Source: Streptomyces sp. Je 1-79 (GTDB taxonomy: Bacteria > Actinomycetota > Actinomycetes > Streptomycetales > Streptomycetaceae). Taken from it: a stretch of 64,000 nucleotides of DNA. Each line of letters begins with the position of its first letter. Within the stretch, counting starts at the first letter, position 1. Where the stretch lies: assembly GCF_025195125.1 (NCBI RefSeq), contig NZ_JAMGSL010000003.1, positions 318,362 to 382,361 on the forward strand, in the 5' to 3' direction. Of this stretch, positions 1 through 64,000 are shown piece by piece. Both the position numbers and the translations under genes were made by a program. Under the pieces are notes generated by a model that was given only the letters and a program-made list of their open reading frames with translations, was not told the origin of the DNA and did no database searches.

Positions 1-33
1 AGTCCCGGCACGGCGTGCAGCCGTGCCGGGACT
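1..33 (-). terminator. Hairpin terminator after the carboxyltransferase gene
   Basis: A perfect 14-bp inverted repeat (1-14 pairing with 20-33) closes a 5-base loop. It lies 8 bases past the stop codon of the minus-strand gene at 42-1388. The stem and position fit a terminator for the minus-strand module. The window edge hides any following T tract. Confidence 0.75.
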
Positions 34-41
34 CCCCCTTC

Positions 42-1388
42 TCACCCGTCGCGCGTGACGATGCCGCGCACGATCCCGAGGTCCACCAGGTCCTGGGGCC
101 GCAGCCGGAGCTGGCCGGCGGTGACCGGGGCCTGGTCGGACGGCCTCTTGAGGATGGCCGAGGCGAGCTCCGGGGCGATCACGGAGAAGTAGCTGTCGGG
201 CGTGGCCCAGGTGTTGTCCCGCGCGGCCAGCGCCAGGGCGCCGCCCGAGCCGCCCTCGCCGACCAGCAGCGAGGTGACCGGGACCCCCGCCTCGGCGACC
301 GCGGTGAAGGCGTCCGCGATCGCCGGGCCCGCCCCCGCCCGTTCGGCCTCGGCGTCGTTGGCGGCGCCCGGGGTGTCGATCAGGGTGAGCACGGGGATCC
401 CGAGCCGGTCCGCGAGCCGGACCAGCCGGGCGACGGTCCGGTATCCCGCGGGCCGTGTCGCCGAGCCGTCCTGCGCCGCGTACGCGACGGTCCGGCCCTC
501 GTGGAGTCCGAACCCGCACTCGACGCCGGTGTCCACCCCGCCCGCCCGGTCCCCGCGGACGGCGGCGCGCGCGGTGAAGTAGGCGTCCAGATAGGCCCCG
601 GCGCGGGGGCGGGCGGCGGACCGGGCCCGTACGACGGCCTCCCAGCCCGTGCCCGGCGGGGCGGCCTCGGTGAGCGCGTGGGGCGGGGGAGCGGGGAGGG
701 GAGACTCCCGCCCGGACGTCAGCAGCCGCACCCACAGGGACAGCGTCGTCCGCAGGTCCGCCGGGGCGACGAGCGCGTCCACATGCCCGTGCTCCCACTG
801 GCTCTCCGCCGTGTACGCCACCGGGTCGGCGTCCCCCGGCCGCACCCGCGAGCCGGCGAAGGCCACCTGGGCGGAGGGGAGCGCGAGGACCACGTCCGCG
901 CCCGCGCCGACGGTCGCCCAGCCGCCGCCGGTGGACGGGTCGCGCAACACCGTGACATGGGGGACACCGGCCCTCCGCAGCCGTACGGTCGCCTCGGCCA
1001 CGCGCTGGAGCTGGGCGAGGGCGATCATGCCCTCCTGCATCCGGCTGCCGCCCGTCGCCACGAGCGACACCAGCGGAACCCGGGCTTCGAGCGCGGCCTG
1101 GTACGCGGCGACGAGCCGGTCCCCGGCCGCCTGTCCGAGGGAGCCGCCGAGGAAGCCGAACTCGAAGGCGACCACGACCACGCGGCGACCGCCGATCGTC
1201 GCCCGGCCGTGCAGCACGGACTCCTCCTCGCCGGTCCTCGCCGCCGCACGCGCGCGTGCGGCGTCGTAACCGTCCCAGCCGATCGGCCCGTCGGGTCGCG
1301 GTGGCGTGAGCGGGGCCGGGGCCCGCAGCGGGGTGAAGTCGTCGGTGACCAGCGCGACGACCTCGCGGGCCGGGAGGCGCTCAGCCAT
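42..1388 (-). CDS. Fused AccD/AccA-type carboxyltransferase
   Basis: A 448-residue cytoplasmic carboxyltransferase with both crotonase-fold halves in one chain. The first half resembles AccD, with the GGSRMQEG oxyanion-type motif near residue 115. The second half resembles AccA, with IDTPGAANDAE followed by GEGGSGGALA. The family moves a carboxyl group between biotin and an acyl-CoA. The CxxC zinc finger of classical AccD is absent. Malonate decarboxylase subunits MdcD and MdcE share this ancestry, so a role in malonate or malonyl-CoA metabolism is a fair alternative. The ATG overlaps the end of the upstream malonyl-CoA synthetase gene by 8 bases, implying translational coupling. No biotin carrier or carboxylase subunit lies nearby. 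The family is clear; the substrate is inferred from the neighbour. Confidence 0.85.
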   Translation of the reverse strand: MAERLPAREVVALVTDDFTPLRAPAPLTPPRPDGPIGWDGYDAARARAAARTGEEESVLHGRATIGGRRVVVVAFEFGFLGGSLGQAAGDRLVAAYQAALEARVPLVSLVATGGSRMQEGMIALAQLQRVAEATVRLRRAGVPHVTVLRDPSTGGGWATVGAGADVVLALPSAQVAFAGSRVRPGDADPVAYTAESQWEHGHVDALVAPADLRTTLSLWVRLLTSGRESPLPAPPPHALTEAAPPGTGWEAVVRARSAARPRAGAYLDAYFTARAAVRGDRAGGVDTGVECGFGLHEGRTVAYAAQDGSATRPAGYRTVARLVRLADRLGIPVLTLIDTPGAANDAEAERAGAGPAIADAFTAVAEAGVPVTSLLVGEGGSGGALALAARDNTWATPDSYFSVIAPELASAILKRPSDQAPVTAGQLRLRPQDLVDLGIVRGIVTRDG

Positions 1389-2838
1389 GGAGAGCCTCCG
1401 GAAGGGCCTTCTTCAGGAGCTTGCCCATGTCGTTGCGGGGCAGCGCCCGGAGGAAGTGGACCGTGCGGGGGCGCTTGTGCGGGGCGAGCAGGCCGGCGAC
1501 GTGGTCCGCCAGTTCCTCCGCCGTCGGCGGCTTCTCCGTGTCCGCAGCCACCACCCAGGCCACGATCCGCTCGCCGAGATCGGGGTCCGGCGCACCGGTC
1601 ACCGCCGCCTCCCGCACCGCCGGGTGGTCCAGGAGCGCGTTCTCTATCTCACCGGCGCCTATCTTGTAACCGCCGCTCTTGATCAGGTCCGTGGCCTTGC
1701 GGCCCACGATCCGTACGTACCCGTCGGGTTCACGGACCGCCATGTCCCCGGTGCGGAACCACTCCCCGTCGAAGGCCGCGGCGGTCGCGTCCGGCCGGTT
1801 CAGATACGCGGTGAACAGGTTCGGTCCCCTGACCTGGATCTCGCCGACGCTCTCCCCGTCGTACGCCCCGAGCTCCGTGCCGTCCTCCTCCACCAGCCGC
1901 AGCTCCACGCCCCGCAGCGGGAGCCCGACGGATCCGGGGCGCGGGCGGGAGCCCACGGGGACGGACGTGTTCATCAGGGTCTCGGTCATCCCGTACCGCT
2001 CGACGACCGTGCGGCCCGTCGCCGCGCCGATCCGCTCGTGGTCGTGGACCGGGAGCGCCGCCGAGCCCGATACCAGCAGCCGCGCCGCCGTAAGCGCCCG
2101 GACGAGCGCGGGATCGCCTTCGAGCGCGTCGGCGATCCGGTGGTACATCGTCGGTACGCCGAACAGCATCGTGCCGCCGCCCGCACCCAGCTCCCGCGCC
2201 ACCCCCGCGACGGAGAACGCGCCGAGGTGCCGCACCGCCCCGCCGCGCCGCAGCGGTCCGAGGACCCCCAGGATCAGCCCGTGGACGTGGAACAGCGGCA
2301 GCGCGTGCACCAGCACGTCGTCCTCGGTCCAGGCCCAGGACTCCTCCAGCGCGTCGAGGGAGGCGGCGATCGCGCGGCGGGAGAGGACGACACCCTTCGG
2401 AGGGCCGGTCGTGCCGGAGGTGTAGACGATCAGGGCGGGGGACTCGGGGTCGTCCGGCTCCGCACCCGCCCGGCCGGGCCCCCGCCCCAGGATGTCGACG
2501 TCGATCCGGGGCAGTTCCGCGAGCCCCGTGGGCAGGACGTCGTCGGCGCCCGCGAGCACGGCGCCCGGGGCGCTGTCGCCGAGGATGTGCGCCAGCTCCC
2601 GTTCCCCGGTGCGCGGGTTGAGCGGGATCGCCGGTACGCCGGCCAGCAGCGCGGCCACCACCGCGACCGCCGTCTCCGCGGTCGGAGTCGCCCAGACGGC
2701 GACCCGCCCCGTGCCTGCGATCCGCGCCCCCAGGGCGCCGGCCGCCCGGCCCAGTTCCCCGTACGTCAGCGTCTGCGCGCCGAAGCGCAGGGCGGGCCGG
2801 TCCGAGCCGGCCACCAGGGCCGGGAAGAGCGCGCTCAC
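1381..2838 (-). CDS. matB: Malonyl-CoA synthetase (MatB-like acyl-CoA synthetase)
   Basis: A 485-residue ANL-superfamily adenylating enzyme that activates a carboxylic acid with ATP and then forms the CoA thioester. Core motifs are in order: the phosphate-binding loop YTSGTTGPPKGV near residue 140, YGMTET near 282, WFRTGD near 360, the hinge region KSGGYKIGAGEIE near 390, and the C-terminal catalytic lysine in MGKLLKK. The short length and MNTSVP after the YGMTET motif match the actinobacterial MatB group, which makes malonyl-CoA and methylmalonyl-CoA. The GTG start at 2838 follows a GAGGAGGA ribosome-binding site. The carboxyltransferase gene overlaps its 3' end by 8 bases. The substrate assignment rests on family resemblance. 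Confidence 0.85.
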   Translation of the reverse strand: MSALFPALVAGSDRPALRFGAQTLTYGELGRAAGALGARIAGTGRVAVWATPTAETAVAVVAALLAGVPAIPLNPRTGERELAHILGDSAPGAVLAGADDVLPTGLAELPRIDVDILGRGPGRAGAEPDDPESPALIVYTSGTTGPPKGVVLSRRAIAASLDALEESWAWTEDDVLVHALPLFHVHGLILGVLGPLRRGGAVRHLGAFSVAGVARELGAGGGTMLFGVPTMYHRIADALEGDPALVRALTAARLLVSGSAALPVHDHERIGAATGRTVVERYGMTETLMNTSVPVGSRPRPGSVGLPLRGVELRLVEEDGTELGAYDGESVGEIQVRGPNLFTAYLNRPDATAAAFDGEWFRTGDMAVREPDGYVRIVGRKATDLIKSGGYKIGAGEIENALLDHPAVREAAVTGAPDPDLGERIVAWVVAADTEKPPTAEELADHVAGLLAPHKRPRTVHFLRALPRNDMGKLLKKALPEALHG

Positions 2839-2913
2839 GGTCGTCCTCCTCGCGTAGCGGGATGCAGAGAGGCATTCTTCCCGCGTCTCAGGGGCGGCGC
2901 GCTGCGACCTTGC

Positions 2914-4134
2914 TCACCTCCCGGGGGCGGCGCCCTCGTCGGTGGGCCGGATCGTCCGCATCCGGCCGTACGCGTAGACGCAGCCCGCGAGCGCCAGGTC
3001 GGACAGGAGCATGAAACCGATCGAATAGGAGCCCTTGGCGCTGTAGATCGCGCCCATCACGAGCGGCGGCACGAAGCCGCCGAGCCCGCCCATCGCGCCG
3101 ACGATGCCGGTGACACTGCCGACCTTCGGCTGCGGGGTGACCTGGGAGACCAGCGCGAAGACCGATCCGCTCGCCGTGCCGAGCCCGGCGGCCATGCAGA
3201 GCAGGGCGATCGTGCCGCCCGGGTTCAGCGGCGGGTCGAAGGCCTGGACGATGGCGAGCAGGGCGACGAGGCCGAGTGCGGCGGCGGTGACCAGGGCGGG
3301 GTGGATCCGGTCCGAGAGCCAGCCGCCGATCGGCCGGAAGACGACCGTGACCAGGGCGAAGCCGGCCGCCTTGGTGCCGGCGTCGGTCGCGTCGAGCTCG
3401 TACCAGGTCTTCAGGTACGTCGGCAGGTACACCCCGAAGGCGACGATGCCGCCGAAGCCGATCGCGTACAGCGCGGACAGCTCCCAGGTCACCCGTAGCC
3501 GCCCCGCCTCGCCGAGCCGGGTCGAGAGGGACGCCGTGGGCACCGGCCGGTCGGGGCGGTCGGTGATCAGGAACACGGCGAGGACGGCGTACGCGGCGAG
3601 GGCGATCGCGACGACGAGGAACGGCAGGTTGTCGCCGTGCTTCGCGATGCGCGGGGTGAAGTACCCGGAGAGCGCCACACCGCCCATGCCCATGCCGAAG
3701 ACACCGAGGGCCAGTCCCCTCTTGGCGGGCGGGAACCAGGAGTTGGCCAGCGGGATGCCGATGGCGAAGGTCGTGCCGCCGAGGCCGAGGAGGAAGCCGA
3801 CGGCGAGCATCGCGCCGTACGAGTTCTTCGCCGGGATCAGCAGCAGCACGGGCACGATCGTCAGCGCCGACACCAGCGGGAACATCACCTTGGCGCCGTA
3901 GCGGTCGGTGAGCGCGCCGGCCGGGATCCGGCCCAGCGAACCCACGAGGACCGGGATGGCGACGAGCAGCGACTGCTGGAAGGAGCTGAGGTCCAGCCGC
4001 TCCCCGTAGTCGCCCGCCAGCGGCGCGATCAGGTCCCACGCCCAGAAGGTGAGCGCGAACCCGATCGTCGCCACGACCAGGTTCCGGTAGGCGGCGCCGG
4101 AGGGCTTGTCGACGGTGTCCACCCGATCAGTCAA
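2914..4134 (-). CDS. MFS transporter, NarK/oxalate-antiporter-like
   Basis: A 12-helix major facilitator of about 406 residues. The loop-2 motif appears as GRIPAGALTDRYGAK, and a glycine-rich helix 5 (GVFGMGMGGVALSG) resembles nitrate/nitrite and oxalate/formate transporters. It sits 75 bases upstream of the malonyl-CoA synthetase gene on the same strand, so a dicarboxylate such as malonate is a plausible substrate, by inference only. The start is uncertain: TTG at 4134 gives the natural-looking N-terminus MTDR, and GTG at 4122 is the alternative. Neither has a good ribosome-binding site. Confidence 0.75.
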   Translation of the reverse strand: MTDRVDTVDKPSGAAYRNLVVATIGFALTFWAWDLIAPLAGDYGERLDLSSFQQSLLVAIPVLVGSLGRIPAGALTDRYGAKVMFPLVSALTIVPVLLLIPAKNSYGAMLAVGFLLGLGGTTFAIGIPLANSWFPPAKRGLALGVFGMGMGGVALSGYFTPRIAKHGDNLPFLVVAIALAAYAVLAVFLITDRPDRPVPTASLSTRLGEAGRLRVTWELSALYAIGFGGIVAFGVYLPTYLKTWYELDATDAGTKAAGFALVTVVFRPIGGWLSDRIHPALVTAAALGLVALLAIVQAFDPPLNPGGTIALLCMAAGLGTASGSVFALVSQVTPQPKVGSVTGIVGAMGGLGGFVPPLVMGAIYSAKGSYSIGFMLLSDLALAGCVYAYGRMRTIRPTDEGAAPGR

Positions 4135-4208
4135 GTTCGCGGGGCCGGGCGGGGCGCGCCGGACTGGGCCGTACGGGGGTCCGGTCCGGGGCCTCGTGGC
4201 GCGGTCCG

Positions 4209-5807
4209 CTACGGCCAGTCGACCCGCGTCGGCGGCCGGCCGTCGTCCGTCACCGCGAGGTGCGGCCCCTCCGGCGTCGCCGCCACCTCGACCGTGATCG
4301 CCGTGATGCCGGCCCGTCGGTGGGCGGCCGCCAGCGCGCCGCGCAGGGCGGCGAGGAGCCGGTCGGCCTCCCCGGGCCCGATCAGCGTGTCGACCGCGCC
4401 GGAGAAGTGCACGGAGGGCTGGAAACCCAGCAGCACCGCCGCGCCGCCCGTCTCGCGCAGCACCCGCCCCCGGAAGGTCGTCGGCGCGTCGGCGGGCGGC
4501 TGCTGGAGGGCGAAGATGGCCGTCCGCACCTCCTGGATGGTGGAGTCCAGCTCGTCCACCGCGCGCGTGAGCAGCGCGGTCTCGTCGGGGTCCGCCGCCG
4601 CGCGTGTGAGCTCCGCGGTCTCGTCGGGGTCCGCCGCCGCGTCCGGGCTTTCCCGGCTCGCGCCGGCCGCCGCGCGCCGCCGGGTGGACTCCAGCATCAT
4701 CTCGGTCGCGAAGAGCCGCTGGACCACGAGATCGTGCAGGTCGCGGGCGATACGGTCGCGGTCCTCGTACACCGCCAGCTGCTCCCGGTTGTGCTGCGCG
4801 TCCGCCAGGACCAGCGCGAGCGCCGCCTGGGAGGCGAACTGCGAGGCCAGCAGCCGCTCCACCGCCGTGTACGGGCGCCCGCCGCGCCGCCGGGGGAGAG
4901 CGAGGGTGCCGATGAGCCGGCCGCCGCTCTGCAACGGCAGCATCATCGACGGCCCGAACCGCGACCGTACGTGTGTCGTCATCCGCGGATCGGTCGCCGA
5001 GTCCTCGACGAACACCGGCTCCCCGCCGAGCAGTTGCTCCAGGACAGGCGACCCCGGCGCGATCGTCGTGCCCACCAGGTCACCCGGGTCGTCCACCGTC
5101 GACGCCGCCACGATCTCCATCCCGCCCTCCGCGGTGGGCTGCAGCACCACCCCGGCCGAGGCGTCGGCGAGCAGCCGCGCCCGCTCGGCGACCGTCATCA
5201 GCGCGTCCGCCGCCGGCTCCCCGGTGAGCAGGGCCGTCGTCACCGCCGCCGCGCCTTCGATCCAGCGCTCGCGCTGCCGGACGGTCTCGTACAGCCGGGC
5301 GTTGCCGATGGCGATCCCCGCCTGCGAGGCGAGGACGCGCAGCATGGCCAGGTCCTCCTCGGTGAAGGGGCCGCCGCGCCTCTCGGTGAGGTAGAGGTTG
5401 CCGAAGACCTCGGTGTGGACGCGGATCGGGACGCCGAGGAACGAGTGCATCTCGGGATGGCCCTCCGGTACCCCGCAGGAGCGCGGATCGGCCGTCAGAT
5501 CGTCGAGCCGCAGCGGCTGAGGGTCCTGGATGAGGACGCCGAGGAGCCCGCTGTGCCCGTCGGGCAGGCGGCCGATCCTGGCCCGCTCGGCCTCCGTCAT
5601 CCCGGCCGTGAACAGCTCGGTGAGCCGCCCGCGCTCGGGGTCGACGACCCCGAGCGCCCCGTACCGCGCCCCGGTCAGTTCGATCGCGCAGTCCACGATG
5701 TGCTGGAGCGTGGCCCGCAGTTCGAGTTCCGTGCCGACACTCAGGACGGCCTGGAGCAGCATCGGCAGACGGGGCGCCGGGTCGTCGTCCTGGTCGGTGA
5801 GGGACAT
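4209..5807 (-). CDS. GAF-domain sensor kinase with degenerate ATPase domain
   Basis: A 532-residue soluble protein with two GAF domains (about residues 20-170 and 190-340), then a HisKA_3 dimerisation domain with the phospho-acceptor motif RIARDLHD. This is the DevS/NreB architecture that senses ligands or redox state. The ATPase domain is abnormal. Where an N-box with Asn is expected, the sequence reads LRGALAAAHRRAG, and the chain ends just after VTDDGRPP, so the glycine-rich boxes are missing. A 13-residue segment (DPDETAELTRAAA) is duplicated in tandem after the H-box. No response regulator is adjacent. ATG 5807 is preferred over an in-frame TTG at 5825. It may be a non-catalytic sensor or scaffold. 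Confidence 0.8.
   Translation of the reverse strand: MSLTDQDDDPAPRLPMLLQAVLSVGTELELRATLQHIVDCAIELTGARYGALGVVDPERGRLTELFTAGMTEAERARIGRLPDGHSGLLGVLIQDPQPLRLDDLTADPRSCGVPEGHPEMHSFLGVPIRVHTEVFGNLYLTERRGGPFTEEDLAMLRVLASQAGIAIGNARLYETVRQRERWIEGAAAVTTALLTGEPAADALMTVAERARLLADASAGVVLQPTAEGGMEIVAASTVDDPGDLVGTTIAPGSPVLEQLLGGEPVFVEDSATDPRMTTHVRSRFGPSMMLPLQSGGRLIGTLALPRRRGGRPYTAVERLLASQFASQAALALVLADAQHNREQLAVYEDRDRIARDLHDLVVQRLFATEMMLESTRRRAAAGASRESPDAAADPDETAELTRAAADPDETALLTRAVDELDSTIQEVRTAIFALQQPPADAPTTFRGRVLRETGGAAVLLGFQPSVHFSGAVDTLIGPGEADRLLAALRGALAAAHRRAGITAITVEVAATPEGPHLAVTDDGRPPTRVDWP
4561..4639. repeat. 39-bp tandem duplication inside the GAF kinase gene
   Basis: A 23-base block at 4578-4600 recurs exactly at 4617-4639, an offset of 39 bases. 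It encodes two copies of a 13-residue DPDET...LTRA segment in the linker after the phospho-acceptor helix. The reading frame is kept. Confidence 0.8.
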
Positions 5808-5843
5808 GGGGATATTGTCAGGCAATCATCCTGATTGCGGCGA

Positions 5844-6887
5844 TCATTCGCTGTCGGACAGCGGGTCGAGGACCATCGGCTGGATCTTGCCCTCCAGCAT
5901 CGCGCCGAGCCCGAGGATCGCGCAGACGTCGGGCCGTTCGGCGATGTGCACCGGCATGCCGGTCGCCTCGCGCAGCATCTGGTCGAGCCCCGGCAGCAGC
6001 GCGCTGCCGCCCACCATCATGATCCCGCGCTCGGCCAGGTCGGCCACGAGGTCGGGCGGGCAGTCGCGCAGGATCTTGCCGATGCCGTCGAGGACGGCGG
6101 TCAGCGGGGTGTGGATCGCCTGCCGTACGGCGGCGGTGTCGACGGTCACCGAGCGGGCGAGGCCGGTGGCCACGTCGCGGCCGTGGATCTCGGTGTAGCT
6201 CGGCCCCTGGAGGGTCAGACCGTTGCCGCTGAGGGCGAGTTGGAGCGGACGCACGGACTGGCTCGGCAGCATCAGCTCGTGCTGGTGGCGCAGGTGCTGG
6301 ATGACGGCGTGGTCGATCGCGTCACCGCCCACCGGGATCCGCTCGGCGGTCACGATGGAACCCAGGGAGAGTACGGCGACCTGGGTGGTGGCCGCCCCGC
6401 AGACCATGATCATGGTCGCGGTGGGCTGCTCGACGGGGAGCCCGCAGCCGACGGCGGCCGCGATGAGCGTGTCCACCAGCTCGACCCGGCGGGCGCCGAG
6501 GCCGACGAGGGTCTCCACGGCGGCGCGCTGGGCGAGCGGGTCGCTGTCGTGCGGGGTGCTGGCGGCGGCGCGCAGCCGGGGCTTGCGGCGCAGCTGGCGG
6601 CGGAGCTTCTCGCCGAGGAGGTGACGGAGCATCCGCTGGGCCATCTCGATGTCGACGACGGTGCCGCCGGAGACGGGCCGGACGACCCGGATGTAGTCGG
6701 GGGTGCGGCCGGTCATCTTCTCGGCCAGAGCGCCGACGGCGATCAGCGCGCCGGTACGGGTGTTCACGGCGGCGACACTGGGTTCGTCGACGACGAGCCC
6801 GGCGCCCTTGACGAAGACCCGGGTCCGGGCGGCCCCCAGGTCGACGGCGACATGGCAACGGCGCAGCTGCTCAAGGCTGACGGTCAC
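5844..6887 (-). CDS. mbl: MreB-like actin homologue Mbl
   Basis: A 347-residue bacterial actin. The phosphate 1 loop is AVDLGAARTRVFV, and the adenosine motif GGSALLPGLDQML lies near the C-terminus. In Streptomyces, MreB and Mbl act mainly in aerial hyphae and spore-wall assembly. No mreC or mreD follows, unlike the main mreB cluster, which favours the orphan Mbl. The phosphate 2 motif is altered (CGAATTQVAVL instead of the usual DIGGGTTDVAV type), so nucleotide handling may differ. GTG at 6887 was chosen because GGAGGA lies 6 bases upstream; an in-frame ATG at 6917 would add ten residues without such a site. Confidence 0.88.
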   Translation of the reverse strand: MTVSLEQLRRCHVAVDLGAARTRVFVKGAGLVVDEPSVAAVNTRTGALIAVGALAEKMTGRTPDYIRVVRPVSGGTVVDIEMAQRMLRHLLGEKLRRQLRRKPRLRAAASTPHDSDPLAQRAAVETLVGLGARRVELVDTLIAAAVGCGLPVEQPTATMIMVCGAATTQVAVLSLGSIVTAERIPVGGDAIDHAVIQHLRHQHELMLPSQSVRPLQLALSGNGLTLQGPSYTEIHGRDVATGLARSVTVDTAAVRQAIHTPLTAVLDGIGKILRDCPPDLVADLAERGIMMVGGSALLPGLDQMLREATGMPVHIAERPDVCAILGLGAMLEGKIQPMVLDPLSDSE

Positions 6888-7044
6888 GGCAGATCCTCCG
6901 GTGTGCGGTGCTGGCACGGAGCGAGGTGTGGAGTGGTGCGGTCTCCTGTTCGCATCGTGCGACCGCCTCCGGCGCGGCGCGCGCTGGGCTGCGCCGCCCG
7001 GGGGTGCGGGCGCCGCCCGACGGCGGGTCGGCGAGGACCTGCGC

Positions 7045-7147
7045 GCCGGGGCGGCCCGAGCCTGCGGGGCGCGCCTACGGAGCGCCTCGGAGCAGCCCGC
7101 CGGGGGCGGCCCGAGCCTGGGGGCGCACCTCGGAGCGCCTGGGAGCC
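7045..7147. repeat. Degenerate direct repeat in the mbl upstream region
   Basis: Two copies of a roughly 48-base block, about 7045-7093 and 7099-7147, share the runs GGCGGCCCGAGCCTG and CGGAGCGCCT. They lie between the hypothetical gene ending at 7149 and mbl. The region 6888-7148 has no other gene-like content. Confidence 0.6.
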
Positions 7148-7148
7148 C

Positions 7149-7718
7149 TCAGAGCAGGCGTTGCAGGAGGCCCCAGGTGAACTCGGCGGCGCGCGGGGTG
7201 CCGTCGGGGAGGGTGAAGTCAAGGCGCAGCCGGGTGGGCGCGCTGCCGTCCCGGGCCCGGGCCGGCGGGAACGCGTTGCCGACCTCGGCGAGCGTGCAGG
7301 CCCAGGGCCGCAGGTCGGCCTCGGTGCGCAGCTCCGGTACGGGAGAGCCGGGCGCGCGGACCAGCCCGCTGCCCCAGACCGCCGCCGCGCCCGCGCGGCC
7401 GCCGGGCGCTCCCACGACCACCTGCCAGCGCAGCGCGGGCCAGAGCGGAAGGTCCCACTCCAGGAGTTCGGCGCCGAGGTCGGGGACCGGGCGACGGGCC
7501 ACGGGCTCGCCCAGGGCGGAGCGGTAACGGGCCAGTTCGCCGGGGCCCCGGCGCCCGTGCGCCCACGCCTGCCAGCGGCGGTTCGCCTCACGTGACTCGG
7601 CCCGCGTCGCCCCCAGTTCCCGGAGCGCGTCCTCGACCAGGTCCGGCTGGTGGTCGGCCATACGGCGGAGCAGGACGAGCTGGAACTCGCGTGACCCGAA
7701 AGGCTCGGACGGTGTCAT
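7149..7718 (-). CDS. Conserved hypothetical protein
   Basis: A 189-residue protein I do not recognise. It has no signal peptide or membrane helix. The sequence is rich in Leu, Ala and Arg, with a tryptophan-containing core ([25 protein letters not shown]) and a C-terminal [11 protein letters not shown] strand pair. ATG 7718 fits a compact protein; an in-frame start further upstream would add 36 poorly structured residues. The box CAGGAT lies 6 bases before this ATG, hinting at a leaderless message. It is followed by mbl on the same strand after 261 bases, so co-transcription is uncertain. Confidence 0.55.
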
Positions 7719-7840
7719 GAGCCCATCCTGCCCGAAGCGGGAGAATCGCGACGACACGCCGTCGACCAGGGGTTTCCTCACAGGATCCTCACGTTCCCGC
7801 CTACCTGTCGTGTCCTGTCGACACATACTCTGCGGCAGCC

Positions 7841-8686
7841 ATGGACTACTGCCACCAGTGCCGACGGCACCTCAACGGCGCACTCGCCTGCGCCGGATGC
7901 GGGACCCCCGTCGAGGAGCTGCGGTACGAGACCCCCCAGCCGGCCGCCCCGCGCGCGGTCGCTGCCGAGCGCGTCGAGTACGTCGAGCCCGGTGCGCGCG
8001 CGGAGCACGAGGAGCGGGCGGAGCACGTCTACGAACTGGACCCGCTGGAGCCGCCGCGCGCGGCGGCCGCTCCGGGCGGCCGTGCCGCCCGTCGCGGCGC
8101 GGCGCCCGGGCGTGCCGGTGCCCGCCGCAGCCGGCGGGCCCGCAGCCGCAAGGGGCGCAACGTCCTGGTGGGCACCCTCGGGCTCGTTCTCGCGGCGGGC
8201 GCGCTGGGCATGGCCAAGGTGGCGCTCGAACCCCCGGACGAGGGTGGCGCCGCCACCGCCGTACAGGAGGAGGAGGTCGTCGAGACCTCGCTGCCGCCGG
8301 TTCCTTCGGAGCCCGCCCAGCCGACGGGCGGTACGACTCCGGTCAAGGTCACGAAGTCCGCCGCGCCCCGGGACACGGACACGCCGGCGGCGGGTCACAC
8401 CGGCATTCCCGGCGCGGGGTCCGGCGGCTCCGGGAGCGGGGGAGGGAACGGCTCGGGAGGCAACGGCTCGGGAGGCGTGGGCGGCCAGGGTCAGGGCGAC
8501 GGTCAGGGAGGCTCGCCGAGCGCCACGCCGAGCGGATCGCCGTCGGCTTCCTCCGAAGGTCCTTCGCCGACTGCCACGGGCAGCGGCAGCGCGACGGCGA
8601 CCGCTCCGGGTGCGCCACCGGCGCCGACGACCCCGAGCCCCGCTCCGAGCCCGGAAGAGAGCTGCTGGCTCATCTTCTGCTGGTAG
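7841..8686 (+). CDS. Zinc-ribbon membrane protein with Gly/Ser/Pro-rich tail
   Basis: A 281-residue protein. Residues 4-20 form a CxxC...CxxC zinc ribbon (Cys 4, 7, 17, 20). An acidic then Arg-rich stretch is followed by one membrane helix at about 108-126. The remaining 150 residues are low-complexity Gly, Ser, Thr and Pro, probably outside the cell. The chain ends in CWLIFCW, with two Cys and two Trp at the extreme C-terminus. The topology is ribbon inside, tail outside, by the positive-inside rule. A TACTCT box at 7826-7831 lies 9 bases before the ATG. The function is unknown; a tethered sensor or scaffold is conceivable. Confidence 0.7.
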
Positions 8687-8716
8687 GCCTCCCGCGGTGC
8701 CCCCGAGCTGAGGCCG

Positions 8717-9145
8717 TTACGCCTCGCCCAGCATCCGCTTCAGCAGATCCCGCAGCAGCGTCCGCTCCACCTCCGTGAGCTGCCCGAGCGGCTCCCGTGC
8801 GAAGTCCAGCGACTCTCCGAGCCGACGGGCGGTGTCCAGCCCCTCCGGTGTGGGCGCGGCCAGCTTCACGCGGCGGTCGGCCGGGTCAGGGCGCCGCTCC
8901 ACCAGGCCGCGCGTCTCCAGGCGGTCGACGATCCCGGTCACGTTCGACGGCTCGCACTGCAGCTTCTGCGCGATCTTCCGCATCGGGACCGGCTGGAGGG
9001 AGAGGAGCCCGAGGACACGGGCCTGGGCGCCGGTGAGCGCGTGCTCGGACGCCGCCTGCTCGTACTCCTGGTGGTACCGCGCCACGACCGCGCCGATCAG
9101 CTCGACGACTTCGAGGGTCAGGGGGTCCGTGCGTGAGGTGGCCAT
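8717..9145 (-). CDS. MarR-family transcriptional regulator
   Basis: A 142-residue MarR/SlyA-type dimeric repressor. The winged helix-turn-helix is clear: MRKIAQKLQCEPSNVTGIVDRLETRGLVERRPDPADRR in the middle, with the wing Asp-Arg-Arg motif. It is divergent from the NADP-dependent oxidoreductase and Ohr genes and probably controls one or both. The N-terminal Cys used by OhrR to sense peroxide is not present, so it is not a typical OhrR. ATG 9145 lies exactly 7 bases after a TACGAT box and has no ribosome-binding site. An in-frame ATG at 9154 is possible but would overlap that box. Confidence 0.85.
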   Translation of the reverse strand: MATSRTDPLTLEVVELIGAVVARYHQEYEQAASEHALTGAQARVLGLLSLQPVPMRKIAQKLQCEPSNVTGIVDRLETRGLVERRPDPADRRVKLAAPTPEGLDTARRLGESLDFAREPLGQLTEVERTLLRDLLKRMLGEA

Positions 9146-9152
9146 GGGATCC

Positions 9153-9208
9153 ATCGTACCCAGATACTTGACAACATGAAATATCCAGGCGCATGGTTGT
9201 TTCAGTTG
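9153..9208. promoter_or_regulatory. Divergent control region between MarR gene and oxidoreductase
   Basis: On the minus strand, TACGAT (9153-9158) is a -10 candidate 7 bases before the MarR ATG. On the plus strand, a perfect TTGACA (9168-9173) is a -35 candidate for the oxidoreductase, with CATGGT 18 bases downstream. An imperfect inverted repeat, CAACATGAAA (9172-9181) with TTTCAGTTG (9200-9208), spans the plus-strand promoter and could be the MarR operator. The spot is clearly AT-richer than its surroundings. Confidence 0.5.
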
Positions 9209-9243
9209 ATGAAGTAATTTTCTGTTCCCAGGAGGCAAGGCCG

Positions 9244-10263
9244 ATGTCCGTACTTCCCGCGTCCAGCCGTGAGTGGCACCTCGTCGCCCGCCCGCACGGC
9301 TGGCCCACCCCCGCGGACTTCGCGCTCCGTGAGACCCCCGTGACCGAGCCCGCCGAGGGCCGGATCCTGGTCAAGAACCTGCACTTCTCCGTCGACCCGT
9401 ACATGCGGGGCCGGATGAACGACGTGAAGTCGTACGTTCCGCCGTTCAAGCTGGACCACCCCATGGACGGCGGCGCGGTCGGCGAGGTCGTCGCGTCCAA
9501 CGCGGAGGGCTTCGCCGTCGGCGACCACGTCCTGCACGGCCTCGGCTGGCGTGAGTACGCCGACGTGCCGGCCAAGCACGCCACCAAGGTCGACCCGGAG
9601 CTGGCCCCCCTCTCCACGTACCTCGGCGTCCTCGGCATGACGGGCCTCACCGCCTACGCCGGGCTCTTCGAGGTCGCCTCCTTCAAGGAGGGCGACGCGG
9701 TCTTCGTCTCCGGCGCGGCCGGCGCCGTCGGCAGCCAGGTCGGCCAGATGGCGAAGCTCAGGGGCGCGTCGCGGGTCATCGGCTCCGCCGGCTCCGACGA
9801 GAAGGTCAAGCTGCTCGTCGAGGAGTACGGCTTCGACGCCGCCTTCAACTACAAGAACGGCCCGGTCAAGGAGCAGCTGCGCGAGGCCGCCCCGGACGGC
9901 ATCGACGTCTACTTCGACAACGTCGGCGGCGACCACCTCGAAGCCGCGATCTCCTCGCTGAACGTGCACGGCCGCGCCACCATCTGCGGCATGATCGCGC
10001 AGTACAACGACACCGAGCCGGTGCCCGGACCGCGGAACATGGCGATGATCATCGGCAAGCGGCTGCGCCTCCAGGGCGTGCTCGTCGGCGACCACTACGA
10101 CCTCCAGCCGCAGTTCGTCCAGGAGGTCGGCGGCTGGCTGCGTTCCGGCGAGCTGAAGTACGGCGAGACCTTCGTCGAGGGCATCGAGAACGGGGCGGAG
10201 GCCTTCCTCGGTCTGCTCCGCGGGGAGAACACCGGAAAGATGATCGTCTCGCTGACCCGTTAG
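9244..10263 (+). CDS. NADP-dependent zinc-free MDR oxidoreductase
   Basis: A 339-residue medium-chain dehydrogenase/reductase of the leukotriene B4 dehydrogenase/YncB group, which reduces the C=C bond of enones and related reactive carbonyls with NADPH. Key motifs are DPYMRGRM near residue 50, the Rossmann motif GAAGAVGSQVGQ near 155, and YFDNVGGD near 225. No zinc ligands are present. AGGAGG at 9230-9235 sits 8 bases before ATG 9244, which settles the start. An Ohr-type peroxidase gene follows after 63 bases, and a MarR regulator is divergent, suggesting a small detoxification unit. Confidence 0.88.
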   Translation: MSVLPASSREWHLVARPHGWPTPADFALRETPVTEPAEGRILVKNLHFSVDPYMRGRMNDVKSYVPPFKLDHPMDGGAVGEVVASNAEGFAVGDHVLHGLGWREYADVPAKHATKVDPELAPLSTYLGVLGMTGLTAYAGLFEVASFKEGDAVFVSGAAGAVGSQVGQMAKLRGASRVIGSAGSDEKVKLLVEEYGFDAAFNYKNGPVKEQLREAAPDGIDVYFDNVGGDHLEAAISSLNVHGRATICGMIAQYNDTEPVPGPRNMAMIIGKRLRLQGVLVGDHYDLQPQFVQEVGGWLRSGELKYGETFVEGIENGAEAFLGLLRGENTGKMIVSLTR

Positions 10264-10326
10264 TCTTCCCTCAGCCGTCGCGATCGTGGGCGCGAGTCGC
10301 GGCGAACCAGCAGAAGGAAGACCCAG

Positions 10327-10749
<423 letters not shown>

Positions 10750-10771
10750 ATTTTGCGCGTAGGCTGAAGAG

Positions 10772-10801
10772 GACCGCACCCCGACCGACCGGGGTGCGGT
10801 C
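10772..10801 (+). terminator. Rho-independent-type hairpin after ohr
   Basis: An 11-bp perfect stem (10772-10782 with 10791-10801) and 8-base loop lie 22 bases after the ohr stop, followed by TTCTCC. Confidence 0.8.
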
Positions 10802-10832
10802 TTCTCCGTCCCGGCCGGCCCGGGACGCCCGA

Positions 10833-10838
10833 TAGGGT
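10833..10838 (+). promoter_or_regulatory. -10 box TAGGGT for the EI24 gene
   Basis: TAGGGT matches the Streptomyces housekeeping -10 pattern and ends 7 bases before ATG 10846, so transcription would start at or next to the start codon. No clear -35 is visible. GGGTGA could instead be read as a ribosome-binding site. Confidence 0.45.
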
Positions 10839-10845
10839 GATCGAC

Positions 10846-11655
10846 ATGCGAGATTTCGGGGCCGGGTTCGGTTATCTGGTACAGGGGCAGAAGTGGGTGG
10901 GCCGGCACGGCCGGTGGTTCGGGTTCGGGCTGCTGCCCGGCCTCGTGACCCTCCTGCTGTACGTGGGCGCGATCATCGGTCTCGGCTACGGCGCCGACGA
11001 CCTGACCGCCTGGGCGACGCCCTTCGCCGACGACTGGACCTCCCCCTGGCAGGGGATCCTCCGCGGCTTCCTCACCGGCCTCGTCTTCGCTTTCGGGTTC
11101 TTCCTCGCGGTCATCACCTTCACCGCCGTGACCCTGCTGGTCGGCCAGCCCTTCTACGAGTCGCTGTCCGAGCAGGTCGACCGCACGGAAGGCGGCGAGG
11201 TCCCCGAGTCCGGCCTGCCGCTCTGGCGCGAGCTGTGGATCTCCGCGCGCGACAGCCTCCGCGTCGTGCTGCGGGTCGCCCTCTACGGCATCCTGCTCTT
11301 CGCCTGCGGCTTCATCCCCGTCGTCGGCCAGACGGTCGTCCCGGTCGTCGGCTTCTGCGTCTCCGGCTTCTTCCTCGCCGAGGAGCTGACGGCCGTCGCG
11401 CTCCAGCGCCGCGGCGTCGAGCTGAAGGAGCGCCTCGGCATGCTCCGCGGCCGCCGGATGCTCACCCTGGGCTTCGGCGTCCCGCTGACCCTCTCGTTCC
11501 TGGTCCCGTTCGTCGCCGTGTTCCTGATGCCGGGCGCGGTCGCGGGCGCGACCCTGATGGTCCGCGACCTGACGGGCGAGGCGGCGCCCCCCGAGGACGG
11601 CAAGCCCGCCCCCGTGCCGGCCGGCGCCCCGCACCCGTACCACCCGGGGGCGTAA
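10846..11655 (+). CDS. EI24/CysZ-like membrane protein
   Basis: A 269-residue integral membrane protein with about four to six hydrophobic segments (near residues 26-50, 70-100, 140-185 and 210-240). The pattern, including QPFYESLSEQVD after the second segment, matches the EI24/CysZ family. CysZ supports sulphate uptake in proteobacteria; in actinomycetes the role is untested. The C-terminus is a short Pro-rich tail. ATG 10846 is preferred over GTG 10837, because the TAGGGT box sits at a leaderless distance from it. Confidence 0.8.
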   Translation: MRDFGAGFGYLVQGQKWVGRHGRWFGFGLLPGLVTLLLYVGAIIGLGYGADDLTAWATPFADDWTSPWQGILRGFLTGLVFAFGFFLAVITFTAVTLLVGQPFYESLSEQVDRTEGGEVPESGLPLWRELWISARDSLRVVLRVALYGILLFACGFIPVVGQTVVPVVGFCVSGFFLAEELTAVALQRRGVELKERLGMLRGRRMLTLGFGVPLTLSFLVPFVAVFLMPGAVAGATLMVRDLTGEAAPPEDGKPAPVPAGAPHPYHPGA

Positions 11656-11681
11656 CCCCGACGGGAAGGACGCTCGACCGC

Positions 11682-12395
11682 TCAGCCCACCGTGGCCAGG
11701 GCGAACCCCTCCTTGTCCCGGCCCGCGTCGGCGATCCGCTCGCCGTCCGGGCCCCAGGCGCCGCTGAACCCCTCGCACGTGCCCTCCTCGCTCTCCCCGA
11801 AGACGTTGGCCATCACGACGTACAGCCCGAAGTCCCTGGCCCGTGCCGGATAGACCGTGTCGAACGAGTCGTTGCCGACCGAGAGCACCGAGCTCGCCAG
11901 ATAGACCGTGCACCCGTCGGCGGCCGCCCGGTCGGCCAGCTCGGGGAACCGGTTGTCGTAGCAGGTGGCGAGCGCGAAGCGGGTGCCGTCGAGGGTGAAG
12001 CGGCCGTCGGCCTCGCCCGGGGCGAAGACCTCGTTCTCGAAGCCGTGCAGATGGATCTTGTCGTAGCGGGTGAGGATCTCGCCGTCGGGGCCGATGACGA
12101 GCGAGGTGAGTCCCGGCCGGCCGTCGGCCGTGAGCACCGGGCCGTTGACGACGGCCGCCGCACCGGCGGCGCGACAGGCCTCCCGTACCGGTTCGAGTCG
12201 CTCGTCGTCCTCGGCGAGATGGACGGCCTGGGTGTTCCGGATGAGGGTCGGCTCGTAGCCGGTGAGGGCCAGCTCGGGCAGGACGACGACCCGTGCGCCC
12301 TCGGCGCCCGCCCGTCGGATCAGGTCGGCCACCGTACGGACGTTGGCGTCGATGTCCCCGGCGACCGGGGCGAACTGCGCTGCTGCGACGATCAT
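11682..12395 (-). CDS. Carbon-nitrogen hydrolase (nitrilase superfamily)
   Basis: A 237-residue single-domain nitrilase-fold amidohydrolase. The catalytic triad is visible: Glu41 in LPELALTGYE, Lys113 in YDKIHLHG and Cys145 in ATCYDNRFPE. The family hydrolyses or condenses amides; the closest groups act on omega-amides or N-carbamoyl compounds. ATG 12395 follows a GGGAG site 4 bases upstream, though two ATGs just upstream are also possible. The convergent EI24 gene ends 26 bases away. The substrate cannot be told from sequence. Confidence 0.85.
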   Translation of the reverse strand: MIVAAAQFAPVAGDIDANVRTVADLIRRAGAEGARVVVLPELALTGYEPTLIRNTQAVHLAEDDERLEPVREACRAAGAAAVVNGPVLTADGRPGLTSLVIGPDGEILTRYDKIHLHGFENEVFAPGEADGRFTLDGTRFALATCYDNRFPELADRAAADGCTVYLASSVLSVGNDSFDTVYPARARDFGLYVVMANVFGESEEGTCEGFSGAWGPDGERIADAGRDKEGFALATVG

Positions 12396-12448
12396 GGCTC
12401 CCATCATCCCGCCCGCTCCCGTGTGCGGGAACCCCGGGCGGGCAGCGG

Positions 12449-13696
12449 TCAGGAGGCGGCCACGGCGATGATCGCCCGCACCTGGGCGATGATGTCCACC
12501 CGATTGCGTACGAACTCGGCGTCCGTGACCGCGCCCGTCGCCGGGTCCGTGTTGCCGGCGCCGAACTGCAGTACCGGGGTGTGGACATGGCCGCCGGGCA
12601 GCTCCCGCAGACCGAGCCGGTCGCGGAGCAGGGTCGCGCGGTAGGCGATCTCGTTGGAGAGGTAGTCCCCGCCGCCGCCCGCGCGGGCCGTGGAGCCCGG
12701 CGTCGGCCCGTCCGCGCGGGTCACGGGCGCGGTCCCGCCCGCCGGGATCTCCGTCACCGCCGTGTTGTCCCGCACCGGGAAGCGACCGGTGTCCGCCCCG
12801 ACGATCGAGGCGTACGGAAGGGTGGTCGCCGTCCACTGGGGCTGCGTGGCCGGGTCGTCGACCGGGACGGTCTCCGTGCGCGAGAGGTTCTCGTTGTCGG
12901 CGAAGCCGCCCCGCCAGGCCCCGTTGAACCGCTCGATGTCGAAGCGGCCGATCCGGCCCTGGCTGACCGTGGTGAAGAGGTCCGCCTTCGGCAGCTGATC
13001 CCGCAGGGTCCGCTCGACCGTGCCGTCGGCGAAGTCCTGCCAGCGGACGGGGAAGACGGCCGTCTCGATCCGGGCGAGGCCTCCGTCCGCCGTCCGGATC
13101 ACGGTGCCGTCCAGCGCCAGCGCGGTCGCCCCGGAGGGGTTGGAGATCCGGACGGCCCGGTCGAGCGTGAACGGGTCGAAGCCGGTCATCAGGATCCGCT
13201 TGACGCCCTTGCCCGTCGGCCCGCCCCGCGCGAAGCGGATCGAGTCCTGCCCGCGCGAGGAGCGTTCGAGCCGGTCGAGCAGCCGGTTCCGGCCCGTCTC
13301 GTCGAGCCGGAACTCCGGCTGCCAGGCGCGTAGTTCACGGGTCATGCCCAGGCGCGCCCAGTACAGCGGCCGGTCGTCGTCCCGGCTCAGGTCGCCCCGT
13401 ACGTGACGCCCCTGCGCCCGGTCCACCGCCTCCCGCCAGAGCCGCGCCCCGTGCCGTACGACCGCGCGCTCGGCCTCCCGGTACGACTCCGCCCCGGCGA
13501 GGGCGCGGGCGAACTCCGGTGCCACGCCGTCGAATCCGCCGCGGCGCAGGATCTCCTGAGGGGCGGCACGGTCGAGCCGCGCCTCCTCGACGGTGCACGA
13601 GCAGACCGCGTCGGCCGACGCGGGGGGTGTCGCCACGACGAGCGTGGCGGTGATCAGCGCGAGACCGAGCGAGGTGTGACGTATCCGGGACAGCAC
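12449..13696 (-). CDS. Secreted pyroglutamyl-peptidase-like protein lacking catalytic Cys
   Basis: A 415-residue protein with a Sec signal peptide (hydrophobic core about 8-26, cleavage near ASADA). The C-terminal two-thirds resemble peptidase family C15, pyroglutamyl peptidase I, starting at the ILMTGFDPF motif. The catalytic Cys normally found in a (A/G)G.Y.CN motif is Ser347 here (GGDYLSNE), while the His motif is kept (GGHVHTP, His372). The enzyme may be inactive, Ser-dependent or a binding protein. About 150 extra N-terminal residues form a separate helical region. GTG 13696 follows GGAGGG, which decides the start over longer forms running into repeat DNA. Confidence 0.75.
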   Translation of the reverse strand: MLSRIRHTSLGLALITATLVVATPPASADAVCSCTVEEARLDRAAPQEILRRGGFDGVAPEFARALAGAESYREAERAVVRHGARLWREAVDRAQGRHVRGDLSRDDDRPLYWARLGMTRELRAWQPEFRLDETGRNRLLDRLERSSRGQDSIRFARGGPTGKGVKRILMTGFDPFTLDRAVRISNPSGATALALDGTVIRTADGGLARIETAVFPVRWQDFADGTVERTLRDQLPKADLFTTVSQGRIGRFDIERFNGAWRGGFADNENLSRTETVPVDDPATQPQWTATTLPYASIVGADTGRFPVRDNTAVTEIPAGGTAPVTRADGPTPGSTARAGGGGDYLSNEIAYRATLLRDRLGLRELPGGHVHTPVLQFGAGNTDPATGAVTDAEFVRNRVDIIAQVRAIIAVAAS

Positions 13697-13713
13697 GGGC
13701 GAGCCCTCCGTCG

Positions 13714-13800
13714 GGGGTCGGGAAACCCAGGTCGGGGTGACCTGGGTTCGGGAACACGGGTCGGGAGACCCAGGCCGGGGAGACCCGGGTCGGGAACCGG
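13714..13800. repeat. Short GGGTCGGGA/GACCCAGG repeat cluster
   Basis: Four or five degenerate units built on GGTCGGG and ACCCAGG or ACCTGGG stand in alternating orientation upstream of the C15-like gene. They can fold into several alternative hairpins. The segment lies between the divergently spaced gene start at 13696 and the TetR stop at 13846. Confidence 0.6.
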
Positions 13801-13845
13801 CTCGCGCAGTATCCCGACTCGCCCGCAACTCCCGCTACGGTGCCC

Positions 13846-14415
13846 TCACTTGTCGCTTCCGTACAGCAGGCGCAGAAAGTCCCGGAACGCCTCCGGCATG
13901 TCGACCGCCGCCGGGTCGAGCAGCCACTGGTACTGCAGCCCGTCCATCACGGCCGTCAGGATCGGCGCCGCCCGCTCCGGGGTCAGCCCGCTCGGCAGCC
14001 GCTCGCCGAACTCCAGGCGCAGGACGTTCGCCATCTCGTCGCGGACCTGGCTGTAGCGCTCGGTGAAGAACGCGCGCGCCGGATGGTCCTCGGTCACGCT
14101 CTCGCCGAGCAGGGCCGAGAAGGTCTGCACGATCCCCGGCCGCATCGCGTTGTACTCGACGAGCGAGTCGATCAGGTTGAGCCGCCAGCCCTCGCGCGAG
14201 CCGGCCCCGCTGGTGTCCCACTTGTCGCGCTCCGCGAGGACCGCGACGAGCAGGGCCTCCTTCGTGGGGAAGTAGTGCAGCAGACCCTGCTGCGTCAGCC
14301 CGACCCGCTCGGCGACGGCGCCGAGCGACGCGCCCCGGTAGCCGCGCTCGGCGATCACTTCGAGGGCCGCGCCCACGATGTCCGCCCGCCGCTCCTCGCT
14401 CCTGGCCCGCACCAT
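13846..14415 (-). CDS. TetR-family regulator
   Basis: A 189-residue TetR repressor. The N-terminal helix-turn-helix covers about residues 9-50 (IVGAALEVIAERGYRGASLGAVAERVGLTQQGLLHYFPTK), followed by a helical ligand-binding domain. It is divergent from the GH3 beta-glucosidase gene with 158 bases between, so control of that gene by a sugar or glycoside signal is likely but inferred. The ATG at 14415 is preceded by GAGAGGGGG at a somewhat long distance. Confidence 0.87.
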   Translation of the reverse strand: MVRARSEERRADIVGAALEVIAERGYRGASLGAVAERVGLTQQGLLHYFPTKEALLVAVLAERDKWDTSGAGSREGWRLNLIDSLVEYNAMRPGIVQTFSALLGESVTEDHPARAFFTERYSQVRDEMANVLRLEFGERLPSGLTPERAAPILTAVMDGLQYQWLLDPAAVDMPEAFRDFLRLLYGSDK

Positions 14416-14484
14416 CGCCGTGGCCCCCTCTCACCGTCGCCGCCCGCCGGACGTCCCTTTTCCCTCAGGACCGTACGACATCCT

Positions 14485-14530
14485 GAGATTACGAAACAAT
14501 AACGTAACCTACCGATCTACAGGTAACCGG
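14485..14530. promoter_or_regulatory. AT-rich operator/promoter candidate, TetR-GH3 interval
   Basis: This stretch is the AT-richest of the 158-base divergent interval. It holds an imperfect inverted repeat (TAACCT at 14515-ish pairing with AGGTAA across the 14520 region) and ends in the palindrome GGTAACC. It is a reasonable site for TetR binding and for opposing promoters, but no consensus -35/-10 pair is certain. Confidence 0.35.
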
Positions 14531-14573
14531 TCCACCATGGGCGCCACAAGGACTTCAACGAGGAGGCACGCCG

Positions 14574-17009
14574 ATGGCGGAGATCAGCGCGGACACCGTT
14601 CGGGAGCAGGTCGTCGAGGCGGCTCTCGGCAAGCTCGACCTGGACACCAAGGCGCGGCTGCTGGCCGGCCAGGACATGTGGTCGCTGCCGGCCGTGCCCG
14701 AGATCGGGCTGCGGTCGATCGTGATGTCCGACGGACCGATCGGCGTCCGCGGCGTCCGCTGGACCGCCGACGACCCCTCCGTCGCCCTGCCGTCCCCGAC
14801 CGCGCTCGCCGCCGCCTGGGACCCGGCCCTCGCCCGCCGCGCCGGCCGCCTCCTCGCCCAGGAGGCCCGCCGCAAGGGCGTCGACGTCGTCCTCGCCCCC
14901 ACCGTCAACCTGCACCGCTCACCGCTCGGCGGCCGCCACTTCGAGGCGTACAGCGAGGACCCGTACCTCACCGGCGCCATCGGCACCGGCTACGTCCAGG
15001 GCGTCCAGGACGGCGGAGTCGGCACGACGGTCAAGCACTTCGTCGCCAACGACGCCGAGACCGACCGCTTCACCGTCGACAACAAGGTCGCCCCACGACC
15101 GCTGCGCGAGCTCTACCTCGCGCCCTTCGAGGCCATCGTCAAGAACGCCCGTCCCTGGGGCATCATGACCGCCTACAACCAGGTCAACGGCGTGACCATG
15201 ACCGAGCACCACGAGCTCGTCAACGAGGTCCTGCGCGGCGAGTGGGGCTTCGACGGCGCCAACGTCTCCGACTGGATGGCCGCCCGGTCCACCAAGGGCG
15301 ACATCGAGGGCGGTCTCGACGTCGTGATGCCCGGCCCGCAGACCGTGTACGGGGAGGCGCTCGCCGCCGCCGTCCGCGCCGGCGAGGTCGAGGAGCCGGC
15401 CGTCGACGCGGCCGTACGGAACGTGCTCCGGCTCGCCGCCCGCGTCGGCGCCCTCGAAGGCGCCCCGCCGGTCGTCACCCAGACCCCGCCCGCCATCGAC
15501 GGCGACGCGCTCGCCCGCGAGATCGCCCGCCGCGGCTTCGTCCTCGTACGGAACGAGAACGGCGCGCTGCCGTTCCGTCAGGGGAGCGTCGCCCTCTCCG
15601 GCGCCGCCGCCCGCGACGCCCGTGTCCTCGGCGGCGGCTCCGCCCAGGTCTTCCCCGCCCACGCCGTCTCCCCGCTCGACGGCCTCACCGCCGCGCTCCC
15701 CGAAGGCGCCCTCACCTTCAGCGTCGGCGCCGACCCCAGCGACGAACTCACCCCCGCAGAGCAGGGCTTCACCCTCCGCGCGGTCTGCCGCGACGCCGAC
15801 GGCACCGTCCTCGGCGAGGGCACCCTGCCCAACGGCCAGGTCCAGTGGATCGGCGACGACCTCCCGGCCGGCGTCACCCACGAGACCCTGCACTCCATCG
15901 AGGTCACCGGCACCTTCACCCCGCGCGAGTCCGGCGAGCACTCGTTCGGCACCCGCGGCCTCGGCGCCTACACCCTCCGCATCGCGGGCGAGACCGTCTT
16001 CGAGGGCGTCCAGGCGATGGGCCCGGAGACCGACCCCTTCGAGGCGTTCTTCGGCGCCCCCGTCGAGCGGGCCAGGATCGCCCTCACCGCGGGCGAGACC
16101 GTCGAGGTCTCCCTGCTCCACCCGCTGGACAAGGAGTTCGCGGCCCCCCTCCCGGCCGTCATGTTCTCCTTCGTCCACCTGGGGCCGCAGCGTGACCCCG
16201 ACGAACTGATCGCCGAAGCCGTCGAGGCCGCCCGCGGCGCCGAGACCGCCGTCGTGGTCGTCGCCACCACCGAGCGCGTCGAATCCGAGGGCTTCGACCG
16301 CAAGGACCTCGCCCTGCCCGGCCGCCAGGACGAACTCGTCAGCGCCGTGGCCGCCGCCAACCCGAACACCGTCGTCGTCGTCAACGCCGGCTCCCCGGTC
16401 GCGATGCCCTGGCGCGAGGAGGTCGCGGCGGTCCTGCTCAGCTGGTTCCCCGGCCAGGAGGGCGGCGCCGCGCTCGCCGACGTCCTCACCGGCGCCGCCG
16501 AGCCCAGCGGCCGGCTCCCCACCACCTGGCCCGTCGATCTCGCCGACGTCCCCGTCACCGAGGTCACCCCGACCGACGGCGAACTCGCCTACACCGAGGG
16601 CCTGTTCATCGGATACCGCGCCTGGGACAAGGCCGGCGCCACTCCCGCGTACCCCTTCGGGCACGGCCTCGGCTACACCACGTGGGCCTACGACACCCTC
16701 GAAGTCACCCCGACGGCGGCGAGGGTCCGGCTCACCAACACCGGCAGCCGCACCGGCCGCGAGGTCGTCCAGATCTACCTGGCGCCGACCGCGGACGGGG
16801 TGGAGCGCCCGGCGCGCTGGCTGGCCGGCTTCGGATCCGTCGAGGCGGGTGCGGGCGAGTCCGTCGAGGTCGAGATCCCGCTGCCGCGGCGCGCCTTCGA
16901 GATCTGGGACGAGGAGCGGCACGACTGGGCCTCTGTCCCCGGTGCGTACGAGGTCGGGGCCGCGCACTCGCTCACCGACGTGCGCCTCACCGCCACGCTG
17001 GAGGTCTGA
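14574..17009 (+). CDS. Beta-glucosidase, glycoside hydrolase family 3 with PA14 domain
   Basis: An 811-residue intracellular GH3 enzyme, as no signal peptide is present. Domains in order: the TIM-barrel (about 25-310) with the nucleophile Asp233 in VSDW and the substrate loop KHFVANDAE near 154-162; the second alpha/beta domain, interrupted by a PA14 sugar-recognition insert (about 390-535); and a C-terminal fibronectin type III-like domain (about 690-800). It releases glucose or related sugars from beta-linked oligosaccharides taken into the cell. AGGAGG lies 7 bases before the ATG. An aldose epimerase gene is convergent downstream, which suits sugar catabolism. Confidence 0.92.
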   Translation: MAEISADTVREQVVEAALGKLDLDTKARLLAGQDMWSLPAVPEIGLRSIVMSDGPIGVRGVRWTADDPSVALPSPTALAAAWDPALARRAGRLLAQEARRKGVDVVLAPTVNLHRSPLGGRHFEAYSEDPYLTGAIGTGYVQGVQDGGVGTTVKHFVANDAETDRFTVDNKVAPRPLRELYLAPFEAIVKNARPWGIMTAYNQVNGVTMTEHHELVNEVLRGEWGFDGANVSDWMAARSTKGDIEGGLDVVMPGPQTVYGEALAAAVRAGEVEEPAVDAAVRNVLRLAARVGALEGAPPVVTQTPPAIDGDALAREIARRGFVLVRNENGALPFRQGSVALSGAAARDARVLGGGSAQVFPAHAVSPLDGLTAALPEGALTFSVGADPSDELTPAEQGFTLRAVCRDADGTVLGEGTLPNGQVQWIGDDLPAGVTHETLHSIEVTGTFTPRESGEHSFGTRGLGAYTLRIAGETVFEGVQAMGPETDPFEAFFGAPVERARIALTAGETVEVSLLHPLDKEFAAPLPAVMFSFVHLGPQRDPDELIAEAVEAARGAETAVVVVATTERVESEGFDRKDLALPGRQDELVSAVAAANPNTVVVVNAGSPVAMPWREEVAAVLLSWFPGQEGGAALADVLTGAAEPSGRLPTTWPVDLADVPVTEVTPTDGELAYTEGLFIGYRAWDKAGATPAYPFGHGLGYTTWAYDTLEVTPTAARVRLTNTGSRTGREVVQIYLAPTADGVERPARWLAGFGSVEAGAGESVEVEIPLPRRAFEIWDEERHDWASVPGAYEVGAAHSLTDVRLTATLEV

Positions 17010-17023
17010 CCTCCCCATGACCG

Positions 17024-17057
17024 GCCCCGGGGCGGAACCTGACAGCCGCCCCGGGGC
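17024..17057. terminator. Bidirectional hairpin between GH3 and aldose epimerase genes
   Basis: A 12-bp stem (17024-17035 with 17046-17057) and 10-base loop sit between convergent genes. It can serve both. Confidence 0.75.
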
Positions 17058-17102
17058 TCCACCCCGTCGTTCCGCAGGCCGTTCCCTCGTTCCGTATCTC
17101 GT

Positions 17103-18038
17103 TCAGCGCGTCCCGAAGCGGAAGACGGTGGTCGAGGCGTACACGTCCCCCGGCCGCAGCACCGTCGACGGGAACTCCGGCCGGTTGGGCGAGTCCGGGA
17201 AGTGCTGGGTCTCCAGGGCGATCCCGCCCAGCTCCTCACTGGTGTACACCTGAAGCCCGGGCTCGGTCGTCTCCACCGTCACCGTACGGCCGGTCAGCGG
17301 CGCGTACAGCTCCGCGGCCGCCGCCGGACCCCCGCCGTCCAGCACGAAGTTGTGGTCCAGCGGAATCGTGAGCGGCCCGCCGGTACGGAAGTCGAGCTCC
17401 GTGCCCGCGACCTCGGCGACCTTCCCGGTCGGGACGCCCGTCGCGTCGGTCGGCGTGTACCGGCCCGCCGCGATCCGCAGCTCGTGCGCGTCACCGCCCA
17501 GGTTCCAGTACGAGTGGTTCGTCAGCGCCACCACCGTCGGCGCGTCGGTCTCCGCCCGGTAGGCGATCCGCAGCCCGCCGTCGGCGTCGAGCGTGTACGT
17601 CGCCGAGACCTCCAGGCGGCCCGGGAAGCCCTCCTCGCCGTCCGGGCTCACCCGGGACAGCCGTACCCCGCCCTCGACCTCCTCCGCGTCCCACACGCGC
17701 TTGTCGAAGCCGCGCTCCCCGCCGTGCAGACAGTTCGGACCACCGTTGCGGGCGAGGCGGTACGTCGTGCCGTCCAGCGTGAAGGAGCCGCCCGCGATCC
17801 GATTGGCGTAACGCCCCACCAGCGCGCCGAAGTACGGCTCCGGACGCTTCAGATAGCCCTCCAGATCGGGGAAGCCGAGCACCACGCCGCCCGGCACGCC
17901 GTCGCGGTCCGGCGTCTCGACCGACTGCACGATGCCGCCGTACGTCAGCACCCGCACCCGCACCGCGTCCCGCTGGAGCGTCCAACGCGTGACGTCCGTA
18001 CCGTCGACCGAACCGAAGGGCTCACCCGTGATCCTCAT
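17103..18038 (-). CDS. galM: Aldose 1-epimerase (galactose mutarotase)
   Basis: A 311-residue mutarotase interconverting alpha- and beta-anomers of aldoses. Conserved motifs: GRYANRI near residue 75, NGGPNCLHGG near 95, the catalytic His in NHSYWNLGG near 170, and the catalytic Glu in ETQHFPDSPN near the C-terminus. ATG 18038 is chosen from the conserved N-terminus. It has only a weak ribosome-binding site and lies 11 bases after the SGNH lipoprotein stop, so it is probably co-transcribed with that gene. Confidence 0.92.
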   Translation of the reverse strand: MRITGEPFGSVDGTDVTRWTLQRDAVRVRVLTYGGIVQSVETPDRDGVPGGVVLGFPDLEGYLKRPEPYFGALVGRYANRIAGGSFTLDGTTYRLARNGGPNCLHGGERGFDKRVWDAEEVEGGVRLSRVSPDGEEGFPGRLEVSATYTLDADGGLRIAYRAETDAPTVVALTNHSYWNLGGDAHELRIAAGRYTPTDATGVPTGKVAEVAGTELDFRTGGPLTIPLDHNFVLDGGGPAAAAELYAPLTGRTVTVETTEPGLQVYTSEELGGIALETQHFPDSPNRPEFPSTVLRPGDVYASTTVFRFGTR

Positions 18039-18049
18039 GATCCGGAACC

Positions 18050-18943
18050 CTACGCGGACGGCTCCGGCGCCGTCACCTGCCGGTGCGCGATCTCCGCGAG
18101 CCGCGCCTGCCCGTCCCTGCTGGGGTGGAACCAGTCCCACGGGCTCAGCTGCGTGCCGTCGAAGCGGAAGCCGAACACGGCCCCGCCGTCGTACCGGCAG
18201 CGCCGGTCCTTCGCGCAGACCTCCGCCAGCACCGTGTTGTACGCCACCACCCGGTCCCGCACCAGCGTCCGCCGCCGCTCGGCCGACGCGCTCAGATCCT
18301 CCGCGTCGGCCAGCATCGAGGCGCAGATCCCCAGCTTCCAGACCTGGCGGCCCATCGGGCTGTCCTTCCCCTGCGACCAGAGCCGCTTCAGGTCCGGCAC
18401 GCTCGACACGTACACCTGCGCCTTCGGCGCGGTCTTCCGCAGCTCGGCGAGCGCCGCCTCGAAGTCCGCGCGGAACTCCTCGACCGGTGTCATCAGTGCG
18501 GTCCGGTCGCGGCAGGCGTCGTTCGCGCCCATCATCACCGCCACCAGCTCCGGCTTCCGGGCCCCCGCCCGCGCCATCTGCCCGGGCAGCTCCGCCATCC
18601 GCGCCCCGGTCCGCGCCAGGTTCCAGCTGCGGTCGGTGACGCCCTGCGCGCCGAGGAGCCGCAGGGCCAGGCTGTTGACGCCGGTGTCCGTGCCGGTCGC
18701 CCAGGACGCCTCGGGGCAGTCCGCCAGGACCTCGCAGGCGTCGAAGGCGCGGGTGATGGAGTCGCCGACGGCGGCGACGGAGGCGGGCGTACGGTCCCAG
18801 ACGGGCGTGGGCGTCGGTGTCGGCTCCGGCGGGGCCGTCACCCCGGGTCCGGCCGTCTCACACCCCGTCAGGGCGCCCGCGCACAGCAGCAGTGCGGCCC
18901 CCGCGGCGGCGACGGTGGTACGGAAACGGCGTCTGCCGCGCAT
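18050..18943 (-). CDS. SGNH/GDSL hydrolase lipoprotein
   Basis: A 297-residue exported esterase-type hydrolase. Residues 1-28 form a lipoprotein signal ending in the lipobox LTGC. The SGNH blocks are all visible: GDSIT with the nucleophile Ser near residue 61, the Gly of the oxyanion hole in the NLARTGARM block, GAND near 128, and DWFHPS with the catalytic Asp and His near the C-terminus. Substrates in this family include acyl or acetyl esters of lipids and polysaccharides. Start ATG 18943 follows GGAGGAGGGG. It reads into the aldose epimerase gene 11 bases on. Confidence 0.9.
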   Translation of the reverse strand: MRGRRRFRTTVAAAGAALLLCAGALTGCETAGPGVTAPPEPTPTPTPVWDRTPASVAAVGDSITRAFDACEVLADCPEASWATGTDTGVNSLALRLLGAQGVTDRSWNLARTGARMAELPGQMARAGARKPELVAVMMGANDACRDRTALMTPVEEFRADFEAALAELRKTAPKAQVYVSSVPDLKRLWSQGKDSPMGRQVWKLGICASMLADAEDLSASAERRRTLVRDRVVAYNTVLAEVCAKDRRCRYDGGAVFGFRFDGTQLSPWDWFHPSRDGQARLAEIAHRQVTAPEPSA

Positions 18944-19214
18944 GCCTCGGCCCCTCCTCCGGTGTCCGTTCGGCGTCCTGGCGGGTGAAAGCTTGGTGTC
19001 CACCCACCCCCGGACCGACCGTACGTCACCCCAAGGGCGGTGCGGCACGGTAGCTTTTCCCCCGTCGAACCAGAGGCACCTTTGCCAATCGGCTCCGGTA
19101 AATTACATCACGTCACATGCTGTCCCTTTTTCGGGGGTTTACGGAGTTTCACTCCCGATGCTGTTTACTGAGGCCGCTGGGAAAGGCGAACCTCGTCCCA
19201 CACTGGAGGTCCCG
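18944..19214. other. Divergent intergenic region upstream of SGNH and DUF3145 genes
   Basis: A 271-base gap of lower GC than its flanks. A minus-strand TACCGT (19047-19052) could be the -10 for the SGNH gene. The stretch 19080-19150 is AT-rich and may hold the DUF3145 promoter with a leader of 60 or more bases, but no good -35/-10 pair could be fixed. No coding potential was seen. Confidence 0.5.
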
Positions 19215-19709
19215 GTGACGACACGTGGAGTCCTGTACGTACACTCCGCACCGCGCGCGCTGTGCCCGCACGTCGAATGGGCGGTCGCGGGTGTCCTCGG
19301 TGCGAGGGTCCAGCTCGACTGGATCCGCCAGCCGGCGTCCCCCGGCACCTGGAGAGCCGAGTTCTCCTGGCAGGGCGAGACCGGCACCGCCTCCAAGCTC
19401 GCCTCCGCGCTGCGCGGCTGGCAGATGCTCCGCTTCGAGGTCACGGCGGAACCCTGCCCGACCGCCGAGGGCGAGCGCTACAGCGCCACCCCGGGACTGG
19501 GCATCTTCCACGCCGTCACCGGCATGCACGGCGACATCCTGATCCCCGAGGACCGCCTGCGGGCCGCCCTGGCCCGCTCCGTACGCGGCGAGACGGAGCT
19601 GGAGTCGGAGATCGCCAAGCTCCTCGGCAAGCCCTGGGACGACGAACTGGAGCCCTTCCGCTACGCAGGCGAGGGCGCCCCGGTCCGCTGGCTCCACCAG
19701 GTCGTCTGA
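19215..19709 (+). CDS. DUF3145 family protein
   Basis: A 164-residue cytoplasmic protein of the actinobacterial DUF3145 family, recognisable from its start MTTRGVLYVHSAPRALCPHVEWAVAGVLG. Its function is unknown. The chain is Trp- and Glu-rich, mixed alpha/beta, without membrane segments. GTG 19215 follows GGAGG at a 5-base distance. It converges on the fatty acid synthase operon. The conserved neighbourhood hints at a link with acyl metabolism, but nothing in the sequence proves that. Confidence 0.85.
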   Translation: MTTRGVLYVHSAPRALCPHVEWAVAGVLGARVQLDWIRQPASPGTWRAEFSWQGETGTASKLASALRGWQMLRFEVTAEPCPTAEGERYSATPGLGIFHAVTGMHGDILIPEDRLRAALARSVRGETELESEIAKLLGKPWDDELEPFRYAGEGAPVRWLHQVV

Positions 19710-19726
19710 CCCCCCGGACACGCCGA

Positions 19727-19753
19727 AGGCCCACTCCGTCATGGAGTGGGCCT
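19727..19753. terminator. Bidirectional hairpin between DUF3145 and fabF
   Basis: A perfect 11-bp stem (19727-19737 with 19743-19753) around the loop GTCAT lies between convergent stops. It probably closes both transcripts. Confidence 0.8.
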
Positions 19754-19768
19754 CGGGCGTGAGCGCGG

Positions 19769-21031
19769 TCAGATCGTGCGGAAGGCCAGCACCACGTTGT
19801 GGCCGCCGAAGCCGAACGAGTTGTTGATCGCGGCGATCGTGCCCTGCGGGAGCTCGCGCGGCTCGTCGCGGACGATGTCCGCGTCGACCGCCGGGTCCAG
19901 GTCGTCGACGTTGATCGTCGGCGGGGCCAGACGGTGGTGCAGCGCCAGGACCGTCGCGACGGTCTCGATGCCGCCCGCGCCGCCCAGCAGGTGACCCGTC
20001 ATCGACTTCGTCGCGGAGATCGCGACGTGGTCCAGGTCCTCGCCCAGCACCTTGCGCAGCGCCTTGATCTCGGCCACGTCGCCCTGCGGCGTGGACGTCG
20101 CGTGCGCGTTGAGGTGGACGACCTCGGCAGGCTTCAGGTCCGTCGAGTCCAGCAGGTTCTGCATCGCCGCGGCGATGCCCCGGCCGGTCGGCTCGGGCTG
20201 CGCGATGTGGTGGCTGTCGGCCGAGAGGCCCTGGCCCAGCACCTCGCAGTAGATCCGCGCGCCACGGGCCTTCGCGTGCTCCTCGGACTCGAGGATCACC
20301 ACGCCCGCGCCCTCGCCGAGCACGAAGCCGTCACGGCCCGTGTCGTACGGACGCGAGGCCTTCGTCGGCTCCTCGTTGTTCTTGGACATCGCCATCATGT
20401 TGGCGAACGCCGCGATCGGCAGCGGGTGGATCGCCGCCTCCGTGCCGCCGGCGACGACCACGTCGGCCCGGCCGGTACGGATCATCTCGACGGCGTAGCC
20501 GATCGCCTCGGCACCCGACGCGCACGCCGAGACCGGGGTGTGCACGCCCGCCCGGGCGTTCACCTCCAGGCCGACGTTGGCGGAGGGGCTGTTCGGCATC
20601 AGCATCGGCACGGTGTGCGGGGACACGCGGCGTACGCCCTTGTCCTTCAGCACGTCGTACTGGTCGAGCAGAGTCGTGACACCGCCGATGCCGGAGGCGA
20701 TGACGGAGCCGAGCCGCTCGGGCGCGATGCTCCCGTCCTCACCGGCCGGGGCGGTGTAGCCCGCGTCGGCCCACGCCTCACGGGCCGCGATCAGCGCGAA
20801 CTGCGCCGAGCGGTCCAGCTTGCGGGCGAGCGGGCGGGGCAGAACGTCGCCCGGGTCGACCGCGGCGAGGGCCGCGATCTGGACGGGCAGTTCGGCGAAG
20901 CGTTCGCCCTCGAGGGGCTTGACGCCGGAGCGTCCCGCGATCAGACCTTCCCAGGTCGATGCGGAGTCGCCACCCAGCGGTGTGGTTGCGCCGATACCGG
21001 TGACGACCACGGTGCGATTGGTCGAGCTCAC
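19769..21031 (-). CDS. fabF: Beta-ketoacyl-ACP synthase II
   Basis: A 420-residue condensing enzyme extending acyl-ACP with malonyl-ACP in type II fatty acid synthesis. The thiolase-fold triad is present: Cys170 in SACASGAEA, His in NAHATSTPQGD and His in KSMTGHLLGGAGG. It is the last gene of the operon fabD-fabH-acpP-fabF, 79 bases after acpP. GTG 21031 is preceded by GGAGAAAG. A longer in-frame start exists but lacks a site and would add non-conserved residues. Confidence 0.96.
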   Translation of the reverse strand: MSSTNRTVVVTGIGATTPLGGDSASTWEGLIAGRSGVKPLEGERFAELPVQIAALAAVDPGDVLPRPLARKLDRSAQFALIAAREAWADAGYTAPAGEDGSIAPERLGSVIASGIGGVTTLLDQYDVLKDKGVRRVSPHTVPMLMPNSPSANVGLEVNARAGVHTPVSACASGAEAIGYAVEMIRTGRADVVVAGGTEAAIHPLPIAAFANMMAMSKNNEEPTKASRPYDTGRDGFVLGEGAGVVILESEEHAKARGARIYCEVLGQGLSADSHHIAQPEPTGRGIAAAMQNLLDSTDLKPAEVVHLNAHATSTPQGDVAEIKALRKVLGEDLDHVAISATKSMTGHLLGGAGGIETVATVLALHHRLAPPTINVDDLDPAVDADIVRDEPRELPQGTIAAINNSFGFGGHNVVLAFRTI

Positions 21032-21110
21032 AGGAATTCTTTCTCCACGTGTGTGATGGTCGAAATACGGCGCCACCGCCGGGTGGCAGACCGAGTCAGC
21101 AGGGGCCGAA

Positions 21111-21359
21111 TCAGCCCTGGTGCTTCAGGATGTAGTCGGTCGCGTCGCCGACCGTCTTGAGGTTCTTGACGTCCTCGTCCGGGATCTTGACGTCGAAGCG
21201 CTCTTCGGCGGCGACAACGACCTCGACCATGGACAGGGAGTCGACGTCGAGGTCGTCCGTGAAGGACTTCTCGAGCTGGACGTCCTCGGTCGGGATGCCG
21301 GCGATCTCGTTCACGATCTCGGCGAGACCTTCGACGATCTCTTCCTGGGTGAAGGCCAT
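21111..21359 (-). CDS. acpP: Acyl carrier protein
   Basis: An 82-residue acidic four-helix carrier. Ser41 in the DVDSLS motif receives 4'-phosphopantetheine. It shuttles growing acyl chains among the Fab enzymes. It sits between fabH and fabF, as in the classical Streptomyces fatty acid synthase cluster. AAGGAG lies 8 bases before ATG 21359. Confidence 0.97.
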   Translation of the reverse strand: MAFTQEEIVEGLAEIVNEIAGIPTEDVQLEKSFTDDLDVDSLSMVEVVVAAEERFDVKIPDEDVKNLKTVGDATDYILKHQG

Positions 21360-21416
21360 GTTGGCGCTCCTTCTGTGATTGCTTCGGTAAGGGGCTTTCC
21401 GGAAGATCCGGAGTGC

Positions 21417-22487
21417 CTAGGGGAGAGTAACGACCGTCGCGGCGAAGACGAGACCCGCCCCGAAGCCGATGATGAGCGCCGTGTCGCCGCTCTTCGCCTT
21501 GCCGGTCGCCAGGAGCCGCTCCATCGCGAGCGGAATCGAGGCGGCCGAGGTGTTGCCGGTGGTTTCGACGTCACGCGCGACCGTGACGTGCTCCGGCAGC
21601 TTCAGAGTCTTCACCATCGAGTCGATGATCCGCATGTTCGCCTGGTGCGGAATGAAGACGTCAAGGTCGTCCGCCGAGATTCCGGCGGCGTCCAGCGCCT
21701 GCTGGGCGACCTTCGCCATCTCGAAGACGGCCCAGCGGAAGACCGCCTGACCCTCCTGCGTGATGGCGGGGAACTTGATCTCGCCCTGCTCGTTGAGGGG
21801 GAGCTTGGGGACGTCGCCGGTGGGGGTCCCCCCTGCTCGAGCGGAGTCGAGAGCTTGGGGGAGGAATTCGTTCCACGGGACGGTCTGCTTGATCGTCTCG
21901 GACTTGTCGCCCTCCGAACCCCACACGGTGGGGCCGATGTGCGGCACGTCGGAGGGGCCGACCACGACCGCGCCGGCGCCGTCGCCGAACAGGAAGGCCG
22001 TCGCGCGGTCCTCCAGGTCGGTCAGGTCGCTCAGCCGCTCGACGCCGATGACGAGTACGTACTCCGCCGAGCCCTCGACGATCATGCCCTTGGCGAGGGT
22101 CAGGCCGTAGCCGAAGCCCGCGCAGCCGGCGGAGATGTCGAACGCGGCCGGCTTGCCGGCGCCGATCTTGTCGGCGATCTCGGTGGCGACGGCCGGGGTC
22201 TGCTTGAAGTGCGAGACCGTGGAGACGATCACGGCGCCGATCTGCTCCGGGTCGATCCCGGCGTCGGCGATGGCCTTGCCGGAGGCCTCGACCGACATCG
22301 CGGTCACGGTCTCCTCGGGGGACGCCCAGTGGCGGGTGGCGATGCCGGAGCGCGAGCGGATCCACTCGTCGGACGAGTCGATCGTCTCGAGGATCACCTC
22401 GTTCGGCACGACCCGGGTGGGGCGGTAGCCGCCGACACCCATGATCCGTGCGTACGGGGCGCCCTTGCTGGGCTTGATCTTCGACAT
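21417..22487 (-). CDS. fabH: Beta-ketoacyl-ACP synthase III with an in-frame repeat insertion
   Basis: A 356-residue initiating condensing enzyme that joins acyl-CoA (acetyl or branched starters) to malonyl-ACP. Catalytic residues are intact: Cys122 in ISAGCAGFGYG, His in PHQANMRI and Asn in the TTGNTSAAS motif. The chain is longer than usual for FabH. Residues about 209-224 (PQALDSARAGGTPTGD) are encoded by a palindromic repeat that looks inserted in frame between the conserved QTVPWNEF and VPKLPLN segments. That position is a surface loop after the 190s region, away from the catalytic residues. It lies 16 bases after fabD. Confidence 0.95.
   Translation of the reverse strand: MSKIKPSKGAPYARIMGVGGYRPTRVVPNEVILETIDSSDEWIRSRSGIATRHWASPEETVTAMSVEASGKAIADAGIDPEQIGAVIVSTVSHFKQTPAVATEIADKIGAGKPAAFDISAGCAGFGYGLTLAKGMIVEGSAEYVLVIGVERLSDLTDLEDRATAFLFGDGAGAVVVGPSDVPHIGPTVWGSEGDKSETIKQTVPWNEFLPQALDSARAGGTPTGDVPKLPLNEQGEIKFPAITQEGQAVFRWAVFEMAKVAQQALDAAGISADDLDVFIPHQANMRIIDSMVKTLKLPEHVTVARDVETTGNTSAASIPLAMERLLATGKAKSGDTALIIGFGAGLVFAATVVTLP
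21816..21863. repeat. Streptomyces-type palindromic repeat inside fabH
   Basis: The core at 21822-21861 has GGGGGTCCCCC at one end, a CTCGAG-centred middle and AGAGCTTGGGGG at the other. From general knowledge of Streptomyces genomes, this CCCCCAAGCTCTCG...CTCGAGCAGGGGGGACCCC element recurs in intergenic DNA. Here it lies within coding sequence and keeps the frame. GAGCTTGGGG also occurs exactly at 21801-21810 and 21851-21860, 50 bases apart. Confidence 0.8.
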
Positions 22488-22503
22488 GCTCTACGGCTCC
22501 TTC

Positions 22504-23445
22504 TCAGGCTGCAGTGTGCTCGGCGACGAGCGTGCGGGCCGCGTCGAGGTCGTCGGGGGTCTTCAGGGCGACCGTCGCCACGCCCGGAAGCGCGCGCTTG
22601 GCGAGACCGGTCAGGGTGCCGCCGGGGCACACCTCGATCAGCGCCGTCGCGCCCAGGGCCTTGAAGGTCTCCATGCACAGGTCCCAGCGGACCGGGTTGG
22701 CGACCTGGCCGACGAGGCGCGCGATGACCTCCGCGCCCTCGGTGACGACCTGGCCGTCCTTGTTGGAGACGTAGCGCACCTGCGGAGCGGCGACCGTCAG
22801 CGACTTCGCGGCGGCCTCCAGCTTCGCCACCGCGGGCGCCATGTGGTGCGTGTGGAACGCGCCGGCGACCTTCAGTGCCACGACCCGGCGGACGCCCTCG
22901 GGCTTGTCCGCCTCCAGGGCGGCCAGCTGCTCCAGGGTGCCGGCGGCCACGATCTGGCCGGCGCCGTTGACGTTGGCCGGGGTCAGACCGAGCTTCTCGA
23001 GGTGCGGAACCGTCACTTCGGGGTCTCCGCCGAGCAGCGCGGACATGCCGGTCTCGGTGACCGCGGCGGCCTCGGCCATCGCCAGGCCACGCGTCCGTAC
23101 GAGACGCAGGGCGGCGGTGTCGTCGAGGACGCCGGCGAACGCGGCCGCGGTGATCTCGCCGACGCTGTGGCCCGCGACGGCGCCGGGGGCGCCCGCCGCG
23201 TCAGCGGCAGATGTGCCGAGCGCGGCGGCGGAGAGCAGGCCCGCGGCGACGAGCAGGGGCTGGGCGACGGCGGTGTCACGGATCTCGTCCGCGTCCGCTT
23301 TCGTGCCGTAGTGGACGAGGTCGAGCCCGATGGCCTCGGACCAGGCCGCCAGGCGGTCGGCGGCACCGGGGAGTTCGAGCCAGGGAGTCAGGAAGCCGGG
23401 CGTCTGGGCGCCTTGGCCGGGAGCGACGAGTACGAGCACCCTCAC
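22504..23445 (-). CDS. fabD: Malonyl-CoA:ACP transacylase
   Basis: A 313-residue transacylase that loads malonyl units from CoA onto ACP. Motifs: GQGAQ near residue 10, GHSVGE with the nucleophile Ser near 94, an Arg near 119, and the His of AFHTHHM near 205. First structural gene of the fab operon, 83 bases after fasR. Two GTG starts are possible, 23445 and 23439, two codons apart. I chose 23445 because the AGAGAG site lies upstream of it, and GAGG would abut the other directly. Confidence 0.96.
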   Translation of the reverse strand: MRVLVLVAPGQGAQTPGFLTPWLELPGAADRLAAWSEAIGLDLVHYGTKADADEIRDTAVAQPLLVAAGLLSAAALGTSAADAAGAPGAVAGHSVGEITAAAFAGVLDDTAALRLVRTRGLAMAEAAAVTETGMSALLGGDPEVTVPHLEKLGLTPANVNGAGQIVAAGTLEQLAALEADKPEGVRRVVALKVAGAFHTHHMAPAVAKLEAAAKSLTVAAPQVRYVSNKDGQVVTEGAEVIARLVGQVANPVRWDLCMETFKALGATALIEVCPGGTLTGLAKRALPGVATVALKTPDDLDAARTLVAEHTAA

Positions 23446-23528
23446 ACTCTCTCTTGGGGACGGCTCCAAGCGCCCGTGGGGACTAGGACGAAGAACCGTC
23501 GGGGGAATTGTTGGTGTTCGACAAAAGT

Positions 23529-24710
23529 CTAGGACTGCGAATCTCCGTCGGCCAAGCGCCCCAGGATGAGCGCGATTCGCAGCGTGAACGCGGAACGGAC
23601 ATCGGAGGGTGACCAGCCGGTGACGTCTGTCACACGTCGAAGCCGGTAGCGCACGGTGTTGGGGTGGACGAAGAGCATCCGTGCCGCGCCTTCGAGGCTG
23701 CTCGCCTGCTCCAGATAGACACTCAGTGTTTCCAGCAGAGCCGAGCCCGCTTCCTCCAGCGGTCTGTAGATCTCCTCCACCAGCTGCTCACGGGCCGAAG
23801 GGTCGGAGGCGATGGCACGCTCCGGAAGCAGATCGTCCGCCAGAACCGGCCGCGGGGCGTCCTGCCACGCCGTACACGCCTTGAGACCGGCCGCGGCGGC
23901 CTGCGCGGAGCGGGTCGCCGCGAGCAGGTCGGGGACGACGGGGCCCGCGACGACCGGGCCCGCGGCGTACGGCCCGATCAGCGCCTTCGCCACGGCGAGC
24001 GGGTTGTCGTTGCCGCCGGCGATGACGACGAGCCGGTTGCCGAGGACACCGGTGAGGACCTGGAGCTTGGCGTGCCGGGCGGCGCGGCGGATGGCCTCGA
24101 CGGTCAGCTCGCTGTCGCCGTCGGGGGCGGTGCCGAGGACGACGCAGACGTGGTCGGGGGAGTTCCAGCCGAGGGCGGCGGCGCGGGAGACGGCGCCCTC
24201 GTCGGCCTCGCCGGACAGGACCGCGTTGACGACGAGCGACTCCAGGCGCGCGTCCCAGGCGCCGCGTGCCTCGGCGGCCTGCGCGTAGACCTGGGCGGTC
24301 GCGAAGGCGATCTCCCGGGCGTAGACGAGGAGCGCCTCGCGGAGGATGGACTCGTCGCCGGGGGCGGCGACCTCCTCGATCGCCGTCTCCATGACCTCGA
24401 TGGTGGTGCGCACCATCTCGACGGTCTGGCGCAGTGTGATGGCGCGGGTCAGCTCGCGTGGAGCGGTGCCGAAGACGTCGGTGGAGATGGCCTGAGGCGT
24501 CTCCGGGTGCCGGAACCACTCGGTGAACGCGGCGATACCGGCCTGGGCGACCAGACCGATCCACGACCGGTTCTCGGGCGGCATCGCCCGGTACCACGGC
24601 AGCGTCTCGTCCATACGGGCAATGGCGTTGGCGGCGAGCCGGCCGGAGGACTGTTCGAGGCGCTTCAGGGTCGCGGAGTGCGGATGGGGGGCGTTCGTCG
24701 GTTCAGACAC
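23529..24710 (-). CDS. fasR: Fatty acid synthesis regulator FasR (PucR/CdaR-like)
   Basis: A 393-residue regulator with an N-terminal helical domain, a central GGDEF-like degenerate region and a C-terminal PucR-type helix-turn-helix (LFVHPNTVRYRLRRVTDVTG near residues 347-366). In S. coelicolor, FasR activates the fabD-fabH-acpP-fabF operon, and its position directly upstream of fabD here is the same. Its operator should lie in the 83-base gap 23446-23528. GTG 24710 is the start; a CACCCT -10-like box stands 7 bases ahead. Confidence 0.93.
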   Translation of the reverse strand: MSEPTNAPHPHSATLKRLEQSSGRLAANAIARMDETLPWYRAMPPENRSWIGLVAQAGIAAFTEWFRHPETPQAISTDVFGTAPRELTRAITLRQTVEMVRTTIEVMETAIEEVAAPGDESILREALLVYAREIAFATAQVYAQAAEARGAWDARLESLVVNAVLSGEADEGAVSRAAALGWNSPDHVCVVLGTAPDGDSELTVEAIRRAARHAKLQVLTGVLGNRLVVIAGGNDNPLAVAKALIGPYAAGPVVAGPVVPDLLAATRSAQAAAAGLKACTAWQDAPRPVLADDLLPERAIASDPSAREQLVEEIYRPLEEAGSALLETLSVYLEQASSLEGAARMLFVHPNTVRYRLRRVTDVTGWSPSDVRSAFTLRIALILGRLADGDSQS

Positions 24711-24825
24711 GGACTAAGGGTGCCTCATCGGGCCACCGATGTGTGTCCAGGGGGTTGGGGGCATGCGTTCCGCCGGGGCGGACGGGGTCCGGGGGAAGGC
24801 GGCCACGGCCGGCGGGGGCCGGGGA

Positions 24826-24831
24826 TACCGT
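24826..24831 (+). promoter_or_regulatory. -10 box TACCGT for the pirin gene
   Basis: TACCGT ends 6 bases before GTG 24838. No ribosome-binding site is present, so a leaderless transcript is likely. Confidence 0.5.
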
Positions 24832-24837
24832 AGGCCC

Positions 24838-25500
24838 GTGATTTCCGTACAGCGCGCCGGCGACCGCTATCCCGGGGGAGACGCCGGGGACGGTATCGAG
24901 ACCCGGCACGCCTTCTCCTTCGGGTCGCACTACGACCCCGACAACCTCCGCTTCGGTGCCGTGCTCGCCTGCAACGAGGAGCGGCTCGCGCCCGGCGCCG
25001 GGTTCGCCGAGCACCCGCACCGTCACACCGAGATCGTCACCTGGGTCGTCGAGGGCGAGCTGACCCACCAGGACACGGCCGCCGGACACACCACGGTCGT
25101 CCGGCCCGGCGACCTCCAGCGGCTCAGCTCCGCGGGGGGCGTACGGCACGAGGAGCGCAACGACGCCGACGTGCCGCTGGTCTTCGTCCAGATGTGGCTC
25201 GCCCCGCTGGAGCCGGGCGGCGACCCCGCCTACGAGATCGTCCGCGGTATCGCCGACTCCACTCCGTACGCCCTCCCGGAGGCGGCCGCGATGCTCCACG
25301 TCCGCCGCCTGGAGGCGGGCGAACGCACGGCCGTCCCGGACGCGGACCTCGTCTACGCGCACCTGGTGCGCGGCACGGTCCGCCTCGACGGCGAGGAGCT
25401 GTACCCCGGCGACGCGGCCCGCGTCACGGACGGGCGCGACCTCGCGGTCCTGGCCACGTCGGACGCGGAGATCCTCCTCTGGGAGATGCGCCGCGCCTGA
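24838..25500 (+). CDS. Pirin-family cupin protein
   Basis: A 220-residue bicupin. The first cupin carries the metal-binding pirin residues in HPHRHTEIVTWVVEGELTHQD (two His on either side of one Arg, a later His, then Glu). Bacterial pirins include quercetin-2,3-dioxygenase activity and a modulator of pyruvate dehydrogenase in Serratia. Which applies here is unknown. GTG 24838 matches the family start ISVQRAGDRY; a longer frame exists upstream but has no family resemblance. Confidence 0.85.
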   Translation: MISVQRAGDRYPGGDAGDGIETRHAFSFGSHYDPDNLRFGAVLACNEERLAPGAGFAEHPHRHTEIVTWVVEGELTHQDTAAGHTTVVRPGDLQRLSSAGGVRHEERNDADVPLVFVQMWLAPLEPGGDPAYEIVRGIADSTPYALPEAAAMLHVRRLEAGERTAVPDADLVYAHLVRGTVRLDGEELYPGDAARVTDGRDLAVLATSDAEILLWEMRRA

Positions 25501-25593
25501 CCGGCCCGGCCCCCGGGGAGCGGGGCGGCGCCTGAGCGGCCGAGCGGCACCACGCCGATCCCCCGGCCGGCCGCCCACCGGGTCCCGGTCGCG

Positions 25594-26781
25594 TCAGCGG
25601 CCGACCGCGCTCTTCGCCTGCCACTGCTCCCAGCTCAGGTTCCACGCGCCGTAGCCGTTGCCCTCGGCGACCGTGCCCTTCGTGTCCGCCCCGCGGATCT
25701 CGAACGGGTCGCCCGCGCGGACCTGTCCGTAGAACCACGCCGCGTCGGCGTCGCTCATGCCGATACAGCCCGAACTGCGGTTGGCGCGCCCGAAGTACGC
25801 CGCGTTCCACGGAGCCGCGTGGGCGTACATCCCCGACCAGGTCAGGCGCATCGAGTAGTCGACCATCTTGTCGTAGGCGTCCCCGAGCCCGACCGTCTCC
25901 GAGTTCATGTTGATCGTGCCCTCCTTCGCCATCAGCACCGCCGTACCCCGCCACGACCGCTTGTCGCCGCCGGGCGTCCCGCCCGACACGGAGATCGTGC
26001 GCACCGCGCGCCCGTCCCGCTCCAGCACCAACTTCTTGCGGTCCAGGTCCACTTTCACGACCTGCGCCGCGGCCCCGACGGTGAAGCCGGTCCGGTAGTC
26101 CCGTACGAACCAGCCGCCGCCCGAGTCCGTCCCGTCGAGCGTCGCGTCGAGCGTGACCTTCGTGCCCGGCTTCCAGTACTCCTTCGGCCGCCAGTCCACC
26201 CGGTCCCTGCCCGACCAGTCCTTCAGCCATCCCCACGACCCGACCGTGCCGTTCGAGGTCGTGACCTTGAGCTGCTTCTCCACCTCGGCCCTGTGGGTCA
26301 CCGGCCGGTCGAAGACGATCGACAGCGGCTGTCCGACCCCGACCGTCGTGTTCTTCCCGGGCGCCAGCGTCAGCTTGTTGACCTTCGACGCCTCGGCCGT
26401 CGTGAACGTCGACCGGGTCGTCGTCTCCTTGCCGCCCGCCGTACGGACGGTCGCCTCCACGCGGTACGAGGTGCCCGTCACCGCCTTCCGGTCCGAGACC
26501 CAGGTCGTCCCGTCCGCCCCGGTACGGCCGGCCAGCGCGTCTCCGTCCGCGTCGACGACCTTCACCGCCGTCAGCGTGCCGCCGGTCGCCGTGACCGTCA
26601 CGGTCCGTCCCGCCGCGGGGCTCGCGACGGTCACCTTCGCCGGCGTCTGCGCGGACTCCGCGCTGCCCTCGTCACGGGGCGCGCCCACCGCCCCCGCCGT
26701 GCAGGCGGTGAGGGAGCCGCAGAGCGCGAGGGCAACGAGCGCCGGACGTATTCGGGCGCGGGCTCGGGTGCGTACGGACAT
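25594..26781 (-). CDS. L,D-transpeptidase lipoprotein
   Basis: A 395-residue exported enzyme that forms 3-3 peptidoglycan cross-links. Residues 1-26 form a lipoprotein signal with lipobox LTAC. Ig-like domains span about 40-250, as in mycobacterial LdtMt2-type enzymes, followed by the YkuD catalytic domain (about 255-365). The catalytic His321 (YAHAAPW) and Cys339 (RSSGCIGMS) are present, with Ser in place of the usual His before Gly-Cys. A C-terminal extension ends in WNLSWEQWQAKSAVGR. ATG 26781 lies 10 bases after GGAGG. It is divergent from the FemX gene. Confidence 0.92.
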   Translation of the reverse strand: MSVRTRARARIRPALVALALCGSLTACTAGAVGAPRDEGSAESAQTPAKVTVASPAAGRTVTVTATGGTLTAVKVVDADGDALAGRTGADGTTWVSDRKAVTGTSYRVEATVRTAGGKETTTRSTFTTAEASKVNKLTLAPGKNTTVGVGQPLSIVFDRPVTHRAEVEKQLKVTTSNGTVGSWGWLKDWSGRDRVDWRPKEYWKPGTKVTLDATLDGTDSGGGWFVRDYRTGFTVGAAAQVVKVDLDRKKLVLERDGRAVRTISVSGGTPGGDKRSWRGTAVLMAKEGTINMNSETVGLGDAYDKMVDYSMRLTWSGMYAHAAPWNAAYFGRANRSSGCIGMSDADAAWFYGQVRAGDPFEIRGADTKGTVAEGNGYGAWNLSWEQWQAKSAVGR

Positions 26782-26972
26782 CACGGAAGCCTCCGGAGAA
26801 AAGTGCGGGATGCCCGGACTGTAGGACGCCGGAAGCACCTCGGAGGCTCTGTGACAAGGGCTGGTGAGGAACGGTCATCGTCCGGTCACACACGACGCGC
26901 GGCACGGTCAAGGACGGCTGTGAGCATCCTGTGCGCCCCACGACCGAGGGGCGGAACAAGGAGGCTCTCGTT

Positions 26973-28145
26973 GTGTCAGCTCTGCTCATGACGGCCGCAC
27001 CCCGGCGCACCACACGCGTGGAGCTCCTCACCTCCGAGGAGTACCGCGCCCACCTCGCCAGGAGCGGTGGGGGCGCCGGCTTCCTCCAGCTCCCCTCCTG
27101 GGCCGGAGTGAAGGACGGCTGGAGGCACCAGCTCCTCGGCTGGGGGCCCGAGGGCGGACACCTCACGGGCGTTGGCCTCGTCCTGCTGCGCCCGTTCCCC
27201 GGCACCCGCAAGTACTTCGCCTACCTCCCCGAAGGGCCCGTCGCCGACTGGTCCGATCCCGACATCGACGGCTGGCTCACCCCGCTGCTCCAGCACCTGC
27301 GCGCCGCCGGGGCCTTCGCCGTACGCATCGGGCCCTCGCCCGACTTCCGCCGCTGGAACGCCGCCACCCTCAAGGCGCACACCGGAGCGGGCCGGCGGCT
27401 CGCCGACGTCCTCGCCGACGACGTCGACCCGCTCGGCACCGCCGTCGCCGAACGGCTCCGCTCCCGCGGCTGGCGCCGCTGCGGCGGCGACTCGACCGGC
27501 GACTCCGACGGAGCCGACGCCCAGCCCCGCCACGTCTACCGGGTCCCGCTCGCCGGCCGCAGCTCCGACGACCTGTGGAAGGGCCTCAACCAGGAGTGGC
27601 GGCGCAACGTCCGCAAGGCCCGCACGTCCGGCGTGGAGATCGTCGTCGGCTCGGCGGCCGACCTGCCCGAGTTCTTCCGGCTCCTGCGGATCACCGAGGA
27701 GCGCGACGGCTTCCGGCTCGGCCGCTCCCTCGCGTACTACGAGCGCCAGTACGCGGTCCTCAACGCCGAGGAACCGGGGCGGATGAAGCTCTACCTCGCC
27801 CGCCACGAGGGCGAGACGCTGGCTGCCCACACCATGATCACCGTGGGGAAGCGGGTCTGGTACCAGACCGGCGCCTCCGCCGACCACCGCCGCGAGGTGC
27901 GCCCCTCCAACGCCCTGCAGTGGCGGATGCTGGCCGACGCCCACGCGCTCGGCGCGGACGTCTACGACATGCGCGGGATACCCTCCACCCTTGATCCGGA
28001 CGACCGCGCCCACGGTCTGCTGCGCTGGAAGCTCGGCACGGGCGGGCAGGCCGTCGAGACGCTGGGGGAGTGGGAGACACCGTTGGCCGGCACGACCAAC
28101 CACACGCTGTACCGGGCCTTCCAGGCCTACCTGGCCCGCCGATGA
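26973..28145 (+). CDS. FemX/FemABX-type peptidyltransferase
   Basis: A 390-residue double GNAT-fold enzyme of the FemABX family, which uses aminoacyl-tRNA to add amino acids to the peptide of lipid II. Signals are the N-terminal motif GFLQLPSWAGVKDGW, the Glu-Trp-Arg-Arg-Asn-Val-Arg-Lys-Ala block near residue 207, and the C-terminal ALQWRMLADAHALGADVYDMRGIP segment. Streptomyces peptidoglycan carries a glycine bridge, so glycyl transfer is likely. GTG 26973 is decided by AAGGAGG at 26958-26964. Its stop overlaps the MurJ-like start (ATGA), so the two are translationally coupled. Confidence 0.88.
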   Translation: MSALLMTAAPRRTTRVELLTSEEYRAHLARSGGGAGFLQLPSWAGVKDGWRHQLLGWGPEGGHLTGVGLVLLRPFPGTRKYFAYLPEGPVADWSDPDIDGWLTPLLQHLRAAGAFAVRIGPSPDFRRWNAATLKAHTGAGRRLADVLADDVDPLGTAVAERLRSRGWRRCGGDSTGDSDGADAQPRHVYRVPLAGRSSDDLWKGLNQEWRRNVRKARTSGVEIVVGSAADLPEFFRLLRITEERDGFRLGRSLAYYERQYAVLNAEEPGRMKLYLARHEGETLAAHTMITVGKRVWYQTGASADHRREVRPSNALQWRMLADAHALGADVYDMRGIPSTLDPDDRAHGLLRWKLGTGGQAVETLGEWETPLAGTTNHTLYRAFQAYLARR

Positions 28146-29896
28146 CCGCGACCCTCGTGGAGGCGCCGAAGCAGCGCACCCCCTCCGTACTGCGCAGCGG
28201 CGCGCTCATGGCCGCCGGGTCGCTGGTCTCGCGCGCCACCGGATTCGTACGCTCGGCGGTGGTCGCCGCGGCCCTGGGCGTCGGGGGGATCGCCGACGGT
28301 TACGCGGTCGGCAACACCATCCCCACCATCGTCTACATGCTGCTCCTCGGCGGCGCCCTCAACGCGGTCTTCGTGCCCGAGCTGGTCAAGGCGGCCAAGG
28401 AGCACGAGGACGGCGGTGTCGCCTACACCGACCGTCTCCTCACGGTCTGCGTCTGCGCGCTGCTGGCGCTGACGGCGGGCGCGGTGATCGCGGCGCCCGC
28501 GATCGTCGACGCGTACACCGACTACAGCGGTGCCCAGGAGTCGATGACGGTCGCCTTCGCCCGGTACTGCCTGCCGCAGATCTTCTTCCTGGGGCTCTTC
28601 ACGCTGCTCGGGCAGGTCCTGAACGCCCGGGGCCGGTTCGGCGCGATGATGTGGACGCCGGTCCTCAACAACCTCGTCGTCATCGGGGTGTTCGCGCTCT
28701 ACCTGGTGACGGCCGTGGGCGGCGGACTGACCGAGGGGGAGACGGCGCTGCTCGGCTGGGGCACGACGGCGGGCATCGCCCTGCAGGCGCTGGCGCTGGT
28801 CCCCTCGCTCCGGTCGGCCGGCTTCCGCTGGCGCCCGCGCTTCGACTGGCGCGGCAGCGGCCTGACGACGCCGCTGCGGTCCGCGGGGTGGCTGGTGCTG
28901 CTGGTCCTCACCAACCAGGCCGCGTACTGGGTGACGACGAAGCTGGCGACGGCGGCCGGGACACGGGCGGAGGAGCTGGACGCCGGCGGGGGCTTCGGCT
29001 TCGCCGCGTACAACAACGCCTATCTGCTGTGGGCCGTGCCGCACGGCATCGTCACCGTCTCGCTGATGACGGCGCTGCTGCCGCGGATGAGCGGGGCGGC
29101 GGCGGACGGCGACCTGACGGGGGTCCGGCGGGACGTCTCGTACGGGCTCCGCACCTCCACGGCGGCGGTCGTCCCGGCGGCCTGCGCGCTCTTCGCCCTG
29201 GCGGTGCCGCTGATGGGCCTGGTCTTCCAGCACGGCAGGACCGGCGCCGACGACATCCGCGCGATGGCCTGGATCCTGATGGGGTTCGCACCCGGCCTGA
29301 TCGCCTTCTCGGGCCAGTACGTCTGCACCCGCGCCTTCTACGCGCTGCGGGACACCAGGACCCCCTTCCTCCTCAACCTGGTGATCGCGGCCCTCAACGC
29401 GGGCCTCTCCGTGACCGCGTACCTGCTTCTCCCGCCGACCTGGGCGGTGGCGGGCATGGCGGCCGGCTACTCGCTCGCCCTGTGGTCGGGCTGGGCCCTG
29501 ACGGCGTACGCCCTCCGCCGCCGCCTGACGCGCGTACGCGCCCCGCTGCCCGCCCAGCCGTCGGGAGAAACGCGTGGTGCGTCCGGTGCATCCAGGGCGT
29601 CCAATGCGTTCGGTGCATCCGGTGAGGGCGCGCGGTCCGACAGGGGAGGTCCGGGAGCACCCGGCGCCGCCTCGGCGCTCGCGCGGCTGCTCGTGGCAGC
29701 CGTACCGGCCACCGGGTTCGGGCTCCTCGCCGCCGACACGACCGCTCCGGCGGGCGCTCTCGTCTCCGGCGCGGCGGGGTGCCTCGTCGTCCTCGCCGTC
29801 TTCGGGCTGCTGGCCCTGCCGCTCCGGCTCACGGAGGTGCAGGCCCTGCTGACGGGCCTCGGCCGGCGCCTGCGCGGCCGCGCATGCAGAGCCTGA
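28142..29896 (+). CDS. MurJ/MviN-like lipid II flippase
   Basis: A 584-residue, 14-helix MOP-superfamily transporter. It begins with GSLVSRATGFVRSAVVAAALG, the MurJ family signature, and has QHGRTGADD and FYALRDTRTPF further on. It flips lipid II or a related polyprenyl intermediate across the membrane. Many Streptomyces have a main MurJ near the chromosome origin region; this one, coupled to FemX, may be a second copy. A low-complexity linker at about residues 479-500, encoded by a 9-base minisatellite, interrupts the sequence before the last two helices. Confidence 0.9.
   Translation: MTATLVEAPKQRTPSVLRSGALMAAGSLVSRATGFVRSAVVAAALGVGGIADGYAVGNTIPTIVYMLLLGGALNAVFVPELVKAAKEHEDGGVAYTDRLLTVCVCALLALTAGAVIAAPAIVDAYTDYSGAQESMTVAFARYCLPQIFFLGLFTLLGQVLNARGRFGAMMWTPVLNNLVVIGVFALYLVTAVGGGLTEGETALLGWGTTAGIALQALALVPSLRSAGFRWRPRFDWRGSGLTTPLRSAGWLVLLVLTNQAAYWVTTKLATAAGTRAEELDAGGGFGFAAYNNAYLLWAVPHGIVTVSLMTALLPRMSGAAADGDLTGVRRDVSYGLRTSTAAVVPAACALFALAVPLMGLVFQHGRTGADDIRAMAWILMGFAPGLIAFSGQYVCTRAFYALRDTRTPFLLNLVIAALNAGLSVTAYLLLPPTWAVAGMAAGYSLALWSGWALTAYALRRRLTRVRAPLPAQPSGETRGASGASRASNAFGASGEGARSDRGGPGAPGAASALARLLVAAVPATGFGLLAADTTAPAGALVSGAAGCLVVLAVFGLLALPLRLTEVQALLTGLGRRLRGRACRA
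29576..29629. repeat. 9-bp minisatellite in the MurJ-like gene
   Basis: Six consecutive 9-base units related to GGTGCATCC encode GAS-GAS-RAS-NAF-GAS-GEG in the cytoplasmic linker. The unit keeps the frame, so copy number can vary without breaking the protein. Confidence 0.75.
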
Positions 29897-29983
29897 TCCA
29901 TACCGGTCCCGGGCCTGGCCGTACCGGGCCTGAGCCGTACCGCCTCCGACCGTCCTCCCTCCTCACCTTGGGATACTGCCGCC

Positions 29984-30667
29984 ATGCCACGCGTGCTCCT
30001 CATAGAAGACGACCCCTCCGTCCGCGAAGGGGTCGAGCTGGGCCTGCGGCGCCGTGGGCACGAGGTGCGGACCGCCGCCACCGGAGAGGCCGGGCTCGCC
30101 CTGCTCCGGGAGTTCCGCCCCGACCTGCTGCTGCTCGACCTGATGCTGCCCGGCATGAACGGCGTCCAGGTCTGCCGGCGGGTCCGCGAGACCAGCCAGC
30201 TGCCGATCATCATGCTCACCGCGCGCGGTGACGACTTCGACGTCGTCATCGGCCTGGAGGCGGGCGCCGACGACTACATCGTCAAACCCGCCCGCACCGA
30301 GGTCATCGAGGCCCGGATACGCGCCGTCCTGCGGCGCATCGAGGAGCCCGGGGCCGGCCGCCCCTCCGTCGAGTTCCACGGCGACATAGCCATCGACCGT
30401 GCCGGTCTCACCGTCGCCAAGTCCGGCGAACGCCTCGCCCTCGCCCCCTCCGAGCTCAAGCTCCTGCTCCACCTGAGCGCCCACCCGGAACAGGTCTTCA
30501 GCCGCCAGCAGCTCCTCGAACACGTCTGGGAGCACAGCTACCACGGCGACGCCCGCCTCGTGGACGCCTGCGTCCGCCGACTGCGCACCAAGATCGAGGA
30601 CCCTGCCGGCACCCCCCGCTACATCCAGACCCTGCGCGGCTTCGGCTACCGCTTCGGGCCGCTGTGA
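29984..30667 (+). CDS. OmpR-family response regulator
   Basis: A 227-residue two-component regulator. The receiver has phospho-acceptor Asp52 (LLLLDLMLPG), acidic pocket Glu8-Asp9-Asp10 and Lys in VKPART. The C-terminal winged helix binds DNA (RQQLLEHVWEHSYHGDARLVDACVRRLR, residues about 176-203). The stop overlaps the kinase GTG by 4 bases. GATACT stands 6 bases before the ATG, an imperfect -10 at a leaderless distance. No sigma factor gene precedes it, so it is not the CseB system. Confidence 0.93.
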   Translation: MPRVLLIEDDPSVREGVELGLRRRGHEVRTAATGEAGLALLREFRPDLLLLDLMLPGMNGVQVCRRVRETSQLPIIMLTARGDDFDVVIGLEAGADDYIVKPARTEVIEARIRAVLRRIEEPGAGRPSVEFHGDIAIDRAGLTVAKSGERLALAPSELKLLLHLSAHPEQVFSRQQLLEHVWEHSYHGDARLVDACVRRLRTKIEDPAGTPRYIQTLRGFGYRFGPL

Positions 30668-32109
30668 ACCGCCGCCGCACCCCGCGCCGCCGCCACCCCT
30701 TCGGGCTCCGCACCCGGCTCGTCCTCGCCTTCCTCCTCGTCGCCGCCATCTGCTGCGGCACCACCGCCGCCCTGACCTACCGGGCCGCCCGCAACGCCAT
30801 CCTCGAACAGGCCCAGGACACCGCCGTGTCCGCCTTCCGCGAGCGGGTCCAGGTCCTCAACGTGACGCTGCCCGTCGAGGAGGACTCGCTCCGCTACGAC
30901 CTCCAGCAGATCGCCCGCCAGGGCAAGCCGCGGCCCTGGCGGGTCTACGCCGAGTACGGCTCCCTCAGCGTCTCGTCCGCCGACCGGCCCACCTCCAGCG
31001 TCATCACCTCCGAACTCCGCTCCCGAGCGCGGGACTCCGCCCACGGCTCCTTCCAGCGGGTCGTCAAGAACGGCCGGCCCTATCTGACCGTCGCCGTCCC
31101 CGCCGTCTTCCGGGCGCACACCCCGGCCAAGGCCGTCCACCGCACCGGCCTCGTGCTGTACGCGGTCATGGAACTCGACGTCGAGGAGGCCAACGTCGAG
31201 GCGATGGTCCTCGCCGCCCGCGACGGGGCCCTGCCCGCGCTCGCCGTCGCCCTGATCCCCGCCCTGCTCGCCGCCCGCAGCGTGCTCCGTCCGGTACGGG
31301 AGCTGCGACGCGCGGCCGACTCCATGGGGCGCGGCGAACTCGACACCCGGATCCAGGCCAAGGGCAGCGACGAACTCGCCGATCTCGCACGGACGTTCAA
31401 CGAGTCCGCCGCCGCGCTCGAACGCTCCGTCGTCGAGCTCCGGCACGCCGAGGCCCGCGCCCGGCGCTTCGCCTCCGACGTCTCCCACGAACTGCGCACC
31501 CCGCTGGCCGGGATGCTGGCCGTCACCGAGGTCCTCGACGAGGACGCGGCCACGCTCGACAGCGACACCGCCCGGGCGGTACGGCTCATCAGCGCCGAGA
31601 CCGGCAAGCTCGCCGTGCTCGTGGAGGACCTCATGGAGATCTCCCGCTTCGACGCACGCGCCGCCGAACTCCACGTGGACGAGGTGGACGTGGCCGACAG
31701 TGTGCGCAAGACCCTTCAGCACCGCCACTGGACCGATCCGGAGCTCGTCCGGACCGAACTGCCCGCCGGAGTGCGCGCCCGCCTCGACCCGCGCCGCTAC
31801 GACATCGTGGTGGCCAACCTCGTCGGCAACGCCCTGCGGCACGGCGAGGCACCCGTCACGGTGAGCCTGCGTGCCGACGGCGACTGGCTGGTCACCGAGG
31901 TCGCCGACCGGGGGCCCGGCATCCCCGCCGAGGTCCTGCCGCACGTCTTCGACCGCTTCTTCAAGGCGGACCAGGCCCGTACCCGCTCCGCGGGCAGCGG
32001 CCTCGGGCTCGCCATCACCCTGGAGAACGTCCGGCTGCACGGCGGCACCGTCACGGCCGCGAACGGCCCCGACGGCGGCGCGGTCTTCACCGTGCGGATC
32101 CCGCGATGA
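30664..32109 (+). CDS. Membrane sensor histidine kinase
   Basis: A 481-residue kinase. Membrane helices are at about 19-41 and 178-202, with a 135-residue extracellular sensor between. Then come HAMP (about 203-256), the HisKA box with SHELRTPL near residue 277, and HATPase with N-box NLVGNALRHG, G1 DRGPGIP and G2 GSGLGLAI. It phosphorylates the adjacent regulator in response to an envelope signal. GTG start overlaps the regulator stop (GTGA). Its own stop overlaps the lipoprotein start (ATGA), so the three genes form one coupled operon. Confidence 0.93.
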   Translation: MNRRRTPRRRHPFGLRTRLVLAFLLVAAICCGTTAALTYRAARNAILEQAQDTAVSAFRERVQVLNVTLPVEEDSLRYDLQQIARQGKPRPWRVYAEYGSLSVSSADRPTSSVITSELRSRARDSAHGSFQRVVKNGRPYLTVAVPAVFRAHTPAKAVHRTGLVLYAVMELDVEEANVEAMVLAARDGALPALAVALIPALLAARSVLRPVRELRRAADSMGRGELDTRIQAKGSDELADLARTFNESAAALERSVVELRHAEARARRFASDVSHELRTPLAGMLAVTEVLDEDAATLDSDTARAVRLISAETGKLAVLVEDLMEISRFDARAAELHVDEVDVADSVRKTLQHRHWTDPELVRTELPAGVRARLDPRRYDIVVANLVGNALRHGEAPVTVSLRADGDWLVTEVADRGPGIPAEVLPHVFDRFFKADQARTRSAGSGLGLAITLENVRLHGGTVTAANGPDGGAVFTVRIPR

Positions 32110-32840
32110 GGCGCGGGACCGCCCTCGGCGCGGCCCTCCTGGCGGGCGCCCTCGCGCTCACCGGCTGCGGCATACGGCAGAGCGACGTCGTGGAGGCCGG
32201 CGGGCCGGCGACGATCGCCGTCGCGCCCGGCGAGGGCAGCCGCCTGCTGCTCTTCTACGTCGACGTGGACGGCAGGCTGACCCCGGCCGCCCGCGCGCTG
32301 GACACGGACCAGCGGCTGAGGGGCGAGGCCCAGCCCACGTACCCGCGGGGACTCGGGGTCGCCGCGCTCCCGGCACTCTCCGCGCTGCTCCGCGGTCCGA
32401 CGGCCGGTGAGCGCGCCGCGGGCCTGTCGACCCGGCTCCCGGAGCTCGGGTGGGAGACCGGCAAGCGGGGCCCTTTGGTGAACGTGGAGACCGACGAGGA
32501 CGGGGAGCCCGTGCTGCGGGTCAGCCTCGACTTCCCGCTGGGAGACCTGGAGGGGACGGCCGCCCGCCAGCTGGTGTGCACGGCCGCGTACGCGGAGGAG
32601 ACCGACGGACGGATCGCGGTCGTCCTGTCGGGGCCGGGCAGTACCCGCCCGGCCGAGCGCTGCGACGAATTCGAGGTCGGCACCCCGGCGCCGACCGAGA
32701 CCCCGGCGGAGGGCGGCCGGCCCACCACCGCGGACGGACCGTTGCGCACGGATCCGGGCACGGGCGGCGGCGCGGGCGGCCCGGGGTCCACGGGCACGGC
32801 GGGCCCCAAACCGTCCCCGACCCACACGGACACCCCCTGA
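32106..32840 (+). CDS. GerMN-domain lipoprotein
   Basis: A 244-residue lipoprotein with a signal peptide ending in lipobox LTGC (Cys21). A single GerMN-type domain follows (about 45-190), recognised by the block LLRGPTAGERAAGLSTRLP, then a Thr/Pro/Gly-rich tail. GerMN domains occur in spore-germination GerM and in LpqB, the accessory lipoprotein of the MtrAB system. Here too it is the third gene after a regulator and kinase, so it may modulate the kinase at the outer face of the membrane. This role is inferred from layout. Confidence 0.8.
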   Translation: MRRGTALGAALLAGALALTGCGIRQSDVVEAGGPATIAVAPGEGSRLLLFYVDVDGRLTPAARALDTDQRLRGEAQPTYPRGLGVAALPALSALLRGPTAGERAAGLSTRLPELGWETGKRGPLVNVETDEDGEPVLRVSLDFPLGDLEGTAARQLVCTAAYAEETDGRIAVVLSGPGSTRPAERCDEFEVGTPAPTETPAEGGRPTTADGPLRTDPGTGGGAGGPGSTGTAGPKPSPTHTDTP

Positions 32841-32940
32841 CGGAGTCCGCGTACGACACGCGCCCGCCCGCGGACGCACCGTCCGGCGCGCGGCCAGGGA
32901 GTGTCGTGCCGGGACGGCACCGCCCCGGCCGGACGGTGTC

Positions 32941-33762
32941 CTAGCCGCGCAGCTCCGTGAGGACCGCGTCCGTGAAGGGCGGCCACGCCTCCACCGCCCA
33001 CGGCCCGAAGGCCCGGTCGGTCAGCGCCACACACGCGGCGCGCGCGTCCGGGTCGATCCACAGGAACGTGCCCGACTGCCCGAAGTGGCCGAACGTCCGC
33101 GGCGAGGACGAGGCCCCCGTCCAGTGCGGCGACTTGGCGTCGCGGATCTCGAACCCGAGCCCCCAGTCGTTGGGCCGCTGATGGCCGTAGCCGGGCAGGA
33201 TGCCGGTCAGGCCCGGGTACGACACCGTCATCGCGTCCAGCACCGTGCGCGCGTCGAGGAGCCTCGGCGCCTGCACCTCGGCCGCGAACCGCACCAGGTC
33301 GTCGACGGTCGAGACGCCGTCCTTGGCGGGGGAGCCCTCCAGCGACGTCGAGGCCATGCCCAGCGGCTCCAGGACGGCCTGGTGCAGGTACTCGGCGAAC
33401 GGGATGTCCGTCGCCTTGGCTACGTGGTCGCCGAGCGCCTCGAACCCGGTGTTGGAGTAGATCCGGCGCGTGCCCGGCGCGGCCATCACCCGGGACTCGT
33501 CGAAGGCCAGCCCCGAGGTGTGGGCCAGCAGGTGCCGGACCGTCGCGCCCTCGGGCCCGGCCGGCTCGTCGAGGTCGATCGCCCCCTCCTCGTACGCGAC
33601 GAGGACGGCGTACGCGGCCAGCGGCTTGGTGACCGAGGCGAGCGGGAACCGCTGCCCGGTGGGGCCGTGCGACCCGGCCAGGGTGCCGTCCGAGAGGACG
33701 ACGGCGGCGGCCGCGGTGGGGACGGGCCAGTTCTCGGTCAACGCCAGGCTCTGCAAGGACAT
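32941..33762 (-). CDS. Serine beta-lactamase-fold hydrolase
   Basis: A 273-residue class C beta-lactamase/esterase-family protein without a signal peptide. The catalytic SxxK is Ser43-Val-Thr-Lys46, and the YxN motif is Tyr102-Ser-Asn104. A late HFGQSGTF segment replaces KTG. Cytoplasmic members are usually esterases or peptidases, not resistance enzymes. ATG 33762 sits 7 bases after a minus-strand TAGGCT box with no ribosome-binding site. It is divergent from a MerR gene and shares its 52-base control region. Confidence 0.85.
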   Translation of the reverse strand: MSLQSLALTENWPVPTAAAAVVLSDGTLAGSHGPTGQRFPLASVTKPLAAYAVLVAYEEGAIDLDEPAGPEGATVRHLLAHTSGLAFDESRVMAAPGTRRIYSNTGFEALGDHVAKATDIPFAEYLHQAVLEPLGMASTSLEGSPAKDGVSTVDDLVRFAAEVQAPRLLDARTVLDAMTVSYPGLTGILPGYGHQRPNDWGLGFEIRDAKSPHWTGASSSPRTFGHFGQSGTFLWIDPDARAACVALTDRAFGPWAVEAWPPFTDAVLTELRG

Positions 33763-33769
33763 GGAGCCG

Positions 33770-33807
33770 AGCCTACTTGCTTCGAGTGCACTCAAGGGTT
33801 CTAGCGT
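33770..33807. promoter_or_regulatory. MerR-type promoter with 19-bp spacer and palindromic operator
   Basis: On the plus strand, TTGCTT (33777-33782) and TAGCGT (33802-33807) are separated by 19 bases, the over-long spacing that MerR activators correct. The palindrome GAGTGCACTC (33784-33793) lies in the spacer. On the minus strand, TAGGCT (33770-33775) serves the divergent hydrolase gene. The two promoters overlap almost completely. Confidence 0.75.
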
Positions 33808-33814
33808 GGAGGCC

Positions 33815-34219
33815 ATGAGCGTGATCGAGAGCAGCGCCCGCCACACCATCAGCGAGGTGGCCGCCCTGACCGGGCTGTCGGCTCACACCCTGCGCTGGTA
33901 CGAGCGCATCGGCCTGATGCCGCACGTCGACCGTTCCCACACCGGCCAGCGCCGCTTCTCCCAGCGCGACCTGGACTGGCTCGCGTTCGTCGGCAAGCTC
34001 CGGCTGACCGGGATGCCGGTCGCGGGGATGGTGCGGTACGCGGAACTGGTGCGGGAAGGCGATCACACCCGGGACGAACGGCGCGAGCTCCTGGAGAGCA
34101 CCCGCCGGGACGTCCTCGCCCGGATCACCGAGCTCCAGGACGCGCTCGCCGTGCTCGACATCAAGATCGGGCACTACGGAACCACCTGCGGACCCACAAG
34201 CGGAGGCACGACCTCATGA
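33815..34219 (+). CDS. MerR-family regulator (AdhR-like)
   Basis: A 134-residue MerR activator. N-terminal winged helix HTISEVAALTGLSAHTLRWYERIGLMPHVDRS, then a coiled-coil dimerisation helix (ELLESTRRDVLARITELQDALAVLDIKIGHY). A single late Cys in YGTTCG could sense electrophiles, though the typical AdhR Cys sits elsewhere. It is coupled to the aldo-keto reductase by an ATGA overlap, a common pairing in aldehyde-stress operons, and probably autoregulates through the 19-bp-spacer promoter just upstream. Confidence 0.92.
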   Translation: MSVIESSARHTISEVAALTGLSAHTLRWYERIGLMPHVDRSHTGQRRFSQRDLDWLAFVGKLRLTGMPVAGMVRYAELVREGDHTRDERRELLESTRRDVLARITELQDALAVLDIKIGHYGTTCGPTSGGTTS

Positions 34220-35232
34220 CCACCAGGATCGACACCGTACGGCTCGGCGGACAGGACGGGCCGGAGATCGGCGTCCAGGGCTTCGGAGCCATGGGCATCA
34301 GCGAGTTCTACGGGGACACGGACGAGGCCGCCGCCCGCGACACCCTCGACGCCGCGCTGGAGGCCGGCGTCACGCTGTTCGACACCGCGGACATCTACGG
34401 CAGCGGCGCCAACGAGGAGTTCCTGGCGCCGTTCCTCGCCCGCCACCGCGACGAGGTCACACTCGCCACCAAGTTCGCCGTCGAGCGGCGCGCCGACGAC
34501 CCCCACTACCGGGGCATCCGCAACGACCCGGCGTACATCCGCAAGGCCGTGGAGGCCAGCCTGCGCCGCCTCGGCATCGAGACCATCGACCTCTACTACA
34601 TGCACCGGCGCGACCCGCAGGTCCCCTTCGCGGAGTCGGTCGGGGCGATGGCGGAGCTCGTACGGGAGGGCAAGGTCCGGTACCTGGGCCTGAGCGAGGT
34701 GACCGGCGCGGAGCTGCGCGAGGCCCACGCGGTGCACCCGATCACCGCCCTGCAGTCGGAGTGGTCGCTGTTCTCGCGCGACGTGGAGCAGAGCGCGGTG
34801 GGCGCGGCGGCGGAGCTCGGCGTGACGTTCGTGCCGTACTCGCCGCTGGGCCGGGGCTTTCTGACCGGTGCGTTCGCGGACGCCTCGAAGGAGCTGTCGG
34901 GCGACGACTACCGCGCCTACCAGCCGCGCTTCTCGGGCGAGAACGCGGTGCGGAACACGGCCCTGCTGGCGCCGGTCCACAAGATCGCGGCGGACCACGG
35001 TGCGACGGCCGCGCAGGTGGCCCTGGCCTGGGTCCACCAGCGCGCCTCGGTCCACGGCCTGACGGTCGTCCCGATCCCGGGCACCCGCAAGCGCACGCGC
35101 CTGGCGGAGAACGCGGCGGCGACCCGTCTGAAGCTGACCGACCCGGAACTGGCGGAGCTGGAGCCGATCGCGGCCCAGGTGGCGGGCGACCGCTACCCGG
35201 ACATGGGCTCGACGTCGGCGGCGCGGGAGTAG
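34216..35232 (+). CDS. Aldo/keto reductase
   Basis: A 338-residue NADPH-dependent TIM-barrel reductase of the AKR11/13-like group. The catalytic tetrad is visible: Asp56 (DTADIYG), Tyr61, Lys86 (ATKFAV) and His130 (YYMHRRD). NADPH-binding residues appear in IPGTRKRTRLAENAAA near the end. It likely reduces aldehydes or methylglyoxal-type ketones under control of the coupled MerR regulator. Confidence 0.93.
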   Translation: MTTRIDTVRLGGQDGPEIGVQGFGAMGISEFYGDTDEAAARDTLDAALEAGVTLFDTADIYGSGANEEFLAPFLARHRDEVTLATKFAVERRADDPHYRGIRNDPAYIRKAVEASLRRLGIETIDLYYMHRRDPQVPFAESVGAMAELVREGKVRYLGLSEVTGAELREAHAVHPITALQSEWSLFSRDVEQSAVGAAAELGVTFVPYSPLGRGFLTGAFADASKELSGDDYRAYQPRFSGENAVRNTALLAPVHKIAADHGATAAQVALAWVHQRASVHGLTVVPIPGTRKRTRLAENAAATRLKLTDPELAELEPIAAQVAGDRYPDMGSTSAARE

Positions 35233-35327
35233 GGGGACGGGGGACCCACGGCGGGGGCGGGGGGCAGGCGGGTACTGCGGGGGCAGGCGGGTACCGCGGA
35301 GGCGTACCCCGGTCGGGGCCCCGTCCC

Positions 35328-36524
35328 TCACGCCAGCCCCAGGGCGAAGACCGCGAACCCCACCGCGAGGAGGCCGGCCGCGGTCCGGCGGACGGGCCCG
35401 CTCCGGGTCCGGGGGGACTCGAAGCCGCGGGCGAAGCGGCCGATCAGCACCAGCAGCCCCGCGAAGAGCGGCAGCCAGGCGAGCCGGGCGAGGATCCAGC
35501 CGACCGAGTCCGGCGCGCCGACGAGCCCCGGGACCTCACCCCGGTACGACGCCGGGATCGCGGCGGCGAGCATCGCCGTCTGGTGCCAGCACAGGATCGT
35601 CATCGCGGACAGGTTCACGACCACGACCGGCGCCCACAGCGCGGGCCGCCGCAGCAGCTTCCCGAGCCGGTCGCGGAGCAGGATCGCCGCGCCGCTCTGC
35701 GCGGCGGCCAGGGCGAGGACGAGCAGCGACGGCGGGTGGGAGTTGGTGCGGGCCTCGCCGGGCACGCCGACCATCGAAGCCGGGTATCCGAACGCGAGCA
35801 GCAGGGCGGCGAAGAGCGCGGCGCCGCCGAGCAGCAGCCCCCGGGCGTGCCGCCGGGTGACCCGCCCCTCGCCCCAGGAGACACCGAGCTGATAGGCGAA
35901 GAGCCAGCCGGGAAGGATGTTCAGCGCGCTGAGCCAGGAGGGCATGGCGTCCGCGTACGGCCCGTAGCGCAGGAAGTCGACGACGGCGACGGAGCCGAGC
36001 AGCGGGGCCGCCGCCCACACCCCGGCCCGGCGGGCGGCGCGCACACAGAGCGGGGTCAGGGCGGTCACGACGGCGTACACCCCGACGAACCAGAGCGGCT
36101 GGATCACCAGCGTGGAGGCCGTTCGCAGGGTGTCGCCCGGCACCCCGAACCCGTGGTGGAGGAGGGGAAGGAGCCCGGCCCACACCGCCGTGACCCCGAG
36201 GACGGGCCGGCCGAGCCGGACGAGGCGGCCCTTGAGCCAGGCCCCCGCGGAACCCTCGTGGCGACGGTACGACAGGACGGACGCGTACCCCCCGACGAGG
36301 AAGAAGATCCCCAGCATCTGAAGGATCCAGCTGACCGGAGCGAGCCCGCCGAAGGCGGAGAGCGGGCTGGCGTTGTGGATCGCTCCGTCGGAGGAGAGCG
36401 TGAACCCGCCGAGCAGCCAGTGCCCGGTCGGCACGGCGAGCAGCGCGAGGGCGCGCAGGCCGTCGACGGCCCGGTCGCGATGGGCGGGGGTGCGGGCCTC
36501 GATGCGTTCGGCGAGCGCGGTCAT
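35328..36524 (-). CDS. Acyltransferase 3 family membrane protein
   Basis: A 398-residue protein with about ten membrane helices. The N-terminal signature RAVDGLRALALLAVPTGHW carries the catalytic-type His of the acyltransferase 3 (AT3/OafB) family, which O-acylates sugars, lipids or antibiotics at the membrane. LGIFFLVGGYASVLSYRR follows as the second conserved block. ATG 36524 overlaps the DUF1023 hydrolase stop (ATGA) and has a GGGGGA site. Coupling to a secreted hydrolase suggests joint work on a surface ester, which is inference. Confidence 0.82.
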   Translation of the reverse strand: MTALAERIEARTPAHRDRAVDGLRALALLAVPTGHWLLGGFTLSSDGAIHNASPLSAFGGLAPVSWILQMLGIFFLVGGYASVLSYRRHEGSAGAWLKGRLVRLGRPVLGVTAVWAGLLPLLHHGFGVPGDTLRTASTLVIQPLWFVGVYAVVTALTPLCVRAARRAGVWAAAPLLGSVAVVDFLRYGPYADAMPSWLSALNILPGWLFAYQLGVSWGEGRVTRRHARGLLLGGAALFAALLLAFGYPASMVGVPGEARTNSHPPSLLVLALAAAQSGAAILLRDRLGKLLRRPALWAPVVVVNLSAMTILCWHQTAMLAAAIPASYRGEVPGLVGAPDSVGWILARLAWLPLFAGLLVLIGRFARGFESPRTRSGPVRRTAAGLLAVGFAVFALGLA

Positions 36525-37561
36525 CGGACATCCCCCTGGGCGATGGCGGCGAAGGTACGGAGGGACTGCGTGCCGGGCGCGAAGTAGCCGTCGTGGCCAT
36601 GGGCGTCGTCGGCGGGGACGCGGCGGGCGCCGAACTCCGGGTCGGTGGGGTCGGCGCCGTGCCCGAGCCCGGCGAAGCGGACGTTCGGGATCCGGTCGAT
36701 CCAGTCCGACGGGTCCTTGGCGGCCCAGACGCGGGCGGAGGTGCGCAGCTCGCCGACGTTCGCGGCGCGCATGCCGGGGGAGCCGAAGACGACGAGGTCC
36801 TTGACCTTGAGGTCGTGGGCGGCGAGGCCGCAGACGACGGAGCCGTAGCTGTGGCAGAACAGCGACGGGGCGGGCGCGCCGACGGCGGCCAGGCCGTCGG
36901 TCAGCCGGGTCAGCCGCTCGGCGCCGGCCTCGGCGAGCTCGCCGGTGGCGGCGTCCACCCCGACGCCGACGGGCGTGGTGTAACCGGCCCAGGCGATGAC
37001 GGCGGTACGGCCGCCGGCGGTGTGGCGGTCGGTGGTGCGGCTGTCGGCGGTACGGCCGCCGGTGGTACGGCTGTCGACGGCGCGTCGCAGGGCGTCGGCC
37101 ATGTCGGTCAGGGGCCGGACGTTGCCGGCGTCGATGTCGGAGCCGGGGACGACGACGGCCACGTGCTCGGCCGTGGTGAGGTCGCCGTCGACGAGGGCGA
37201 TCTGGCCGCGTCCCCGCGGGTCGACGGCGAGGACCTGCCGACCGGCGTACTCCGGGCCGAGGGTGCGGGCGTTCGCCTCGTAACGGAGCTTCGGCGGAAC
37301 GCCGTCGAGGTTGCCGACGACGGAGGGGTGCGCCCGCAGCAGCTCCTGCTGCCGGGCGGGGCTCAAGCCGCGGAAGAACGCGGCGATGTCGGCGGGGCTG
37401 GTCCGCTCGGGGTCGGGCAGCCCGTCGGCCCTCCAGGCCTCGGCCCCCACGGGCGCCCCGGTCACGGCCTGCTGCGCGTGCCCGGAGGCCCAGCCCGCGG
37501 TCCCGGCCACCACGGTCGTGGTGAGCGCGGCGGCGACCAGGGTCCTCGTGTATCGGCGCAT
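36521..37561 (-). CDS. Secreted DUF1023 alpha/beta hydrolase
   Basis: A 346-residue exported hydrolase with a Sec signal (about 1-30). DUF1023 hallmarks: HPSVVGNLDGVPPKLRYEAN near residue 80, the nucleophile Ser238 in FCHSYGSVVCG, SPGMR, and GHGADPTDPEFGAR. The family is widespread in actinomycetes; substrates are unknown. Residues 163-187 are a duplicated Arg/Thr-rich stretch (DSRTT, GGRTA) from a local DNA repeat. A paralogue lies at 40935-42146. Start ATG 37561 follows GGGAGGG. It is translationally coupled to the acyltransferase. Confidence 0.85.
   Translation of the reverse strand: MRRYTRTLVAAALTTTVVAGTAGWASGHAQQAVTGAPVGAEAWRADGLPDPERTSPADIAAFFRGLSPARQQELLRAHPSVVGNLDGVPPKLRYEANARTLGPEYAGRQVLAVDPRGRGQIALVDGDLTTAEHVAVVVPGSDIDAGNVRPLTDMADALRRAVDSRTTGGRTADSRTTDRHTAGGRTAVIAWAGYTTPVGVGVDAATGELAEAGAERLTRLTDGLAAVGAPAPSLFCHSYGSVVCGLAAHDLKVKDLVVFGSPGMRAANVGELRTSARVWAAKDPSDWIDRIPNVRFAGLGHGADPTDPEFGARRVPADDAHGHDGYFAPGTQSLRTFAAIAQGDVR
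37001..37080. repeat. Tandem repeat inside the DUF1023 gene
   Basis: GGCGGTACGGCCGCCGG occurs at 37001-37017 and 37046-37062, and GGTGGTRCGGCTGTCG at 37031-37046 and 37061-37076. Together they encode the DSRTT/GGRTA duplication. Confidence 0.75.
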
Positions 37562-37774
37562 GCGGCGCCCTCCCTCTTCGTGTCTCTCGTTCGGCGGCGA
37601 GAGGAAGGTAGGAAGAGGAGGCATGACGGAACGTCACACCGGGGGGCCAAGTCGTGCGTGATACCGGGGTAGGGGTCGGAGGACGCGCGAACCCCCGTAC
37701 AGGGGTGGGGCTGTCCCCCGGGGCGGGCGGGAGGGTGCCGAATTCCGCCGCGACCGAAAGACGTTGACCGGGCG

Positions 37775-37845
37775 GGACCGGGCGGCCCTGCGGCTGAAGG
37801 GCCTGACGCCGCGGGGACCGGGCTGCGCTGCGGCTGACAGGGCCT
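37775..37845 (+). pseudogene. Two plus-strand copies of a response-regulator segment in the intergenic gap
   Basis: Read on the plus strand, 37775-37815 would encode DRAALRLKGLTPR, nearly the same as the linker and first HTH helix of the neighbouring regulator on the minus strand (coded at about 38033-38080). A shorter second copy follows at 37816-37845 and reaches the regulator's stop codon. Neither has an open gene around it. They are either the remnant of a lost paralogue or an inverted duplication. The whole gap 37562-37843 holds nothing else gene-like. Confidence 0.6.
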
Positions 37846-38527
37846 AGCGGGCGCCGCCCGGGGTCACCAGACCCGACTCGTACGCGAAGATCACCGCCTG
37901 CGCCCGGTCGCGCAGGTCCAGTTTGGCCAGCACCCGGCCGATGTGCGTCTTCACCGTCTGCTCCGCCAGGACCAGACGGTCCGCGATCTCCTGGTTCGAC
38001 AGGCCGCGTGCGATCAGCTCCAGCACCTCGGTCTCACGCGGCGTCAGACCCTTCAGCCGCAGGGCAGCCCGGTCCGCCCGGGGCGCCGGCCTCGTCGCCG
38101 CGAAGTCGGCGATCAGCCGCCGCGTCACCGACGGAGCGAGCAGCGCCTCGCCGGCCGCCACCACCCGTACCGCCGCGATCAGATCCGCCGGCGGCGCGTC
38201 CTTGAGCAGGAAGCCCGAGGCGCCCACCCGCAGCGCCTCGTACACGTAGTCGTCCACGTCGAAGGTGGTCAGCATCAGCACCTTCGGCCGGTGCACGACC
38301 CCCACCGGCGGGTCCAGGATCTCCCGCGCCGCCGCCAGCCCGTCCATCTCCGGCATCCGTACGTCCATCAGGACCACGTCCGGGTGCGTCGACCGTGCCA
38401 CGTCCACGCCCTGCCGCCCGTCCGGCGCCTCGCCCACCACGTCGATGTCGGCCTGCGCCGACAGCAGCGCGGCGAATCCGGCCCGCACCATGGCCTGGTC
38501 GTCGACGATGATCACGCGGATGGTCAC
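37844..38527 (-). CDS. NarL/LuxR-type response regulator
   Basis: A 227-residue regulator. Receiver with Asp55 (VVLMDVRMPEMDG) and acidic pair Asp9-Asp10; C-terminal LuxR helix-turn-helix (LTPRETEVLELIARGLSNQEIADRLVLAEQTVKTHIGRVLAKL, about residues 155-198). GTG 38527 overlaps the kinase stop (GTGA), so it is coupled to the DesK-like kinase. Its 3' flank contains inverted copies of part of its own linker-HTH coding sequence. Confidence 0.93.
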   Translation of the reverse strand: MTIRVIIVDDQAMVRAGFAALLSAQADIDVVGEAPDGRQGVDVARSTHPDVVLMDVRMPEMDGLAAAREILDPPVGVVHRPKVLMLTTFDVDDYVYEALRVGASGFLLKDAPPADLIAAVRVVAAGEALLAPSVTRRLIADFAATRPAPRADRAALRLKGLTPRETEVLELIARGLSNQEIADRLVLAEQTVKTHIGRVLAKLDLRDRAQAVIFAYESGLVTPGGAR

Positions 38528-39807
38528 GAGCCGTCCTCCGTACGCAGCGGGAGCCGGGCCGCGACCCGGAAGCCGCCGTCCGGCAACGGCCCGGTGTCCA
38601 GCGTGCCGCCGGTCAACCGTACGCGTTCCCGCATGCCGACCAGCCCGTGCCCCGTGCCCGTCCCGCCCTCCAGCGGCGAAGTGGGCCGGGGCGCGGGCCC
38701 GTTGACGACCACGACGGTGAGTCCGCCGTCCTCGGACCGCACCGACACCCGGGTCCGCGCGCCCGGCGCGTGCCGGACCACGTTGGCGAGCGCCTCCTGC
38801 ACGATCCGGTACGCCGACAGGTCCACCGCCTGCGGTACGTCACCGAGTTCGGCCGCCATGGACAGCTCGGCCGGCACCCCCGTCCGCACCGTCGCCTCGA
38901 TCAGCTGCTGCACCCGGTCCAGGCCCGGCTGCGGGGCCCGTTCGCCCTCGGCGCCCTCGCTGCGCAGCACCATGAGCAGCCGGCGCATCTCGGCGAGCGA
39001 CTCCCGCGCGCTCGCGGCGATCGAGGTGAACTCCTCGCGCGCCGCCTCCGGCAGCTCCGGAATCCGGTACGGCGCCGAGTCCGCCTGCACGGTGATCACG
39101 GACATGTGGTGGGCGACGACGTCGTGCAGCTCGCGCGCGATCCGGGCGCGCTCCTCCAGGAGCGTGGCACGGGCCCGCTCCTCCCGCGTGCGCCGCTCGG
39201 CGTCCCCCCGCTCCCGGAGCGTCGCGGTGATGAGCAGGACGACCCCGCTCAGGACGAAGAGCAGGACGTGGACGCCGTCGTCGTTCCGCGGCGCGATCGC
39301 CCCGAGCAGGAACCCGGCGGCCCCCGTCGCCAGCCACACCCCGAGCAGGGCCTTGCGGGACTCGCGGAGCCCGAGGGCGAGCATCAGGGCGAGATAGCCG
39401 ACGACGACCATCGGCGTCCACGGCCAGGACCGTCCCGCGGGACCGTCGCCGCCGAGCAGCACGATCGCGCCGAGGACGTCGGCGACGCCGATGATCCACC
39501 AGGCCTGGAGGGGGCGGGTCACGGCGAGCAGCAGCGGGGCGGTCTGGGCGGTGGCGAGGGCCCCGGCGAGGGCGCCGTTCACACCGTAGTCGTGCATGAG
39601 GACGGTGACGGTGACGGGGAGCAGCGACGCGACGAAGGCGAGCGCGAGGGCGTACGGAAGCAGCCTCAGCCACCTGCTGCGTACGTCGGCGAAGAGGGGA
39701 TCGCCCGGCTCGGTCGGGGTCGCGAGGGCGACCCCGAAGGACCGCAGCACCCCGCGCGCGGGCGCGAGCCGCGCCGCGAGGCCGGGGGGGAGGGATGGTT
39801 TCTTCAT
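38524..39807 (-). CDS. DesK/NarX-like sensor histidine kinase
   Basis: A 427-residue kinase with about five to six membrane helices in the first 165 residues and no large external loop, as in membrane-fluidity or lipid sensors. The HisKA_3 box is RIARELHDVVAHHMSVI, and the HATPase has QEALANVVRHAPG and GHGLVGMRERV. It phosphorylates the coupled NarL-type regulator. Start ATG 39807. The upstream gap holds a 23-base tandem repeat. Confidence 0.92.
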   Translation of the reverse strand: MKKPSLPPGLAARLAPARGVLRSFGVALATPTEPGDPLFADVRSRWLRLLPYALALAFVASLLPVTVTVLMHDYGVNGALAGALATAQTAPLLLAVTRPLQAWWIIGVADVLGAIVLLGGDGPAGRSWPWTPMVVVGYLALMLALGLRESRKALLGVWLATGAAGFLLGAIAPRNDDGVHVLLFVLSGVVLLITATLRERGDAERRTREERARATLLEERARIARELHDVVAHHMSVITVQADSAPYRIPELPEAAREEFTSIAASARESLAEMRRLLMVLRSEGAEGERAPQPGLDRVQQLIEATVRTGVPAELSMAAELGDVPQAVDLSAYRIVQEALANVVRHAPGARTRVSVRSEDGGLTVVVVNGPAPRPTSPLEGGTGTGHGLVGMRERVRLTGGTLDTGPLPDGGFRVAARLPLRTEDGS

Positions 39808-39914
39808 GGCCCGCCCAGGTTAGGCAGCCGATTCCCGGACGTACGTCATACCGAGGGTCCGGTCCACGGGTGATACCTGGGTATCACCGGCGGATCAGAG
39901 ACCCGGCCCCGAAC

Positions 39915-39980
39915 GCTGCCCTCCGGACCGGCACGCGGCTGCCCTCCGGACCGGCACGCGGCGGCCCTCCGGACCGGCAC
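39915..39980. repeat. 23-bp tandem repeat, nearly three units
   Basis: The unit GCTGCCCTCCGGACCGGCACG plus CG occupies 39915-39937 and 39938-39960 exactly, then a 20-base partial unit with one mismatch at 39961-39980. Each unit contains the palindrome TCCGGA. It sits between the DUF4429 stop (40000) and the kinase start (39807). The rest of that 192-base gap shows no gene. Confidence 0.85.
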
Positions 39981-39999
39981 GGTCCTCCGTCCTCCGCCC

Positions 40000-40860
40000 T
40001 CACAGCTCCGACAGGAGCTCCGACTTCTTCGCCGTGAACTCCTCGTCCGTCACCAGGCCCGCCCGGTGCAGCTCCCCCAGGTGCCGGATCCGCTCCGCGA
40101 CGCCAGCAGGGTCGCGGGCCTCCGGCAGCGCGTCGACCGGCGTCGCCGCCACCCGCCCCGCGCCCCGGACCGCCTCCAGGACCGCCGCCGCGAACGGCAG
40201 GGACTCGTGGACCGGGCCGTAGCCGAGGCCGAAGACGACGGCCGCCGGGTCGCGGTCGGCCTGGGCCGACCGGGGCTGCCCGGACCGGGGCAGCAGCCGC
40301 AGGTACCCGTCGAAGACGTCCGGCGAGCGCCACTCGACCCCACCCAGCTCCCGTACCGGGAACGTCTGGTCGCCGGCCTTCCACTTCTCCGAGGACGCGC
40401 CCGTCCAGAACCAGCGGAACGCGACCTCCGACGATCCGTCGAACGTCGCCTTCCCGTCGTACGCCTTGAAGGACTGCGGCCCCCGGGGAGCCGTCACGAG
40501 GAAGCCGTCGGACGGCTCGTCGCCCGGGGCCAGTCGGTCGCGCAGCTCGTCCCGGTAGTACTCGGCCAGCGTCTCCCGCTCCGCGGGCAGCACCAGCCGG
40601 TACGGGTCGTACCCCGGCTTCAACTGCCCCGCGGCCGCCTCCATCAGCGGATCGGCGCCCCGTCTCGGCACCGCCTGCAGCACGACGGTGCCCCGCTTGC
40701 CCGGGGCGAGCGTCACCGACGCCAACGCCTCGTGCGGGATACGTCGTTCGCCCAGCGCCTGGAAGAGTTTCGGTGTGCGGATCCCCCGTTCGAAGCGGAT
40801 GACGACGGCGTCACTCTCGAACTCCCAGGTGGCATGAATTCCGGCCAGCACATCACCCAT
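40000..40860 (-). CDS. DUF4429 protein with C-terminal SHOCT domain
   Basis: A 286-residue cytoplasmic protein. Two DUF4429 units, each a PH-like beta domain, cover about 1-125 and 135-225; the second carries the GPQSFKAYDGKATFDG block. A SHOCT helix pair follows at the end (IRHLGELHRAGLVTDEEFTAKKSELLSEL), a short oligomerisation domain. The function is unknown. ATG 40860 follows a minus-strand TACGAT box by exactly 7 bases with no ribosome-binding site. ATG 40869 upstream would overlap that box. Confidence 0.82.
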   Translation of the reverse strand: MGDVLAGIHATWEFESDAVVIRFERGIRTPKLFQALGERRIPHEALASVTLAPGKRGTVVLQAVPRRGADPLMEAAAGQLKPGYDPYRLVLPAERETLAEYYRDELRDRLAPGDEPSDGFLVTAPRGPQSFKAYDGKATFDGSSEVAFRWFWTGASSEKWKAGDQTFPVRELGGVEWRSPDVFDGYLRLLPRSGQPRSAQADRDPAAVVFGLGYGPVHESLPFAAAVLEAVRGAGRVAATPVDALPEARDPAGVAERIRHLGELHRAGLVTDEEFTAKKSELLSEL

Positions 40861-40867
40861 GTGCCTC

Positions 40868-40873
40868 ATCGTA
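40868..40873 (-). promoter_or_regulatory. -10 box TACGAT for the DUF4429 gene
   Basis: TACGAT on the minus strand ends 7 bases before ATG 40860, typical of a leaderless start. No good -35 is visible. Confidence 0.5.
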
Positions 40874-40934
40874 AGCGGCGTGCGCCTGTGCGTCGCCCCT
40901 GTGCGGGCGGCCGAATCGCCTTGCTCTACGCGCG

Positions 40935-42146
40935 TCAGACGCCTTCCGCACCGGAGATTCCACTGCGGCAGGCGCTGTCGGCGCTCGCACAGGTCAGGTT
41001 CCGGTACGAGCCGACGCCTATGGCCGCGAAGTTGTCCAGGCTGCTGGTGCCCGGCTCGAAATAGCCGGTGTGGCCGTCCGCGCCCGCCGCCGAGAGCAGC
41101 CGCGCGCCGAAGGCCGGTTCCACCGGGTCCGCTCCGTGCCCCACCCCGCCGAACGCGAGGTGCGGGACGTCGGCGATCCAGTCGTCCGCGTCCCGCATCG
41201 CCCATACCCGGGCCCGGGTCGACAGTTCGGCCGCGCTGCCCACCCGCATGCCGGGGCTCCCGGCCACGACGACGTCCGTCACCCGGGAGGGCAGGCCGGC
41301 CGCGGCGACCCCGCAGAGCACGGAGCCGTAACTGTGGCAGAACAGGCTGACGCGCGAGTCGCCGGGCAGGGCGCTCGTCATGCCGACGAGCCGCACCGCG
41401 CCCGCCGTGGCGAGCCGGCCCATCGCGGCGTCGATGCCGACGCCGACGGGGGCGGTGTAGTCGGCCCAGGCGATGACGGCCGTACGGCTCCGGGGCGCGG
41501 CCCGGCGCTCGGCGGCGTACAGCGACTCGGCCATGCCGGCGGGGGCCGTGAACTTGCGGCTCGTCTTCTGGAAGGTGAGCAGGTTGGTGTCGACGCCCGG
41601 CACGATCACCGAGACGCGGTCCGCGCGCTCCAGATCGCCGAGGACCTCCGCCGTCCGGCCGCCGCCGGTCGGATCGAACGCGAGGATCTGCCGGTCGGAC
41701 CGCATGAGCGAGGTGAAGCGGTGTGCCCGGCGCACGGCCTCGCGCCGGCCGTCGGCGCTCAGCCGGGCCGTCTCCAGCCTGTCCTCCTCGGCGTCCAGCG
41801 CACGGGCGAGGGAGAGCCGGTTGGCGCGGTAGCGGAGCGTGACCGGCGCGCCGTCGAGATTGCCGACGACGAGTGGGTGCGCGTCGGCGAGGAAGGTGCT
41901 CTGGGACGGTCCGATCGAGGCGAAGAAGGCGGCGATCGTACGGGCGGGGGCGGACGGGTCGGGCAGCGCCCGGTGGCCGATCCTGCCGTGGGTCCAGGAG
42001 GCGAGTGCGGCCTGGCGGGACTCCCCTGGCCCGCGCGGATGGCTGATCGTGGTCCAGCCGGTGGTCGCGAGGAGCACGAAGACCACGGCCAGCGCGAGCA
42101 GCAGGCGCCAGAGGGAGAGCGTGGGGGAGGAGTCGAAGGAAGTCAC
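40935..42146 (-). CDS. Membrane-anchored DUF1023 alpha/beta hydrolase
   Basis: A 403-residue paralogue of the protein at 36521-37561. An N-terminal hydrophobic segment (about 10-32) is an uncleaved anchor or signal. It shares HPLVVGNLDGAPVTLRYRAN, nucleophile Ser272 in FCHSYGSVLCG, SPGMR and GHGADPVEPAFGAR, and adds an about 35-residue helical insert before the nucleophile. A short Cys-containing tail (CASADSAC) could form a disulphide outside the cell. GTG 42146 lies 8 bases after TAGGGT (42155-42160), suggesting a near-leaderless message. Confidence 0.83.
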   Translation of the reverse strand: MTSFDSSPTLSLWRLLLALAVVFVLLATTGWTTISHPRGPGESRQAALASWTHGRIGHRALPDPSAPARTIAAFFASIGPSQSTFLADAHPLVVGNLDGAPVTLRYRANRLSLARALDAEEDRLETARLSADGRREAVRRAHRFTSLMRSDRQILAFDPTGGGRTAEVLGDLERADRVSVIVPGVDTNLLTFQKTSRKFTAPAGMAESLYAAERRAAPRSRTAVIAWADYTAPVGVGIDAAMGRLATAGAVRLVGMTSALPGDSRVSLFCHSYGSVLCGVAAAGLPSRVTDVVVAGSPGMRVGSAAELSTRARVWAMRDADDWIADVPHLAFGGVGHGADPVEPAFGARLLSAAGADGHTGYFEPGTSSLDNFAAIGVGSYRNLTCASADSACRSGISGAEGV

Positions 42147-42190
42147 TGCGCCACACCCTAGGAGACGGGCGCGGCGGCCCGGGTCGGGGA

Positions 42191-42204
42191 GTGACGTGGA
42201 TCAC
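42191..42204. promoter_or_regulatory. GTGA-N6-TCAC palindrome, Crp-like
   Basis: GTGACGTGGATCAC matches the two half-sites recognised by Crp-family proteins. It lies 45 bases upstream of the DUF1023 gene start at 42146. A chance match is quite possible. Confidence 0.3.
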
Positions 42205-42393
42205 GCGCAGTAAGGGCTCGAGTGACGCTCCGTACGCGCGGGCGTACGCCGGGGGCGCGGTACGGGTCTTCGGCGCCGCGGGGCGTGTACGAGTCTCTGG
42301 CGTCGCGTGCGCAGCGCGTACGCGGTGCCGGTCTTCGGCGCCGCGTGCGGGCACAGCCCCTGCGTGACCCGCCACCCGCCGCCCTACCCGCCG

Positions 42394-43023
42394 TCAGCGC
42401 CGCCAGTCCCGGGCCAGTGCGGGCCCGAGGTGGTCGAGGTGGTCCTCGGTCAGGGCGCGGATGCCCTCCAGGCTCAGGTCCGTGCCGCGGCCCCACAGCT
42501 GGCCCGTCACCCGCATGACGCCGCTGAACGCCGCGACCACGATCCGCGGGCGGGGGTCCCGGTCCACGTCGACGCCCTCGCGCGCGGCGATGAGCCGGGC
42601 GATGGTGTCCTCCATCTCGGTCGTACGGCGCAGATGCGCGGCGAGCAGCGCCGGAGTCGACTCGATCATCTGGAACGTCCGCAGGTACATCTCGACGGGG
42701 ACGACCTCCATGATCGCCTCGCCGATCGTGTCCCAGCCGGCGAGCACGGCGTTGCGCAGCGCGTCGAGCGGGCCCTCCTCGGGAGGCCGCCCCGCCAGCG
42801 CCTGGACGAAGCGCTCCTCGACCATCTGCTGCACGGCGAAGGCCACCTCCTCCTTGGAGGTGAAGTAGCGGAAGAACGTGCGCTGGGAGACCTCGACCGC
42901 GTCGGCGATCTCGTCCACGGTGGTCTGCTCGTACCCCTGGGTCGTGAAGAGCTCCAGAGCCACCCGGAGGAGCGCGTTCCGTGTGCGCTGCTTCTTCCGT
43001 TCCCGCAGACCGGAAACCGTCAC
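42394..43023 (-). CDS. TetR-family repressor of the DHA2 transporter
   Basis: A 209-residue TetR regulator. HTH at about residues 12-58 (ALLRVALELFTTQGYEQTTVDEIADAVEVSQRTFFRYFTSKEEV), then a helical ligand domain. It is divergent from the DHA2 efflux gene, and the 126-base gap between them contains a perfect 15-base palindrome in the efflux promoter, so it is very probably the local repressor. GTG 43023 follows AGAGGG. Confidence 0.9.
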   Translation of the reverse strand: MTVSGLRERKKQRTRNALLRVALELFTTQGYEQTTVDEIADAVEVSQRTFFRYFTSKEEVAFAVQQMVEERFVQALAGRPPEEGPLDALRNAVLAGWDTIGEAIMEVVPVEMYLRTFQMIESTPALLAAHLRRTTEMEDTIARLIAAREGVDVDRDPRPRIVVAAFSGVMRVTGQLWGRGTDLSLEGIRALTEDHLDHLGPALARDWRR

Positions 43024-43112
43024 CGTATGGCCCTCTTTCCGCCACTTTCCGATGCTTCGTGCTGCTCAGCGTACCTGTGAGCTACGTGACAGTTACCGGC
43101 GTGTGAATTGCT

Positions 43113-43142
43113 TTGTCAATTGTCAGTCGCTGACATTAGCCT
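43113..43142 (+). promoter_or_regulatory. Promoter and operator of the DHA2 efflux gene
   Basis: TTGTCA (43113-43118) and TAGCCT (43137-43142) form a good -35/-10 pair with 18-base spacing. The perfect palindrome TGTCAG-TCG-CTGACA (43121-43135) fills the spacer, the classical place for a repressor. The ATG at 43150 is 7 bases after the -10, so the message is leaderless. Confidence 0.8.
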
Positions 43143-43149
43143 CTTTCGC

Positions 43150-44772
43150 ATGACTAGTCAGACCACCGTGGAAAAGGCCCCGCAGGGTCATGGGGGCGAC
43201 CGGAGCCCCGTACCGGCTGCATCGAAAGGCCTGCGAGGTCACCCCTGGCTGACCCTGTTCGCCGTGGCCGCCGGCGTGATGATGGTCGCGCTCGACGGCA
43301 CGATCGTCGCGATCGCCAACCCCGCCATTCAGGCCGATCTCGGAGCCACGCTCGACCAGCTCCAGTGGATCACCAACGGCTACCTGCTCGCGCTCGCCGT
43401 CGCCCTGATCACCGCCGGCAAGCTCGGTGACCGCTTCGGCCACCGCCAGACCTTCCTCATCGGCATCGCGGGCTTCGCCGCCGCCTCCGGGGCGATAGGT
43501 CTGTCGGACTCGATCGGGCTCGTGATCGCCTTCCGCGTCCTCCAGGGCCTCTTCGGCGCCCTGCTGATGCCGGCCGCGCTCGGCCTGCTGCGCGCCACCT
43601 TCCCCGCCGAGAAGCTGAACATGGCCATCGGCATCTGGGGCATGGTCATCGGCGCCTCGACGGCCGGCGGCCCGATCCTCGGCGGCTTCCTCGTCGAGCA
43701 CGTCAGCTGGCAGTCCGTCTTCTTCATCAACGTGCCGGTCGGTGTCCTCGCGCTCGTGCTCGGGCTGGTGATCCTCAAGGACCACCGCGCCGAGAACGCC
43801 CCGCGCTCCTTCGACATCCTCGGCATCGTGCTGCTCTCCGGCGCCATGGGCTCCCTGGTCTGGGGCCTCATCAACGCCGGTGCCGAGTGGGGCTGGACCG
43901 GCGGCAAGACCTGGGGCTGCCTGGCCGCCGCGGGCCTGCTCTTCTTCGTCTTCGCCCTCTGGCAGACGAAGGTGAAGGAACCGCTCATCCCGCTGGCCAT
44001 GTTCCGCTCCGTCCCGCTCACGGCGGGCGTGGTGCTGATGGTCCTGATGGCCTTCGCCTTCATGGGCGGCCTCTTCTTCGTGACCTTCTACCTCCAGGGC
44101 GTCAAGGGCCTCAGCCCGATCGACAGCGGTCTGCACCTGCTGCCGCTGACCGCGATGATGATCGTCTCCTCGCCGCTGGCCGGCGCGCTGATCACCCGGT
44201 TCGGCCCACGCATCCCGCTGGTGGGCGGCATGGTCTGCACCGCCGTCGCGATGTTCGGCATGATGTCCCTCTCCTCGGAGACCGGCACGCTCACGATGTC
44301 GCTCTGGTTCGGTCTGCTCGGCCTGGGCCTCGCCCCGGTGATGGTCGGCGCCACCGAGGTCATCGTCGGCAACGCCCCGCTGGAGCTCTCCGGCGTCGCC
44401 GGTGGTCTGCAGCAGGCCGCGATGCAGGTCGGTGGTGCGCTCGGTACGGCGGTGCTCGGCGCGGTCATGTCCTCCAAGGTCTCCAGCGCGTTCGCGGAGA
44501 ACTGGACGGCCGCCGGGATCCCCGGCGAGCCCGCCCCGGGGCTCGAGGAGGCCGCCGAGTTCGGCATGGTCCCGCAGCAGCTGGCGCAGGCGCCCAACAT
44601 GACGCCGGACATGTTCGACAAGATCGGCGGCGTCATCCACGACACCTTCCTGGACGGCATGAGCCTGGCGTTCACCGTCGCCGGTGTCGTCGCGGTCGTC
44701 GCCGCCCTGGTCGCCACGCTGACCAAGCGGGGCGAGAACGCGGAGGCCGGTGCGGGCGCCGCCCACATCTGA
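43150..44772 (+). CDS. DHA2-family MFS multidrug efflux transporter
   Basis: A 540-residue, 14-helix drug:proton antiporter. Motif D LDGTIVAIANPAIQ in helix 1, motif A GKLGDRFGHRQ, motif B RVLQGLFGALLMPAALG and antiporter motif C GASTAGGPILGGFL are all present. It probably exports hydrophobic drugs or an endogenous product, under the divergent TetR. ATG 43150 has no ribosome-binding site and lies 7 bases after the -10 box. A hairpin at 44799-44829 ends the transcript. Confidence 0.93.
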   Translation: MTSQTTVEKAPQGHGGDRSPVPAASKGLRGHPWLTLFAVAAGVMMVALDGTIVAIANPAIQADLGATLDQLQWITNGYLLALAVALITAGKLGDRFGHRQTFLIGIAGFAAASGAIGLSDSIGLVIAFRVLQGLFGALLMPAALGLLRATFPAEKLNMAIGIWGMVIGASTAGGPILGGFLVEHVSWQSVFFINVPVGVLALVLGLVILKDHRAENAPRSFDILGIVLLSGAMGSLVWGLINAGAEWGWTGGKTWGCLAAAGLLFFVFALWQTKVKEPLIPLAMFRSVPLTAGVVLMVLMAFAFMGGLFFVTFYLQGVKGLSPIDSGLHLLPLTAMMIVSSPLAGALITRFGPRIPLVGGMVCTAVAMFGMMSLSSETGTLTMSLWFGLLGLGLAPVMVGATEVIVGNAPLELSGVAGGLQQAAMQVGGALGTAVLGAVMSSKVSSAFAENWTAAGIPGEPAPGLEEAAEFGMVPQQLAQAPNMTPDMFDKIGGVIHDTFLDGMSLAFTVAGVVAVVAALVATLTKRGENAEAGAGAAHI

Positions 44773-44798
44773 CGCGTCCCGTATGTGTGTACGTGAGG

Positions 44799-44829
44799 AA
44801 GCCCCGCCAGGCCGCGCCCGGCGGGGCTT
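44799..44829 (+). terminator. Hairpin terminator after the DHA2 gene
   Basis: A 10-bp perfect stem AAGCCCCGCC/GGCGGGGCTT (44799-44808, 44820-44829) runs into TTT. Confidence 0.85.
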
Positions 44830-44930
44830 TCACTTGTCCGGGTGAATCGGCCCGAGGGCTCTTCCCAACGGGCGGTGAACTCCGTCAGAGTTCTGATTAC
44901 AGAGAGTGACGAAACGGGGGGTTCATCGAC

Positions 44931-45371
44931 ATGTATACAAAGCACGTACTCCTGGCCGCGCTGGCGGCCACCCTGCTCACCGCCCTTCCCGCCCTGTCCG
45001 CGCTGCCGGCCGTGGCAGCACCGACGGGCGGGCCGGTGCGCGCACCGGCAGCCGGGCCCACGGCCGCCGGTGCCGTGTCCGGGACGAGGCTCGGTCCCTG
45101 CGGGCCCGGACAGCTGTGTCTGTGGCCCAAGGCGGACTTCAGGGGCTCGGTGTGGACGTACGAGCTGGCCGGCACGGACATCGAGAGCTGTGTCGCCCTG
45201 CCCCCGGGCGCGAGCGCCCAGGCCCTCGCGAACCGGACCGGGCGGCCGGTCACCACGTACCAGTCCGCGGAGTGTGCGGAGACGGGGGAGTTCGAGACCT
45301 ATCCGGGGCGCGGGACCTGGGTGCCCCAGACTCCGTACCAGGTCAGAGCCTTCAAGCTCTGGGAGCGGTAG
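44931..45371 (+). CDS. Secreted peptidase inhibitor I36-like protein
   Basis: A 146-residue exported protein. Signal peptide about 1-30 (cleavage near AVAAP). The mature domain resembles the I36 / beta-gamma crystallin-like fold with CGPGQLCLWPKADFRGSVWTYEL and paired Cys residues; the family founder, SMPI, inhibits metalloproteases in Streptomyces. A stretch GGGGGG precedes ATG 44931. Its 3' end overlaps the convergent potassium channel gene by 20 bases. Confidence 0.82.
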   Translation: MYTKHVLLAALAATLLTALPALSALPAVAAPTGGPVRAPAAGPTAAGAVSGTRLGPCGPGQLCLWPKADFRGSVWTYELAGTDIESCVALPPGASAQALANRTGRPVTTYQSAECAETGEFETYPGRGTWVPQTPYQVRAFKLWER

Positions 45372-46191
45372 GGACGTCGTCCTGCGGGGGGACGGGCGCG
45401 GGACCGTGTGGCGGAACGGGCGCGGGACCCTGCGGGGGGACGGGCGCGGGGTCGGGAGCGGGCCGCGGTACGGGGACGGGCGTCGGTGCGGAGAGGCGTG
45501 AGACCTCCGCGCGCAGGCTCTGGACCTCCCGGGTCAGGGCCTCCAGAAGCTCCGTCTGGCGGCGCTCGGCGGCGTCGTCCCGCTCGAAGCGGGAGATGAA
45601 CCAGGCGGCGATGTTGGCGGTCACCACACCGAGCAGGGCGATCCCCGAGAGCATCAGACCCACCGCGAGGACGCGGCCGAGTCCCGTGGTCGGGGCGTGA
45701 TCGCCGTACCCGACGGTCGTCATTGTGGTGAAGGACCACCACACCGCGTCGCCGAGCGTCTTGATGTTGCCGTTCGGGGCGGTCCGCTCCACATGCAGCA
45801 CGGCCAGCGAGCCGAACATCAGCAGCCCGACCACCGCGCCCGCCACATAGGTCGTGAGCGTCACCTGCGGTGCCATCCGGGCCCGCCGGCCCACGAGGAG
45901 GAGCGTGGAGACGAGACGCAGCAGCCGCAGGGGCTGCACGAGAGGGAGTAGGACCGAGAGGAGGTCGAGCGGGTGACTGCGGACGAACTGCCACCTGGCC
46001 GGGGCCAGCACGAACCGCACGGCGTAGTCGAGCGCGAACGCACCCCACACCACCCACTCCACGGCCAGACACAGCTCGTGGATCCAGCGGGCGGCATCCG
46101 GCGCCACGATCGGCACGGCGTAGGCGACGCCGAACGCCACTGCCAGGATCAGCAGTGGCGTCTGGGTGCGCTTCTCCCAGCGTTCCTTCAT
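45352..46191 (-). CDS. Two-domain potassium channel
   Basis: A 279-residue channel of the KvAP-like class. It has four hydrophobic segments in the voltage-sensor-like half (about 12-100; few regularly spaced Arg, so gating by voltage is doubtful) and a pore with the selectivity filter TTVGYGD (158-164) between two helices. A cytoplasmic coiled helix (about 200-225) and a Pro-rich tail with repeats of GPAPVPP[QH] follow. ATG 46191 lies exactly 7 bases after TACGAT (46199-46204). It runs into its own convergent overlap with the I36 gene. Confidence 0.9.
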   Translation of the reverse strand: MKERWEKRTQTPLLILAVAFGVAYAVPIVAPDAARWIHELCLAVEWVVWGAFALDYAVRFVLAPARWQFVRSHPLDLLSVLLPLVQPLRLLRLVSTLLLVGRRARMAPQVTLTTYVAGAVVGLLMFGSLAVLHVERTAPNGNIKTLGDAVWWSFTTMTTVGYGDHAPTTGLGRVLAVGLMLSGIALLGVVTANIAAWFISRFERDDAAERRQTELLEALTREVQSLRAEVSRLSAPTPVPVPRPAPDPAPVPPQGPAPVPPHGPAPVPPQDDVPTAPRA

Positions 46192-46205
46192 GCCGGGAAT
46201 CGTAG

Positions 46206-46239
46206 GCGGGTGCGGGGGCGCGTCCGCCCCCGCACCCGC
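46206..46239 (-). terminator. 15-bp hairpin after aceE, abutting the channel promoter
   Basis: A perfect 15-bp stem (46206-46220 with 46225-46239) and 4-base loop lie 17 bases past the aceE stop. The channel -10 box (46199-46204) starts right after it, so its -35 region lies inside the hairpin. Confidence 0.8.
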
Positions 46240-46256
46240 ACCACACGAATACGCCG

Positions 46257-48989
46257 TTACGCGTCGCCCCCGGCGGGGCCGGGGTCGGCGGCGGCGACGT
46301 CGAGCAGCTGGTAGCGGTCCACGGCCTGCTTCAGGGCCGACCGGTCGACCTTGCCCTCGCGGGCGAGCTCGGTGAGGACCGCCAGGACGATCGACTGGGC
46401 GTCGATGTGGAAGTAGCGGCGGGCCGCACCTCGCGTGTCGGCGAAGCCGAAGCCGTCCGCGCCGAGCGAGGTGTAGGTGCCCGGCACCCAGCGGGAGATC
46501 TGGTCCGGGACGGAGCGCATCCAGTCGGAGACGGCCACGAACGGGCCCTGGGCGGAGGACAGCTTGCGCGTCACGTACGGGACGCGCTGCTCCTCCTCCG
46601 GGTGGAGCAGGTTGTACCGGTCGACGTCCACGGCCTCCCGGCGCAGCTCGTTCCAGGACGTCGCCGACCAGACGTCGGCCCGGACGTTCCACTCCTCGGC
46701 GAGGATCCGCTGAGCCTCCACCGCCCACGGCACGGCGACACCGGAGGCCATGATCTGCGCGGGGATGGCTCCGGCCTCGCCCGTCCTGTAGCGGTAGATG
46801 CCCTTGAGGATGCCCTCGGCGTCCACGCCCTCCGGCTCGGCCGGGTGCTGGATCGGCTCGTTGTAGACGGTCAGGTAGTAGAAGACGTCCTCGGCGTCGG
46901 GGCCGTACATCCTCTTCAGGCCGTCCTGGACGATGTGCGCGATCTCGAAGCCGAAGGCCGGGTCGTACGCGACACAGCCGGGGTTGGTCGAGGCGAGCAG
47001 GTGCGAGTGGCCGTCCGCGTGCTGGAGGCCCTCACCGGTCAGCGTCGTGCGGCCGGCGGTGGCGCCGAGCACGAAGCCGCGCGCGAGCTGGTCGGCCATC
47101 TGCCAGAACTGGTCGCCGGTCCGCTGGAAACCGAACATCGAGTAGAAGACGTAGACCGGGATCAGCGGCTCGCCGTGCGTGGCGTACGCCGAGCCGGCCG
47201 CGATCAGCGAGGCGGTGCAGCCGGCCTCGGAGATGCCGTCGTGCAGCATCTGACCGGTCGGGGACTCCTTGTACGCGAGCAGCAGCTCGCGGTCCACGGC
47301 CTCGTACTGCTGGCCCAGCGGGTTGTAGATCTTGGCGCTCGGGAAGAACGAGTCCATGCCGAAGGTGCGGTACTCGTCGGGGGCGATCAGCACGAACCGC
47401 TTGCCGATCTCCTTGTCCCGCATCAGGTCCTTCAGCAGCCGGACGAAGGCCATCGTGGTGGCGATCGACTGCTGGCCGGAGCCCTTCTTCACCGCGGCGT
47501 AGGTCTTCTCCTCGGGCAGGACCAGGGGCTTGGCCCGCACGACACGGGTCGGGACGTACCCGCCGAGCGCCTTGCGGCGGTCGTGCATGTACTGGATCTC
47601 CTCGGAGTCCCGGCCCGGGTGGTAGTACGGCGGCAGCCCGTTCTCCAGCTGCGTGTCCGTGACCGGGATGTGCAGGCGGTCGCGGAAGCGCTTGAGGTCG
47701 TCGACCGTCAGCTTCTTCATCTGGTGGGTCGCGTTGCGGCCCTCGAAGTTCGGGCCCAGCGTCCAGCCCTTGACGGTCTGGGCGAGGACGACGGTCGGCT
47801 GGCCCTTGTGGGCCTTGGCCGCCGCGAAGGCCGCGAAGATCTTCTTGTGGTCGTGACCGCCACGGCCCAGGTGCAGGATCTGGTGGTCGGTCATGGACTC
47901 GACCATCGAGCGCAGCCGCTGGTCGTCGCCGAAGAAGTGGTCGCGGATGTAGGAGCCGGTCTCCGTGGCGTACGTCTGGAACTGGCCGTCGGGCGTGGTG
48001 TTCAGCTTGTTCACCAGGATGCCGTCGCGGTCCTGGGCGAGCAGCGGGTCCCAGGAACGGTCCCAGATGAGCTTGATCACGTTCCAGCCGGCGCCGCGGA
48101 ACTGCGACTCCAGCTCCTGGATGATCTTGCCGTTGCCGCGCACCGGGCCGTCGAGGCGCTGGAGGTTGCAGTTGACGACGAAGGTCAGGTTGTCCAGGCC
48201 CTCGCGGGCGGCGATGGACAGTTGGCCGAGCGACTCGGGCTCGTCCATCTCGCCGTCGCCGAGGAACGCCCAGACGTGCGACTTGGAGGTGTCGGCGATG
48301 CCGCGCGCCTCCATGTAGCGGTTCATCCGGGCCTGGTAGATCGCACCGAGCGGGCCGAGGCCCATCGAGACGGTCGGGAACTCCCAGAAGTCCGGCATCA
48401 GCCGCGGGTGCGGGTACGAGGACAGGCCGTTCGGGAACTTCGACTTCTCCTGGCGGAACGCGTCGAGCTGCGTCTCGGAGAGCCGGTCCAGCAGATAGGC
48501 GCGGGCGTAGATGCCGGGCGAGGCGTGACCCTGGAAGAAGATCTGGTCGCCGCCGTCGCCCTCGTCCTTGCCGCGGAAGAAGTGGTTGAAGCCGACGTCG
48601 TACAGCGAGGCGGAGGAGGCGAAGGTGGCGATGTGACCGCCGACCCCGATGCCCGGGCGCTGCGCGCGCGAGACCATCACGGCCGCGTTCCAGCGGGTCG
48701 CGTTGAGGACCTTGCGCTCGATCTCCTCGTTGCCGGGGAAGAACGGCTCGTCCCTGGTCGCGATCGTGTTGACGTAGTCCGTGCTGCGCATCTCGGGCAC
48801 GGCGACGCGCTTCTCGCGGGCGCGCTCGATCAGGCGGAGCATCAGGTAGCGGGCCCGCTCACGGCCGCGCTCGTCGACTGCCGCGTCGAGGGAGTCGAGC
48901 CATTCCTGGGTCTCTTCGGGATCGAAATCCGGGACCTGGCTGGGAAGGCCGCCAATGATGATCGGGTTGCGATCGGATCCGGAAGCCAC
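46257..48989 (-). CDS. aceE: Pyruvate dehydrogenase E1, homodimeric type
   Basis: A 910-residue thiamine diphosphate enzyme that decarboxylates pyruvate and acetylates the lipoyl E2 subunit, feeding acetyl-CoA to the TCA cycle and fatty acid synthesis. The single-chain E1 (alpha2) layout matches gammaproteobacterial and actinobacterial AceE. The ThDP/Mg motif is [10 protein letters not shown] (residues 244-253) ending with an Asn about 30 residues on. The N-terminal [22 protein letters not shown] is strongly conserved. GTG 48989 follows GAAGGA; an in-frame ATG further up is possible. It is a lone gene; E2 and E3 are not in the window. Confidence 0.96.
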
Positions 48990-49399
48990 GCTGTTCCTTC
49001 GCTGTTCGGTGGAGCCCACGGAGGCCGGGACGCCGGCCGGGATGTCCATCGTGTACCCCGTCGGTGTCAAACGTCATCTCTACCGCGGGGTAACCCCCAC
49101 TGGGCGCCTGGTTGGGTCAAATCGCAACCTTACGCCCAACCCGCGCATGCGTTTCGTCATGATGTTCGGCAGACTGAAGCCGCGGAAGCCTGCAAAGCAG
49201 GACGAAGCGTGTGCGGTATGTCACGGAGCGGAGTGGAACCGGCTCGGAAGATGCGGCGAGACGGCCCCAAACGTCACCGTTTCGGCGGTCTCGGCGGCCG
49301 GGTACTTGCGCGATCCGCCCAGCCCGTGTGGACTACGGCCAGCGCTGCGCGTACGCGCGTGGCCGACGCATTTTCCGATACATGATCAGGAGGCAAGCC
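48990..49399. other. 410-base divergent region, aceE / DUF3052
   Basis: No convincing gene is present. An inverted repeat GGTTGGG (49110-49116) / CCCAACC (49135-49141) flanks an AT-rich core with minus-strand TTGACC (49115-49120), which could be an aceE -35. GATACAT just before the DUF3052 ribosome-binding site may be its -10. The centre (about 49150-49330) is unremarkable coding-like GC sequence without an open frame I trust. A long aceE leader is possible. Confidence 0.45.
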
Positions 49400-49822
49400 G
49401 TGAGCGCGACCGCGGACCACGCGGAGGAGCGGACCAACCCGGCAGCGAGGCTGGGGTTCGAGCCCGGACAGGTGGTCCAGGAGATCGGTTACGACGACGA
49501 CGTCGATTTCGATCTCCGCGAAGGCATCGAGTCCATCATCGGGTCGGACCTTGTCGACGAGGACTACGACGACGTCGCAGACGCCGTCATCATCTGGTTC
49601 CGTGACGAAGACGGAGACCTGACGGACGCCCTGGTCGATGCCATCGGCCTGCTGGAGGACGGCGGGGTCGTATGGCTGCTGACGCCGAAGACGGGCCGTG
49701 ACGGCTACGTCGAGCCGAGCGACATCAACGACGCGGCCCAGACCGCCGGCTTCTCCCAGACCAAGAGCATCAGCGTGGCCAAGGACTGGGCGGGCAGCCG
49801 TCTGGTCGCACCCAAGCGCTGA
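49400..49822 (+). CDS. DUF3052 family protein
   Basis: A 140-residue, very acidic cytoplasmic protein of actinobacterial family DUF3052. Diagnostic segment: PAARLGFEPGQVVQEIGYDDDVD followed by LREGIESIIG. No enzyme motif is visible; the fold looks like a Rossmann-type alpha/beta unit with WLLTPKTGRDGYV. GTG 49400 is fixed by AGGAGG at 49388-49393. It is closed by a 13-bp hairpin. Function is unknown. Confidence 0.88.
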   Translation: MSATADHAEERTNPAARLGFEPGQVVQEIGYDDDVDFDLREGIESIIGSDLVDEDYDDVADAVIIWFRDEDGDLTDALVDAIGLLEDGGVVWLLTPKTGRDGYVEPSDINDAAQTAGFSQTKSISVAKDWAGSRLVAPKR

Positions 49823-49837
49823 TCCCCAAGCAGCAGG

Positions 49838-49868
49838 AGCCCCCGCCGGTACAGCACCGGCGGGGGCT
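49838..49868 (+). terminator. Hairpin terminator after the DUF3052 gene
   Basis: A perfect 13-bp stem (49838-49850 with 49856-49868) and 5-base loop lie 16 bases after the stop. Confidence 0.85.
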
Positions 49869-49944
49869 CTGTGCGTGGTGGGCTCCCGGCGGGGTCCTAA
49901 GCTGGGCCTTCACCTGTTCGGTCCAGTGAAGGGACGCGTACGCC

Positions 49945-50403
49945 ATGGCGATCGAGGTCGGCACGAAGGCGCCGGAGTTCGAGCTCAAGGACAACCACGG
50001 CCGCACCGTGAGGCTCTCCGACTACCGCGGCGAGAAGAACGTGGTCCTGCTCTTCTACCCGTTCGCCTTCACCGGCGTCTGCACCGGCGAGCTGTGCGAG
50101 CTGCGCGACAACCTGCCGAAGTTCGTCAACGACGACACCCAGCTCCTCGCCGTCTCCAACGACTCGATCCACACCCTGCGCGTCTTCGCCGACCAGGAGG
50201 GCCTGGAGTACCCGCTCCTCTCCGACTTCTGGAAGCACGGCGAGGCCTCCCGCGCCTACGGGGTCTTCGACGAGGACAAGGGCTGCGCGGTCCGCGGCAC
50301 GTTCATCATCGACAAGGAGGGCGTCGTCCGCTGGACCGTCGTCAACGCCCTGCCGGACGCCCGCGACCTCAACGACTACCTCAAGGCGCTCGACACTCTC
50401 TGA
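49945..50403 (+). CDS. Peroxiredoxin (AhpE-like)
   Basis: A 152-residue thioredoxin-fold peroxidase. The peroxidatic Cys46 lies in PFAFTGVC, matching PxxxTxxC, and Cys51 follows five residues on, a possible resolving Cys. AhpE of Mycobacterium is one-Cys; the pair here resembles the BCP/AhpE group. It reduces peroxides and peroxynitrite. A TAAGCT box about 40 bases upstream is a likely -10. It precedes the Ter genes but has its own terminator-bounded position and TerD has its own promoter. Confidence 0.9.
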   Translation: MAIEVGTKAPEFELKDNHGRTVRLSDYRGEKNVVLLFYPFAFTGVCTGELCELRDNLPKFVNDDTQLLAVSNDSIHTLRVFADQEGLEYPLLSDFWKHGEASRAYGVFDEDKGCAVRGTFIIDKEGVVRWTVVNALPDARDLNDYLKALDTL

Positions 50404-50420
50404 CCATCGGGGCGAATCGT

Positions 50421-50450
50421 CTGTCCAGGCCGGGAACCCCTCACTAGGAT
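50421..50450 (+). promoter_or_regulatory. Promoter of the first terD gene
   Basis: CTGTCC (50421-50426) and the consensus-like TAGGAT (50445-50450) are 18 bases apart. Transcription would begin near 50457, giving an about 60-base leader before GTG 50517. Confidence 0.55.
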
Positions 50451-50516
50451 CCAGACGTTGATCCGATGCCAACGCACGACGGGGGCGCTGCCCCTGGAAA
50501 CCACATGGAGGGACTC

Positions 50517-51092
50517 GTGGGAGTCAGCCTCAGCAAGGGCGGCAACGTCTCGCTGACCAAGGAGGCCCCTGGCCTGACCGCCGTCACCGTCGGTCTGGGC
50601 TGGGACGTCCGTACCACCACCGGTACGGACTTCGACCTCGACGCCAGCGCCATCCTGGTCAGCCCGGAGGGCAAGGTCCGCAACGACCAGGACTTCGTGT
50701 TCTTCAACAACCTGAAGAGCGCCGACGGCTCGGTCGAGCACACCGGTGACAACCTCACCGGCGAGGGCGAGGGTGACGACGAGCAGGTCAAGGTCAGCCT
50801 GGCTACGGTGCCGGCCGATGTCGCCAAGATCGTCTTCCCGGTGTCGATCTACGACGCCGAGAACCGCCAGCAGTCCTTCGGCCAGGTGCGCAACGCGTTC
50901 ATCCGCGTCGTGAACCAGGCCGGCGGCGCCGAGATCGCCCGGTACGACCTCTCCGAGGACGCCTCGACCGAGACGGCCATGGTCTTCGGCGAGCTGTACC
51001 GCAACGGCGACGAGTGGAAGTTCCGCGCGGTCGGCCAGGGCTACGCCTCGGGCCTGCGCGGCATCGCCGCGGACTTCGGCGTCAACGTCTGA
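50517..51092 (+). CDS. terD: TerD family calcium-binding stress protein (first copy)
   Basis: A 191-residue TerD protein, a two-sheet beta-sandwich that binds calcium. The acidic binding sites appear as [10 protein letters not shown] near residue 40 and [15 protein letters not shown] near 78. In S. coelicolor, TerD-like proteins affect differentiation, and the family belongs to the tellurite-resistance stress system. GTG 50517 follows GGAGGG and the family start [13 protein letters not shown] close paralogue follows after 156 bases with a strong hairpin between. Confidence 0.95.
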
Positions 51093-51168
51093 GTCACGCA
51101 GCCCGGGTGACGCGGTTCTGAGTCTCCGCCCCAGGAGGCCCGAGCCGCGCCCCCAGTCAGTCCGATCC

Positions 51169-51201
51169 GTCCGGCGCCGCACGCTCAGTGCGGCGCCGGA
51201 C
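51169..51201 (+). terminator. 14-bp hairpin between the two terD genes
   Basis: A perfect 14-bp stem (51169-51182 with 51188-51201) and 5-base loop separate the paralogues. No T tract follows, so partial termination or RNA protection are both possible. Confidence 0.7.
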
Positions 51202-51248
51202 GCGCCTCATCAGCACGACCATCGCAGTTTCACCGGGGAGGAACACAC

Positions 51249-51824
51249 ATGGGCGTCACGCTCGCCAAGGGAGGCAACGTCTCCCTCTCCAAGGCCGCAC
51301 CCAACCTCACCCAGGTGCTGGTGGGCCTCGGCTGGGACGCGCGCTCCACCACCGGAGCCGCCTTCGACCTCGACGCCAGCGCCCTGCTGTGTCAGTCGGG
51401 ACGGGTGCTCGGCGACGAGTACTTCGTCTTCTACAACAACCTCAAGAGCCCCGAGGGGTCCGTCGAGCACACCGGCGACAACCTCACCGGCGAGGGGGAC
51501 GGCGACGACGAGTCGCTGATCGTGGACCTGGTCAAGGTCCCGGCCCACTGCGACAAGATCATCTTCCCGGTCTCGATCCACGAGGCCGACAATCGCGGCC
51601 AGACCTTCGGTCAGGTCAGCAATGCCTTCATTCGCGTCGTGAACCAGGCGGACGGCCAGGAGTTGGCCCGCTACGACCTTTCCGAGGACGCCTCCACCGA
51701 GACCGCGATGATCTTCGGAGAGCTCTACCGGTACGGGGGCGAATGGAAGTTCCGGGCGGTGGGACAGGGGTACGCGTCCGGACTTCGGGGCATCGCTCTA
51801 GACTTCGGGGTCAACGTTTCGTAA
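51249..51824 (+). CDS. terD: TerD family calcium-binding stress protein (second copy)
   Basis: A 191-residue paralogue of the preceding protein, with the same [10 protein letters not shown] and [15 protein letters not shown] calcium sites. It differs most at the N-terminus ([17 protein letters not shown]) and mid-domain LCQSGRVL, where a Cys appears. ATG 51249 follows GGGGAGGA. The DUF475 gene starts 29 bases after its stop, so the two are probably co-transcribed. Confidence 0.95.
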
Positions 51825-51853
51825 AGCCGCGTAATTACACGATGGGGTAGACA

Positions 51854-52999
51854 GTGGTACTGAAAACCTTCGGCTGGTCGTTCGCCGTCACGGCGCTCGG
51901 TCTGGTCGCAGCGGTGCTCTACGGGGGGTGGGAAGCGTTCGGGATCGTCGCGATCCTGTGCATCCTCGAGATCTCGCTCTCCTTCGACAATGCGGTGGTC
52001 AACGCCGGAATCCTGAAGAAGATGAATGCCTTCTGGCAGAAGATCTTCCTCACCATCGGTGTGCTCATCGCCGTCTTCGGCATGCGGCTGGTCTTCCCCG
52101 TCGTGATCGTCGCGATCAGCGCCAAGATCGGCCCCATCGAGGCCGTCGATCTCGCCCTCAACGACGCCGAGCGCTACGAGCAGCTCGTGACCGACGCGCA
52201 CCCGTCGATCGCGGCCTTCGGCGGTATGTTCCTGCTGATGATCTTCCTCGACTTCATCTTCGAGGACCGTGACATCAAGTGGCTCGGCTGGCTGGAGCGC
52301 CCGCTGGCCAAGCTCGGCAAGGTCGACATGCTGTCGGTCTGCATCGCCCTGATCGTCCTGGCGGTCAGCGCCATGACCTTCGCGACCCAGGCCCACCAGC
52401 ACGGCGGCACCCACGTCGACAAGGCGGCGACCGTGCTGCTCTCCGGCGTCTTCGGTCTCATCACGTACCTCGTCGTCGGCGGTCTCTCGGGCTACTTCGA
52501 GAACAAGCTGGAGGAGGAAGAGGAGCGCGAGCACGAGGCCGAGGAGGAGGCCAGGCGCAGCGGCAAGAAGGTCGGTGCCGTGCAGCTGGCCGGCAAGGCC
52601 GCCTTCTTCATGTTCCTCTACCTCGAGGTCCTCGACGCGTCGTTCTCCTTCGACGGTGTCATCGGCGCCTTCGCCATCACCAACGACATCGTCCTGATGG
52701 CGCTCGGCCTCGGCGTCGGCGCCATGTACGTCCGTTCGCTGACGGTCTACCTGGTCCGCCAGGGCACCCTCGACGACTACGTCTACCTGGAGCACGGCGC
52801 GCACTACGCCATCGGCGCGCTCGCCGTGATCCTCATGATCTCCATCCGCTACCAGATCCCCGAGGTCGTCACCGGTCTCATCGGTGTCGCTCTCATCGGC
52901 TGGTCCTTCTGGTCCTCCGTACGGCGCAACAGGGCGCTGGCGGCGGCCGAGGGAAAAGCTGACTCCTCGGGCAAGACCGAGGTGTCGTCCGGGGTGTGA
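51854..52999 (+). CDS. DUF475 (TerC-like) integral membrane protein
   Basis: A 381-residue protein with about nine membrane helices. Two LDASFSFD / LEISLSFDNAVVNAG segments place acidic residues within helices, as in TerC, in which they may form a metal-transport path. TerC proteins work with TerD in calcium-dependent stress responses, and recent work links TerC to manganese export or membrane protein metalation. A charged cytoplasmic loop (ENKLEEEEEREHEAEEEARR) divides the halves. GTG 51854 fits the family start. Confidence 0.9.
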   Translation: MVLKTFGWSFAVTALGLVAAVLYGGWEAFGIVAILCILEISLSFDNAVVNAGILKKMNAFWQKIFLTIGVLIAVFGMRLVFPVVIVAISAKIGPIEAVDLALNDAERYEQLVTDAHPSIAAFGGMFLLMIFLDFIFEDRDIKWLGWLERPLAKLGKVDMLSVCIALIVLAVSAMTFATQAHQHGGTHVDKAATVLLSGVFGLITYLVVGGLSGYFENKLEEEEEREHEAEEEARRSGKKVGAVQLAGKAAFFMFLYLEVLDASFSFDGVIGAFAITNDIVLMALGLGVGAMYVRSLTVYLVRQGTLDDYVYLEHGAHYAIGALAVILMISIRYQIPEVVTGLIGVALIGWSFWSSVRRNRALAAAEGKADSSGKTEVSSGV

Positions 53000-53027
53000 C
53001 ACCCCCGGCAATGAGGAACGCTTCACT

Positions 53028-53058
53028 GCGGGGCGGCCGGTGCACCCGGCCGCCCCGC
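53028..53058 (+). terminator. Hairpin after the DUF475 gene
   Basis: A perfect 13-bp stem (53028-53040 with 53046-53058) and 5-base loop are followed by GCGTTTG, closing the terD-DUF475 transcript. Confidence 0.75.
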
Positions 53059-53094
53059 GGCGTTTGACCGGTTTTCGAGTGGGGGGTGGGGCGC

Positions 53095-53832
53095 ATGGGC
53101 TTCTGGGACGGCCTTTTTCCGGGGAGGGCCGCGCAGTTCGATTCGGGCAGCGCCGCCAGCAACTCCATCGACCTGACCAAACGGCGCCCGACGGTCTCCC
53201 TGAGCAAACAGGGCGCCGCCACCGGCAATCTGCGCGTCAACCTCTCCTGGCGGATGCGCACCTCCGACATAGAGGGCCGCTCACGCCAGAGCGGAAGACT
53301 CCTGCGCAACCCCTCGAAGCTCTTCAAGCCCGAGGTCGTCCAGGCGCACACCCAGGGCGTCGTCAACGTCGACCTGGACCTCGGGTGCATGTACGAGCTG
53401 GCGGACGGCAGCAAGGGCGTGGTGCAGCCGCTGGGCAGCTTCTTCGGTTCCCTGAACGCGCCGCCGTACGTGAACCTGAGCGGCGACGACCGGTTCGGCG
53501 GCTCGTCCGGCGAGACGATCTTCGTCAACCTGGACCACCGGGACGAGATCAAGCGGCTGCTCTTCTTCGTCTACATCTACGACCAGACCCCCGCCTTCGA
53601 CCGTACGCACGCCAAGGTGACGCTCTACCCCAGCAACGGGCCGCGGATCGAGATCGAACTCGACGAGCGGGCCCCGCAGGCCCGCTCCTGCGCGGTGTTC
53701 ACCGTCGAGAGGATCAAGGACGAGCTGGTCGTCCGCCGGGAGGTGAAGTTCGTGTACGGATTCCAGGCGGAACTGGACCGGCTGTACGGATGGGGCCTGC
53801 AGTGGGGGCGCGGCTACAAGACCAAGGCGTAG
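53095..53832 (+). CDS. TerA/TerD-like stress protein
   Basis: A 245-residue soluble protein of the TerA-like branch of the Ter superfamily. The core SIDLTKRRPTVSLSKQ and LFFVYIYDQTPAFDRTHAKVTL matches the TerD beta-sandwich, with VNLDLGCMYELADG in the middle. The acidic calcium sites are reduced compared with the two TerD copies. The GDDRFGGSSGET loop may replace one. ATG 53095 is chosen; GTG 53086 is three codons upstream. No partner gene is coupled to it; the next gene is convergent. Confidence 0.82.
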   Translation: MGFWDGLFPGRAAQFDSGSAASNSIDLTKRRPTVSLSKQGAATGNLRVNLSWRMRTSDIEGRSRQSGRLLRNPSKLFKPEVVQAHTQGVVNVDLDLGCMYELADGSKGVVQPLGSFFGSLNAPPYVNLSGDDRFGGSSGETIFVNLDHRDEIKRLLFFVYIYDQTPAFDRTHAKVTLYPSNGPRIEIELDERAPQARSCAVFTVERIKDELVVRREVKFVYGFQAELDRLYGWGLQWGRGYKTKA

Positions 53833-53882
53833 GGGTGCGCTCCCGCGTGGGCCGCTTACAGGCGGACTGCTTACCGGACCGC

Positions 53883-54749
53883 TTACGGGCGGACGAACTG
53901 CGGGCCCATGGGAGGCAGCCGGAAGTTCGGGTCCGGGGCGGGCGCCGCGGCCGCGGCCGGCTGAGGATAGCCGTAGGCGGGCCGGTCGCCCGTGACCGGC
54001 TGCGGATAGCCGTAGGCCGGGACGGGAGCCGGGGGAGTGGTCGGCTGCGGCGGTACGGACGCGGGGAGGGGGCCCGGACCTGCCTGAGGCGGCTGGACCA
54101 TCGTCGCGTCGAAGTCCGGAACGGCCGGGGTGGCCGGATCCCGCCCATAGGACGGAGCCGGAACCGCGTCCTGTGCCCCGGAGCCGGCGTCCTCCGCGCC
54201 CTCGTCCACCGAGATCCCGAAGTCGGTGGCCAGACCGACCAGGCCGGTCGGATAGCCCTGCCCCACCGCGCGGAACTTCCAGCCGTCCCCGCGCCGGTAC
54301 AGCTCGCCGCAGATGATCGCCGTCTCCTCGCCCGTCTCCGCCTTCACATCGAAGAGGGCCAGCGGCTCCCGGTCCGGCGCACCCGCGTCGTACAGAAGGA
54401 TCCGCAGGTCGGAGACGGAACGGAAGGTGTCGCCGTCGGAGGAGGCAGCGATCACCACCTGGTCGACCGTCGGGTCGAGCGCGCCGAGATCGGCCTCCAC
54501 CGTGTCGGTCAGGCCCTCCGCCACCCGCTTCTTGGGCAGGCGGCGCACCAGGCCGGACGGGTGGCGCGGCTGGTTGTAGAAGACGAAGTCCTCGTCCGAG
54601 CGCACCCGCCCGTCGGCGCCGAGCAGCAGCGCCGAGGCGTCGACATCGGGGACCCCGGGGCCCGGGGTCCAGCGGAGCACGGCCCGTACGGCCGCGGTGT
54701 CGAGAGGGACGTTGGAGCCCTTCAGCATCGCGTGCGTCATGACCGTCAT
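53883..54749 (-). CDS. TerD-domain protein with Pro/Tyr-rich tail
   Basis: A 288-residue protein. Residues about 5-185 are a TerD domain ([41 protein letters not shown]). The remaining 100 residues form a disordered tail with PAYGYPQP repeats and many Pro, Ala and Gln. The [10 protein letters not shown] calcium loop is missing; [11 protein letters not shown] stands there, so calcium binding is probably reduced. ATG 54749 follows GGAAGG, with a second ATG 9 bases on. It is divergent from the HpcH/HpaI operon. Confidence 0.85.
53957..54017. repeat. 22-bp direct repeat coding the PAYGYPQP motif
   Basis: The block CCGGCTGNGGATAGCCGTAGG appears at 53957-53978 and 53996-54017, 39 bases apart, coding two copies of AYGYPQP. 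Confidence 0.75.
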
Positions 54750-54951
54750 CCTGCCTTCCCGGATGACCGCCGGACAACGCGGGGCCCGTACCGATCCGCG
54801 CGTCGGGCCGATATACGAAGTGCGCGGCATGCGACGGATGCGGACGAGTTACCTGGATTTCATACTTGAGGGGAACTAAGGACACCCGTACCTACGTACT
54901 ATTACCGGCCACATGTCGTCAGGGCCCACAGAGGCAGTCGGGGGAGTTACA

Positions 54952-56181
54952 TTGCGTCATTTCGGGCACATCCCGTCCGCCACGCGGGCCGGGCTGTTCC
55001 ACCAGGAGCCGGCCGAGTTCACCTCCGACTCGCCCGCGAGCATGCTCGCCGTGGCCCTGGGGGCCACCCTCTACAGCCCGGCCACCCGGCCGAGGCTCGC
55101 CGACGACGTGCGCAAACAGGCCGCACGCGGGGTCGTCTCCATGGTGCTGTGCCTGGAGGACTCCATCGCCGACGCCGACGTCGAGGCCGCCGAGTCCAAC
55201 CTCGTGCGGCAGTTCGCCGACCTCGCCCGGGATCCAGCGGGTGAGCCCGCCGCGGCCGCTGAGCGGCCCTCCGCGGATGAGCCCGCCGGGCCCGGTGAGC
55301 CCCAGGACGTGCCCCTGCTCTTCATCCGGGTCCGCGAGCCCCACCAGATCACCGATCTGGTCTCCCGCCTCGGGGACGACGTCCGCATGCTCTCCGGATT
55401 CGTACTGCCGAAGTTCACCGAGACCCGCGGGCACGCCTTCCTGGAGGCCCTCACCGCCGCCGAGAAGGCGTGCGGCCGACGGCTCTTCGCCATGCCCGTC
55501 CTCGAGTCCCCGGAGCTCCTGCACCTGGAGACCCGCGCCGAGACCCTCGCCGGCATCGCCACGACCGTGGACAAGTACCGCGATCGCGTCCTCGCCCTGC
55601 GTCTCGGCGTCACCGACTTCTGCTCCGCCTACGGGCTGCGCCGCTCGCCCGACATGACGGCGTACGACGTCCAGCTCGTCGCCCATGTCATCGCCGACGT
55701 CGTCAACGTCCTCGGCCGCTCCGACGGCACCGGCTTCACGATCACCGGACCGGTCTGGGAGTACTTCCGGCTCGGCGAGCGCATGTTCAAGCCCCAGCTG
55801 CGCCGCAGCCCCTTCCTGGAGGGCAGCGCCGAGGACCTGCGCACCGCGCTCATCGAGCACGACCTCGACGGGCTGCTGCGCGAGATCGAGCTCGACCGGG
55901 CCAACGGCCTGCTCGGCAAGACCTGCATCCACCCCACACACGTGGTGCCGGTGCACGCGCTCTCCGTGGTCAGCCACGAGGAGTTCAGCGACGCGCAGGA
56001 CATCCTGCGGCCCGAACGCGGCGGGGGCGGCGTGATGCGTTCCGCGTACACGAACAAGATGAACGAGGTGAAGCCGCATCGCGCGTGGGCCGAACGGACC
56101 CTCCTGCGCGCCGAGGTCTTCGGCGTCGCCAAGGAGGACGTCGGCTTCGTGGATCTGCTCACCGCCGGACTGGCCGGCTGA
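54952..56181 (+). CDS. HpcH/HpaI-family (CitE-like) lyase of the Ter module
   Basis: A 409-residue TIM-barrel lyase. Near the N-terminus it has LAVALGATLYSPATRPRLADD and VVSMVLCLEDSIADADVEAAESN, matching the CitE/HpcH substrate region; a metal-binding Glu/Asp pair follows in MPVLESPELLH and LRLGVTDFC. Comparative work on Ter systems places this family in a biosynthetic operon with phosphoribosyltransferases and a HAD phosphatase, thought to make a nucleoside-like metabolite. TTG 54952, with GGGGGAG at 54940-54946 and the family start RHFGHI, is preferred over ATG 54913. A short Ala/Glu/Pro insert (about residues 93-118) interrupts the barrel. Confidence 0.8.
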   Translation: MRHFGHIPSATRAGLFHQEPAEFTSDSPASMLAVALGATLYSPATRPRLADDVRKQAARGVVSMVLCLEDSIADADVEAAESNLVRQFADLARDPAGEPAAAAERPSADEPAGPGEPQDVPLLFIRVREPHQITDLVSRLGDDVRMLSGFVLPKFTETRGHAFLEALTAAEKACGRRLFAMPVLESPELLHLETRAETLAGIATTVDKYRDRVLALRLGVTDFCSAYGLRRSPDMTAYDVQLVAHVIADVVNVLGRSDGTGFTITGPVWEYFRLGERMFKPQLRRSPFLEGSAEDLRTALIEHDLDGLLREIELDRANGLLGKTCIHPTHVVPVHALSVVSHEEFSDAQDILRPERGGGGVMRSAYTNKMNEVKPHRAWAERTLLRAEVFGVAKEDVGFVDLLTAGLAG

Positions 56182-56187
56182 CGGAAG

Positions 56188-58896
56188 GTGAAGGACGACG
56201 TGGTGTGGTCGGGAACGTGGGTCGCGGAGCGACTGGGCGTCGAACTGATCGGCGGCGAGGAGCTCCCGGGCCTGTTGGGCCTCGCACTGCGCCGCAACCC
56301 GAAGCGCGCGCATCTGCTGGTCTCCAACGTGCTCGGCAAGCACGTGCCGCAGCGGCCGGGCGTCGTGTACGGCGCGGGGTTCTCGCTCGGCCTGCGGGTA
56401 CGTGACCTGCTCGGGCCGGACGAGGCCGCGCGCAGCGTGGTCGTCGGCTACGCCGAGACGGCCACCGGCCTCGGCCACTCGGTCGCCGACGGGCTGGGCT
56501 TCGCGCCGTACCTGCACTCCACCCGCCGGCCCGTCGACGGGGTGGCGAGCGCGGGCGGCTTCGAGGAGTCCCACTCCCATGCCACGTCGCACCTCCTGCT
56601 GCCCGAGGACCCGAAGTTCCTTGCCGGCGACGGCGCGCTGGTCCTCGTCGACGACGAGTTCTCCACCGGCAACACCGTCCTCAACACCATCCGTGACCTG
56701 CACGAACGCTTCCCGAGGGAGCGGTACGTGGTCGTCGCCCTGGTCGACATGCGCTCGGCCGACGACCTCGGCCGGCTGGCGGACTTCGCCCGGGAGATCG
56801 GCGCCCGCGTCGACCTGGTGACCGGCGCCGCCGGCACCGTACGGCTGCCGGAAGGGGTCCTGGAGAAGGGCCAGGCGCTGGTCGCCGCCCACGAGACCGC
56901 GTACGAGACCGCCCACGAGTCCGCGCAGACCCCGCCGGACGCGCCCGTACCGGCGCCCAGGGCGCCCCGCACGGCCCCCGTGCGGGTCGGGCTCGGCTGG
57001 CCGTCCGCGATCCCCGACGGCGGCCGTCACGGCTTCCTGGCCCCCCACGCGGCCGCCCTGGACGACGCGCTCCCGGCGATGACCGAGCGCCTGACCGCGG
57101 CCCTCGGCGACGCGCGGCGGGTCCTCGTCCTCGGCTTCGAGGAGCTGATGTACGCGCCGCTGCGGCTCGCCGTGGCCCTGGAGGACGCCGGGCGGGACGT
57201 CTCGTACTCCACGACCACCCGCTCGCCCGTCCTCGCGGTCGACGACCCCGGCTACGCCATACGCACCCGGCTCGTCTTCCCCGCCCACGACGAGCCCGCG
57301 GACGGGCCCGGTGAGCGGTACGCCTACAACGTCGCAGGCGGCGGCTTCGACGCGGTCGTGGCCGTCGTCGACTCCGTGGCCGACACCCCGGAGCTGCACG
57401 CCCCGGACGGCCTGCTGGCCCAGCTCGCGGCGCACATCCCGCACGTGGTGCTCGCGGTCGTCCCGTCGTACGTACCCTCGTACGGCGCCGAGCCCGTCCC
57501 GGAGGCGCACCCCACCCCGCGGACCACGACCGCCACCTACGCCCACGAAGCCGCGCCCTCGCACGCTCACGAAGCCGCGCCCGCTCACGAAGCCGGCGCG
57601 CGGGCCGGAGCCGCCGAAGTCGCGCACGCTCACGAGGCCGCCACGCGGGCGCACGACGCCCGGCGGGCCGCTGTCTCCCCTGCCACCCACGCCCAGGCGG
57701 CTCCCGAAGCCGTCCAAGCTCCCGAAAGGAGCTCCATGCTGCCCGAGCCCCTCCGCGGCCCCGCCTTCTCCTCGTACGCCCCCGAGGAGGTCGGCTGGCT
57801 GCTCCAGGACCTCTCGGACGTCGAACTCGAGGCGCCGACCGAGGAGCGCGAGGAGGCGATCCAGAGCGGCGGCGCCCACTACGCGGAGTCGCTGCCGGTC
57901 GAGTACCAGCCGAGCGACCGGTACCAGGAGCTCTTCCACGCCGCCCTGGAGACCTCCGCCGCCCGGATCGCCCGCGCCGTCGGCACCGTCACCGAGACCG
58001 TCCTCGCCGAGAAGACCGGCACGCCCGTGCTCGTCTCGCTCGCCCGGGCCGGTACCCCCGTCGGCGTCCTCATGCGCCGCTGGGCCCAGGCCCGCCACGG
58101 CCTCGACCTGCCCCACTACGCCGTCTCCATCGTCCGTGGCCGCGGCATCGACGCCAACGCGCTGCGCTGGCTCGCCGCCCACCACGACCCGGCCGACGTC
58201 GTCTTCGTCGACGGCTGGACCGGCAAGGGCGCCATCACCCGCGAACTCGCCGACGCGATCGAGGAGTTCCAGCGCGCCGAGGGGATCACCGGCTTCGACC
58301 CGGAGATCGCCGTCCTCGCCGACCCCGGTTCCTGCGTGCGCACCTACGGCACCCGCGAGGACTTCCTCATCCCCTCCGCCTGCCTCAACTCGACCGTCTC
58401 CGGGCTGATATCGCGTACGGTCCTGCGCGCCGACCTCGTCGGCCCGGACGACTTCCACGGCGGCAAGTTCTACCGCGAGCTGGCCGGCGCCGACGTCTCG
58501 AACGTCTTCCTCGACGCCGTCGCCGCCCGCTTCGACGAGGTCGCGGACGACGTCGCGACGGAGGTCAAGGAGCTGCTCGCCGCCGACCGTACGCCCACCT
58601 GGGAGGGCTGGGCGGCCGTCGAGCGGATCAGCGAGGAGTACGGCATCCACGACGTCAACCTCGTCAAGCCCGGCGTCGGCGAGACCACGCGCGTCCTGCT
58701 GCGCCGCGTCCCGTGGAAGATCCTCGCCCAGCGCGGCGCCGGCGCCGACCTCGCGCACGTACGCCTCCTCGCCGAGCAGCGCGGTGTCCCGGTCGAGGAG
58801 GTCGACGGACTCCCGTACACCTGTGTGGGTCTGATCCACCCTCAGTTCACGAGAGGCGCCACAGGCGCCGACGGAAAGGCGGTGGTCTCCCAGTGA
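56188..58896 (+). CDS. Double phosphoribosyltransferase with TRSP-like and PELOTA-like parts
   Basis: A 902-residue protein that appears to join two Ter-module enzymes. Part one (1-430): an orotate-type PRTase with PRPP loop VLVDDEFSTGNT (152-163), then a TRSP-like domain. A low-complexity Ala/His/Glu linker (about 440-515) follows. Part two (517-902): MLPEPLRGPAFSSYAPEEVGWLL, a second PRTase-like domain with VVFVDGWTGKGA near 672, and a C-terminal PELOTA-like RNA-binding-type domain. Related proteins are named StiP-type in annotation. GTG 56188 starts 6 bases after the lyase stop. An internal ribosome-binding site may release part two separately. Confidence 0.8.
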   Translation: MKDDVVWSGTWVAERLGVELIGGEELPGLLGLALRRNPKRAHLLVSNVLGKHVPQRPGVVYGAGFSLGLRVRDLLGPDEAARSVVVGYAETATGLGHSVADGLGFAPYLHSTRRPVDGVASAGGFEESHSHATSHLLLPEDPKFLAGDGALVLVDDEFSTGNTVLNTIRDLHERFPRERYVVVALVDMRSADDLGRLADFAREIGARVDLVTGAAGTVRLPEGVLEKGQALVAAHETAYETAHESAQTPPDAPVPAPRAPRTAPVRVGLGWPSAIPDGGRHGFLAPHAAALDDALPAMTERLTAALGDARRVLVLGFEELMYAPLRLAVALEDAGRDVSYSTTTRSPVLAVDDPGYAIRTRLVFPAHDEPADGPGERYAYNVAGGGFDAVVAVVDSVADTPELHAPDGLLAQLAAHIPHVVLAVVPSYVPSYGAEPVPEAHPTPRTTTATYAHEAAPSHAHEAAPAHEAGARAGAAEVAHAHEAATRAHDARRAAVSPATHAQAAPEAVQAPERSSMLPEPLRGPAFSSYAPEEVGWLLQDLSDVELEAPTEEREEAIQSGGAHYAESLPVEYQPSDRYQELFHAALETSAARIARAVGTVTETVLAEKTGTPVLVSLARAGTPVGVLMRRWAQARHGLDLPHYAVSIVRGRGIDANALRWLAAHHDPADVVFVDGWTGKGAITRELADAIEEFQRAEGITGFDPEIAVLADPGSCVRTYGTREDFLIPSACLNSTVSGLISRTVLRADLVGPDDFHGGKFYRELAGADVSNVFLDAVAARFDEVADDVATEVKELLAADRTPTWEGWAAVERISEEYGIHDVNLVKPGVGETTRVLLRRVPWKILAQRGAGADLAHVRLLAEQRGVPVEEVDGLPYTCVGLIHPQFTRGATGADGKAVVSQ
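57544..57642. repeat. CACGAAGCC repeat in the phosphoribosyltransferase linker
   Basis: CACGAAGCCGCGCCC occurs at 57544-57558 and 57568-57582, with degenerate copies at 57586 and 57631. They code HEAAP-type units. Confidence 0.75.
57725..57738 (+). promoter_or_regulatory. Internal ribosome-binding site and ATG 57736
   Basis: AAAGGAG (57725-57731) stands 4 bases before an in-frame ATG at 57736, which begins the conserved second domain (MLPEPLRGP). The ATG would yield a 386-residue protein ending at the same stop, 58896. Confidence 0.6.
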
Positions 58897-59777
58897 CCTC
58901 GGTGAGCAGCCCCGTGATGGTCGCCAGCGACCTCGACCGTACGCTGATCTACTCCTCCGCGGCCCTCGCGCTCGGCATGCCCGACGCGCAGGCGCCCCGG
59001 CTGCTGAGCGTGGAGGTGCACGAGTCCAGGCCGCTGTCGTACATGACCGAGGACGCGGCCACGCTGCTCGAACGGCTCGGCTCCGAAGCGGTCTTCGTGC
59101 CCACCACGACCCGCACGCGCAAGCAGTACCAGCGCATCCAACTCCCGGGCCCCGCACCGAAGTACGCGATCTGCGCCAACGGCGGCCACATCCTCGTCGA
59201 CGGACTCGCCGACCGCGACTGGCACGAGGCCGTCGTGCGCAGGCTCGCCGAGGAGTGCGCCCCGCTCGCCGAGATCCGCGCGTACTTCACCGCCACCACC
59301 GACCTGTCCTGGGTGCGCAAGCACCGGGTCGCCGAGGATCTGTTCGCGTACCTCGTCGTGGAGCGCGAACGGCTGCCCGAGGAGTGGCTGAAGCGGTTCG
59401 GCGACTGGGCGGACGACCGCGGCTGGACGGTCTCGCTCCAGGGTCGCAAGGTGTACGCGGTGCCGAAGCCGCTCACGAAGAGCGCGGCGATGCGGGAGGT
59501 GGCCCGCCGCTGCGGCGCGGGCCTCGTCCTGGCCGCCGGTGACTCGCTGCTCGACGCGGACCTGCTGCTCGCCGCCGACCGCGCCTGGCGCCCCGGCCAC
59601 GGCGAACTGGCGGAGACGGCCTGGACCGTCCCGCACCTCGACGTCCTCGCGGAGCGGGGCGTGGCGGCCGGCGAGGAGATCCTGCGCCGTTTCCGGACGG
59701 TCGTCGCCGACCACCACACGGCCGTGTTGCCGGCACAGCTCAACGGTTCCCCCGCCGCGCTCCCCGACCCGGCCTGA
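58893..59777 (+). CDS. HAD-superfamily phosphatase (Cof-like) of the Ter module
   Basis: A 294-residue haloacid dehalogenase-fold hydrolase. Motif I is ASDLDRT (Asp13, Asp15), motif II a Thr in TTTRTR, motif III Lys in PLTKSAAM and motif IV GDSLLDAD. Ter-module HADs are thought to remove a phosphate during production of a nucleoside-like compound. GTG 58893 overlaps the upstream stop (GTGA). The 3' end overlaps the convergent DedA gene by 38 bases. No ATP-grasp gene, a usual partner, was found nearby. Confidence 0.85.
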   Translation: MTSVSSPVMVASDLDRTLIYSSAALALGMPDAQAPRLLSVEVHESRPLSYMTEDAATLLERLGSEAVFVPTTTRTRKQYQRIQLPGPAPKYAICANGGHILVDGLADRDWHEAVVRRLAEECAPLAEIRAYFTATTDLSWVRKHRVAEDLFAYLVVERERLPEEWLKRFGDWADDRGWTVSLQGRKVYAVPKPLTKSAAMREVARRCGAGLVLAAGDSLLDADLLLAADRAWRPGHGELAETAWTVPHLDVLAERGVAAGEEILRRFRTVVADHHTAVLPAQLNGSPAALPDPA

Positions 59778-60357
59778 GCAGCCGAGCCCCGACGAAGCAC
59801 AGCACGGCGGCCATGGCCGCCAGGAGCACCGCCTTCGAGTAGAGGGAGACGTAACCGGTGACCTGCTCCCAGTTGTCGCCGAGCGCGTATCCGGCCAGCA
59901 CGAAGGCGGTGTTCCAGATCGCGCTGCCGAGTGTGGTGAAGACGAGGAAGGCGGGCAGCGGCATGCGTTCGACGCCCGCCGGCACCGAGATCAAGCTGCG
60001 GAAGATCGGCACCATCCGGCCGAAGAACACCGCCTTCGTGCCGTGCCGGGCGAACCACGCCTCCGTCCGCTCGATGTCGGAGACCTTCACCAGCGGCAGT
60101 TTCGCCGCGATCGCGAGGGTCCGCTCGCGTCCGAGCAGCGCGCCGACGCCGTAGAGGGCCCAGGCGCCGACCACCGATCCGGCCGTGGTCCACAGGAGCG
60201 CGGCGAGCAGATCGATCCGCCCGGTCGCGGAGGCGAAGCCGGCGAGCGGCAGGACGACTTCGCTCGGGATGGGTGGGAAGAGGTTCTCGAGGGCGACGGC
60301 GAGTCCGGCGCCGGGGGCACCGAGAGTGTCCATGAGGCTGTTGATCCAGGCTTCCAT
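59740..60357 (-). CDS. DedA/SNARE-associated family membrane protein
   Basis: A 205-residue DedA protein with four to five helices, now thought to scramble or recycle polyprenyl phosphate or phospholipid carriers. Key residues: Glu in ENLFPPIPSEVVLPLAGF and Arg in FFGRMVPIFRSLISVPAGVERM. ATG 60357 lies 7 bases after TAGCGT (60365-60370); GGAAG within that spacer is a weak ribosome-binding site. It overlaps the HAD gene tail by 38 bases, end to end. Confidence 0.92.
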   Translation of the reverse strand: MEAWINSLMDTLGAPGAGLAVALENLFPPIPSEVVLPLAGFASATGRIDLLAALLWTTAGSVVGAWALYGVGALLGRERTLAIAAKLPLVKVSDIERTEAWFARHGTKAVFFGRMVPIFRSLISVPAGVERMPLPAFLVFTTLGSAIWNTAFVLAGYALGDNWEQVTGYVSLYSKAVLLAAMAAVLCFVGARLLRPGRGARRGNR

Positions 60358-60455
60358 GGCTTCCACGCTAGGCAACGGACCCGGGAGCGCGGACTGATGG
60401 CGCCCGCACAGAGGGAGTGCGGTTTTCCGCAGTGCGACCGCGGTCGTGCGCCCGC

Positions 60456-60461
60456 TAGCGT
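60456..60461 (+). promoter_or_regulatory. -10 box TAGCGT for the kinase at 60470
   Basis: TAGCGT ends 8 bases before ATG 60470, and no ribosome-binding site is present. The opposite strand has another TAGCGT at 60365-60370 for the DedA gene, so this short interval holds two divergent, leaderless-type starts. Confidence 0.5.
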
Positions 60462-60469
60462 GACGGATC

Positions 60470-61858
60470 ATGACGAACTCAGCCGCCCCACCCCCGGACA
60501 GGCGCCCACCGCTGCGGCCGGCGGCCTCGGAGTCCGGCGGTGGGCCTGGGCGGCCGGAGCGGCCGGTGGCCTCGGATTCCGGTCCGGGGCCTGCGCTGCT
60601 GCCGGAGTGGCCGGTGGTCGCGGATTCCGGTCCGGGGCCTGCGCGGTCGGGGCCGCCGCGGCAGCCGGAGTGGCCGGCGGCCTCGGATTCCGCTCCGGGG
60701 TCCGGGCGGCCGCTCGTACGCTACCTCGCGCGCTGGACCCGGTTGGCCTTCGGCCTCGCGCTCGGGGCCGCGACCGCCGTCCTTGAGCTTCTCGGCAGCG
60801 CCGTAGGCGGCCTCGCGCTGCTGCCCGTACTCGCCTCGCCTCGCGGCCGCGTCGCCGTGCTGCGGCCCCTGGCCGCGGCCGCCCGCGGCCTCACCCGCCT
60901 GGAGCGGACCCGCCTCGACCGCCTCCTGGGCGTACGCCTCCCCGGGTTCCACGACACCGCCGCCGCCCCGCGCTACCTCGCCGCCCGCTGGCCGCTCGGC
61001 CTGCTCGGGGCGGTCGTCCTCGGCTGCGGCGCGTACGGTCTCGGCCTCGGCACCTTCGCCTTCTACGGCTGGCTGATCACCGACATCGACCACCCCTGGC
61101 TCGTCACCCTCGGCAGCCTCGGTGGCTTCTTCCTGCTCTTCCTCTCCGCCCAGGGAGCGCTCGGCGTCGTAGCCTTGGAGGACGGTCTGGCCCGGCGCTT
61201 CCTCGGGCCCAGCCACGCCGACGCCCTGGAAGCCAGGATCGCCGAGCTCGCGACCAGCCGCGCCGAGGTCATGGACGTCGTCCACGAGGAGCGGCGCCGG
61301 ATCGAGCGCGACCTCCACGACGGCGTCCAGCAACGGCTCGTCGCGCTCGGCATGCTCCTCGGCCGCGCGCGCCGGATCCGCGCCAGGGACCCGGGGGGCG
61401 CCGACGCCCTGCTGCTCCAGGCTCACGAGGAGAGCAGGCGCGCGCTGGCCGAACTGCGCGAGGTGGCCTGGCGGGTCTACCCGGCCGTCCTCGACGAGGG
61501 GGGCCTCCGCGCCGCCCTGGAGACGGTCGCGGAACGCAGCACACTGCCCGTAAGCCTCGGATACGCCGTGCGGCGGCCGTTGCCGAGGGCGGTGGAGACG
61601 GTGGCGTACTTCCTTGTCTCGGAGGCGGTCACCAACGTGGTCAAGCACGCGGGCGCGACCCGAATCGACGTACAAGTAACGCTGGAAGGGGATGAGTTGA
61701 GCGTGCGGGTGACGGACGACGGCGCGGGTGGCGCGGATGCGTCCGGGAGCGGTCTGAGCGGGCTGGCGAGCCGGGCGGCGGCGCTGGACGGGCGGTTCGC
61801 CGTGGAGAGCCCGGCGGGCGGACCGACGGTCGTACGGGCGGTCCTGCCGTGCGCGTGA
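60470..61858 (+). CDS. NarL-type sensor histidine kinase with putative sensor domain
   Basis: A 462-residue kinase. The first 80 residues are low-complexity with a threefold repeat (PEWPV..DSGPGP). A membrane sensor region with about four helices (about 88-225) matches the actinobacterial putative-sensor family. The HisKA_3 box is RRIERDLHDGVQQRL near 283, N-box SEAVTNVVKHAGA near 385 and G-box SGLSGLASRAAAL. It couples to the regulator by a 10-base overlap. ATG 60470 lies 8 bases after a -10 box. Confidence 0.9.
   Translation: MTNSAAPPPDRRPPLRPAASESGGGPGRPERPVASDSGPGPALLPEWPVVADSGPGPARSGPPRQPEWPAASDSAPGSGRPLVRYLARWTRLAFGLALGAATAVLELLGSAVGGLALLPVLASPRGRVAVLRPLAAAARGLTRLERTRLDRLLGVRLPGFHDTAAAPRYLAARWPLGLLGAVVLGCGAYGLGLGTFAFYGWLITDIDHPWLVTLGSLGGFFLLFLSAQGALGVVALEDGLARRFLGPSHADALEARIAELATSRAEVMDVVHEERRRIERDLHDGVQQRLVALGMLLGRARRIRARDPGGADALLLQAHEESRRALAELREVAWRVYPAVLDEGGLRAALETVAERSTLPVSLGYAVRRPLPRAVETVAYFLVSEAVTNVVKHAGATRIDVQVTLEGDELSVRVTDDGAGGADASGSGLSGLASRAAALDGRFAVESPAGGPTVVRAVLPCA
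60554..60706. repeat. 43-bp repeat, three copies, in the kinase N-terminus
   Basis: Copies start at 60554, 60602 and 60665, spaced 48 and 63 bases, both multiples of three. Copies 1 and 2 differ at about four positions. They code the repeated proline-rich lead. Confidence 0.85.
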
Positions 61859-62496
61859 TCCTGGCGGAGGACTCGACGCTGCTACGGGAAGGGCTCGTAC
61901 GGCTCCTGGCCGAGGAGGGCCACGAGGTCACGGCGGCCGTCGGCGACGCGGTCGAACTGCTCGCCGCGGTGAACGCGGACCCGCCGGACGTGGTCGTCGC
62001 CGACGTCCGGATGCCGCCGACGCACACCGACGAGGGGCTGCGGGCGGCCCTGGAGATCCGGCGGGAGTGGCCGGACGTCGGGGTCCTCGTACTGTCGCAG
62101 TACGTGGAGCGGCGGTACGCCACCGAGCTGCTGACCGGCGAGCCGGGCGCGGTGGGCTACCTGCTCAAGGACCGGGTCGCGCAGGTCGACGAGTTCCTGG
62201 ACGCGCTGGAACGGGTGGGGGACGGGCGGACGGCGTTCGACCCGGAGGTCGTCCGCCGGCTGCTCGTCCGCACCAGCCACACCGATCCGCTGGCGAGGCT
62301 GACGCCCCGGGAGGGCGACGTGCTGGCGGCGATGGCGCAGGGGCACACGAACGCGGCGATCGCCGGACAGCTCCACGTGTCGCAGAGCGCGGTGGAGAAA
62401 CACATCAACGCGCTCTTCGACAAACTGGAGCTGACCGGACGTGGCGAGGGGTACAGCAGAAGGGTCCTCGCCGTCCTGCGCTATCTGGGCAGCTGA
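61849..62496 (+). CDS. NarL/LuxR-type response regulator
   Basis: A 215-residue regulator. Receiver with Asp52 (VVVADVRMPP) and Glu7-Asp8; Lys in YLLKDRV. C-terminal HTH LTPREGDVLAAMAQGHTNAAIAGQLHVSQSAVEKHINALFDKL. GTG 61849 overlaps the kinase stop by 10 bases. Partner of the kinase at 60470. Its stop codon is directly next to the convergent FmdB gene stop. Confidence 0.93.
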   Translation: MRVILAEDSTLLREGLVRLLAEEGHEVTAAVGDAVELLAAVNADPPDVVVADVRMPPTHTDEGLRAALEIRREWPDVGVLVLSQYVERRYATELLTGEPGAVGYLLKDRVAQVDEFLDALERVGDGRTAFDPEVVRRLLVRTSHTDPLARLTPREGDVLAAMAQGHTNAAIAGQLHVSQSAVEKHINALFDKLELTGRGEGYSRRVLAVLRYLGS

Positions 62497-62712
62497 TCAG
62501 CCGCAGCAGCCTCCGCCGCAGCACCCACCCCCACCGCCGCCGCCACCGCTCTGTGCGGGTGCGGCGGAACCGCCCACGGCGACGGCCGAGAGCAGCTTGA
62601 CGGTGTCGTCGTGCCCGGCGGGGCAGGCGGCGGGGGCGGAGGACTCGGCCATCGGGCGGCTGAGTTCGAACGTGTCGCCACAGGTGCGGCAGCGGTACTC
62701 GTAACGAGGCAT
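62497..62712 (-). CDS. FmdB-type zinc-ribbon protein with Gly/Cys tail
   Basis: A 71-residue protein. The FmdB zinc ribbon is MPRYEYRCRTCGDTFE with a second CPAGH knuckle (one Cys is replaced by His relative to CxxC). The tail is a run of eight Gly then CCGGGCCG, giving four Cys in pairs. FmdB relatives are small regulators or metal handlers. ATG 62712 lies 6 bases after TAGCCT, the first bases of which are the stop codon of the upstream coiled-coil gene. Confidence 0.85.
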   Translation of the reverse strand: MPRYEYRCRTCGDTFELSRPMAESSAPAACPAGHDDTVKLLSAVAVGGSAAPAQSGGGGGGGGCCGGGCCG

Positions 62713-62721
62713 ACGGACAGG

Positions 62722-64000
62722 CTAGCCGGAGTGGTGGCCGGCGCCCCGCTCCTCACGGATCTGTTCGACGACGCGGGCGGCGGTGGCGCGGACGGCTTCG
62801 AGTTCGGTGAGGAAGTGCCAGTAGTCGGGGTGCCGGCCCTCCAGCGTGCCGATCGCCCGGTCGAGCCGTGCCACGGCGTCGTCGAGGGGACGGGCGTGGC
62901 GGGGGTCGGGGGTGTTGCGCCCGGTCATGGCGAGGCGTTGGGCGTCCCGGACGGTGAAGCGGGCCCGGTCGATCTCGTGCTGCGGGTCCTTGGCGACGGC
63001 GTCGAGCCGACGGAGCCGGTCGCCGGCGGCGGAGACGGCCTCGTCGGTGGAGTTGAGCAGGGCGCGGGCGGTGGCGAGGAGGCTCGTGGCGTCGGGCCAG
63101 CGCTGCTCGTCGCGGGCCTTGGCGGCCTCCGTGAGCTTCTCCTCAGCCTTGCGGACGCTGTCGGCGGCCTGCGCGGGGACGAACTGGAGGTCCTGCCAGC
63201 AGGCGGCGGAGAACCGGCGGCGCAGCTCGGACAGGACCGGCTCGACCGCGCCGGCCCGGGTGGTGAGCGCCTCGGCGCGGGTACGGAGGGAGACCAGGCG
63301 CTTGCTTGTCTCGGCGGCCCGCTCGGGAAGGCGCTCGGCCTCGGTCCGGACGGCCTCGGCGTCCCGCAGGACCCGGTCGGCGCGCTGGAGGGTCTCGGTG
63401 ACGCCGTGGCGGCCGGCGCCTTCGTTGAGCCGGGTGAGCTCGGGCCCGAGGGCGGCGAGCCGGGCGGCGAGGTCGTCGGCGCGGAGCCCGGCGTCGCGGG
63501 CTGTGTCGAGAGCGGCGCTCGCGCTCCGGAGCGCCTGTCGCGCCCGCTCGACGGCCGGGGCGAGCCGGGCGAGCCGGGTCTCGGCGGTGTCGAGCAGCGG
63601 CCCGAGCCCCTGCGCGAACCGGTCCAGCTCCCCCTTGACCCGTACGAGCTCGTCCTTGGCCCGGGTCAGCTCGGTCCGGGCCCGGTTGGCGGTGGCGCCG
63701 TCCAGCTCGTCGCGGTCGAGGTCATGCGCGTCGACGGCGGTGATGTAGGCGTGGCTGACCTCGTCGATCCGCTGCCCGAGGGCGGCGAAACCGTCGACGG
63801 CGTGACGGGCGCCGGGGGAGTCGTCGACGGCGGTGATCGTCTCGATGGAGATCCGCAGATCGCGCTGGGCGGTGTCCAGCTCGTAGAAGGCGGCGGCGGC
63901 ATCGTCCTTGGCGGCCTGCGCCTCGGCCCGCTGACTCTCACCGCGCCCGCCGAACCAGCGCCGATTGCCACCACTGGCGAAGGCGGCGGGAAGGAGAGCG
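62722..64000 (-). CDS. Coiled-coil protein, N-terminus beyond the window
   Basis: The frame is open without a stop from 63999 down to TAG at 62722, at least 425 residues, and the start lies outside. Codon use is typical. After a Gly-rich lead (FASGGNRRWFGGRGE) it is almost all helix, rich in Ala, Arg, Glu and Leu with heptad patterns (LDTAETRLARLAPAVERARQALRSA). WQDLQFVPAQAADSV and HPDYWHFLTELEAVRA are the only less repetitive parts. I do not recognise the family. A structural or membrane-associated role is a guess. A short internal ATG frame at 62722-62928 is just its C-terminus. Confidence 0.75.
   Translation of the reverse strand, partial: ALLPAAFASGGNRRWFGGRGESQRAEAQAAKDDAAAAFYELDTAQRDLRISIETITAVDDSPGARHAVDGFAALGQRIDEVSHAYITAVDAHDLDRDELDGATANRARTELTRAKDELVRVKGELDRFAQGLGPLLDTAETRLARLAPAVERARQALRSASAALDTARDAGLRADDLAARLAALGPELTRLNEGAGRHGVTETLQRADRVLRDAEAVRTEAERLPERAAETSKRLVSLRTRAEALTTRAGAVEPVLSELRRRFSAACWQDLQFVPAQAADSVRKAEEKLTEAAKARDEQRWPDATSLLATARALLNSTDEAVSAAGDRLRRLDAVAKDPQHEIDRARFTVRDAQRLAMTGRNTPDPRHARPLDDAVARLDRAIGTLEGRHPDYWHFLTELEAVRATAARVVEQIREERGAGHHSG

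Follow-up and report, generated by a model that had tools for sequence, protein, structure and literature searches.

The window, a 64,000-nucleotide stretch of DNA from Streptomyces sp. Je 1-79, carries the gene order fabD-fabH-acpP-fabF on its minus strand. The fabH gene (21417..22487) encodes a beta-ketoacyl-ACP synthase III of 356 residues. It adjoins a fabD-like gene (22504..23469) on one side, while acpP, encoding the acyl carrier protein (21111..21359), and a fabF-like gene (19769..21076) lie on the other; these three genes were named from their sequence and position. Given the gene order and the fact that the best solved relatives of the protein are KAS III enzymes, its identification as FabH can be regarded as safe. 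The catalytic residues Cys122, His281 and Asn312 are invariant among 48 FabH orthologues, on which grounds the enzyme described below, with its insert at residues 209-222, looks intact. The fabH gene is essential in Streptomyces.

After W205 and before the FPAI motif, FabH has a loop (21774..21872, minus strand) that varies in length within Streptomyces. The segment from IKQT to FPAI comprises 19-35 residues in Streptomyces proteins without the element reported here and 43-44 residues in those with it, and FabH of M. tuberculosis has a short loop at the position of the insert. A 35-residue form of the same segment, for example WDTYRTTPLPGGDGPEARPALEEIR, was seen in another Streptomyces group (L112-L117).

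The loop of the window protein holds a 42-nt palindromic element at 21821..21862, the plus strand of which is TGGGGGTCCCCCCTGCTCGAGCGGAGTCGAGAGCTTGGGGGA. The element lies in frame on the minus strand within fabH and encodes LPQALDSARAGGTP, residues 209-222. The strand read as the fabH sense strand is the C-first strand of what we call subfamily A, TCCCCCAAGCTCTCGACTCCGCTCGAGCAGGGGGGACCCCCA, and the insert-bearing protein contains the segment LPQALGSARAGGTP. The core of the element has a single match in the window, with 0 mismatches, and the fabH copy departs from the consensus of the family at just two positions, each of them a common variant. The first-pass annotation had placed an in-frame palindromic repeat at 21816-21863; the window sequence and its translation confirm the frame, and the limits were correct to within a few bases. 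It had further assigned residues 209-224 to the repeat and estimated an addition of about 13-16 residues. The start at 209 stands, whereas the element ends at 222, and only the lower figure holds, the net gain being 13 residues (39 nt). An AlphaFold model based on the alignment of the 48 orthologues was weak (pLDDT 64, and below 50 in the insert). The insert would presumably form a surface loop.

A search of 296 Streptomyces genomes with the FabH of the window gave a match in 296/296. The nearest proteins fell into two sets, four with the segment (the protein itself and those of G250, G143 and G271) and 13 about equally close ones without it (L010-L022). At this site L006-L009 have exactly 39 nucleotides that L010-L022 lack, and elsewhere the aligned protein is 94-97% identical. 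The empty form reads WNEF-HVGDV or similar, and the filled form WNEF-LPQALDSARAGGTP-TGDV. The net gain of 39 nt is taken from this filled/empty comparison with the 13 close relatives. The segment is also missing from most Streptomyces FabH proteins and from that of M. tuberculosis, which upholds the earlier proposal that the repeat was inserted into fabH; the alignment over many Streptomyces that had been suggested as a check revealed species both with and without the insert. Among the species sampled, nine distinct ones carry an A-type insert in FabH, including S. narbonensis, S. flavochromogenes, S. griseoluteus and S. omiyaensis.

The element is not unique to this gene, as a search of the genome, also proposed in the first-pass annotation, made clear; neither of the two findings named there as refuting the proposal was obtained. 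A 33-nt pattern (up to 3 mismatches) has 5 copies in the own genome and 0 in the reversed control. With up to 3 mismatches allowed in 39 nt, subfamily A was found in 122/296 Streptomyces genomes (reversed control 0), with a maximum of 41 copies in one genome. Its status as a repeat is therefore far beyond chance. A sister form, subfamily B (CCCCCACTCTCGGCTTCGCTCGAGCGGGGGGACCCC, 36 nt), is just as common and was found in 90/199 genomes with up to 66 copies (reversed control 0). Identical copies were seen with unrelated flanks, and many of the sampled copies are intergenic. One copy in the own genome (C7:311267; L003 1501-1533) overlaps a cobalamin riboswitch at its 3' end; the riboswitch lies upstream of a cobN-like gene, and the copy may affect its expression platform. 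Another (C19:100412; L004, about 1500) lies just upstream of a gene resembling that for methionyl-tRNA formyltransferase. When seven loci were searched against Rfam 15 with E values up to 1, no family matched the element itself, the sole match being the cobalamin riboswitch overlapped by one copy; no match near fabH reached the gathering threshold.

The A core is contained in 25 Streptomyces plasmids; in the 20 listed, the match falls outside annotated genes wherever annotation is available. No exact match to the A core was found in viral contigs. In other genera of the family Streptomycetaceae, the core occurs sparsely. One genome of another genus (G420) has 49 copies while most of its congeners have none, and this suggests a recent horizontal arrival followed by amplification. 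In G095 (L297-L305), the element lies within a longer repeated intergenic sequence, often at contig ends. The contig ends hinted at a transposon carrying these copies; this idea was rejected, since the copies belong to the longer intergenic repeat and no transposase was seen nearby.

The presence of the element inside a gene is not peculiar to fabH. Of 100 copies with readable context, 22 have coding sequence of the same strand on both sides, and 22/22 of these are in frame and open, with none shifted or stopped. Because the sample favours the best-scoring genomes and those rich in copies, and is not random, the 22% is no estimate for the genus. The host genes, as named from sequence, include cobQ, glnE, pepN and those for an acyl-CoA dehydrogenase, a copper P-type ATPase, a Ser/Thr kinase, MMPL and MFS transporters, an enoyl-CoA hydratase, LuxR-type regulators and glycosidases. 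Two more in-frame copies occur in the own genome, one near the N-terminus of a solute-binding lipoprotein (C11:63975) and one in an EamA-like transporter (C2:35237). The element can be read without a stop in all six frames; we do not regard this as a special property, since the base composition gives the same result in 35-50% of shuffles and in 38% of random 45-mers of the window.

The net change in length was analyzed at several other sites. Subfamily A adds 39 nt in cobQ, where the 12 relatives of the genus are all empty, and subfamily B adds 36 nt both in glnE (compared with a 96% identical relative) and in the acyl-CoA dehydrogenase gene. The clearest case is noncoding: in L225 (G026:C1), one genome has both empty and filled versions of a host repeat within about 400 nt. 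The empty copy reads ..GCGCCCACCC-GTGC-CGCCCCAGCGG.. and the filled one ..GCGCCCACCC-TCCCCCA...CCCCCAT-CGCCCCAGCGG.., a net gain of 39 nt for A; B copies in host repeats of the same type give a net gain of 36 nt. A gain in a multiple of three is thus found also where no reading frame needs to be saved, in this one type of noncoding site. On the reverse strand of L225 (offsets about 1840-2160), a further palindromic repeat of Streptomyces (GGTGCCGCTGCGCCCACCCGTGCCGCCCCAGCGGCACGACTGCCCGCAGC) is present in several copies and has repeatedly served as host to the hairpin element; in these nested repeats A, B and a third core type occupy one position.

No target-site duplication was found at the junctions in fabH, glnE, the acyl-CoA dehydrogenase gene, cobQ and the one noncoding repeat. 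At the junctions examined, 3-4 target bases have apparently been replaced. Most sites have CC or CCT before the core and CATC after it, giving the extended consensus CCT-CCCCCA...GGACCCC-CATC. With target bases replaced and none duplicated, the junctions seem to fit no standard transposon.

Subfamily B also occurs in fabH, at the very position of A. There it encodes LPHSRLRSSGGTPTGD or a variant, adds 36 nt relative to the empty form, and is read in its middle in a different frame from A. Carriers of the B-type fabH include S. albiflavescens, S. glomeratus, S. poonensis, S. minutiscleroticus, S. bikiniensis and others. Two trees were examined, one of fabH without the loop and the other of the neighbouring genes fabD-acpP-fabF. 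In both, A falls in one clade and B in another, S. bikiniensis (B) stands within the A clade, and both types are patchy. On the flank tree, the branches with strong support require at least 4 changes of state for A and at least 7 for B; these changes may be gains, losses or transfers. Since near-identical fabH alleles exist with and without the insert (L084 and L151), exchange of alleles between species probably contributes, and transfer by homologous recombination could account for part of the patchy distribution.

It is worth considering whether these facts could be explained in another way. The segment might be no insertion at all, being an ancestral part of FabH whose likeness to the repeat is accidental or which other lineages have lost. 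The variable length of the loop would be in line with this idea. However, the fabH copy is very close to the consensus of a family found at hundreds of unrelated loci, short-loop forms of FabH occur in M. tuberculosis and in many Streptomyces, and independent copies lie in frame within unrelated proteins. The dispersed copies already refute the idea, and we attach practically no probability to it. A less extreme alternative is that fabH received a single ancient insertion, that A and B are this same insertion rewritten by gene conversion from copies elsewhere, and that many lineages have since lost it through recombination with empty alleles. The near-identical filled and empty alleles would agree with such losses, and the sharing of one position by A, B and a third variant in the noncoding host repeat makes a swap of the core in place thinkable. 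A shared position could, however, equally come from the target preference seen at most sites. A and B stand in separate clades on both trees, S. bikiniensis excepted, and a change from A to B would need two compensating indels or the conversion of a 36-nt tract. A single ancient insertion thus seems unlikely to us, while still deserving some weight.

The retention of the element in fabH could also reflect a function, either of the nucleic acid or of the protein. The predicted hairpin is stable (-19.5 to -20.4 kcal/mol), and some changes in the stem are paired and compensatory within the family; on these grounds, formation of the hairpin probably matters for the spread or function of the family. 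It might then be supposed that the element is kept in fabH for a hairpin function in mRNA or DNA, such as attenuation, mRNA stability or protein binding, and not through tolerance by the protein. The copy at the riboswitch and the many intergenic copies would be consistent with this. The z-scores are nevertheless weak (about -1.6 to -2.1), most FabH genes lack the element, and in L024 and L092 of fabH group B the palindrome is degraded and the frame intact; in G087, too, the palindrome has decayed and the fabH frame is still open. We therefore consider this explanation improbable. Scarcely better placed is the possibility that the added loop is adaptive, altering the substrate choice, dimer contacts or ACP docking of FabH, and was selected repeatedly at one position. 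The arrival of two subfamilies at the same position and the wide variation of loop length in the genus speak for it, but that variation exists here even without the element, close relatives live without the insert, and the structure model, being weak, does not locate it. Moreover, amino-acid divergence in the insert is about 5 times that in the remainder of FabH (A, 0.122 vs 0.025; B, 0.335 vs 0.073). The simplest reading would be that the insert is a tolerated, near-neutral spacer.

We consider it very likely that a dispersed hairpin repeat was inserted into fabH and kept as part of the protein, that B entered the same position separately elsewhere, and that the same has happened in many genes. 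Of this, the analysis shows the insertion itself, the dispersal of the repeat, its presence or absence among close relatives, the net lengths and the position in frame. According to this insertion model, a short noncoding hairpin-forming repeat entered fabH in the lineage of the window's Streptomyces. It would have been retained because it added exactly 39 nt (13 codons) without a stop codon, in a loop tolerant of length change. The sister subfamily (+36 nt) would have entered separately in another lineage and in S. bikiniensis, and colonisation in frame has been repeated in many other genes of the genus. As for the movement itself, the element may be copied through a hairpin intermediate with help in trans from a putative transposase, a route that we favour tentatively, a little short of an even chance; replication-associated template switching, or gene conversion, appears somewhat less probable. 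A Y1_Tnp transposase is commoner in genomes with at least 5 B copies (27/43 vs 39/156; Fisher p=7e-6, uncorrected for phylogeny and genome size). Of those 43 genomes, 16 have no Y1 transposase, and no element copy was found near the five Y1 transposase loci examined. A Y1/RAYT transposase was set aside as the driver, the association being statistical, with no physical link at the loci examined.

Several known elements resemble the repeat. Rickettsia palindromic elements (RPE), and similar protein-coding palindromes of Wolbachia, occur both between genes and in frame in conserved genes (PMC10969869, PMC2229807), and in the case of guanylate kinase an insert of the RPE type leaves the enzyme functional (PMC2229807). 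The Streptomyces element is likewise both intergenic and in frame in conserved genes (the 22 of the 100 sampled copies, and fabH) and has no genes of its own. RPEs are, however, about 105-150 bp long and are reported to end in CGTC (PMC3733652 for CGTC), whereas the Streptomyces element is GC-rich, measures 39-42 nt with a net gain of 36 or 39 nt, and has no CGTC end in its consensus. The REPs tagged with GTAG/CGTC are also short palindromes of high copy number; some lie within genes, in some genes at about the same site, and RAYT transposases accompany them in some species (PMC3733652, which does not mention Streptomyces or Actinobacteria). The Streptomyces consensus has neither GTAG nor CGTC. 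MITEs such as ERIC, RUP and NEMIS (PMC2229807) share its small size, non-autonomous nature, dispersal and hairpin formation, but the Streptomyces element is much shorter and has no target-site duplication at the junctions examined. Because the element differs from them in length, termini and host and carries neither tag, it is not filed as a member of the RPEs or the GTAG/CGTC REPs; the RPEs are its close counterpart in kind. A literature search by sequence and topic, reaching subscription journals to a small extent, found no earlier description of the family in Streptomyces.

Palindromes in frame in essential genes have so far been a topic chiefly for Rickettsia and Wolbachia, with their reduced genomes. 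Here events of this kind are widespread among large, free-living antibiotic producers, the inserted unit is far smaller, and closely related filled and empty alleles, as well as two subfamilies at one position of one enzyme, are available. The spread of very short palindromes, and their possible feed into protein evolution, thus becomes testable in a genetically tractable genus. It is conceivable, although we hold it with more doubt than assurance, that very short mobile hairpins insert by a mechanism which itself yields a net change divisible by three, that they prefer a certain target context, and that they thus enter genes in frame again and again. Such hairpins would then be a standing source of new protein loops, and the position in fabH would be a natural hot spot, one that two subfamilies have struck at least three times. 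Where annotation meets peptides such as GVPPLERSREWGR, LPHSRLRSSGGTP and LPQALGFARAGGTP in a Streptomyces protein, these should be read as signatures of the insert and not as conserved motifs. An in-frame B copy was also observed in a Ser/Thr protein kinase (L229, residues 106-119), in the early part of the catalytic domain and shortly after the strand with the conserved lysine, where one might expect an insert to have consequences.
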